Assembly (NCBI GenBank): GCA_015060835.1
Contig: SUXT01000017.1
Location: 1 to 35,887, forward strand
Length of the DNA stretch: 35,887 nucleotides
Direction: 5' to 3'
Origin: Bacteroidales bacterium
GTDB lineage: Bacteria; Bacteroidota; Bacteroidia; Bacteroidales; Bacteroidaceae
The position numbers were made by a program, and so were the translations under genes. The notes below the pieces were generated by a model. It saw only the letters and a program-made list of their open reading frames with translations, did not search any database and was not told where the DNA came from. Position 1 is the stretch's first letter, and each line of letters opens with the position of its first letter. This document shows, piece by piece, positions 1 through 35,887 of the stretch.

Positions 1-1
1 G

Positions 2-1105
2 GTTTCAGGCACGCAGGCCGACCTTGCCATAAAGGTGTTCGGCCCCGACCTCAGCACCCTTTTCACCATTGGCAACAAGATAAAGGAAACACTCTCGTCA
101 ATGCCCAACGTAGTGGACCTCAACGTAGAACAACAGGTTGAGACACCCCAGCTACAGATTCGCGCCGACCGCGAACGACTCGCACACTACGGAATAACAA
201 TGGAACAGTTCAACGGCTTTGTCGAGGCTGCTTTCCCCGGTAAAAAACTCGGAGAAATTTACGAAGAGGAGCGCAGCTTCGACCTTATACTGCGACTCTC
301 ACACGACAATACCGACAGTATGGAGGGTGTAAAAAACGCCCTTATAGACACATACGACGGCAAGAAAGTATCACTCGAATCAGTTGCGAGCATTGTCTCA
401 TGTGGCGGTCCCGCAGCAATCAGCCGCGAGAATGTGCAGCGCAAGGTGGTGGTTTCGGCAAACATCACCGGCGGCAATGTAAACGGAGTGGTCGACAACA
501 TACGCACACTGCTCGAAGAGAAACTGCCCCTTAACGAAGGCTACCGCTTGGAGTACGGCGGACAGTTTGAGAGCGCACAGAGCGCCGCACGCACACTGTG
601 GCTCACCTCATTCGTTGCCCTCTGCATTGTGTTTGCCCTGCTTTGCGGCGAATTCAAAAGCATGACACTCTCTGCAGTTGTAATGCTCAACCTGCCTCTT
701 GCACTCATCGGAGGTGTAATTGCAACATACTTCTCATCCGGAGTAATGAGCATTCCCGCCATCATCGGCCTTATCACCCTCTTTGGAATAGCTACACGCA
801 ACGGGATATTGCTTGTATCGCGCTACATACACCTGCAAGGCGAAGGAGTGGCGCTCGACGAAGCTGTACGCATAGGCTCGGCCGACCGTCTCACCCCAAT
901 TCTCATGACCGCCTTCACCTCTGCACTTGCACTTGTGCCTATGGTAATAAACGGTTCATCGTCGGGTAACGAGATTCAAAGCCCTATGGCAATTGTGGTA
1001 CTCGGAGGACTATTCAGTTCCACCATCCTCAATATATATGTGATTCCTATCATATACAGATGGCTGGCAGGTAAAAAAGCAACCGTTCCCCAAGCTGAAC
1101 TATAA
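2..1105 (+). CDS. Heavy-metal-efflux-type RND transporter, C-terminal part (5' end outside window)
   Basis: The reading frame is open from the first bases, so this is the last 367 residues of a protein that would normally be about 1000-1050 residues. The visible part runs from a periplasmic porter/docking region (residues about 1-185) into the second transmembrane block. The segment LITLFGIATRNGILLVSRY followed by a GSADRLTPILMTAFTSALAL stretch is the typical late-TM signature of CzcA/CusA-type (HME) RND pumps, which export metal cations across the envelope with a membrane-fusion protein and an outer-membrane channel. Substrate cannot be read from this fragment because the TM4 charged residues lie upstream of the window. 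The priA start codon follows 10 bases after the stop, so the two genes may be co-transcribed. I am confident of the superfamily and less so of the HME subfamily. Confidence 0.88.
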   Translation, partial: VSGTQADLAIKVFGPDLSTLFTIGNKIKETLSSMPNVVDLNVEQQVETPQLQIRADRERLAHYGITMEQFNGFVEAAFPGKKLGEIYEEERSFDLILRLSHDNTDSMEGVKNALIDTYDGKKVSLESVASIVSCGGPAAISRENVQRKVVVSANITGGNVNGVVDNIRTLLEEKLPLNEGYRLEYGGQFESAQSAARTLWLTSFVALCIVFALLCGEFKSMTLSAVVMLNLPLALIGGVIATYFSSGVMSIPAIIGLITLFGIATRNGILLVSRYIHLQGEGVALDEAVRIGSADRLTPILMTAFTSALALVPMVINGSSSGNEIQSPMAIVVLGGLFSSTILNIYVIPIIYRWLAGKKATVPQAEL

Positions 1106-1115
1106 AAAATATACA

Positions 1116-3365
1116 ATGGCACAATACGCAGATGTACTTCTACCCCTACCGCTTCCCACGACCTACACCTACTCTCTGCCGCAAGAATACAGAGAGAGTG
1201 CAGCCGTAGGATGCAGAGTGGTCGTGCCATTGGGCAAAAGCAAAAAATACACAGCACTCATCATGGCCCTGCACGACAATGCACCGCAGGGCTATGAAGT
1301 GCGCCCCATAAGCGAACTTCTCGACGAAGCACCCATCCTGCTACCCAAGCAGTTGGAATTGTGGCGCTGGATAGCCAAATACTACCTCTGCACCGAAGGT
1401 GAAATTTACAAAGCAGCCGTTCCACAGGGGTTAAAAGGAGAATTCAAGGCACGCACCGAACAGCGCATAAGAGTGGCAAAGGCATACACTCATGAGCGAG
1501 GCATAGAGCTTGCCCTCGCATCCCTTTCACGCGCACCGCGACAGAAGCGTCTGCTCAACACCTATCTGCAAGCTATCGGTGGTAACCCAGCCGCACCTGC
1601 AAAAGAAATATCCCGACACAAACTCTTAGAGATTGCAGGCGTCGCACCCGCAGTCTGCAAAGAACTTATAGAAAAGGGAATATTGGAGTGCTACGAAGTG
1701 GAGATAGGCCGCCTCGTCCACGATGAAGAGACAGTTGCAGGCCCCAACGAGCTCAACCCCTTTCAGCAGAAAGCCTTTGACAGCATCAAGGAGCAGTTCC
1801 GCAGCAAGAACACAGTACTGTTGCACGGTGTAACCTCGGCCGGAAAGACCGAAATATACATACACCTTATAAAAGAGGCAATCGAGCGAGGCGAACAGGT
1901 GCTCTACCTGCTGCCCGAAATTGCCCTCACCAAGCAGATAGTAGAGCGTCTGAAACGCTTCTTCGGCAATCGCATAGGGCTCTACCACTCGAAATTCTCC
2001 GACGCCGAGCGTGTGGAAATATGGAAAAAACAGTTGAGCGACACCCCCTACGATATAATATTGGGAGTGCGCTCCTCACTATTCCTCCCATTCGAACGAT
2101 TGGGACTGATAATCGTCGACGAGGAGCACGAGAACAGCTACAAGCAGCAGGAGCCCGCCCCACGCTACAACGCAAAGAATGCAGCCATAGTGCTCGCCTC
2201 GTTCTACGGCGCAAAGACACTGCTCGGCACAGCAACACCGGCCATAGAGAGCTACTACAACGCAACCACAGGCAAATATGGACTCGTGTCGCTCACAGAG
2301 CGTTACCGCTCGATAAAGATGCCCCGCATAGAGGTGGTGGACATCGCCGAGCTGGGACGAAAAAAACAGATGGAGGGACAGTTCTCCGACCCGCTGATAG
2401 AGGCGATGAGCAATGCCCTCAAAGAGAAAAAACAGATAATCCTCTTCCAGAACCGCCGAGGATATGCCCCTCTGCTCGAATGTCGCACTTGCGGTTGGGT
2501 GCCGCGTTGCAAGCATTGCGATGTGAGCCTCACACTGCACAAGAGCGCCGGCAAACTCACCTGCCACTACTGCGGATATACAATCCCCGCACCCAAAATG
2601 TGCCCCAACTGCGAAGAGTCCAACTTCATAAACCTGGGCTACGGCACCGAAAAGATAGAGGAGGAACTGAGCAATCTCTATCCCGAAGCACGCATAGCCC
2701 GCATGGATCTCGACACCACCCGCACCCGCACAGCATACGAAAAGATAATCAACGACTTCCAGCAGGGAAAGACCGATGTGCTCATAGGTACACAGATGGT
2801 CTCCAAAGGCTTGGACTTCGACAACGTATCGGTAGTGGGAATACTCAATGCCGACATACTGCTCAACTACCCCGACTTCCGTGCCGCCGAGCGCTCCTTC
2901 CAGTTGATGGCACAGGTAGCAGGACGCGCCGGACGCAAGAGCGAACAGGGCACAGTCTACTTACAGACAAAAAGCCCCGACTCACCAATCATACCCCTGA
3001 TAGCCGACAACAACTATCTGCAATTCTACGACTCACAACTGGGCGAGAGGATGCTATTCCACTACCCTCCCTATTACCGTCTGGTTTACGTGTATATGAA
3101 ACACCGCGACATACGCCTGCTCGACGAAGCAGCCGAGAGATACGGTGCTGCAATGCGCGCCACATTCGGCATCCGCGTCCTCGGGCCCGACCTTCCCCCC
3201 GTAGCAAGAGTGCAACAGCAGTACATACGCAAAATAATGCTGAAGGTAGAGGCAGGAGTGTCGCAATACAAGGTAAATGAAGCACTCATAGCCATCAGAG
3301 AGCAATTCCTTGCACAGAAACGGTACGCAAACATTGCAATTTCTTATGATGTCGATCCACTATAA
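1116..3365 (+). CDS. priA: Primosomal protein N' (replication restart helicase PriA)
   Basis: PriA is a 3'-to-5' DNA helicase that recognises stalled forks and reloads the replisome. The 749-residue length is normal. In order one sees the N-terminal 3'BD-like region (residues 1-110), a Walker A motif GVTSAGKTEIY near residues 237-248 (commonly GVTGSGKTEVY), and the DEEH box (VDEEHENSYKQ) near residue 334. Next come four zinc-binding pairs CRTC, CKHC, CHYC and CPNC between about residues 456 and 500, then the helicase C lobe with GTQMVSKGLDFDNV and QVAGRAGR. All catalytic and zinc ligands are present. The ATG at 1116 gives the family N-terminus MAQYADVLLPLPLP and lies 10 bases after the RND gene. 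No terminator is seen after the stop; the next gene has its own promoter 27 bases downstream. Confidence 0.97.
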   Translation: MAQYADVLLPLPLPTTYTYSLPQEYRESAAVGCRVVVPLGKSKKYTALIMALHDNAPQGYEVRPISELLDEAPILLPKQLELWRWIAKYYLCTEGEIYKAAVPQGLKGEFKARTEQRIRVAKAYTHERGIELALASLSRAPRQKRLLNTYLQAIGGNPAAPAKEISRHKLLEIAGVAPAVCKELIEKGILECYEVEIGRLVHDEETVAGPNELNPFQQKAFDSIKEQFRSKNTVLLHGVTSAGKTEIYIHLIKEAIERGEQVLYLLPEIALTKQIVERLKRFFGNRIGLYHSKFSDAERVEIWKKQLSDTPYDIILGVRSSLFLPFERLGLIIVDEEHENSYKQQEPAPRYNAKNAAIVLASFYGAKTLLGTATPAIESYYNATTGKYGLVSLTERYRSIKMPRIEVVDIAELGRKKQMEGQFSDPLIEAMSNALKEKKQIILFQNRRGYAPLLECRTCGWVPRCKHCDVSLTLHKSAGKLTCHYCGYTIPAPKMCPNCEESNFINLGYGTEKIEEELSNLYPEARIARMDLDTTRTRTAYEKIINDFQQGKTDVLIGTQMVSKGLDFDNVSVVGILNADILLNYPDFRAAERSFQLMAQVAGRAGRKSEQGTVYLQTKSPDSPIIPLIADNNYLQFYDSQLGERMLFHYPPYYRLVYVYMKHRDIRLLDEAAERYGAAMRATFGIRVLGPDLPPVARVQQQYIRKIMLKVEAGVSQYKVNEALIAIREQFLAQKRYANIAISYDVDPL

Positions 3366-3391
3366 AAGTCTGTTTATAAAAACTATATATA

Positions 3392-3422
3392 TTGTATAAA
3401 AGATATAAAATTATTACATTTG
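3392..3422 (+). promoter_or_regulatory. Bacteroidota-type promoter for the FAS1 lipoprotein gene
   Basis: TTG at 3392-3394, a 20-nt spacer, then TACATTTG at 3415-3422 matches the Bacteroidota sigma-ABfr pattern (-33 TTG, -7 TAnnTTTG). Transcription would start near 3429. The codons upstream of 3443 are then untranscribed or part of the 5' leader, which decides the gene start. Confidence 0.75.
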
Positions 3423-3442
3423 CAAAAAAAAATACAGAAGTT

Positions 3443-5482
3443 GTGAAAAATACTACTAAAATCATCAGCGCACTGACAATTGCGCTTACACTACTGATGA
3501 ACCTCGCATCATGTAGCGAAGAGATGGACAAGTCGAACCGTTACACATTTACCGGTGAGACAATAGCTGACTTCATCCTCAACCGCGAGGAGCGATTCAG
3601 CAAAATGATAACAATCCTGAAGCAGGCAGACATGATGGGACTCCTATCAACCTACGGAACCTACACATTCTTCCTGCCCGGCGACTCTGCGATAGACACC
3701 TATCTGCGCGAACAGTTCGAAGCATGGGACACCACAAAGAACGACCCCAATCCCGCATGGACAGGCATCACATCGCCCTACCTCGAAGATCTCTCCGACT
3801 CAATGGCCATTGTAATCGCAAGGACACACATTGTCCCCTATGGCTACGAAATGGCACAGATGAGTGAAGGAGTAATAGACACACGCAACTACAACGACCG
3901 CTATCTGAGCGTCAGTTTTGTAACCGTCGACGAGAAATTCCGCATAATGATAAACAACCAGGCAGGAATAATCGAAGGCGACAACCTTGTAGAGAACGGT
4001 GTGGTACACATTGTGGACGAAGCCGTTGCTCCCTCATCAAACACCATCCCCAAGCTGCTTGATGACCAGCCCTACTTCTCGCTGATGTCGGCAGCCGTAC
4101 AAAAGACCGGCTTCAACACCAAGTTGCAGGAATACTTCTGCAAGCTCAATGGCGAAGAATATAAACTGGGCGCAGAGCCTGCCAACTGTTTCCAATGCGG
4201 TAAAGGAATGGCACGCTACCCACATAGCTATTATGCAAAATTCACAGGCTTCATAGAGACTGACGACGTTTTTGCCGCTGAAGGTATACACACAGTGGAA
4301 GAACTTCAGGCGTTTGCAGAAAAATATTACGGCACAGAGGACCGCGACAACCCCGAAAGCCCCAACAATGCCCTCTACAAATTCGTTGCCTACCACTTCC
4401 TCGAAAGAGAGCTCAACTACAACCTCATGGTGCAATACAACCTCGTACACGACAGCTACAAGAGCGAAAGTTCGGGAGGTATGGTTGCCAATGTCGACCG
4501 CGTGGACTACTTCGAGACAATGCTCGGCACAATGATCAAGGTGTGCAAACCCCTAAGCTGCGAAGACCCCTATCTGGCACAGAACATATTCCTCAACTTC
4601 TCACACAAGGAGGCGAAGCAGTACGATATGAAAAAACACATCAACGTGCGCATCATAGACCTCACATCGTTCACCTCAATGGATGAGAAATATGCCCACT
4701 TCTCGGCAAACGCGCTCAACGGCATCATACACCCCATTGACAAGATTCTTATATATAACGAGGATGAGATGAAAGGCAATGTACTCAACGAGCGTATGCG
4801 CTTCGATGTTGCATCACTGCTTCCCGAACTTACCAATAACGGTGTGCGCTATGGACGCTGGCAGCAGACAGGCGGCAAATGTACACACGGCGACTACAAC
4901 ATCCCTAACGGATACTGCAAGAACATTAAGATAAACGAACCTACAACCGAATGGCACTACTTCTGTCCCTACTCTTGGGGATGCAACTATCTTGGCGATG
5001 AGATTATCGTAGTTGGACAGTACGACTTTGAGTACCGTCTGCCGCCAGTACCTGCAGGTACATACGAACTCCGCATGGGATACACCTCTACAAGCATACG
5101 CGCCATCACACAGTTCTATGTAGACGGTAAAGTAACGGGAATCCCCGTCGACCTCAGAATCTACTTCAACGACGAGCGCATAGGCTGGATAAAGGACAGC
5201 GAAACTGAAGACAACGGAGTGGAGAACGACAAAGTAATGAGGAACCACGGCTATATGAAGGCTCCTGCATCGTACTACCGTCAGTCGGGCAACAAAGGCC
5301 TTGCACGCGACCAGGAGGGCGCCGGACGCATCATCATCACACAGAAATATTTCGACAACGGAGACCATTGGTTGCGCATGAAGAAGGTCGACGAGCCTCT
5401 CGACCGCGAATTCAACCACGACTACTTCGAACTCGTTCCCAAAGGCATAATATCGAGCCACATTCCCGAAGACAGACTCTAA
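3443..5482 (+). CDS. Fasciclin (FAS1) domain lipoprotein, probably surface-exposed
   Basis: The 679-residue protein starts at GTG 3443. The frame extends upstream to a TTG at 3392, but that TTG is the -33 element of the promoter, and only the 3443 start gives a clean lipoprotein signal ending in L-A-S-C (lipid-modified Cys24). The residues after the Cys (SEE) resemble the Bacteroidota lipoprotein export signal, so surface display is likely. Residues about 35-200 form a FAS1 domain: TIADFILNREERFSKMITIL, then YTFFLPGDSAI, with VVHIVDEAVAP near its end. A second, more divergent FAS1-like stretch runs through about residue 450 (NALNGIIHPIDKIL). The last 200 residues look like a beta-sandwich binding module (PVPAGTYELRMGYTSTSI). 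Such proteins often sit beside SusC/SusD pairs; none is present here. Its ligand is unknown. It is followed by a strong hairpin. Confidence 0.82.
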   Translation: MKNTTKIISALTIALTLLMNLASCSEEMDKSNRYTFTGETIADFILNREERFSKMITILKQADMMGLLSTYGTYTFFLPGDSAIDTYLREQFEAWDTTKNDPNPAWTGITSPYLEDLSDSMAIVIARTHIVPYGYEMAQMSEGVIDTRNYNDRYLSVSFVTVDEKFRIMINNQAGIIEGDNLVENGVVHIVDEAVAPSSNTIPKLLDDQPYFSLMSAAVQKTGFNTKLQEYFCKLNGEEYKLGAEPANCFQCGKGMARYPHSYYAKFTGFIETDDVFAAEGIHTVEELQAFAEKYYGTEDRDNPESPNNALYKFVAYHFLERELNYNLMVQYNLVHDSYKSESSGGMVANVDRVDYFETMLGTMIKVCKPLSCEDPYLAQNIFLNFSHKEAKQYDMKKHINVRIIDLTSFTSMDEKYAHFSANALNGIIHPIDKILIYNEDEMKGNVLNERMRFDVASLLPELTNNGVRYGRWQQTGGKCTHGDYNIPNGYCKNIKINEPTTEWHYFCPYSWGCNYLGDEIIVVGQYDFEYRLPPVPAGTYELRMGYTSTSIRAITQFYVDGKVTGIPVDLRIYFNDERIGWIKDSETEDNGVENDKVMRNHGYMKAPASYYRQSGNKGLARDQEGAGRIIITQKYFDNGDHWLRMKKVDEPLDREFNHDYFELVPKGIISSHIPEDRL

Positions 5483-5496
5483 CGGATTATATTATC

Positions 5497-5543
5497 AGAC
5501 ATCGGGCGCTGCGTATGATAAGCATACGCAGCGCCCGATGTCT
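5497..5543 (+). terminator. Hairpin terminator after FAS1 lipoprotein gene
   Basis: A perfect 21-bp inverted repeat (5497-5517 and 5523-5543) with a 5-nt loop begins 14 bases after the stop codon. The T-tract after it is weak, so it may work mainly by its very stable GC-rich stem. Confidence 0.75.
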
Positions 5544-5579
5544 ATGTAGTACAGAACTTTTTATGCAATAGTTTAGAAT

Positions 5580-6290
5580 TTATTGGTGTCCGGTAAAATT
5601 TCATTCTGCTTATGTTTTGAACTCCTCCGTCTTCAAAAACAAGGTAAACAACTCTCCCTCTTGGATAAGCTAATCTTTGGACACATCTTTTAGCTTTTAT
5701 GTTTTTCGCTAATCTCTTTATAAACATACTAAAAACACTGTCCCTCTTGAAGAGGGGCAACGCGGAATGGAGCGTTGCTTGCGACGACGAAAGCTTTAGC
5801 TTTCCAAAGGAGTGCCGAACGCAAGTGAGGTCTTACTTTTTTCAAGAAAAAAGTTCGGAGGGAGTTCTAAAATCTATCGTAGAGCAAAAAAGCATGCGAT
5901 GAGAAGAGAACTCCTCCGTCTTCAAAAAACTTCGTTTCTCGAAGCCACCTCCTCTTCAAGAGGAGGAATATATTATAAATGCTTTTTGAAAATAGTAACA
6001 AAGTTCAGAGGGGGTTCTTTACCCATCCTACTGCAATAGCCCCTTCTAAGCGAGGAAAACCCCTCCGTCTTCAAAAAACTTCGTTTTTCAATAGACCTCG
6101 CAAGCTCGGCACTCCTTAGGAAAGCTAAAGCTTTCGTCGTCGCAAAGCTCGTGCCAGCGAGTACAATGCGAGCTTGCTTGCAATTGTAAACGAGCGCAGC
6201 CGAGCTTCGCATAAAGCAAACATTGCTTATTACGCAATGTCCCCTTTAAGGGCAGGAGCTTTATTCAATAAGCTATTTTGCTGGTATTTA
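5580..6290. repeat. Mosaic intergenic repeat cluster A
   Basis: This non-coding stretch between two convergent genes starts with an 18-nt end motif (TTATTGGTGTCCGGTAAA, 5580-5597) that recurs at 30317-30334 in inverse orientation and, with changes, at 30036, 34980 and 35741. It contains recurrent modules: the CTCCTCCGTCTTCAAAAA box (5622-5639, also near 5910 and 6061), the palindrome centred near 5748, and the GACGACGAAAGC...GTGAGG module (5782-5830). It also holds a pyrimidine-rich palindrome near 5955 and an inverted copy of the last module at about 6090-6146. From 5669 to about 6002 it is an inverted copy of 19735-20188. Short open frames crossing it are artefacts of the repeats. Confidence 0.85.
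6147..6215. repeat. 68/69-bp hairpin insertion unit (copy 1) flanked by GCAAA
   Basis: This 69-bp sequence is bounded by GCAAA at 6142-6146 and again at 6216-6220. The matching place in cluster D (25010-25014) has a single GCAAA and no insert. The unit is nearly identical to the reverse complement of 19436-19503, and its centre folds as an ACAAT/ATTGT plus GCGAG/CTTGC stem. Confidence 0.75.
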
Positions 6291-6333
6291 GAAGCTGTTT
6301 GAATTTTATTAGAAAATAATTCTATATTTGCGT
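6291..6333 (+). repeat. Solo end of the 263-bp inverted-repeat element, with promoter-like sequence
   Basis: These 43 bases, starting GAAGCTGTTTGAATTTTATT, match the reverse complement of the right end of the element at 24640-24902 (bases 24860-24902). Only one end is present. It contains TTG at 6299-6301, 21 nt, then TATATTTG at 6323-6330, a Bacteroidota-type promoter match pointing right, towards the 3' end of secDF on the opposite strand. Confidence 0.75.
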
Positions 6334-6340
6334 ACAAACA

Positions 6341-6371
6341 GAGGACGGATGCACCCGGTGCATCCGTCCTC
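6341..6371 (-). terminator. Hairpin terminator after secDF
   Basis: A perfect 14-bp stem (6341-6354 and 6358-6371) with a 3-nt CCG loop lies 22 bases downstream of the secDF stop on the minus strand. It is followed on that strand by a short T-rich stretch. Confidence 0.75.
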
Positions 6372-6393
6372 CGATATTATTTATAACCTGATG

Positions 6394-9351
6394 TTATTTC
6401 TTTGAAGCCTTAGCCTCTTTCTTTGTCAATGTCATGTAAGCTACGGGAGCAGCTACGAAGATTGACGAAAGTGTACCGAATACAACACCGAGAATCATTG
6501 CAAATGAGAAGCTGCGTATGCTGTCACCACCGAGGATGAAGATACAGAGCAACACAATCAAAGTACTGATAGAGGTGTTGATTGTACGAGAAAGAGTTGT
6601 GTTGATTGAATCGTTGAAGAGTGAGAACTTATCACGCTTGGGATACAATCCGATGAACTCGCGGATACGGTCGAATACAACCACCTTGTCGTTGATAGAG
6701 TAACCGATAGCTGTGAGGACAGCACCGATAAATGTCTGGTCAATCTCAAGAGACATGGGGAGGATTCCGTAGAACAACGAATAGCAACCGATAATCATGA
6801 GAACGTCGATAGCCAACGCTGTGATAGAACCGATGCTGAATGCCACATTGCGGAAACGTACCAAGATGTAAAGGAAGATTGCTACAAGAGCAAAGATTAC
6901 CGACCAGATAGCACCCTTGGTAATATCCTCAGCGATGCTGGGACCTACCTTCTGAGAACTGATGATAGAACCACCTGTGCGGTTGTCGCGGTCGATGAAT
7001 GTAGCAAGAGTAAGATCCTTGCTCAAAAGACCACCATCCATGAATGCATTGTAGATGAATGCCTCAATTTCGGCATCAACATTTACATCATCCTCATTTA
7101 TGCGGTAGTTGGTAGTTACACGGATAGTCTTCTTGTCTGTACCGAGAGCAATAGCCTGAACATTGTCCTCAGTAATCTTGGTCTTGAGAAGAGCTCTTAC
7201 AGTCTCAGGCTCTACCTCCTTCTCGAACTGAACAACGAAGTTGCGTCCACCTGTAAAGTCGATGCTCTGGCTGAGACCGCGAACAGCGAACGATACAATC
7301 ATTATAGCTGCAAGTACACCGAAAACAGTGAATGACTTTTTGCGTGCACCCATAAAGTTGTATGAGGTGTTGAGCATGAGGTTCTTCGACCACTTTGTTA
7401 CGAATGTAAGGTTCAGCAACTTGCCCTTCTCCATGAAGTGCTCGTAGAATACACGTGTTACAAACACAGCTGTGAAGAATGAACAGAAGATACCGATGAT
7501 AAGTGTTGTAGCAAAGCCTCTGATGGGACCTGTACCGAAGTAGAAGAGGATAACACCAGTGATGATAGATGTGAAGTTAGAGTCGAAGATTGCAGAGAAT
7601 GCATTCTTGTAACCATCGGCGAGAGCAGCGCGTACCTGCTTGCCACCACGCATCTCCTCTTTAGTACGCTCGTAGATAAGCACGTTGGCGTCAACAGCCA
7701 TACCCAAAGAGAGCACAAGACCTGCGATACCCGAAAGTGTAAGTGCAGCCTGGAATGATGCAAGCACACCGAGAGTGAAGAAGAGGTTGATAAGGAGTGC
7801 GCCGTTAGCGATAGCACCGGGGATGAGACCGTAGATAGCGCACATATATATCATAAGGAGGATGAATGCCACAATGAATGACATCATACCCTGATTGATA
7901 GACTCCTGACCGAGTGAGGGACCAACGATGTCCTCCTGAACGATGCGTGCGGGAGCGGGCATCTTACCCGAACGAAGCACGTTTGCCAAGTCCTTTGTCT
8001 GCTCGATGGTGAAGTTACCTGTAATCTCTGAGCGACCGCCTGTAATCTCGCTGTTCACGTTGGGTGCGCTGTAAACGCAACCGTCAAGAACGATGGCGAT
8101 GGCGCGACCGATGTTGCTCTTTGTAAGGTGAGCCCAACGGCGTGAACCGTCTGTGTTCATAGACATTGTTACGCAGGGACGGCCATACTGGTCGTATGTA
8201 TCGGCAGCCGATACAACTACGTCGCCCTCAAGGGGTGCACGACCGTTGCGCTGTGTACTCTTGATTGCATAAAGCTCGTAGAAGAGATTTGTGGTCTCAG
8301 CATCAACAGCTCTTACACCCCAATAGAGACGGAGGTCGCGGGGAAGAATCTTCTTCACCTCGGGGTTTGCAAGCATTGTGTTGATAGCAGCTGTATCCTT
8401 GTAGTGAGCATAACCTACTACGCAACCGTTGTTGTTGAACTGAAGAACAGATGCAAGGGGATGAGCCTTTGCGATGTCCTCTGCAGCGGCAGCCTCAGCC
8501 TTATTCTCGCCATCGAGAGCTGCGGCAACATCCTCTGTCGAAGCCTCTTTAGCCTCCTCAGCTACAGCCTCTTTTGCTTCCTCCTTGGCAGGAGCAGCAA
8601 TGGCAGCGAGCTTTGCATCAGCATTCTGCAATGCGGGAAGCACCTCAGAAGCGTTGTATGTCTCCCAGAACTCAAGGTTTGCAGAACCCTGCAACAGTTT
8701 ACGAACGCGCTCAGGCTCCTTAACACCGGGAAGCTCAATCATGATGCGACCCATAGCGCCCTCCAGAGTCTGGATATTGGGCTGTACCACACCGAAGCGG
8801 TCGATACGTGTACGGAGCACGTTGAATGAGTTGTCGATGGCAGCCTGAACCTCCTCGCGGAGCACCTTCTCAACCTCGCTGTCAGTAGAACGGGTGTTAA
8901 CCTTGTCCTTCAACTGCTGAGTTGCAAAAAGAGTGGCGAGTGAAGACTCGGGAGCCAATCTCTTGTATTCATTGATGAAAAGGGTGATAAAATCGGACTG
9001 GCTTGTCAATGACTGCTTCTTTGCGTTTGCAATAGCCTCATTGAAAGCTGCATCCTCTTTGTGATCAGCCAATACTTTTACTACATCGGGTACAGAAACC
9101 TCCATGATGACGTTCATACCGCCCTTCAAGTCGAGGCCAAGACCGATTTCCATGTCACGGCTCTGCTTCAATGTGTAAACTCCAAGCCAAACTTTCTCGT
9201 TGAGCATGGAATCCATGTAGTGCTGTTCTCCCTGGGGGTCCTCAGCCGCTTTACCGGCATGATAACTCGTTACAAAAGAGAACGAAAGATAGAACAAGCA
9301 CACCAATGTAAGCAGGAGCGCAAATACCTTTACAAATCCTTTGTTTTGCAT
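6394..9351 (-). CDS. secDF: Protein translocase SecD-SecF fusion
   Basis: SecDF uses the proton-motive force to pull preproteins through SecYEG to the periplasm. At 985 residues this is the single-chain form usual in Bacteroidota. The SecD half covers residues 1 to about 640 and includes GLGLDLKGGMNVIMEV near residue 70, TRIDRFGVVQPNIQ, the domain ending in IVQEDIVGPSLG, and the TM4 stretch SLGMAVDANVLIYERTKEE. The SecF half starts near residue 658 with its own SIDFTGGRNFVVQF and ends with TAIGYSINDKVVVFDRIRE and NTSISTLIVL. An Ala/Glu/Lys-rich, probably disordered insert lies in the periplasmic P1 region at about residues 245-300. The start is the ATG giving MQNKGFVKVFAL, which leads straight into TM1. 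The gene stands alone, with its own promoter-like box and terminator. Confidence 0.97.
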   Translation of the reverse strand: MQNKGFVKVFALLLTLVCLFYLSFSFVTSYHAGKAAEDPQGEQHYMDSMLNEKVWLGVYTLKQSRDMEIGLGLDLKGGMNVIMEVSVPDVVKVLADHKEDAAFNEAIANAKKQSLTSQSDFITLFINEYKRLAPESSLATLFATQQLKDKVNTRSTDSEVEKVLREEVQAAIDNSFNVLRTRIDRFGVVQPNIQTLEGAMGRIMIELPGVKEPERVRKLLQGSANLEFWETYNASEVLPALQNADAKLAAIAAPAKEEAKEAVAEEAKEASTEDVAAALDGENKAEAAAAEDIAKAHPLASVLQFNNNGCVVGYAHYKDTAAINTMLANPEVKKILPRDLRLYWGVRAVDAETTNLFYELYAIKSTQRNGRAPLEGDVVVSAADTYDQYGRPCVTMSMNTDGSRRWAHLTKSNIGRAIAIVLDGCVYSAPNVNSEITGGRSEITGNFTIEQTKDLANVLRSGKMPAPARIVQEDIVGPSLGQESINQGMMSFIVAFILLMIYMCAIYGLIPGAIANGALLINLFFTLGVLASFQAALTLSGIAGLVLSLGMAVDANVLIYERTKEEMRGGKQVRAALADGYKNAFSAIFDSNFTSIITGVILFYFGTGPIRGFATTLIIGIFCSFFTAVFVTRVFYEHFMEKGKLLNLTFVTKWSKNLMLNTSYNFMGARKKSFTVFGVLAAIMIVSFAVRGLSQSIDFTGGRNFVVQFEKEVEPETVRALLKTKITEDNVQAIALGTDKKTIRVTTNYRINEDDVNVDAEIEAFIYNAFMDGGLLSKDLTLATFIDRDNRTGGSIISSQKVGPSIAEDITKGAIWSVIFALVAIFLYILVRFRNVAFSIGSITALAIDVLMIIGCYSLFYGILPMSLEIDQTFIGAVLTAIGYSINDKVVVFDRIREFIGLYPKRDKFSLFNDSINTTLSRTINTSISTLIVLLCIFILGGDSIRSFSFAMILGVVFGTLSSIFVAAPVAYMTLTKKEAKASKK

Positions 9352-9402
9352 TTTTATTAAAAATTTATTATTATTTTATTATACTTATCCTATTAAAGTT
9401 CG

Positions 9403-9410
9403 CAAATATA
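9403..9410 (-). promoter_or_regulatory. Candidate -7 box upstream of secDF
   Basis: On the minus strand the sequence reads TATATTTG, an exact TAnnTTTG match, about 50 bases before the secDF start in an AT-rich leader. The nearest upstream TTG (9427-9429) is only 16 nt away, so the -33 element is uncertain. Confidence 0.5.
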
Positions 9411-9458
9411 GCATATTTTCCCTAAACAAAAGAGCGGTTTTTGAATTTTATTTATATA

Positions 9459-9507
9459 AGGCCGTTTTTTCCCCTGTTTTTTTCTGTTTTTCAGTAAAAA
9501 ATGGCCT
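9459..9507 (-). terminator. Possible terminator of the rhomboid operon
   Basis: Arms AGGCCGTTTTTT (9459-9470) and AAAAAATGGCCT (9496-9507) pair with one mismatch around a 25-nt loop, 55 bases past the second rhomboid stop. The loop is long, so this is tentative. Confidence 0.35.
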
Positions 9508-9561
9508 AAAAACGTGATTGATACGTATAAAACCCAAATAAAAGCATTCTTTCTGAAAGGG

Positions 9562-10473
9562 TCATGCACCGCCTCGGTTAGACGCGTCGAACAGTTGCTT
9601 TTTCTCATCCTCTGTAAGCGAGGAGTATCCATATTTTTTAACCTTTTCGAGTATAGCGTCAATATTCTCACTGCGTTTTTTTTCGCGTGAGTTATAGTCG
9701 TAATCATCGGCATGCTTGCCTTTGAATATCTTCATCTTCGGAGTTTTTGCCTTATTGAAAAGTCGGTTACACAACCCTGCAATGGCATCGACAGCCTTGT
9801 TGATGTAGAATGTAAGGTCGCGTCCCTTGTTCAAGTAGTAGGCAAACAGGTATCCGGCAAATGCACCGCCAAGATGGGCGAAAGAACCGCCTGCATTGTC
9901 GGAGGTGGTCAGCAGTATAGAAATTACAATCGTGGCAATGGCAAATGTCTTCAACGTAATTTCGCCGATAAAAAGGAGGTTTATCCTATAGTCGGGTACT
10001 CTGTAGGCTGCTGCCGTTACCACAGCAAGCACTGCCGCTGATGCTCCCACAAGCCCTGTGTATGCCACCGAAGAGGAGAAGAAGGGGAAAATGTTGTAGG
10101 CGAGCATGAAAAAGAGTCCGCCGACAATGCCTCCCAATAGGTACACACCCACAAAATGGCGTGTGGAGAAGAATGAGAGGAATATTTTGCCGAACCAGTA
10201 TAGTGCAATCATGTTCCACAGCAGATGCATCAGTCCTCCGTGGAGGAACATATATGTCAGAATAGACCACGGTTGCAAAATAAATTGCGGCAGCGATGAG
10301 GGCAGTTCGAACCACAACTTCAAGTATATTGCAGGGGATTTTATATTGAAGAGCGTTGCTACAACATCAATAAACGCAAAGAGCACATAGACTCCCACAT
10401 TCACATAAATGAATTTTCCGACCATATTTTCGGAAAGGAAACGGTTACGAAGTTCAGAAATTATACGGGCCAT
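9562..10473 (-). CDS. Rhomboid-family intramembrane serine protease (second gene of pair)
   Basis: A 303-residue polytopic membrane protein. Rhomboid signatures are HGGLMHLLWNMIALYWFGK in TM2 (the HxxxHxxxN pattern), the Ser motif GASAAV (Ser145) and the catalytic His in HLGGAFAGYL (His200). The residue after the catalytic Ser is Ala, where most rhomboids, including the neighbour, have Gly (GxSG). About six TM segments are followed by a charged cytoplasmic tail of roughly 75 residues ending ENIDAILEKVKKYGYSSLTE..., a tail often seen in Bacteroidota rhomboids. Its start overlaps the end of the upstream rhomboid gene by 20 bases, so translation is probably coupled. Substrates are unknown. Confidence 0.9.
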   Translation of the reverse strand: MARIISELRNRFLSENMVGKFIYVNVGVYVLFAFIDVVATLFNIKSPAIYLKLWFELPSSLPQFILQPWSILTYMFLHGGLMHLLWNMIALYWFGKIFLSFFSTRHFVGVYLLGGIVGGLFFMLAYNIFPFFSSSVAYTGLVGASAAVLAVVTAAAYRVPDYRINLLFIGEITLKTFAIATIVISILLTTSDNAGGSFAHLGGAFAGYLFAYYLNKGRDLTFYINKAVDAIAGLCNRLFNKAKTPKMKIFKGKHADDYDYNSREKKRSENIDAILEKVKKYGYSSLTEDEKKQLFDASNRGGA

Positions 10474-11140
10474 GAATTTTACCTTTTTTACGCCAATAAA
10501 TAATCAACACCAATCCTATGAGCATACCTCCGAGGTGTGCAAAGTGTGCGACATTGTCGCCCGCATGGTTACCCATGCCTGTCAGCAGTTCTATTGCGCC
10601 TATTATCAGCACAAAGTATTTTGCTTTTATCGGGAAGGGAAGGGGAAACATGAACAGTTGCTGATTGGGGAAGGTGAGTGCGAATGCAAGCAACATACCG
10701 TAGACGGCACCCGAAGCTCCCACCGTAGTCCACATGTTCAGATATTCGGCCATAGGCACAATCACTCCACCGCCTATATTGACATTTGCATATGCCGAGA
10801 GTTCAATGTAATAATATGCAAACTGCACAAGCTCCTGCATGAGACCGGCGCCTATACCTGTGAGCAAATAGTATACGAGGAAGCGTTTGCTGCCCCACAC
10901 CTGTTCGAGCACGCGGCCGAACATCCACAGGGAGAACATATTCACGAATATATGCGTGAAGCTGCCATGCATGAATATGTATGTAACCAACTGATATGGC
11001 CTGAAGTCTGGCGCGATGAACAGATGAAGGCCGAGCAGATTGTTAAGATCGATGCCCTGCCTTTCGAATGCCAACAGTGCAAGGAACATAAGCACATTGA
11101 TGGCCAAAAGATTTTTTGTAACTACCGGAAGTTCTCTCAT
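10454..11140 (-). CDS. Rhomboid-family intramembrane serine protease (first gene of pair)
   Basis: A 228-residue membrane protein with the complete rhomboid set: HGSFTHIFVNMFSLWMFG in the TM2 region, catalytic Ser143 in GASGAVYG, and catalytic His202 in HLGGM. Six TM helices are expected, and no extra domain is visible. It cleaves TM segments of membrane-anchored substrates inside the inner membrane; which ones cannot be told. The start MRELPVVTKNLLAINVLMF is the usual short cytoplasmic lead into TM1. It is the first gene of a two-gene unit with the 303-residue rhomboid. Confidence 0.92.
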   Translation of the reverse strand: MRELPVVTKNLLAINVLMFLALLAFERQGIDLNNLLGLHLFIAPDFRPYQLVTYIFMHGSFTHIFVNMFSLWMFGRVLEQVWGSKRFLVYYLLTGIGAGLMQELVQFAYYYIELSAYANVNIGGGVIVPMAEYLNMWTTVGASGAVYGMLLAFALTFPNQQLFMFPLPFPIKAKYFVLIIGAIELLTGMGNHAGDNVAHFAHLGGMLIGLVLIIYWRKKGKIHGPYNF

Positions 11141-11189
11141 AGATAATCAATAGATAATAATAAAGCGAAACAGTTGGTGTGCAATGACT

Positions 11190-11219
11190 CAAATGTATCG
11201 CAAAAAACGTGCAAATGTA
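11190..11219 (-). promoter_or_regulatory. Two candidate -7 boxes for the rhomboid operon
   Basis: TACATTTG occurs twice on the minus strand, at 11190-11197 and 11212-11219, 50 and 72 bases before the rhomboid start. Neither has a well-spaced TTG upstream, so which one is used is open. Confidence 0.4.
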
Positions 11220-11301
11220 ACCAAAATCCACCGTAAAAAGCGCATTTACATGCTCTATTTATGAGATTTTACAAAAAAAACAGTTTTTTTTTATTATTTA
11301 T

Positions 11302-11332
11302 TTGTTTTATGTTATTCGACTTCATATATTTG
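11302..11332 (+). promoter_or_regulatory. Bacteroidota-type promoter for the HU gene
   Basis: TTG at 11302-11304, exactly 20 nt of spacer, then TATATTTG at 11325-11332. This is a full consensus match, 41 bases before the HU start codon. Confidence 0.85.
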
Positions 11333-11373
11333 TGATTACAAAAGAAATACAACCTCCATAAAAACATTGAATT

Positions 11374-11646
11374 ATGAATAAGACTGAACTCGTAAACGCT
11401 ATCGCCGAGAAGGCTCAGATAAGCAAAGTTGACGCCAAGAAGGCGGTAGATGCTTTTGTTAGCACAGTAACAGATGCTCTTGCAGAGGGCGACAAAATAG
11501 CTCTTGTAGGTTTCGGTACATTCTCTACAGTTGAGAAGGCTGCCCGCAAAGGTATCAACCCCGCAACAAAGGAGACTATTGAAATTGCAGCTAAGAAGAT
11601 TGCAAAATTCAAACCCGGCGCCGAACTTGCTGAAGCTGTAAAATAA
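11374..11646 (+). CDS. HU-family DNA-binding protein
   Basis: The 90-residue length and sequence fit the DNABII family: MNKTELVNAIAEKAQISK at the N-terminus, the GFGTF turn, and the DNA-embracing arm with RKGINPATKE and the invariant Pro. HU dimers bend and compact chromosomal DNA. It is a single-gene unit with a consensus promoter and a strong terminator, as expected for an abundant protein. HU and IHF subunits cannot be separated with certainty by sequence alone, but the length and arm sequence favour HU. Confidence 0.95.
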   Translation: MNKTELVNAIAEKAQISKVDAKKAVDAFVSTVTDALAEGDKIALVGFGTFSTVEKAARKGINPATKETIEIAAKKIAKFKPGAELAEAVK

Positions 11647-11662
11647 CAGTTAAACTACGGCG

Positions 11663-11707
11663 AAAAAACAACAGCGTGCCATCAATGATGGCACGCTGTT
11701 GTTTTTT
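11663..11707. terminator. Bidirectional terminator between HU and ybeY
   Basis: A perfect 21-bp stem (11663-11683 and 11687-11707) with a 3-nt loop. It carries A6 on the left arm and T6 on the right arm, so it can end transcription in both directions. It sits between the convergent ends of the HU gene (+) and ybeY (-). Confidence 0.92.
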
Positions 11708-11721
11708 GTACATACAAGTCT

Positions 11722-12135
11722 CTAATCTCTCATAGAAAGTGCGCGATTCTCGGCTGCCTCCATGATTTCACGCTCACCCTCGCCTTTGTCGTCGATTCCG
11801 CAAAGATGCAGTATGCCGTGGATAATCACGCGGTGCAATTCCTGTTCATACGTAGCACCGACCATCTCTGCATTGCTGCGTACTGTGTCGAGGCTGATGA
11901 AAATGTCGCCGTTGATGGTATCATCCTCGCAGTAGTCGAATGTGATGATGTCTGTGTAGTAGTCGTGCTGAAGATATTCGTTGTTGACCTCCAGTATCTT
12001 TGCGTCGTCGCAGAAAATGTAGGCAATTTCGCCGCACTTCTTGCCGTATGATGCAGCTACTCTCTTTATCCATGCGCTTGTGTCGCGTCTTTTTATGGCG
12101 GGCATCTTGACGCCCTCTGTCTGATAACTTATCAT
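11722..12135 (-). CDS. ybeY: Endoribonuclease YbeY (rRNA maturation factor)
   Basis: YbeY is a zinc-dependent endoribonuclease involved in 16S rRNA 3'-end maturation and ribosome quality control. The 137-residue protein carries the family motif HGILHLCGIDD near residues 105-115, the H3xH5xH/D zinc site, preceded by YTDIITFDYCE and GDIFISLDTV. The start MISYQTEG is retained because the region before MPAIKRR fits family members in this phylum. It is the last gene of a four-gene minus-strand run: the phosphoesterase stop lies one base before its start. Confidence 0.94.
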   Translation of the reverse strand: MISYQTEGVKMPAIKRRDTSAWIKRVAASYGKKCGEIAYIFCDDAKILEVNNEYLQHDYYTDIITFDYCEDDTINGDIFISLDTVRSNAEMVGATYEQELHRVIIHGILHLCGIDDKGEGEREIMEAAENRALSMRD

Positions 12136-12136
12136 A

Positions 12137-13288
12137 TTATTTGAATTTTCTATCGAGTATCACTTTATCCTTTTCACTGATGATTTTTATGCTTATGCCA
12201 TCCTTGTTGCTGTTGACAAGCATTACATCTTCGTTGTCGTTGGTGATGATAGGATAGTTGTTGCCACGCTCACCCTTTTCAGCTACAATGTGTCTGTGGG
12301 TGTGTCCCGAGATTACAATGTCGATGCCAAGCTCGTTGAAGAGGGGTTTGAAGTGCTTTTCGAGTTCTGTGGCTGTGTACTCTTCAGGAATATTGGGATC
12401 ATCGGTTACGATGGGAGGGATATGCATGAGCACTATCTTGTTCTTTGCAGCCTTGAACTGTTTGCTCTTTGCCTCTTTTTTGAGCCACTCTATCTGCTCC
12501 ATGCGGTAGTCGTCGTAGCTGTTCATGCCCGCATATACAGGCTGAGTGTCAGGCTTGTCCTCTCCGGGATCGAGCATTATGAGGGCTGTGCAGCCGAAGT
12601 ATGCGATGTTGTAGAAGCGGTCGTTGGGACAGCCGATTATGTTCATGTAGTTGCGGGTAAGTTTACCGCGCATCTCGTGGTTGCCTCGGATGGAGATAAA
12701 AGGCTTGTTCTTTGCGAATATCTCAACCGATGGGTCAATATATCCATAGTAGGGAGCCTCCTCCTTTTCGTAGTAGCTTATCATGTCGCCGAGGTAAACG
12801 ACCATATCCACATTGGTAAGCGGGAATTTGCCGAGCAGGTTCTTGACCTTTTGGGGCTTGTCGTGTCCATCGTTCATAAGCACAAACGAGAGGCTCTGCT
12901 GCTTGGGGTTGAAGGTGGTAAACTCCTCCCATGCGGTTGCGATGCTGTCGCCGTATGTTACCTTGTAGGGACGATACTCGGTTATCTCTTTCGATACAAG
13001 ACGGTAGCGATATTTTGTCGCAGGACGAAGGCCGGTTATCTGCACACGGTTCTCCTTGTTGTAAGCATTATACTGCCCTGCAAACATTGTGGCGAACCGT
13101 TGGGGTTTTGTCCATTTGTCGCCTGTTACCTCCACCCACGAAAATGCCTCTTTCGAGGTTGTGAAATATACTGTTACTTCATCACTGCCCATATTCTGCA
13201 AGTAGGGGCCGTGGTTTATTTTAAATTCCTGTGCGCTTGCCAATGTGCAGAAGAGCAGCGCGATAATACCGAAGAGTGTTTTTTTCAT
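12137..13288 (-). CDS. Secreted purple-acid-phosphatase-like metallophosphoesterase
   Basis: A signal peptide (MKKTLFGIIALLFCTLASAQ) precedes a fibronectin-III-like N-terminal domain (residues about 25-120: HGPYLQNMGSDEVTVYF, then GLRPATKYRYRLV). A calcineurin-like phosphoesterase domain follows with the metal motifs YLGDMIS, GNHE and GHTH. This arrangement is that of purple acid phosphatase-like enzymes, which hydrolyse phosphate esters using a two-metal centre in the periplasm or outside the cell. The 383-residue length is normal. It lies between the SpmA-SpmB fusion (12-base gap) and ybeY (1-base gap), so the four genes are probably one operon although their functions do not obviously connect. 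Substrate unknown. Confidence 0.88.
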   Translation of the reverse strand: MKKTLFGIIALLFCTLASAQEFKINHGPYLQNMGSDEVTVYFTTSKEAFSWVEVTGDKWTKPQRFATMFAGQYNAYNKENRVQITGLRPATKYRYRLVSKEITEYRPYKVTYGDSIATAWEEFTTFNPKQQSLSFVLMNDGHDKPQKVKNLLGKFPLTNVDMVVYLGDMISYYEKEEAPYYGYIDPSVEIFAKNKPFISIRGNHEMRGKLTRNYMNIIGCPNDRFYNIAYFGCTALIMLDPGEDKPDTQPVYAGMNSYDDYRMEQIEWLKKEAKSKQFKAAKNKIVLMHIPPIVTDDPNIPEEYTATELEKHFKPLFNELGIDIVISGHTHRHIVAEKGERGNNYPIITNDNEDVMLVNSNKDGISIKIISEKDKVILDRKFK

Positions 13289-13300
13289 ATTTGTCTGTAT

Positions 13301-14530
13301 TTAGAAGAATATGTATGCAATTCCTATAGCCGCGAGTATGCCCGCAAGGTCGGCGAGCAATCCGCAGGTTACCGCGTGGCGTGTCTTGCGTATGCCCACG
13401 CTGCCGAAGTAGACGGCAAGAATGTAGAATGTGGTGTCGGTAGCTCCTTGAAAGAGGCAGGCGAGACGGCCTACAAAGGAGTCGGCACCATATGTGGTCA
13501 TGGTGTCTATCATCAGCCCGCGAGCACCGCTGCCACTGAGAGGCTTCATTATGGCTGTTGGCAGAGCCGCCACAAAATCTGTGTCTCCGCCACAAAATGC
13601 CACGCAAGCCGACACTCCGTCGATGAGCATATCCATTGCCCCCGATGCGCGGAATACTCCCACTGCCACCAATATGGCCACCAGATAGGGGATGATTCTC
13701 ACCGCTGTCGAAAAGCCCTCTTTTGCTCCCTCGATAAATGAGTCGTAGACATTTATCTTCTTTATCACCCCCGACAGGATGAAGATTACAATGATGGAGA
13801 AGAGAATGATATTTGCGAGTGATGTTGACAACACCTCCACTTCTGTCTTGGACAACTGCATGAAGCCTACCGTTCCGCCGGCAACAAAAAGGCATATTCC
13901 AAGAATGAAGAGCAACATTGTGCGGTTCAACAGATTGATACGTTGGTAGATGCTTGTTACTACGAGACCGGCAAGAGTAGCCACTGTCGTTGCCAACAGG
14001 ATGGGTATAAAAACATCCGTAGGCTGTGCAGCCCCCAACTGTGCGCGGTAGACAAGCACGCTCATTGGGATGAGTGTGAGCCCTGAGGTGTTGAGCACAA
14101 GAAACATTATCATAGGGTTGGTGGCAGTATCCTTCTTGTCATTCAACGTCTGAAGTTCCTGCATTGCCTTAAGTCCCATAGGAGTTGCTGCATTGTCCAG
14201 CCCCAGCATGTTTGCGGCAAAGTTCATGAACATTGTACCCGTGACGGGGTGTCCTTTGGGAATGTCGGGGAATATTTTTGAGAATATGGGCGCAAGCATA
14301 CGCGCGACCACATTCACAATGCCGCCATTCTCGCCTATCTTCATTATGCCCATCCACAAGGAGAGCACGCCCGTAAGCCCCAGCGATATTTCGAACGCCG
14401 TCTTTGCTGTTGCAAAGGTGGAGTCCATTATGGCAGGGAAAATCTCTGTGTCGCCCATGAATATGAGCCGCACAAGGGCAATGGCAAAAGCCACTAAGAA
14501 AAAGGCTATCCAGATATAGTTGAGAACCAT
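13301..14530 (-). CDS. Nucleoside-recognition (Gate) domain membrane protein, SpmA-SpmB fusion
   Basis: A polytopic inner-membrane protein of 409 residues with two tandem Gate/nucleoside-recognition domains, corresponding to SpmA and SpmB of spore formers joined in one chain. The first half carries MFMNFAANMLGLDNAATP and NPMIMFLVLNTSGLTLIP. The second half carries the SpmB-like GAMDMLIDG and PTAIMKPLSGSGARGLMID. Non-spore-forming Bacteroidota also have this fusion; its transported substrate is not known. The frame can start at GTG 14554, overlapping the OPT gene by 17 bases, or at ATG 14530, 7 bases after the OPT stop. I prefer 14530, which places TM1 right at the N-terminus (MVLNYIWIAFFLVAF). 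Confidence 0.87.
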   Translation of the reverse strand: MVLNYIWIAFFLVAFAIALVRLIFMGDTEIFPAIMDSTFATAKTAFEISLGLTGVLSLWMGIMKIGENGGIVNVVARMLAPIFSKIFPDIPKGHPVTGTMFMNFAANMLGLDNAATPMGLKAMQELQTLNDKKDTATNPMIMFLVLNTSGLTLIPMSVLVYRAQLGAAQPTDVFIPILLATTVATLAGLVVTSIYQRINLLNRTMLLFILGICLFVAGGTVGFMQLSKTEVEVLSTSLANIILFSIIVIFILSGVIKKINVYDSFIEGAKEGFSTAVRIIPYLVAILVAVGVFRASGAMDMLIDGVSACVAFCGGDTDFVAALPTAIMKPLSGSGARGLMIDTMTTYGADSFVGRLACLFQGATDTTFYILAVYFGSVGIRKTRHAVTCGLLADLAGILAAIGIAYIFF

Positions 14531-14537
14531 AAGCTTC

Positions 14538-16526
14538 TTATTCTTTTTTAGCACTCAACGACGAGCGTATGAGGAAGAGTATCAACAGCACATACACTGC
14601 CACTGCACACCACGAACCGCCGAGGCTCTCTGCCCATGCGGCATTCATCCAGTCGATGCCTGCAAATTTCAGTGCTGCGCTCACAACACCCATAAGTGCA
14701 CCACCGGCAATGAATCCCGAAGCCATGAGTGTACCTTTGTCCACACGTGCCTTGTTCAGAGCCTCGTCCTTGCTGCGACTGCCGACGTATGCGCTTATGG
14801 CGCCACCGATGAGCAACGGGGTGTTGAGTTCAAGAGGGATGAACATTCCGAGTGCAAAGGCAAGCGCGGGTATGTTGAAGTAGTTGAGTACAATGGCAAG
14901 TAGCGCTCCTATGCCGTAGAGCAGCCACGGTGCGCCGGCGCCCGACATCATTGGTTCAATAACAGCAGCCATCGCATTTGCTTGAGGAGCGGCAAGCTGT
15001 CCGCTTGTGAATCCGTAGGTCTTGTTCAGGATAAGCATCACACCACCCACTGTTGCTGCGGAGATGAGAGTGCCGAGGAACTTCCAGCCCTCCTGTTTCG
15101 AAGGGGTTGTTCCCAGCCAGTAGCCTATCTTAAGGTCGGTGATGAAGCCTCCTGCCATCGACAAGGCTGTACAAACCACACCACCGATGATGAGTGCCGA
15201 CACCATGCCCGATGCACCGCTCATGCCTACCGACACAAGAATTACCGATGCAAGAATCAGCGTCATAAGCGTCATTCCCGATACAGGGTTACTGCCCACA
15301 ATGGCAATGGCATTTGCCGCCACAGTGGTAAAGAGGAACGCAATCACCGCAACCAACAGCAATCCTACAATGGCATGCAGCAGATTGGGGGTTACCGTCA
15401 TATAGAAGAACGCAAAGATAAGTGCCAATGTTATGAGCGTGGCAGTGGCAATGAACTTCATGGGAAGGTCGCGCTGTGTACGCAGGATATTAACATTTGC
15501 CTTCTTGTCGCTACCCTTAAGTTCCTTTGCAGCCAGGCCTACCGCGCCTTTAATTATGCCCCACGACTTTACGATGCCGATGATTCCGGCAGTTGCAATA
15601 CCGCCGATACCGATGTGGCGGGCGTAGGTCGAGAAGATAGTCTCGGCACTCATGCTGCCCACAGTCGCTGTAATAGCATCGTTGCCGAACTGCAACACCT
15701 CACCGCCGAAAAGGAGCGACATCAGAGGAATGATGATGAACCACACAAGCAGTGAGCCTGCGCAGATGATGAGCGAATATTTAAGTCCCACAATATATCC
15801 GAGACCAAGCACTGCTGCGCCTGTATTTACCTTGAACACCAATTTGGCCTTTTCGGCAACAGTCTCGCCGAAGGGGAGTATGCGGGTGGTTACCGTTTCG
15901 CTCCACCAGCCGAGCGATGCAACCGCAAAGTCGTAGAGTCCGCCGATGAGGCCTGCGAGGATAAGAGGCTTCGCCTGACTGCCACCCTTCTCTCCCGACA
16001 CAAGCACCTGAGTGGTTGCAGTAGCTTCGGGGAAGGGATATTTGCCGTGCATATCACTGACAAAATATTTGCGGAAGGGGATAAGCAACAATATTCCCAA
16101 CGCACCGCCGAGCAGCGAGCTGAAGAACACCTCCATGAAGTTGACCGTAATTTCGGGATATTTGTCCTGAAGAATATATAGCGCGGGAAGAGTGAATATG
16201 GCACCTGCCACAATAACTCCCGAACTTGCACCAATCGACTGTATGATGATATTTTCGCCGAGGGCATTCTTGCGTTTGAAGGCCGACGAAAGGCCTACGG
16301 CGATAATAGCAATGGGAATTGCTGCCTCGAATACCTGTCCTACTTTAAGCCCAAGATAGGCTGCTGCGGCCGAGAAGACCACAGCCATCACTATGCCCCA
16401 GCCTACCGACCACGGGGTAACCTCTCTGTAATTTCCGTCAGGTCTCATCACCGGGGTGTATTTTTCACCCTCTTTAAGTTCGCGGCACGCATTTTCGGGA
16501 AGCGAAAAATTCTCTTTCTTATCCAT
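14538..16526 (-). CDS. OPT-family oligopeptide transporter
   Basis: A 662-residue membrane protein rich in long hydrophobic helices, with OPT-family features: an early SVGWGIVMAVVFSAAAAYLG segment, then GLKVGQVFEAAIPIAI, FPEATATTQVLVSGE and the C-terminal ALAFALGMFIPLELNTPLL. These are secondary importers that use ion gradients to take up small peptides or related compounds. It is the first gene of the run OPT / SpmA-SpmB fusion / phosphoesterase / ybeY. A secreted C1 peptidase lies just upstream, which would make peptide uptake a natural partner activity (inference). The exact substrate cannot be read from sequence. Confidence 0.92.
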   Translation of the reverse strand: MDKKENFSLPENACRELKEGEKYTPVMRPDGNYREVTPWSVGWGIVMAVVFSAAAAYLGLKVGQVFEAAIPIAIIAVGLSSAFKRKNALGENIIIQSIGASSGVIVAGAIFTLPALYILQDKYPEITVNFMEVFFSSLLGGALGILLLIPFRKYFVSDMHGKYPFPEATATTQVLVSGEKGGSQAKPLILAGLIGGLYDFAVASLGWWSETVTTRILPFGETVAEKAKLVFKVNTGAAVLGLGYIVGLKYSLIICAGSLLVWFIIIPLMSLLFGGEVLQFGNDAITATVGSMSAETIFSTYARHIGIGGIATAGIIGIVKSWGIIKGAVGLAAKELKGSDKKANVNILRTQRDLPMKFIATATLITLALIFAFFYMTVTPNLLHAIVGLLLVAVIAFLFTTVAANAIAIVGSNPVSGMTLMTLILASVILVSVGMSGASGMVSALIIGGVVCTALSMAGGFITDLKIGYWLGTTPSKQEGWKFLGTLISAATVGGVMLILNKTYGFTSGQLAAPQANAMAAVIEPMMSGAGAPWLLYGIGALLAIVLNYFNIPALAFALGMFIPLELNTPLLIGGAISAYVGSRSKDEALNKARVDKGTLMASGFIAGGALMGVVSAALKFAGIDWMNAAWAESLGGSWCAVAVYVLLILFLIRSSLSAKKE

Positions 16527-16564
16527 AAGTCTTATTTTGTGTTATTTATGCAATATACTGCAAA

Positions 16565-16603
16565 AATAGCAAAAGGTTCGGACATTCCGAACCTTTTGCT
16601 ATT
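16565..16603 (-). terminator. Terminator after the C1 peptidase gene
   Basis: A perfect 18-bp stem (16565-16582 and 16586-16603) with a 3-nt loop lies 17 bases past the peptidase stop on the minus strand and runs into T5. The T-rich exit (16561-16568) also reads TATTTTTG on that strand, a match to the -7 box that could serve the OPT operon. Confidence 0.85.
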
Positions 16604-16619
16604 ATACTTGATTAAGATT

Positions 16620-18038
16620 TTACTCTTCAGGCATAAACATGGGGTCCCAAGCGGGAAGCATTGTAGGCTTCTCCTCAAGCACCTTAAGTACCTTTGCGGG
16701 AACATATTTCTTGTCAACGACAAGGCGGAACATATATTCGTCGAACCACTCGTCGGTCATAATGAGTGTACCTTTGTAACCCGATGATGCGCCCCAGCTG
16801 TTCTCAACCTGCCATTTCACAGTCTTGCCGTTCTCGTCGATATCAACAGACTTCAAGGTCATTGCGTGTGATGAACCGCTGTCGCGGGTGATTATGCGCT
16901 GCTTCTTGTCCATCTTGAACTCAACGCCGAAGAGCGACTCATAGTCGTAGTTGTTGATGTCGAGCAATCCGCGGCCTGAGTCGAGGAACTTGCCTACATC
17001 GCATGAGAAGTACATCATCACGCTATCCTTGATTGAGGCAATGGCCATCTGCTTGATATCTTCCATAGGGAGGTTCACATAGAGCCAGTTGTGTCCTTCG
17101 TACACGTGGCGGTCATACGAAATTTCGTAGCTCTTCCAGTAGGGACGAGAGGGGTCGTTCATCAACATCACATAATTGTTCTGGAAGTCGAGGCCTACGA
17201 ACTTCTCATAGAAGCTCTTGGGGGTATATTCCTGAGGCTTTTCGCGGTACTTGCCGTTACTGTCTTTGGGTGCCCATGTGAATGTGGTAGGAGGAACGCC
17301 GTATACGCTTGCAAGCATCTTGTAGATGGTACCGAGCATCTCTTTCTTCATTGCCATAAGCTCCTTCTCCTTCTTGCCGCTGTCGCTTGCTTCGCGGAGC
17401 TGAATACCGAATTCGCGCAATTTTCTCTTTATTACGCTGTTGAATGCGCTTGTATTGTTGCTGCTGTATGTCTCGCGCATTGCGCTCTTGGGTACGACAC
17501 CATATTTTGCTACAAGGTCTGCCACTCCGGTGAATGTGCCGCCATCGCTCAAGGGATTCTTGAAGAGCCACTCAACAGTGCGGTCATCGATAGGCTTTTT
17601 ACGTGTGTCGATGATACCCTGAAGGAAGAGGTTCGATTTCTCAAGCTGGTCGAAGAAGAAGTTATATACCTGCGAAAATTCGAAGCCGTTAAGGTTCTGC
17701 TCTGCTATCATCTTTGCTCTCATCACATTGAGTCCGGTGAAAAGCCAGCAACGGCCTGATGATTCCTGATCAGTGATGCCTTTTGAGTTTACTGTGTTAC
17801 TGAAGAAAGTATTCATCTCTGTCTTGTTCTCCTGATTCACCGCAAGAGTCTTTACAGATGTTGTGAGCATCACGTTCTTCAATGCCTTTTCGGCACCTGT
17901 GGGTTTGTAGTTCTCGGCGAATTCCTTCAACATTTCGGCGTTTATGCTGCCGTCAATCTTCTGGGCCGATACATTGCCGGCCGCGAGCAATGCGGCGAGC
18001 AGGCAGCCCGCAAGTTTAAATTTGCTGTTCTGTTTCAT
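16620..18038 (-). CDS. Exported C1-family cysteine peptidase (aminopeptidase C / bleomycin hydrolase type)
   Basis: The 472-residue protein has a clear signal peptide (hydrophobic LAGCLLAALLAAG, cleavage after NVSA) followed by a papain-fold peptidase of the bleomycin-hydrolase type. The catalytic Cys is in QESSGRCWLF (about residue 97), His in SSHAMTLKSVDI (about 391) and Asn in VENSWG (about 412), so the triad is complete. Classical PepC is a cytoplasmic aminopeptidase; the signal peptide puts this one in the periplasm or outside the cell. It would trim peptides there, and a downstream OPT transporter could import the products. It is a separate unit from that operon because a strong terminator lies between them. 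Confidence 0.92.
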   Translation of the reverse strand: MKQNSKFKLAGCLLAALLAAGNVSAQKIDGSINAEMLKEFAENYKPTGAEKALKNVMLTTSVKTLAVNQENKTEMNTFFSNTVNSKGITDQESSGRCWLFTGLNVMRAKMIAEQNLNGFEFSQVYNFFFDQLEKSNLFLQGIIDTRKKPIDDRTVEWLFKNPLSDGGTFTGVADLVAKYGVVPKSAMRETYSSNNTSAFNSVIKRKLREFGIQLREASDSGKKEKELMAMKKEMLGTIYKMLASVYGVPPTTFTWAPKDSNGKYREKPQEYTPKSFYEKFVGLDFQNNYVMLMNDPSRPYWKSYEISYDRHVYEGHNWLYVNLPMEDIKQMAIASIKDSVMMYFSCDVGKFLDSGRGLLDINNYDYESLFGVEFKMDKKQRIITRDSGSSHAMTLKSVDIDENGKTVKWQVENSWGASSGYKGTLIMTDEWFDEYMFRLVVDKKYVPAKVLKVLEEKPTMLPAWDPMFMPEE

Positions 18039-18140
18039 AAATATTTATTTTAGTATTGTTTGCCAATATGTGTTTATCTATGCAAACATACGCAAAATAT
18101 TTCTTTTTAAAAAACTGTTTCAATTTTATTTGCTGTCGAT

Positions 18141-18187
18141 AAAAAACAAAGGGCCCCTTAGGAGATTAACCCTTGAGGAAGCCCTTC
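18141..18187 (-). promoter_or_regulatory. Possible terminator/attenuator-like leader hairpin upstream of the C1 peptidase
   Basis: On the minus strand GAAGGGC (18181-18187) can pair with GCCCTTT (18148-18154), followed at once by TTTGTTTTTT, about 105-150 bases before the peptidase start. A possible upstream -7 box TACATTTG is at 18241-18248. The stem is short (6-7 bp) with a long loop, so this is tentative. Apart from this, 18039-18430 is AT-rich divergent intergenic DNA in which I see no gene. Confidence 0.3.
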
Positions 18188-18430
18188 ACACTACAACACG
18201 AAAAAACTGAATACATTTTGAAACTATTTCAAATCGGGTGCAAATGTAGATAGAAAATAAAATTTCGAAGAATAAATATTTCCCACAAAGTGTTCTATTT
18301 TTCTTTTTTTGCACGTAATAACATTTTTTGCACATACGTCGGAAAAATAGAACATTTTATAGGTAAATAATCACATAGTAAATAATTTTTTTTGCCCAAA
18401 TTTGCAAAAGCAAAATGAGACGACAACTAT

Positions 18431-19354
18431 ATGCAAACTGAAGACACAAAGAGCATCTGTTTCGAAGATTTCAAAAAGCACCCGCTTTTTATACTATACA
18501 TGGACAACGACATTGCCTTTCTGAACAACCTGACACAAATAATAGGGGACAGCAAAAAGGCAATCAGGCTCGATTGTTGCATGATAATTTTCAACGAAGG
18601 CAACGAAAGCGTCCACTGCAATATAAACGGAGAGGAATACAGCATCAAGAAGAATTGTTGCGCCATTCTGCCCATAGGGACAACCATAGCCTCATATAGA
18701 ACACGCAACAACAATGCTGTAAATTTTACCGTTGTTTCAAAGAGATTCATCAGCGAAATTATCTGTATGAACAAGGAGACACTCAACGTCATTCACTATC
18801 TCTACGACAATCCCGTGCATTCAATCGCACAGAAAGCCTCACGCAAACTTTATCTTTACAAAGAGTTGCTGATGACGCTCATCAACGAGGAGCCTCACGC
18901 CTACAGCAAACAGACGCGCCGTTTCCACTTTGCAGGGCTCTTCTGCGAAATGTTGGCACAACTGAGTCATCTTGTCCCCGAGGATAAGAGAATAGAGAAT
19001 AGGAACAACAGGTCGACAACTATAGTACACCACTTTATTAATGCCGTAAATGCCGACGATGGTTCGCACCGCTCGGTTTCCTACTTCGCCGAGAAACTAT
19101 GCTATAGTGCGAAACATCTTAGTTACAGTGTGAAGCAGGTTACGGGAAAGACTCCTTCGCAGATTATAAATGCTCATGCAGTCAGCCGCATTAAATACAA
19201 CCTCAAAAACACAAACATGAGCATGAAGAGGATGGCCGACTATTTCAACTTCCCCAATCCCTCGTTCTTCGGCAAATTCTTCAAGACACATACCGGAATC
19301 TCGCCCATGCAGTTCAGAGAGATGGAGGAGAAGGAACAGGGAGGTATTCTGTAA
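18431..19354 (+). CDS. AraC-family transcriptional regulator
   Basis: The 307-residue protein ends in an AraC-type double helix-turn-helix (about residues 205-300): SVSYFAEKLCYSAKHLSYSV is the first HTH, TGKTPSQIINAHAVSRIKY the linker, and MKRMADYFNFPNPSFFGKFF the second HTH, closing with the typical HTGISPMQFR. The N-terminal 170 residues form a cupin-like sensor region (CMIIFNEGNESVHCNINGEEYSIKKN...). It is divergent from the C1 peptidase gene across a 392-bp region, so it may control that gene or itself; this is only positional inference. The effector is unknown. There is no clean TAnnTTTG in its immediate upstream region. Confidence 0.92.
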   Translation: MQTEDTKSICFEDFKKHPLFILYMDNDIAFLNNLTQIIGDSKKAIRLDCCMIIFNEGNESVHCNINGEEYSIKKNCCAILPIGTTIASYRTRNNNAVNFTVVSKRFISEIICMNKETLNVIHYLYDNPVHSIAQKASRKLYLYKELLMTLINEEPHAYSKQTRRFHFAGLFCEMLAQLSHLVPEDKRIENRNNRSTTIVHHFINAVNADDGSHRSVSYFAEKLCYSAKHLSYSVKQVTGKTPSQIINAHAVSRIKYNLKNTNMSMKRMADYFNFPNPSFFGKFFKTHTGISPMQFREMEEKEQGGIL

Positions 19355-19435
19355 TATAAATCCGGTAATTTAGAACAACTGCAAAATACTCTCCCTCTTG
19401 GATAAGAGGGACATTACGTAATAAGCAATGTTTGC

Positions 19436-19503
19436 TTATGCGAAGCTCGGCTGCGCTCGTTTACAATTGCAAGCAAGCTTGCATTGTACTCGCTGGCACG
19501 AGT
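19436..19503. repeat. 68-bp hairpin insertion unit (copy 2) flanked by TTTGC
   Basis: The insert is bounded by TTTGC at 19431-19435 and 19504-19508. The paired copy at 20263-20290 has one TTTGC (20280-20284) and no insert. The centre folds as a 10-bp stem (19463-19467 and 19469-19473 with 19478-19487, one bulged T, 4-nt loop). Confidence 0.8.
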
Positions 19504-19534
19504 TTTGCGACGACGGGAGCTTTAGCTCCCCAAA

Positions 19535-19602
19535 ACTATAGCAAGCGAGTGAATGGAAGTTTACTTACATTTCCAACGAGCGCAGCATAGTTTCGATAAT
19601 AT
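19535..19602. repeat. 68-bp hairpin insertion unit (copy 3) flanked by CAAA
   Basis: The insert is bounded by CAAA at 19531-19534 and 19603-19606; the paired copy has one CAAA at 20307-20310. The ends ACTATAG... and ...CATAGTTTCGATAATAT align with the reverse complement of copy 2, sharing GCGAGT and CGAGCGCAGC blocks, while the central hairpin is different in sequence. Confidence 0.8.
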
Positions 19603-19762
19603 CAAAGGAGTGCCGAACGTAAAGTGAGGCTTAGAACGGGGGAGGGAGTTCGAACAAACACACAAGCAAAAAGTTTCAAACTCCTCGCGTTGTATGGTTT
19701 ATTGCAACACGATAAATCAAGCCTACGAACTATTTTGTTACTATTTTCAAAAAGCATTTATA

Positions 19763-19951
19763 GGGAGGTTCTATAAATTAGTTCGAGCTGATTTTTGAAT
19801 TTATATCGAGTAGATTGTCTTTTTTAACGAAGGCGCAACCTTCGTGTTGCAACTGAGTGAAAATAGACAAGATGCCGATATAAAACAAAAAGCGGCCGAA
19901 ATAGAACTGCCTTTGTAGAGATTAATTTAATAGTAATTTATAGAACCTCCC
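19763..19951. mobile_element. 189-bp non-autonomous inverted-repeat element (MITE-like) with TATA target duplication
   Basis: Perfect 18-bp terminal inverted repeats (19763-19780 and 19934-19951, outer bases GGGAGGTTCTATAAATTA) are flanked by TATA on both sides (19759-19762 and 19952-19955). The inverted copy of the same repeat at 5960-6003 has a single TATA (5974-5977) and no insert, which is a direct empty site. Inside is a small hairpin (19828-19844) and no open frame of note. The short flank duplication points to a TA-targeting transposase family acting in trans (inference); no such transposase gene is in the window. Confidence 0.85.
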
Positions 19952-20561
19952 TATAATATATTCCTCCTCTTGAAGAGGAGGTGGCTTCGAAAAACAAAGT
20001 TTTTTGAAGACGGAGGAGTTCTCTTCTCATCGCATGCTTTTTTGCTCTACGAAAGATTTTAGAACTCCCTCCGAACTTTTTTCTTGAAAAAAGTTCTCGT
20101 CCCTCTTCAAGAGGGACAGTGTTTTTAGTATGTTTTTAAAAAATATTAGCGAAAGATATAAAAGCTAAAGAGGTGTACAAAGATTAGCTTGGATAAGAGG
20201 AGGAGTTAATGGAAACTATTAAAAAACAAGAATATAACTCTCCCTCTTGGATAAGAGGGACATTGCGTAATAAGCAATGTTTGCGACGACGGGAGCTTTA
20301 GCTCCCCAAAGGAGTGCCGAACGTAAAGTGAGGCTTAGAAAGGGGGAGGGAGTTCGAATGAAAACAAAAGCAAAAGATTTCAAACTCCTCCGGCCTAACG
20401 GCCACCTCCTCTTATCCAAGAGGAGGAGTTAATGGAAATTCAACATGTTCCAATCAGTGCACTCAAATTTGCATCAATAAAGGAGTAGGAGCTTATACAA
20501 GCTCAAATATCTAACTTTAAAAGGATTAAATACGTTTACCAGAGAGCAACATTAACCAAAT

Positions 20562-20625
20562 ACAGCGTACTAAATAGAAAAGGAGAGACTCGAATGAGCC
20601 TCTCCTTTTCTATTTAGTACGCTGT
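20562..20625 (-). terminator. Long hairpin terminator after the 1195-residue protein gene
   Basis: A perfect 26-bp inverted repeat (20562-20587 and 20600-20625) with a 12-nt loop starts 4 bases after the stop codon on the minus strand. The T-tract is weak. Confidence 0.8.
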
Positions 20626-20629
20626 TATA

Positions 20630-23600
20630 TTATTCAACAACAACCTTTTTGCTTTCAACAACACCGTTAGCGTAAACTGTCTTAACGATATTTACACCCT
20701 TAACAGGAGCAGCAATTGCAACACCGTCAACTGTGTAGTATGTTGTAGAAACTACATCGTCGCCCTCAACGTTGATATCACCGATTGATGTACTAGATGA
20801 GATGAGACGGAGGTGCCACAATGAGTTTGTATCGCCACGTTTCCAGTAAACGATGTGTCCTGCGTTGCCGCCGCCACCACCGTGATCCTGAGCGTGGAAG
20901 CACAAGTTGCCGCCTTCTGATGCATCATACTCATCACCACCGGGTACCCAGATGTCGAACGCACCCTCCTTGTTGAAGATAACCATGTGTGCCTTAGGTG
21001 TATCCTGGAGGAAGAGGTGGAGACCATACCAGCTTGCGTTATTAGATTCTTCGGGATCGGGATAGCCTACATATTTGCCGAACTTCTTGCTCTTAACGTA
21101 GTAAGCATCATCTACCTGATCGGGAGTGATAAGGCTGTCTGCCAACCATGCAGCAACATCTGCATCGTCTGCTGAAGCTTTTTCAAGCTCAATGAGATAC
21201 ATAGGATCAATGTCAGAGAAGTCTTCGGGTGTGTTTCTCCAACCGAGCTCGTACTCGCCACAGAACTCACCACAAGTGTGGGGATCCATGAAGTAGATAG
21301 CCTTCTTGGTCTTCTGCTGTTCCATAAATGCTGAGTTGAAAGCCTCGAATACGTATGTACCCTCAACTACGGGATTAACCTCTGCATTCTCAACAGCTCC
21401 AATAGCGTCAGAAAGTTTTGTTACACAAACTGCTGCTTTTGCTTCGTCAGCTGTCTCAACTGCCAACTGAGCCTCAGCAAGAACTGCGGGGAATTCACCC
21501 AATGTTGAATAGCGACCGGGGTCGTTGCTTACAACGAAGCCGAGCTTCTCGGCAGCCTTTGTAAGAGCTGTCAACCAGTAGAGGTTGGGGTTGTCCATTG
21601 ACATGTGATAGATGAACCACTCACCCTCACCGTCCTTGTCGTTCATGTCGAGTGAAGGAACGTTGAACCAACCGAGGCCACCACCCCAGTCCTGAGCGAT
21701 AACATAAGGACAATGCGTTACTTCGCCATCGATTTCACGCTCTGACTCTTCAACATACTCATACATTACGAATGAGTAGGGGAGGTTCTCGTTGTTGTTG
21801 GGCTCAATCTTAACCTTAGCTGCCTGAGATTTGAAGATTGTTGATGAACCTGCGTTCCAGTAGTCGGGAGCATTCAATCTGATAGATTGCCAGTATTTAC
21901 CGTCAGCAAGGCTCTGGATGTAGTATGTATTATCCTCATCACCTGTCTTGCGGATTGTGAATGCACAAGGAGACTGGAATGAACCTACATAGCGGTTGTT
22001 GCTTGTGTAGAAGCCACCCTCTGCACCTGTACCATTAACGGGGTCGCAGTTAAGCATACCGTAGATTGCGTAGATACCGTTGTCTGTAATCTCAGTAATA
22101 TCCTTAACCTGAGCACCGCGTTCAGCATTGTACTCATCGGGGAATTCAACTGACAAGGGATCTACAGTCTCGCCATAGTAACCGAATACGAAGTCTGTGG
22201 GAACATCGTCGTAACCGTTACCGCGACCATACTGTACATATTTGAAACCGGTGATGGGCTCGGGAAGTGTGATGTCGAGGTAAACATACTCGGTACCTTC
22301 GTAACCTGTGTCGTTGTTAGAATCCCAAGCTGAGTGGAAGTGGTAGCTGTTGTTTGTGTTGCCGTCTACAAGACCGGGGAGACCGCCTGAATTACCGTCG
22401 CTTGATTTAAGAGAGTTTGTCTCGAAGCAATCCTCTGTCAACTCGATCTTCTCGCCTGTGATGCTGTAAAGCTCGAACTCGTTGATACATACAAAAGGAT
22501 AACCGTTGAAGTTACGTCCTGAGTGGTTCTTGAATACTGTGAAACGGAGTTCCTCAACCTCCTCTGTGAGGTAGATTGTGGGAGATTCCCATCTCCAAAC
22601 GCTGTTGCTCTTCTCACCGGGAAGACCATCTTCCTCCTGACCGATGCGGAAGGGGAGAGACTTCACGTTAGTGATCTTAGAAGCCCAGAAGTTTGTTATG
22701 ATAGCTTTGATGTCGGCAATAGCTGCATCGATGTCAGCAAGGCCTCTGTAATTTTCAGCAGTGATATCGCCTCTGTCGATTGCAGACTGCAATGCTACGT
22801 CAGCATCCTCGGGATATGAGTTGTTGATCCAGTCGGGACCTGATGATGTAAGGATTGAACCATCGTTGATGGCATCCATAATCTTTGTACAAGAGTCAAC
22901 CCATGCGTAGATGTTCATAGCTGCATAGTCAGCGATTTTTGCATTGAGGCTTGTTGCAGTTGTGATAACATCAGCAGCAGAGATATTCTCACCTGCGAGA
23001 ATAGCTTTTGCAGCCTCAACTGCCTCTACGAGTACATCGTACTGATCATTAACATATTCCTCCATTGCGCCGTAAGCTGCGATACGTGCCTCAGCCTCGT
23101 CAACAAGATCCTGGAGTTGGTAAGCTACAGTGCTACCGTCAATAGTTGCTTTGTATACTGTGAAGTTTGTCTCTGCGGGACGTGCCTCTCTCCATGATGC
23201 TATAGCTGAGTCAGTGTTCACAATGCTGATCATGCGAACGTTACCGTCCTGACCGAGAACACAAGAGTCGTGGTGTGTTGTAAGAAGGAAGTCACCCTCT
23301 ACAACGCTGTTGGTCTTGAATGTGATAGCCTCTGCATTGTACACGTTGTTTGTCCACTCTACGAAAGTTGAGTTTGTACCTGTCTTTCTGATGTAGTGGT
23401 CGTGGTTGAGGTAGCGAACTTTGTATGTATCCTCCTCGCCCTCAACAGGGATAAGATAGAACACACCGAATGCAGAGGGCTGACCTGTTGCAAGACAGGG
23501 AGCCTCGAAGAAACCGCCACCGATATTTGTACGCTCACGGTCGGGATCTTCCCAGTCGGGAGAGTGACCTTCGAGAACAAAGAGAGCACCAGCCTCTTTG

Positions 23601-24217
23601 AGGTCTTCTGTAGATGTGATTTTCTCTACAGCGAGCTTCTGCTCGGGCATGGGCCAGTAGTCTGTACCGGGTGTAAGACCGATATATGTGGGCTGGTTGT
23701 GGTGATAACCGTTACGTGTATCCCACTCGAAGCGGAATGATGTAAGGTCGTCGCGCTCAATCTGGAAGTCTACATAAGGATAGTTATGATCCATGGGACC
23801 ACGACCATAGGTTGTGTGGAAGTGTGTAGTGAGGTTTTTGTCATAGAGACCTTCCAAAGAACCGTCGCCAGGAGCGCAAGCGTTAGAAGTGGGAGTGTAA
23901 GTTACCTCTTCGCCGTTCTCGTCGAAGATGCGGAACTCAGCAAGAGACCAGAAAGCCCAACCGGGAGCCCATGATGCACGACCGTTATAGCCTTCGGGTG
24001 AAGGATACGATGAGTTTGTATGGCACACTGTGAGACGAAGTGTTGTGATAGCTTCGTCGAATGTGTAAAGCGGAGACTTGTACACATATGTGCTCAACTC
24101 CAAATTACCGGGAAGACCATCTTCCGGGGTAAGAGTGATGGGCCATGTTGACGACTGCGCCTTTCCGAAGAGGGCAAAGCACGCCAAAAGGCAGGTTAAC
24201 AGTAAACTTTTTTTCAT
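20630..24217 (-). CDS. Large secreted multidomain protein with duplicated discoidin-like domains and a C-terminal sorting-like domain
   Basis: I do not recognise a named family for the whole 1195-residue protein. It has a signal peptide (MKKSLLLTCLLACFALFGKA). Two related beta-sandwich regions follow, at about residues 25-195 and 525-700. Each starts with an EDGLPG...SPxYxxxE...LRxTV pattern and ends with a predicted carbohydrate- or discoidin-type fold (YVDFQIERDDLTSFRFEW; YVYLDITLPEPITGFKYVQY). Each is followed by a region that resembles a trefoil/RICIN-like module (GVFYLIPVEGEEDTYKVRYL; YYIQSLADGKYW). Helical segments near 370-510 and 900-965 resemble FIVAR-type linkers. The last 45 residues (TYYTVDGVAIAAPVKGVNIV...) look like the C-terminal domain used by type IX secretion or surface attachment in Bacteroidota. 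No catalytic domain is evident, so binding or adhesion is the likely role. Repeat clusters flank the gene on both sides. Confidence 0.8.
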   Translation of the reverse strand: MKKSLLLTCLLACFALFGKAQSSTWPITLTPEDGLPGNLELSTYVYKSPLYTFDEAITTLRLTVCHTNSSYPSPEGYNGRASWAPGWAFWSLAEFRIFDENGEEVTYTPTSNACAPGDGSLEGLYDKNLTTHFHTTYGRGPMDHNYPYVDFQIERDDLTSFRFEWDTRNGYHHNQPTYIGLTPGTDYWPMPEQKLAVEKITSTEDLKEAGALFVLEGHSPDWEDPDRERTNIGGGFFEAPCLATGQPSAFGVFYLIPVEGEEDTYKVRYLNHDHYIRKTGTNSTFVEWTNNVYNAEAITFKTNSVVEGDFLLTTHHDSCVLGQDGNVRMISIVNTDSAIASWREARPAETNFTVYKATIDGSTVAYQLQDLVDEAEARIAAYGAMEEYVNDQYDVLVEAVEAAKAILAGENISAADVITTATSLNAKIADYAAMNIYAWVDSCTKIMDAINDGSILTSSGPDWINNSYPEDADVALQSAIDRGDITAENYRGLADIDAAIADIKAIITNFWASKITNVKSLPFRIGQEEDGLPGEKSNSVWRWESPTIYLTEEVEELRFTVFKNHSGRNFNGYPFVCINEFELYSITGEKIELTEDCFETNSLKSSDGNSGGLPGLVDGNTNNSYHFHSAWDSNNDTGYEGTEYVYLDITLPEPITGFKYVQYGRGNGYDDVPTDFVFGYYGETVDPLSVEFPDEYNAERGAQVKDITEITDNGIYAIYGMLNCDPVNGTGAEGGFYTSNNRYVGSFQSPCAFTIRKTGDEDNTYYIQSLADGKYWQSIRLNAPDYWNAGSSTIFKSQAAKVKIEPNNNENLPYSFVMYEYVEESEREIDGEVTHCPYVIAQDWGGGLGWFNVPSLDMNDKDGEGEWFIYHMSMDNPNLYWLTALTKAAEKLGFVVSNDPGRYSTLGEFPAVLAEAQLAVETADEAKAAVCVTKLSDAIGAVENAEVNPVVEGTYVFEAFNSAFMEQQKTKKAIYFMDPHTCGEFCGEYELGWRNTPEDFSDIDPMYLIELEKASADDADVAAWLADSLITPDQVDDAYYVKSKKFGKYVGYPDPEESNNASWYGLHLFLQDTPKAHMVIFNKEGAFDIWVPGGDEYDASEGGNLCFHAQDHGGGGGNAGHIVYWKRGDTNSLWHLRLISSSTSIGDINVEGDDVVSTTYYTVDGVAIAAPVKGVNIVKTVYANGVVESKKVVVE

Positions 24218-24635
24218 AAAAAATAATTAAGGTTTATAATTAATGTATTGTTATCAAGTGCTTTACGACGGTAATCACACATTTTGCATTATCTGTTTTC
24301 TTTACATATACCGCTTACCACATTGAGTATCAGCATACATAATTGCATGACACACCATCTACAACATCGCAAAGAAACAAAAAATATTCCTAATTTATAA
24401 AGAAACAATATAAATTTAAGCATCAATTAAGCTATTTTAACAATTGCCTTTTCTCTGCCGGAATACTAAAAAAGATTTCTGCGGACCATACAATTATATT
24501 ACGCGAATTGTTAAAGCAGGTAATGCAGATAGCCGCAACCACAGTCAACACCTATAATTGTGTTAAATTTAGCAAAAATGAAAAATTTATCCTCTACAAT
24601 GACAAAAAACAGAAAAAAATAGTTATAATTGCAAA
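24218..24635. other. AT-rich upstream region without a gene
   Basis: About 420 bases before the large secreted protein gene. I see no coding sequence, no RNA gene and no clear TAnnTTTG promoter on the minus strand here. The nearest good promoter match reading towards the gene is inside the element at 24640-24902. Confidence 0.5.
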
Positions 24636-24639
24636 TTAA

Positions 24640-24902
24640 GAAGCTGTTTGAATTTTATTTTGGAATTATTTGAGAGATATTTTGAGTAGATTTTCTTTCG
24701 CATTTTGCAGGGAATAGCGGGCTATTTCCAAAAAATAAGAAAGAAAAGATGCCAAAGTTGCGATTAAACGAGCGCAATGTGAACTTGTTCACAAATTGCT
24801 AAGCGAGTGAAAGCAACTTCAATAACATTAAAATAGACTCAAATAAGCCGAAATGAACAGCGCAAATATAGAATTATTTTCTAATAAAATTCAAACAGCT
24901 TC
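24640..24902. mobile_element. 263-bp non-autonomous inverted-repeat element (MITE-like) flanked by TTAA
   Basis: The 20-bp ends (GAAGCTGTTTGAATTTTATT and its reverse complement) lie at 24640-24659 and 24883-24902 and are perfect inverted repeats; TTAA flanks both sides (24636-24639, 24903-24906). Internal hairpins include TGTGAAC/GTTCACA (24779-24794) and a GGAATAGC/GCTATTTCC palindrome (24711-24729). A GAGTAGATT.TCTTT stretch and an AGATGCC block are shared with the 189-bp element. No coding frame. The right end carries, on the minus strand, TTG (24892-24894), 21 nt, TATATTTG (24863-24870), a promoter match reading into the element and towards 24217. The same end alone recurs at 6291-6333. 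Confidence 0.82.
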
Positions 24903-24908
24903 TTAATA

Positions 24909-25195
24909 TAACGCCAGTTCGATATAAGCAACGCGATGGTTGGAACTCCCTCCCCCTACTAAGCCTCACAAGCTCGGCACTCCTTTGGAAAGCTAAAGCT
25001 TTCGTCGTCGCAAACATTGCTTATTACGCAATGTCCTTCTTCAAGAGGGAGAATTTATAACTTTTTTAAAAAACATTTTGAAGAAATTCCTCCTCTTGAA
25101 GAGGAGGTGGATTCAAAAAACGCGTTTTTTTTGAAGACGGAGGAGTTCTAAATACCAGCCGAATATTCTATTTCCCTTATATCGAACTCACGTTA
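24909..25195. repeat. Repeat unit D with its own inverted ends
   Basis: The ends 24909-24928 and 25176-25195 are inverted repeats matching at 18 of 20 positions (core AGTTCGATATAAG). The interior is built from the common modules: ACTCCCTCCCCCTACTAAGC, GCTCGGCACTCCTTTGGAAAGC (24973-24994), GCAAACATTGCTTATTACGC (25010-25029), and a CCTCCTCTTGAAGAGGAGG palindrome (25089-25107). Both hairpin-insertion sites are empty here (24984-24987 and 25010-25014). Confidence 0.78.
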
Positions 25196-25235
25196 ATATA
25201 TTATAGAGTCCGATTTATTGAATAAAGTTCCTTCC

Positions 25236-25619
25236 TTAAAAATCAATATCTATTTTAATGTCGCTGTTGTATTCGCTTTCGCCGTTTGCCTTTTCGCTAT
25301 CCTGACGCGGCTCGTAGTTGTAGCGGGGCTGGTATTCGCCCTGGTTGGCTGTGATGAATCCGATAGCCTCCTTCAGGCTGGTTGCAAACTTTTCAAAATC
25401 TTCCTTGTAGAGGAATATTTTGTGTTTTTCGAATGTTACTGTTGCATCATCGCCTTCGCCCGACACAATTTTTTTACTTTCGGTAATAGAAATGTACATT
25501 TCCTCCTTGCGGTTCTTCTTTACATCAATGTAATAAATTCTTTTACCTGCTTTGATGGCTTGAGAAAAGACAATCTCCTTTTCATTCTCGCCCATTCCGG
25601 TCTTTTTGTAGTCTTCCAT
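25236..25619 (-). CDS. DUF3276 / PUR-alpha-like nucleic-acid-binding protein
   Basis: A 127-residue protein with the PUR-like fold conserved across Bacteroidota. EIVFSQAIKAGKRIYYIDVKKNRKE, YISITESKK and a matching KIFLYKEDFEKFATSL segment correspond to the beta-beta-beta-beta-alpha repeat. Family members bind single-stranded DNA or RNA; the physiological target is unknown. The acidic tail (about residues 95-127) is low complexity. It is divergent from nusB, a placement common in this order. Confidence 0.9.
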   Translation of the reverse strand: MEDYKKTGMGENEKEIVFSQAIKAGKRIYYIDVKKNRKEEMYISITESKKIVSGEGDDATVTFEKHKIFLYKEDFEKFATSLKEAIGFITANQGEYQPRYNYEPRQDSEKANGESEYNSDIKIDIDF

Positions 25620-25798
25620 CGTTTAATAGATTGTGTGTGTTTTTAATTTTCGGCCCAAATTTGATGATTTTTTTTCATATAAACGCAAAAAATCACAAGA
25701 AAAATCATTTTTATTTTGTTATTGTATAAAAATAGTTGTGAAAAGCGATGCTGTCAGCCTATCCTATCCCGTTGCTACACATATATGTTATGTATAAT

Positions 25799-25863
25799 TT
25801 GTCATCGGCCGATAAGAAAATGTTAAATTTGTTTGTGAGAATCACAATAAAATGCGACCTTTG
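25799..25863 (+). promoter_or_regulatory. Two overlapping candidate promoters for the nusB operon
   Basis: Promoter 1: TTG 25799-25801, 22 nt, TAAATTTG 25824-25831. Promoter 2: TTG 25833-25835, exactly 20 nt, GACCTTTG 25856-25863, which keeps the TTTG core. Promoter 2 lies 29 bases before the nusB ATG. Confidence 0.6.
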
Positions 25864-25892
25864 CAAACGAATCACAAAAGAGTGGTATTTTT

Positions 25893-26816
25893 ATGATAAA
25901 CAGAGTTCTCATTCGTCTTAAAGTCATTCAGGTAATTTACGCCTATTACAAAAACCCCGGCAAAAGTATAAAAACTGCCGAAGATGAGGTCTTTTTCAGC
26001 CTTTCAAAGGCATACGACCTCTACAAGTTCCTATTGCTTCTGATTGTAGCGGTAACACATTATGCCGAGGATCGTATAAATTTCAATATGAAGAAGGTGC
26101 GTCCTACAGAAGAGGATCTTAACCCCAATCTGAAATTTGTGAACAACCGTCTCATGCGTCAACTTGAGAGCAATGAAACGCTTCTGAAGTTTGCCGAACA
26201 GAGCAAAGTCGACTGGGTGAACTATTCCGATTTTCTGCGTCGTCTGCTCGATACCATCATAGAGAGCGACATATATAAGGAGTATATGGCCGGCGAAACA
26301 TCTTCATACGAAGAGGATAAGGAACTTTGGCGCAAGCTCTACAAGGCATTCATCTTCGACAACGAAGAGCTTGATGCACTGCTTGAGGATATCAGCCTCT
26401 ATTGGAACGACGATAAAGCAATCGTGGATACATTTGTTGTGAAGACAATCAAGCGTTTCAAAGAGGAAAACGGTGCCGAACAGGAACTTCTCCCCGAGTA
26501 CAAGGACGACGAAGACATCGAATATGCACACAAGCTATTCAGAGCCTCAATACAGAATGCCGAGGAGTATCGCCGTCTGATGAGCGACAATTCAAAGAAC
26601 TGGGATATGAACCGTTTGGCATTTATGGATGTGATAATAATGCAGACAGCCATAGCCGAAGTTTTGACATTCCCCCAGATTCCGGTAAACGTATCGATCA
26701 ACGAATATGTGGAGATTGCAAAATATTACAGCACTCCCAAGAGCGGAGCATTCATCAACGGTCTGCTCGACAGTATAATTAAAAATTTGAAAAAGGATAA
26801 CAGAATAAGTAAATAA
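25893..26816 (+). CDS. nusB: Transcription antitermination factor NusB (long Bacteroidota form)
   Basis: NusB binds boxA RNA together with S10 (NusE) and promotes antitermination and proper rRNA transcription. The protein is 307 residues, about twice the length of the E. coli protein, as usual in this phylum. The N-terminus MINRVLIRLKVIQVIYAYY is a NusB helix 1. The C-terminal NusB domain has NWDMNRLAFMDVIIMQTAIAEVL and the signature INEYVEIAKYYSTPKSGAFINGLLDSI. The middle section (about 95-220) is a helical, charged expansion. It leads an operon with yajC 17 bases downstream. Confidence 0.96.
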   Translation: MINRVLIRLKVIQVIYAYYKNPGKSIKTAEDEVFFSLSKAYDLYKFLLLLIVAVTHYAEDRINFNMKKVRPTEEDLNPNLKFVNNRLMRQLESNETLLKFAEQSKVDWVNYSDFLRRLLDTIIESDIYKEYMAGETSSYEEDKELWRKLYKAFIFDNEELDALLEDISLYWNDDKAIVDTFVVKTIKRFKEENGAEQELLPEYKDDEDIEYAHKLFRASIQNAEEYRRLMSDNSKNWDMNRLAFMDVIIMQTAIAEVLTFPQIPVNVSINEYVEIAKYYSTPKSGAFINGLLDSIIKNLKKDNRISK

Positions 26817-26833
26817 CATTTAAAAAACAGATT

Positions 26834-27151
26834 ATGAATACATTACTCGAAGCCGCAGGCGGAATGTCAGCCATACTCGGCAGCCCCATCTTTATGTTCG
26901 TTCTCATCATCGCAATCATGTACTTCATGATGATTCGCCCCCAGCGCAAGCGTCAGAAGGAACTTGACAACTTCCGTCGCGGATTGCAACCCGGACAGGA
27001 TATTATCACCAGCGGTGGCATTTACGGAAAGATTAAGAGCGTTGAGGACAATGTTGTTGCAGTTGAGGTAAGCCACAATGTGGTTATCCGCATCGACAAG
27101 AACTCTGTATATGCAAGCCCCGCAGCTATCCAGCAGCAGGAGAATAAATAA
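26834..27151 (+). CDS. yajC: Preprotein translocase subunit YajC
   Basis: A 105-residue protein with one N-terminal TM helix (about residues 16-36), then the signature YFMMIRPQRKRQKE and the conserved cytoplasmic GDxIxTxGGIxG-like stretch PGQDIITSGGIYGKI, ending in an RIDKNSV segment. YajC associates with SecDF at the Sec translocon; the secDF gene itself lies about 17 kb away in this window. Confidence 0.95.
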   Translation: MNTLLEAAGGMSAILGSPIFMFVLIIAIMYFMMIRPQRKRQKELDNFRRGLQPGQDIITSGGIYGKIKSVEDNVVAVEVSHNVVIRIDKNSVYASPAAIQQQENK

Positions 27152-27181
27152 TTGTACTGATAATTGTATTGAGGAATGAGT

Positions 27182-28153
27182 ATGAAAATAGATTACGAAA
27201 AATTTAAACTCACTCTGAAAAACAAGAAACTACTGCCGGGAAGAGAATTTTTGCTCTTCCTGTTTTTCTTTTTAATATCCTGCTCTCTGTGGCTGATGAT
27301 AACACTCAATAAAAACTATGAGACGGAGATTGAAATTCCCTATAGGATAAAAAAAGTGCCCGACGACATCTATGCGGTGGCGATGGCAAAGGAGATGGTA
27401 ACACTGAAAGTAAAAGACCGTGGTACTGTACTTACAAAATATTCTACCCGCAACTTCACGCCTTTAGCCATAGATTACAGCGAATTTCAGCGTCAGGAAG
27501 GCAGACTCACCTTGCCCTCCTCTGTTCTGAAGAACCATCTGTCGGAGCAATTGGCAAAATCAACCGAACTCGTTTCCATACAGCCCGATACTCTCATATA
27601 CTATACTCAGGAGAGTTTCAATAAGTACCCTGTTGCGATAAGCGGAGAAATATCCTCGGCCAAGCAGTACGAAATAGGAAATATAGAGATTACTCCCGAC
27701 TCGGTGTGGGTGTTCGGTTCCACCACGGCAACAGACACCATGACGGCCATCTTCACTGAAAACGTCAGCCGCACAGAGATACGCGACTCAATATCTTTCG
27801 ATGTTGATTTGCAGAAGAGGCAAGGTCTGCGATACAGTGTCGAGAAGGTTAATGTAAAAGTGCCTGTTACACCATATACCGAAAAGTCCTTCGAACTCGA
27901 AATAAAGGGAATGGGCTTCCCGGCTGCGTATGCACTGAAGGCCCTGCCGTCAAAAGCGAAAGTGGTATTCAACGTGAATATCCTTCAGATAGATTCGATA
28001 CACCCCTCTGACTTCGAAGTCGGAATAATGTATGGCGACATATATGGCAATAAATCCGAAAGGGTAGCACTCACACTGCTCAAATATCCCGAGGCAGTAC
28101 GCGACATACGCATAATTCCCAAAGAGGTGGAATATATCTTGGAATACAGATAA
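27182..28153 (+). CDS. YbbR-like domain protein
   Basis: A 323-residue protein with a short basic N-terminus, one TM helix (FLLFLFFFLISCSLWLMITL) and an extracytoplasmic part with YbbR-like repeats (for example VTLKVKDRGTVLTKY; the paired PDTLIYYTQESFNKYPVAISG and later strands). In Gram-positives YbbR (CdaR) regulates the c-di-AMP cyclase; in Bacteroidota the role is not established. Two in-frame ATGs exist at 27176 and 27182. GAGG at 27171-27174 is well spaced only for 27182, so I use that start. It lies between yajC and coaE. Confidence 0.85.
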   Translation: MKIDYEKFKLTLKNKKLLPGREFLLFLFFFLISCSLWLMITLNKNYETEIEIPYRIKKVPDDIYAVAMAKEMVTLKVKDRGTVLTKYSTRNFTPLAIDYSEFQRQEGRLTLPSSVLKNHLSEQLAKSTELVSIQPDTLIYYTQESFNKYPVAISGEISSAKQYEIGNIEITPDSVWVFGSTTATDTMTAIFTENVSRTEIRDSISFDVDLQKRQGLRYSVEKVNVKVPVTPYTEKSFELEIKGMGFPAAYALKALPSKAKVVFNVNILQIDSIHPSDFEVGIMYGDIYGNKSERVALTLLKYPEAVRDIRIIPKEVEYILEYR

Positions 28154-28165
28154 AACTTGGACAAC

Positions 28166-28759
28166 ATGCCCATACGCATAGGAATAACAGGAGGAATAGG
28201 CAGCGGGAAGTCGGTACTTTCCCGAATATTGCACTGCGCGGGAGTGCCGGTGTACGACTGCGACACAGAGGCAAAAAGAATAATGAATGACAATGCCGAA
28301 GTGCGTGAACTGCTCGTGCAGCACTTTGGCAAGGAGTGCTATACACCGGACTTGCAGCTCGACCGGAAATACCTCGCAGGCTGCATATTCGGGAATGTCG
28401 AAAACCTGCGATTGGTGAACAGCATAGTGCATCCGCGTGTGAAGGACGATTTTTTGTTGTGGTGCAATACAGTAAAATCTCCGGTGGTTGCGATGGAGTC
28501 TGCCATACTGTTCGAGTCGGGATTTTCCGGCGCAGTGGACTTCATTGTCTGTGTGTATGCCGACAAAGAGGTCTGCATCACTCGTGCCTGCAAGCGCAGT
28601 TCCCTTTCGCGCGAAGAGGTCGTGCGGCGCATAGACAAGCAATCTTCTACAGAAAAAATCATAGAGCAGTCCGATTTTTCAATATGCAATAATCCTGACA
28701 CACCTCTTTTGCCGCAATTTGAGAAAATGATGGGGATAATCGGCGATAAAATTTTGTAA
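28166..28759 (+). CDS. coaE: Dephospho-CoA kinase
   Basis: CoaE phosphorylates the 3'-hydroxyl of dephospho-CoA, the last step of coenzyme A synthesis. The 197-residue protein starts MPIRIGITGGIGSGKS, placing the P-loop GGIGSGKS at residues 9-16. Other family blocks are YDCDTEAKRIM, HPRVKDDF and VAMESAILFESGF. The frame extends to a TTG at 28157, but the ATG at 28166 gives the standard N-terminus and a 12-base gap after the YbbR-like gene. Confidence 0.96.
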   Translation: MPIRIGITGGIGSGKSVLSRILHCAGVPVYDCDTEAKRIMNDNAEVRELLVQHFGKECYTPDLQLDRKYLAGCIFGNVENLRLVNSIVHPRVKDDFLLWCNTVKSPVVAMESAILFESGFSGAVDFIVCVYADKEVCITRACKRSSLSREEVVRRIDKQSSTEKIIEQSDFSICNNPDTPLLPQFEKMMGIIGDKIL

Positions 28760-28783
28760 TCCCATTTCTACATTGTATTTTTG
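28754..28783 (+). promoter_or_regulatory. Bacteroidota-type promoter for the DUF5606 gene
   Basis: TTG at 28754-28756, 19 nt, TATTTTTG at 28776-28783, partly inside the end of coaE. It lies 43 bases before the ATG at 28826 and overlaps the alternative TTG start at 28781, which rules that start out. Confidence 0.75.
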
Positions 28784-28825
28784 CAAGAACTAACATTTTT
28801 AAAACTACATAAAATACAACTTAAT

Positions 28826-29257
28826 ATGTTCGAAACTATTATGACAATCGCCGGCAAGCCCGGACTTTATCGTATGTTGTCTCGCGGCAACAATATGTTC
28901 ATCGTAGAAACAGTAGATGCAACACACAAGCGTCTCCCTGTATACAACAGCGACAAGATTGTGCTTCTCGATGACATTGCAATATACACCGACACAGAAG
29001 AGATTCCCTTGCGCAGGGTATTTGAACTTATATACGAAAAGGAATCAGCAGTGCTTCCTTTCAACATCAAGGAGACAACCCCCGAAGAACTCAAGGAGTA
29101 TTTCGAAGGTATACTTCCCGACTACGACAGAGAGCGCGTATATCTCACACACATCAAGAAGATATATTCTTGGTACAACATCCTCGTCGAGGGCGGCGTT
29201 ACAGATTTCGCAGAGCCTCAGTCACAGGAGGAGACAGCAGAAGAGACAGCAGAATAA
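28826..29257 (+). CDS. DUF5606 domain protein
   Basis: A 143-residue cytoplasmic protein conserved in Bacteroidota, usually next to coaE as here. The N-terminus MFETIMTIAGKPGLYRML is characteristic, followed by SRGNNMFIVETVDATHKRLP and LLDDIAIYTDTEEIPLRRVF. The tail (about 130-143) is Glu/Thr-rich and probably unstructured. No biochemical function is known to me. It has its own promoter, so it can be expressed apart from the nusB operon. Confidence 0.88.
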   Translation: MFETIMTIAGKPGLYRMLSRGNNMFIVETVDATHKRLPVYNSDKIVLLDDIAIYTDTEEIPLRRVFELIYEKESAVLPFNIKETTPEELKEYFEGILPDYDRERVYLTHIKKIYSWYNILVEGGVTDFAEPQSQEETAEETAE

Positions 29258-29299
29258 TAAACGGATAAGAACTATACACATAAACACACGTAACTGAAC

Positions 29300-29944
29300 A
29301 TGAAGAAGATAGCATTGTTGGCATTTATGGCCATGATGTTTGTCGGCTCGGCAAACGCACAGTCATTCCTTTCAGGATTGTTTAACAAAATCTCAGGCTC
29401 AGGCAGCGCCGACGGCGTGCAGAGCACAGTAACAAATGTCCTCGGTTCGCTTTTGGGCGAGAGTATGACTTTGTCAAAATCGACAATAAAGGGTACATGG
29501 ACATACAATGGCACCTCATGCGTGCTTGAGAGCGACGATGCCCTTTCTAAAATCGGAGGCAGTGTTGCTACTGGCAAAGTTGAGGAAAAGATGAACGGTT
29601 ACCTCAAAAAGGTAGGTGTCAAGGAGGGTACATGCTCTTTCACATTCAGCGAGAATGACAGCTGTGTATTCCGTGTAGGCAGCAGAGAAATCAATGGTAC
29701 ATACGTGCTCGACGGTGAGAACAAGACCATACAGTTCAGTTTCCTCTATGGCCGTTTCACATCAACAGCTCACGTTGCATACGACATTAATTCACTCAAC
29801 ATTGTCTTCAATGCCGACAAGATGCTGAACCTTGTTCAGAAGGTAACTCCTGCCGTGGCCAAATATAATGCAACCCTCAGCACTCTTGCTACAATGCTTG
29901 AGAACTACAAAGGTATGATGCTCGGAATGAAACTGAAGAAATAG
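29300..29944 (+). CDS. DUF4923-type exported protein
   Basis: A signal peptide (MKKIALLAFMAMMFVGSANA) followed by a mature region of about 194 residues. It has a short helical start (QSFLSGLFNKISGSG), then a beta-rich domain opening with KGTWTYNGTSCVLESDDAL and containing GTCSFTFSENDSCVF and GTYVLDGENKTIQFSF, a pattern of lipocalin-like DUF4923 proteins of Bacteroidales. The C-terminal helices close the fold. Function unknown; periplasmic or outer-membrane-associated location is expected. A strong terminator follows. Confidence 0.85.
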   Translation: MKKIALLAFMAMMFVGSANAQSFLSGLFNKISGSGSADGVQSTVTNVLGSLLGESMTLSKSTIKGTWTYNGTSCVLESDDALSKIGGSVATGKVEEKMNGYLKKVGVKEGTCSFTFSENDSCVFRVGSREINGTYVLDGENKTIQFSFLYGRFTSTAHVAYDINSLNIVFNADKMLNLVQKVTPAVAKYNATLSTLATMLENYKGMMLGMKLKK

Positions 29945-29960
29945 ATTCCGGTATTTTATA

Positions 29961-30013
29961 ACATATAGCAATCGGGCTGAATCTTTCATGGATTCAGCCC
30001 GATTGCTATATGT
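29961..30013 (+). terminator. Terminator after the DUF4923 gene
   Basis: A perfect 23-bp stem (29961-29983 and 29991-30013) with a 7-nt loop, 16 bases after the stop codon and followed by TTTA. Confidence 0.87.
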
Positions 30014-30035
30014 TTTATAGGTGTGGTTGATTATA

Positions 30036-30334
30036 TTAGTTTCCGGTAAATTTTTATTCTGCTTATGTTTTGAACTCCTCCGTCTTCAAAAACAAGGCAA
30101 ACAACTCTCCCTCTTGAAGAGGGAGTCCCCGCAGGGGGAGGGAGTTCCCGAACACGCAAGCAGAAAGTTTCAAACTCCTCCGTCTTCAACTTGCGTTGAA
30201 TCCACCTCCTCTTATCCAAGAGGAGGAGTTTAAACCATTGCACTCAAATTTGTATCAAAAAATGAATAGGGGGCTTATACAAGCTTAAATATCGAATTTT
30301 AAAAGAATTAAATACGTTTACCGGACACCAATAA
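30036..30334. repeat. Compact repeat unit B with inverted ends
   Basis: This is the smallest complete-looking unit: its left end (30036-30050) and right end (30317-30334, TTTACCGGACACCAATAA) are inverted versions of the same end motif, giving a body of about 300 bp between convergent genes. The inside has two CTCCTCCGTCTTCAA boxes and two palindromes (30108-30126, and 30206-30228 with CCTCCTCTTATCCAAGAGG). The right-end module from about 30235 is shared with cluster C. Confidence 0.8.
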
Positions 30335-30351
30335 TTTGATAATCATTAATA

Positions 30352-31278
30352 TTATTTGTTTACCCCATTGCTCTTCCCATAATCCTTTCTCAGCGATACA
30401 GTCCGCTCGGTGGGGAAATCAGCAGGGAGTGACTGTTTCACTTTTCCCGTTGCGCTCCATTCGGCGCCACGCAGCAGCAGTGTCTGGAATCCGGCGCATT
30501 GCATGGCGGGGTTGTCCTCAAGAGACGGCCCGCAGTGGCCCAACATTATGTGGAAGATGCGTGCTTTCCCGTAATCTACGGTAAAGACTAAAGGTTCTTC
30601 GCGTCCTGATCCGCCTGTGTTTCTATCGGCCTTGCCTGAGTAGAGAAGCTCCTTGATGTTGGCAGGGCCGCGCATACGGTCGTACATTTCGTCCTGTGCG
30701 TGCATCCAGTTGTCGGGAAGATCTTTTGTGATAGGGTGGTTGGCATTGCGGCAGTGCATGGGGTACTCTCTCTGCATTCCGTGTGAACCGCCGTGTCCGG
30801 GGGAGTGATCGAGTACGGGCTTGCCATCTTGCAGATAGTAGTAGGGGCCCGATTTTTCGTTGCGCCCCTCCCAGCCTCCGAGGGCTGTTATTTTGTTGAA
30901 TTCCTCCCATCCTGCAAAGGCATTGTCGGCTGCATGATAGACGATTACTCCGCCGCCATCCTGAACATATTTCAGGAATGAACTGTCTGTCGTTTCACTC
31001 CAACGGTCGCCATTGTAGTCGAGTATAACTACATCGTATTTGTCGAATCGGGGATTGAAACTGCTCATGTTGCCACCTGCCGGAGGGGTAAGTGCAATGT
31101 CGGTTGCGAACATTCCCGAGTTGTCGAGAATCTCTTTTATGGCCAGATGGCTGACCTTCCAGTTGTGGTTGTTCTGTCCTGAGACTACAAGTGCCTTTAA
31201 AGGTTTGTGGCTGCAACCAGAGAGTATGATGGTGGTTGCAATTGCCAATAGGTGTATCAGTTTGCTGATGCTTTTCAT
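30352..31278 (-). CDS. ThuA-domain lipoprotein
   Basis: A lipoprotein signal ends in L-S-G-C (Cys22) and is followed by SHKP, without an acidic surface-export signal. Residues about 26-270 form a ThuA domain, a glutamine-amidotransferase-like fold: KALVVSGQNNHNWKVS, YDVVILDYNGDRW, GGGVIVYHAADNAF, HPITKDLPDNWMHAQDE and PLVFTVDYGKARIFHIMLGH. ThuA proteins are linked to trehalose or other sugar metabolism; in Bacteroidota they are commonly predicted glycosyl-hydrolase-like and untested. It is the last of three minus-strand genes (29-base gap after the phosphoesterase). Confidence 0.9.
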   Translation of the reverse strand: MKSISKLIHLLAIATTIILSGCSHKPLKALVVSGQNNHNWKVSHLAIKEILDNSGMFATDIALTPPAGGNMSSFNPRFDKYDVVILDYNGDRWSETTDSSFLKYVQDGGGVIVYHAADNAFAGWEEFNKITALGGWEGRNEKSGPYYYLQDGKPVLDHSPGHGGSHGMQREYPMHCRNANHPITKDLPDNWMHAQDEMYDRMRGPANIKELLYSGKADRNTGGSGREEPLVFTVDYGKARIFHIMLGHCGPSLEDNPAMQCAGFQTLLLRGAEWSATGKVKQSLPADFPTERTVSLRKDYGKSNGVNK

Positions 31279-31307
31279 GGTTGTGGTTGTTTATGTTGTC
31301 TGTGTGA

Positions 31308-32285
31308 TTAGGGATGGCGGGTGCTTCTCAGGGTGAAGAGTGTAATTTCGGGCGGGGCGCCTATTCTGAAGGGGAACATTGTCTCGCCCAATCCTATGTT
31401 TACATATAGCAGTTGCTCTCCCTCTTTGTATAGTCCTTTATACTCGTCGTACAAGAGGCTTATTATTGACCATCCGAACAGCGATGATTGCATTCCGTGG
31501 GTGTGCCCCGACAGTGTAAGGTCTATGTCAGGGTGGTCGAGGACTTCTGCACGCCAATGGCTGGGGTCGTGGGTAAGGAGTATCTTGTAACTGCCCTTTG
31601 AGCCTTCGATGGCTTTGGGCAGGTTGCCCGATGAACGGAAACGGTTTTTTGCCGATGTGTTTTCAACTCCTATTATTGATATTGTGTCGCTGCCGCGAAT
31701 TATTTGGCGGTTCTCGTTCAGCAGCAGATGCCATCCCATACCTCTTTGCCTGCGGATGAGCGATGCAACATCCTCTCGGCGTTGCTCTTCGCTCCAGTCG
31801 CGGTTATAGTGGCTGTAGTCGTGGTTGCCGAGTATTGAGTAAACTCCGTCGTTAGCTTCCAGTTTGCGGAGTATATCCTCGGAAAAGTCAAGCTCGCTGC
31901 TGTTTAGGCTGACAAGGTCGCCGGTGGAGAGTATGACATCGGGGTTGAGGGCGTTTATCTCGTCCACAGTCTTTTGCAGTCTCTTGCGGCGGTTTTCGTA
32001 TGAGCGCAGATGTATGTCCGATATTTGCACTATGCGGTAGCCATCGAACGATGCGGGTACTTTGTCGGAATTTATTTCCACCTCTTCGACATTTGTGAGA
32101 TTGCGCTCTATGAGATTGCCGTAGAGAAGCAGTGTCGGGAATATGAGCAGACTCCACAATCCGCGCTTGAAATTCTTGAAAAAGGGGAGTCCGAAGAGTT
32201 TCAGTATTGCGGATACTATGGCTGATATTATTGCGAGTGCAGCTGATATACTCAACAGCAGTATGGCGGTGGCATAAAATTCCAT
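31308..32285 (-). CDS. Membrane-anchored metallophosphoesterase (YaeI/YkuE-like)
   Basis: The 325-residue protein has two or more N-terminal TM segments (about residues 4-28 and 38-58) that anchor a calcineurin-like phosphoesterase domain. The metal motifs are complete: VQISDIHLRS, STGDLVSL, LGNHDY, LTHDPSHW and SGHTHGMQ. YkuE/YaeI-type enzymes act on lipid- or nucleotide-linked phosphodiesters at the membrane; the substrate here is not known. It sits 11 bases after the macroglobulin-like gene. Confidence 0.9.
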   Translation of the reverse strand: MEFYATAILLLSISAALAIISAIVSAILKLFGLPFFKNFKRGLWSLLIFPTLLLYGNLIERNLTNVEEVEINSDKVPASFDGYRIVQISDIHLRSYENRRKRLQKTVDEINALNPDVILSTGDLVSLNSSELDFSEDILRKLEANDGVYSILGNHDYSHYNRDWSEEQRREDVASLIRRQRGMGWHLLLNENRQIIRGSDTISIIGVENTSAKNRFRSSGNLPKAIEGSKGSYKILLTHDPSHWRAEVLDHPDIDLTLSGHTHGMQSSLFGWSIISLLYDEYKGLYKEGEQLLYVNIGLGETMFPFRIGAPPEITLFTLRSTRHP

Positions 32286-32296
32286 CTCTTTTGGGA

Positions 32297-34885
32297 CTAT
32301 TTCTTGGGTGATATTTTAGTTTTTCCGCTGCCCAATTTACCTTTCGGGGTGATGGTGGATGCGTCGGCTTCCATTATGTGGCAGCGGCCGTTGTTATAGA
32401 ATGTTGCTTTGGCATTGCCCTCGGCATCGGTGCGCAGAAGCGGATTCCAATAGAGTGTACGGCGGTAGTCTGTTTCGCCGGGCAGGGGGGCGTTCTTGTA
32501 GTCGGGTGAGAAGAATTCCCTTACGGTGGAGTAGCCTTCGACATATGTTGCGCGTTGTCCTTTCATGTCGTAGGTTACCGCTGTGCGTTTGCGGGGATAG
32601 ATGAGGGCAAGGTATTTCTTTTCGTTTGCGCTGTGATTGATGAGGTCTATCAGCGGGCTGTCGGGGTACATGTTCTTGTGCGACAGGCGCAGATGCCGGT
32701 AGGCGAATGGGTTGTTGAAGAATAGGATGTATTCGACTTCTTCGAGGTCTATAAGGCCGGAGTATTGCGGGGGGATGGTCGAACCCCACACACTGCCTTC
32801 GAAGCGCATGGGTATGTAGGTTATCGGTGTGTTCTTGTAGCTCATGATGTTTGTAGTGTGCTCTTCGTCCATGAAGCGGGGAGCCTTTTCGAGCAGGTAT
32901 TGGTTGACATTGCCGAGTAGTTCGCCTTTGTCGTACATTGCTTCGCTCTCTTCCCGTACATAGTAGGCTTCACAGTCGAGATAATTTTCTTGCTCTTTTA
33001 TTTCAATGCCGGGGAGCACAAGGAAGTCCTGTACTTGTGTGGCTTTGTCGAGTGGTTTTGTCGATGTGGGGTAGTGCACTATAGGGTTGGGCGTGTTTGT
33101 CTCCCATAGGGCGTAGATGCGCTTTTGCGACATGGGGGCACGGTTTATCTTTATGCGGGCATCCTTTTTCAGTCGTTCTTCGTTGTCTCCATTTTCATCT
33201 TCTTTTGATAGGAAAAGCATCAGGTGCCAGTCGTCGTAGAAGTCTTCGAGTTTGAAGTTGAATTCTCCCTTTTCGTTGGTTGTTACGCTTTGGCTTTGTA
33301 CATACTTGCCGTCGGGCGAGAAGGCTCGCATCCTTACTTTTATGTCTTTCAGCGGTTTATTGTAGGATAGGGCATATACTTCGCCGTCGATGGTTATGCC
33401 GTCTTCGAGGTAGTTTGTTATCTTGAATGGCTTTGTGCCTGCCATAGTCTCCCAACCGTAGCGGCGCCAGCCTTGCACGAGCATCAGGTTGTCGAGGGCA
33501 CGCAGATGTTCCCCGTCGTTGCTTTCGAAGTAGTATTCGGGATTGGAGATGTAGCCTTTGAGGTCGCTTGAGAGTAGCAGGTCGGTGCAGATGTTGTCGC
33601 TGTAGTTGCCACCGTTCTCTACATCGCCGTCGCGTACGGCAAGGCTTATGTAGGTCTCAATGGGGGTGCCTTCGCGGTCGGTTACTTTGGCATTGAGGTT
33701 TACCTTTTCAAAAGGTTTGTATGCGGGTTTGTCGGTGCTGATGCTTATGTTTATGCCGTTGGGCAGGTTGTTGTGCGAGAAGAATAGGCGTTCGGCTACT
33801 ATTTTTCCTTTTTCGGTAAAGAGTGTGAGCTGTTGTACGCCGGCGGGCATCTTGCTCTTGTCGATTGTGATGCGTGCTTTGTCGCCTTCCCAGCGTAAGG
33901 TGTCGAAGTAGGTGAGTATTCCTCGGCAGATGATGGTTGCTCCTATGGTTTCGGGATGTACTCCGCTGCGTGCTATTTCGGCTTCGAGATTCTGCTCCTG
34001 CATGTTGTCGATGCTTAGTGTATAGCCTTTCTTCTCGGCTTTGGGCAGCTTGAAACTCTCTTCCTTGCCGTCGATGGTGAATGTTACTTTGTTGTTGTCG
34101 GCTTCGTTGGGGGTGTGGAGGAAACTGCCCATACCTTCCCTTATGTCAGCTATCTGCTTGCCGTTGATTTGGGCTTTTGTGTCGCTTATGGGCAGGCCTT
34201 TGTTATCGGTTATCCTGAAGCCTATGCGCGATTGGATGCCCTCAACGAGTGCTCCGCCTTCGGGGTAGAATTCTACTGTCGGGTTGTTCTGTTTCTTGCT
34301 CTTTTTGCGTACTTCGGTGGAGCGAGTGGTGTTGGTGGTGGTGAACTGCATCTGTGCGTAGTCGCCATCGGTTTCGGGTGCATCGTAGACGGGGAATACG
34401 CGCGAGAAGTAGCAACCTTCGCCGAAGTTCTGCATTTCGCGGGTGTATGCCCTCACTTCGTAGAATCCTGAGCGGAGGGCATTTATTACGTTTATCTTGT
34501 TCGAGAAGCCTTCGGAGAAGGTCTCGCTTCGGCCTATGAGGTCGAGGTTGCCGTAACAGCGGCCGGCTACTATTTTCAGCTTTTTCGATGCTACAATGTC
34601 GCCGTCGGGGGTGAGCAGTTCCACATACAGTATCTTGCTCTTTGCTATCGGCAACAGTGTGCCTGCGTCCACAACGTAGGCACTGAACCATATTGTCTCG
34701 CCCAGATAGTAGGCTTTGTTGTCGAAGTGCAGGAATACCTTTTCCTGAGGGCAGTTTTTGTTGAAGGCTGCTATGTGTGCGGCGAATTCCCTAAGGCGGG
34801 TGTATGGACTTTCCTGTGCTTGGGTGTGTGTGCCACCAAACAGTATTGTTGCTGCTATTGTCAGCGTCAGTAGGTTCTTTTTCAT
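32297..34885 (-). CDS. Exported macroglobulin (MG2)-like multidomain protein
   Basis: An 862-residue protein with a signal peptide (MKKNLLTLTIAATILFGGTHTQA). The first mature domain has the MG2-like KVFLHFDNKAYYLGETIWFSAYV, and a second occurrence of the motif is ISISTDKPAYKPFEKVNLN near residue 375. A carboxypeptidase-regulatory-like segment follows at about residues 500-560 (GEVYALSYNKPLKDIKVRMR). The C-terminal RTLYWNPLLRTDAEGNAKATFYNN is a recurrent end in this Bacteroidota family. There is no thioester motif, so it is not a protease-trapping alpha-2-macroglobulin. Function unknown; an envelope role is likely. It is the first gene of the three-gene unit with the phosphoesterase and ThuA genes. 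Confidence 0.82.
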   Translation of the reverse strand: MKKNLLTLTIAATILFGGTHTQAQESPYTRLREFAAHIAAFNKNCPQEKVFLHFDNKAYYLGETIWFSAYVVDAGTLLPIAKSKILYVELLTPDGDIVASKKLKIVAGRCYGNLDLIGRSETFSEGFSNKINVINALRSGFYEVRAYTREMQNFGEGCYFSRVFPVYDAPETDGDYAQMQFTTTNTTRSTEVRKKSKKQNNPTVEFYPEGGALVEGIQSRIGFRITDNKGLPISDTKAQINGKQIADIREGMGSFLHTPNEADNNKVTFTIDGKEESFKLPKAEKKGYTLSIDNMQEQNLEAEIARSGVHPETIGATIICRGILTYFDTLRWEGDKARITIDKSKMPAGVQQLTLFTEKGKIVAERLFFSHNNLPNGINISISTDKPAYKPFEKVNLNAKVTDREGTPIETYISLAVRDGDVENGGNYSDNICTDLLLSSDLKGYISNPEYYFESNDGEHLRALDNLMLVQGWRRYGWETMAGTKPFKITNYLEDGITIDGEVYALSYNKPLKDIKVRMRAFSPDGKYVQSQSVTTNEKGEFNFKLEDFYDDWHLMLFLSKEDENGDNEERLKKDARIKINRAPMSQKRIYALWETNTPNPIVHYPTSTKPLDKATQVQDFLVLPGIEIKEQENYLDCEAYYVREESEAMYDKGELLGNVNQYLLEKAPRFMDEEHTTNIMSYKNTPITYIPMRFEGSVWGSTIPPQYSGLIDLEEVEYILFFNNPFAYRHLRLSHKNMYPDSPLIDLINHSANEKKYLALIYPRKRTAVTYDMKGQRATYVEGYSTVREFFSPDYKNAPLPGETDYRRTLYWNPLLRTDAEGNAKATFYNNGRCHIMEADASTITPKGKLGSGKTKISPKK

Positions 34886-34906
34886 GGTCGTAGCTGTTTA
34901 GTATCG

Positions 34907-34937
34907 CAAATTAAATACAATCAGTCGAGATTTACAA
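34907..34937 (-). promoter_or_regulatory. Candidate promoter for the macroglobulin-like operon
   Basis: On the minus strand TTG (34935-34937), 20 nt, TTAATTTG (34907-34914), which is one base off TAnnTTTG. It lies 21 bases before the start codon. Confidence 0.55.
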
Positions 34938-35094
34938 TGCTTGTTTTGTTATATTTTGTTCTGCTGGGCATGTTTTGTATTATTGGTGTCCGATAAATTC
35001 TGCTTATATGTTGAATGACGCAAGCAAAAGTTTCAAACCCCTCCGTCCTCAAAAACAAGTTTTTGATAGATCTCGCAAGCTCGGCACTCCTTTG

Positions 35095-35162
35095 ATAATA
35101 TCGAAACTATGCTGCGCTCGTTGTAAATGTAAGTAAACTTCCATTCACTCGCTTGCTTTAGC
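35095..35162. repeat. 68-bp hairpin insertion unit (copy 4) flanked by TTTG
   Basis: Bounded by TTTG at 35091-35094 and 35163-35166 and again exactly 68 bp long. It is the reverse complement of copy 3 with substitutions that weaken the central stem. The equivalent site in repeat D (24984-24987) is empty. Confidence 0.78.
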
Positions 35163-35326
35163 TTTGGAAAGCTAAAGCTTTGAATGTTTCTAAATTCGGC
35201 TGCGCTTAAGCAAGCATTGCTCATTACGCAATGTCCTCTTATCCAATAGTGGTTTATGTAAACTGTTGAAAAACAAGGAAAACGACTCTCCCTCTTGGAT
35301 AAGAGGGAGTACCCGAATGGGGGCTA

Positions 35327-35623
35327 ATCTTTGGACACATTTATTTTAAATCGATATTTGCTATATTTCTAAATATCAGCAAAATAGCTTATTGAAAAAA
35401 GTTCCTGCCCTTAAAGGGGAGGTGGATTCAAGCGCGATTAGCGATTGAAGACGGAGGGGTTTTCCTCGCGTAGTACGGTTTATTACAATACGATAGGTAA
35501 AGAACCCCCTCCGAACTTTTTTCTCGGAAAAAAGTTCTCGTCCCCCTTTAAGAGGGACAGCTTTTTTAAGTTTCTTAAAAGAGATTAGCAAAGGTATAAA
35601 AGCTAATAAATGTGTCCAAAGAT
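35327..35623. repeat. Nested repeat unit with 19-bp inverted ends
   Basis: ATCTTTGGACACATTTATT at 35327-35345 is perfectly inverted at 35605-35623, enclosing about 260 bp of the common modules. Related single copies of the end lie at 5672-5686 and near 20173-20186. Confidence 0.65.
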
Positions 35624-35887
35624 AAGGAATGGGGGAGGGAGTTTGACCGAATACACAAGCAATATTTTCAAACTCCTTCATCTTCAAAAACAAGTTTTTG
35701 AATAAATAAAGTTGACATATACAACTTATATCATATAAATTTATTAGTGTCTGGTAAACGTATTTAAGTCGTTTAAAATTCAATATTTAGTAACTACAAG
35801 CCCCAATTCATTATTAAGACAAATTTAAGTCAATGATTGGAACTCCCTCGCCCTGCTAAGCCTCACAAGCTCGGCACTCCTTCTATA

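Follow-up and report, generated by a model that had tools for sequence, protein, structure and literature searches.

What places a hairpin-forming unit of 68 bp twice within one compound repeat, between the same few bases each time, and why do paralogues of that repeat on the same contig lack it? The window in which this question arises, the whole analysed stretch of 35,887 nucleotides, is contig C127 of a draft genome (G000; 2.64 Mb in 158 contigs, 86% complete), in which many contigs terminate within these repeats. A first-pass annotation had read the inserts as a single unit that, read in one orientation, starts next to CAAA, and had taken their distribution as what independent insertion or precise loss would give. 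On re-measurement, the lengths and flanks of the inserts at 19436-19503, 19535-19602, 35095-35162 and 6147-6215 are as it described, and empty paralogues do exist at 20.3 and 25.0 kb. The window contains the following features, in which A, B and C denote three types of insert.

5771-5824, plus strand: module without A or B unit, with the variant A flank GCAAGCAACGC
6147-6215, plus strand: A unit of 69 bp, GCAAA on both sides; B site of its module empty; model R1 82.6 bits (copy in model)
19436-19503, minus strand: A unit of 68 bp in a filled A site, TTTGC on both sides; model R1 81.8 bits at 19440-19509 (copy in model)
19509-19534, plus strand: GACGACGGGAGCTTTAGCTCCCCAAA, the core hairpin on which the host module is built, flanked by the A and B sites; 79 copies in G000
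19535-19602, plus strand: B unit of 68 bp in a filled B site, CAAA on both sides; model R1 81.5 bits at 19529-19596 (copy in model)
20261-20320, plus strand: paralogous module of the 20.3 kb cluster, A and B sites both empty
24751-24822, plus strand: possible distant relative of the unit, with two CGAG blocks and paired outer arms; model R1 21 bits, E = 0.0013 (85 kb searched)
24964-25032, minus strand: module at 25.0 kb, both sites empty
35095-35162, minus strand: B unit of 68 bp with an altered 5' outer-stem arm, TTTG on both sides; model R1 76.9 bits (copy in model)
35182-35205, minus strand: C unit reduced to its 3' arm, adjoining a core hairpin, as judged against intact C units

Model R1 was built from a set of sequences that includes all four filled copies of the window. 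The altered B copy at 35.1 kb and the C remnant lie side by side, and matches like the one at 24751-24822 also occur at three loci (L222, L234, L235) of the closest relative, G296. Rfam covariance models at gathering score gave no match in the window, and we found nothing on the 68-bp unit in the open-access literature searched. The repeat clusters at 5482-6394, 19354-20630 and 29944-30352 occupy gaps between convergent ORFs. Among the other palindromic repeats of these clusters, 5835-5977 and 19952-20094 form a 143-nt inverted pair that is 98% complementary.

The GCGAGT-type blocks that the annotation had seen in the inserts recur throughout the genome: the strict pattern GCGAGTN{8,38}ACGAGCGCAGC has 42 matches in G000, against none for a reversed control pattern. 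They comprise 24 A and 18 B copies. GCAAA stands on both sides of every A copy, and the lengths are 68, 69 or 70 bp (2, 18 and 4 copies, respectively). Fifteen of the 18 B copies measure 68 bp between CAAA; of the other three, one measures 62 bp, one is missing its left half and one runs into the end of its contig. Inserts of random length without the CAAA repeat, which would have spoken against the insertion reading, are thus not what the 42 copies present. Twenty A copies are preceded by GTCGTCGCAAA, three by the end of a neighbouring A unit, a triple array at contig C22 accounting for two of these, and one starts where its contig does; 17 B copies are preceded by C[CT]AAA, and the remaining one is truncated. 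The inserts are not of one type: A and B are site-bound subfamilies, each tied to one side of the core hairpin and pointing opposite ways, and they are joined by a third insert, C. The C insert lies within the core hairpin itself, at four of five loci after GACGAAA and with a CAAA end, whereas the 3' end differs at L304. At five further places, one in G000 (L325) and four in G296 (L378, L386, L394, L401), a C head stands inside an A outer stem at the A site, whereas the C head at its own site carries another stem. An A head outside any module occurs in G296 (L226 584-654, contig C32), with a different and poorly paired outer stem.

What do these inserts have in common beyond their blocks? A CAAA-type sequence precedes the unit and recurs as its end, which makes the flanking direct repeats, of about 5 to 15 bp, its boundaries. 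Starting from the AAA of the left flank, the layout reads S1 - TGC..CGAG - apical hairpin - CGAG.GCAGC - S1' - TTC - small hairpin - AAA. We examined it in two alignments, A1 with 28 sequences and A2 with 25 others from several families. In A1 the covariation score of the outer stem is 0.325, against 0.111 after shuffling, and none of 500 shuffles scores as high, although one of five measures, further pair types, is not above the shuffles (366/500). The corresponding scores in A2 are 0.300 and 0.120, with 0 of 500 shuffles as high on all five measures. Across species, S1' is nearly always complementary to the local S1, and 93% (A1) and 90% (A2) of the outer-helix cells are paired, the flanking AAA included. 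Two positions of this flank pair with the TT of the 3' TTC, the first of the two in all rows (28/28 and 25/25) and the other in 26/28 and 24/25, where the pair is A-T in 24 and 23 rows, respectively.

Tandem G.A mismatches are known for a stability that depends on their context. In the unit, CGAG is found in both arms, in a register that places two G.A mismatches between C-G pairs, and GA/GA is retained in 53 of 53 rows (28/28 in A1, 25/25 in A2). The adjoining pair is G-C throughout A1 (28/28), while in A2 it is A-T (22 rows), G-C (2) or unpaired (1). The apical hairpins vary in sequence between species and loci but keep their structure; they are stabler than base-shuffled copies of themselves, with a mean z of -3.8 and a z below -2 in 47 of 53 cases. 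Judged by its sequence, the single-stranded unit can form a long hairpin interrupted by a tandem G.A mismatch, and its TTCGC segment would be able to pair with the GCAAA at either side.

The host of these inserts is a compound repeat built around the core hairpin, which the A and B sites flank. Core hairpins number 79 in G000, 35 in G296, 7 in G312, 3 in G301 and 2 in G305; none was found in G317 and G320. The variants of the core stem change in pairs (GGGAGC/GCTCCC, GGGAAC/GTTCCC, GAAAGC/GCTTTC). Set against the description of CGTC-tagged REPs, for which the part of the source consulted names Bacteroidetes among other phyla and associates no transposase (PMC3733652), the core hairpin shows GACG/CGTC at its foot as a tag-like element, a four-base loop (TTTA) and a CCA tail, but its stem of about 6-7 bp is shorter than the 8-9 bp given there together with a loop of 4-5 bases. 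This likeness concerns the host hairpin; the inserts carry no CGTC tag.

How are filled and empty sites distributed over the modules? Among the 75 modules of G000 that are readable on both sides, 8 carry both A and B, 8 carry A only, 4 carry B only and 55 carry neither, the last class including odd A flanks (e.g., L351) and the A class including the C-headed L325. A and B co-occur more often than by chance (odds ratio 13.75, Fisher p = 2.4e-4), and their spread is therefore not wholly independent: copying or conversion of whole modules also contributes. The 34 modules read in G296 comprise 4 with both inserts, 4 with A only, 5 with B only, 19 with neither and 2 cut by contig ends. Comparing the same sites in this closest relative, as the annotation had proposed, uncovered empty and filled forms of one locus: L365 of G000 and L233 of G296 share their flanks and their module, but G296 has extra C and A inserts (L233 ends 32 bp past the insert). 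Two further same-locus pairs, L342/L378 and L314/L230, differ in their inserts and in other features too. The entire cluster at 19.4-20.3 kb is represented in G296 by a short hairpin.

The unit is not confined to this module system. Elsewhere it stands alone or in tandem arrays with a period near 76-99 bp. Tandem arrays on record comprise six units in G308, three in contig C48 of G000 and, for type A, the three at C22. Other genomes were searched by exact patterns or by shallow model scoring. In a family-level sample the strict pattern matches 19 of 301 genomes, 10 of them among the 21 of its own genus, 8 in a second genus and 1 in a third. In three of those genomes the matches (L048 in G233, L050 in G279, L055 in G256) have no outer stem by eye, and we rejected them as units and left them out of the model. 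A looser pattern matches 6 of 393 genomes of an order-level sample, G000 included, where the reversed control matched once; a related pattern matches 3 of 198 genomes, and a class-wide model search, in which 17 candidates were scored per genome, recovers at least 3 of 295, again including G000. Among the matches listed for a pattern scan of GTDB contigs, most appear to be chance matches; of its loci, L142 was used and L073, L135 and L141 were inspected. Near-identical unit arrays at L477, L490 and L496 (in G308, G307 and G116; six, at least two and at least two units) are perhaps one locus, and a possible variable-number marker.

Upstream of mutS2, the number of units differs between close relatives: two in G240, one in G200 and none in G101, G303 and G276. 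In the filled form of G200 the 15-bp TTGCACTATCTTTGC is doubled; the empty forms carry a single TTGCACTATCTTCGC in its place, one base different. Exact boundaries in nearly all copies, filled and empty forms of the same locus and the series of 0, 1 and 2 units at mutS2 support precise gain or loss as the annotation had proposed it, whereas the A/B association points to module copying or conversion in addition to independent events. In G101, G303 and G276 the empty site already contains GTGCAA, and this part is missing in more distant relatives, so that the empty form may have been left behind by the loss of a unit rather than be an ancestral target.

A pattern also matches at 12 places in 11 stretches of viral contigs, nine of them distinct; in eight of these nine, 6 or more of the 7 outer-stem pairs form, which L524 does not reach. 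The tail proteins encoded by L518 identify this contig as a phage; two different units (4483-4527 and 8587-8634) lie in gaps that separate its virion genes, one in each orientation. A search of phage records gave one weak match, and a search of plasmid records gave no unit match.

Taken together, the 68-bp inserts are probably non-autonomous mobile DNA hairpins of a REP- or PATE-like kind, amplified and lost by way of short direct repeats. This reading starts from what is observed: the conserved structure, the boundaries, presence and absence at the same locus, the tandem arrays and the occurrence in other genera and in phages. We envision a scenario whereby A, B and C each entered the compound repeat in the lineage of G000, the original insertion being the work of a trans-acting enzyme of the single-strand (HUH) type. 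Copies of the module, some bearing inserts and others not, would then have multiplied and undergone conversion among themselves, and recombination or slippage between the flanking repeats would lead to the loss of units or to tandem growth. Against this reading stand the failure to find a transposase in the genomes examined, the A/B association, the possible loss scar at mutS2, the change of core type at L342/L378 and the 18 of 39 free arrays with no -7-like CAAANNTA at the right end. In G000, moreover, A and B are confined to module sites, A tandems and truncated copies; for these two subtypes, free transposition is accordingly no more than putative. The unit adds a structurally defined family, with its outer stem, tandem G.A and apical hairpin, to the hairpin repeats of bacteria, shows one repeat inserted within another, its sites filled or empty at corresponding loci, and raises a testable question about how small hairpins are mobilised in genomes that yield no RAYT. 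Related units near promoters and between phage virion genes may alter expression and travel with phages.

Conceivably, A, B and C entered a single module once each and have been immobile since, their present pattern resulting from gene conversion and duplication among some 79 recombining modules. We regard this as a serious contender, if one that falls somewhat short of probable. It accommodates the fixed module places at which all readable A and B copies of G000 lie, with the exception of some within A tandems and a single truncated B, as well as the A/B association, and conversion among modules can explain much of the A/B distribution. L342 and L378 also differ in core type, as a replacement of the whole module would give, and 29 of the 42 G296 loci compared could not be matched uniquely to any of the G000 loci compared (flanks being short and both genomes drafts), so that modules seem to turn over. 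However, A is found on three core-stem types and in three left contexts, for which conversion would need repeated short tracts, and the number of free-standing units varies at mutS2 in other species.

A second alternative takes the filled state as ancestral and has the hairpin precisely deleted between its GCAAA repeats by replication slippage on the lagging strand. We regard it as possible but less likely. In its favour, the hairpin is flanked by short direct repeats, the empty mutS2 sites retain GATAGTGCAA as a possible solo-repeat scar, and arrays vary in unit number; slippage or recombination between the flanks can indeed explain both loss and tandem growth. Nevertheless, with 55 of 75 modules lacking a unit at both sites, loss would have to be very frequent, and slippage accounts for loss but not for arrival. 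The arrival of units at new places in other genera and in phages is explained by neither slippage nor conversion.

Might the units then still be moved by transposition of the IS200/IS605 or RAYT type, with CAAA serving as both cleavage sites? We consider this rather unlikely. In its favour are a hairpin near each end, the CAAA on both sides and a TTCGC that is complementary to both, and the direct repeat would simply be the equal left and right sites; a true target duplication of 4-15 bp fits equally well, however. The RAYT gene that the annotation had suggested seeking does not bear this out, for the 86% complete G000 contains no Y1_Tnp (PF01797) match, and no Y1 gene flanked by a unit appeared among the relatives examined. 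PF01797 has seven hits in 6 of 29 genomes; exact unit words place no unit beside the gene at any of the seven loci among the matches listed, and at the six loci scored with model R1 no unit is adjacent, the sole signal being weak (16.5 bits) and lying within another reading frame of L187, some 1 kb upstream of the gene. The RAYT-like gene at this locus (G200, L187 1180-2170) has a different, multi-hairpin repeat on both sides, perhaps an example of the atypical structures that the consulted part of one study reports around subclass 2.6 RAYT genes of Bacteroidetes (PMC6006769). On this evidence from the draft G000 and from the loci examined in other genomes, Y1_Tnp was rejected as the mobiliser. 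Neither A1 nor A2 has conserved columns for a GTAG or GTGG tag 5' of the hairpin, and the loci examined contain no autonomous relative with tnpA and the same ends. Nor does the guide layout agree: in the portion of the literature consulted, the guide of IS200 TnpA is described just 5' of the hairpin foot, whereas the possible guide of the unit lies at the 3' foot of the large hairpin.

Which known elements does the unit resemble? PATEs, which derive from IS200/IS605, are short, have hairpin ends and insert precisely beside a tetranucleotide-like site. The unit shares these traits as far as the accounts consulted go, but has no tnpA, no autonomous copy in the loci seen and a different guide layout. 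Like REPs, it is an intergenic, multi-copy hairpin of conserved structure, although mechanical ORF calls flag four unit loci as possibly within a reading frame. Many-copy hairpins, mosaics, tandems and compensatory changes recall the REPs and BIMEs described in the text consulted (PMC6006769); in contrast to those with RAYTs, the unit lacks a GTAG tag and G000 a detectable RAYT, the comparison with subclass 2.6 structures being by text only. By analogy, then, the unit would work like a REP- or PATE-type hairpin, its membership in the RAYT or IS200/IS605 systems being only a candidate assignment. BrickBuilt, a MITE of Porphyromonas gingivalis, is from the same phylum and likewise has tandem units in a short mobile element, but its repeats measure 23 bases and, in the part of the description consulted, its terminal inverted repeats are shared with IS elements (PMC4596501); the 68-bp unit has no such ends. 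A MITE mobilised by a DDE transposase does not fit, as the direct repeats range from 5 to 15 bp instead of having a fixed length and the inverted arms vary by site.

The weakest alternative, that the units are cis-acting RNA or promoter elements which carry a promoter or a regulatory hairpin near -7 boxes, is improbable, as both orientations occur within one phage operon, unit number differs among close relatives, 26 of the 42 G000 modules with a called right-hand gene adjoin the 3' end of that gene (mechanical ORF calls) and, by eye, the spacing of TTTG at -33 is not kept in all units. What speaks for it, besides the strong covariation, is the setting of the free-standing units. In 21 of 39 free arrays, CAAANNTA lies no more than 50 nt from the right end, compared with 3.6% of random windows in the same loci; the other 18 have no such -7-like sequence there. 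CAAANNTA is the complement of the TANNTTTG box, which we take to be the Bacteroidetes -7 box; TAnnTTTG is a known promoter box. Of the free arrays with a called left-hand gene, 7 of 24 lie 6-65 bp before its start, the gene reading away from the unit, again by mechanical calls. We also rejected a variant that makes every unit a portable promoter whose loop contains TTTG: by eye it fits some units and fails in G312 and in contig C48 of G000.

More speculative still, and in our estimation the least probable of the readings considered, is the idea that the mobile hairpin chooses or remakes its own site by base pairing, with a modular head and a stem that acts as a target guide or is re-templated at the site. 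It would build on the five loci where a C head stands in an A stem, as though the stem went with the site and the head could be exchanged, and on the near-constant complementarity of S1' to the local S1, flanking AAA included.

Finally, an arrangement in G296 involves two genes of the window. At L222 (contig C117), a stretch about 80% identical to the window gene at 3.5-5.5 kb (3517-5483) adjoins the counterpart of the gene at 20.6-24.2 kb. Compared with 3517-5483 and 20.5-24.8 kb of the window, this layout reflects either a rearrangement or a paralogue near the repeats.
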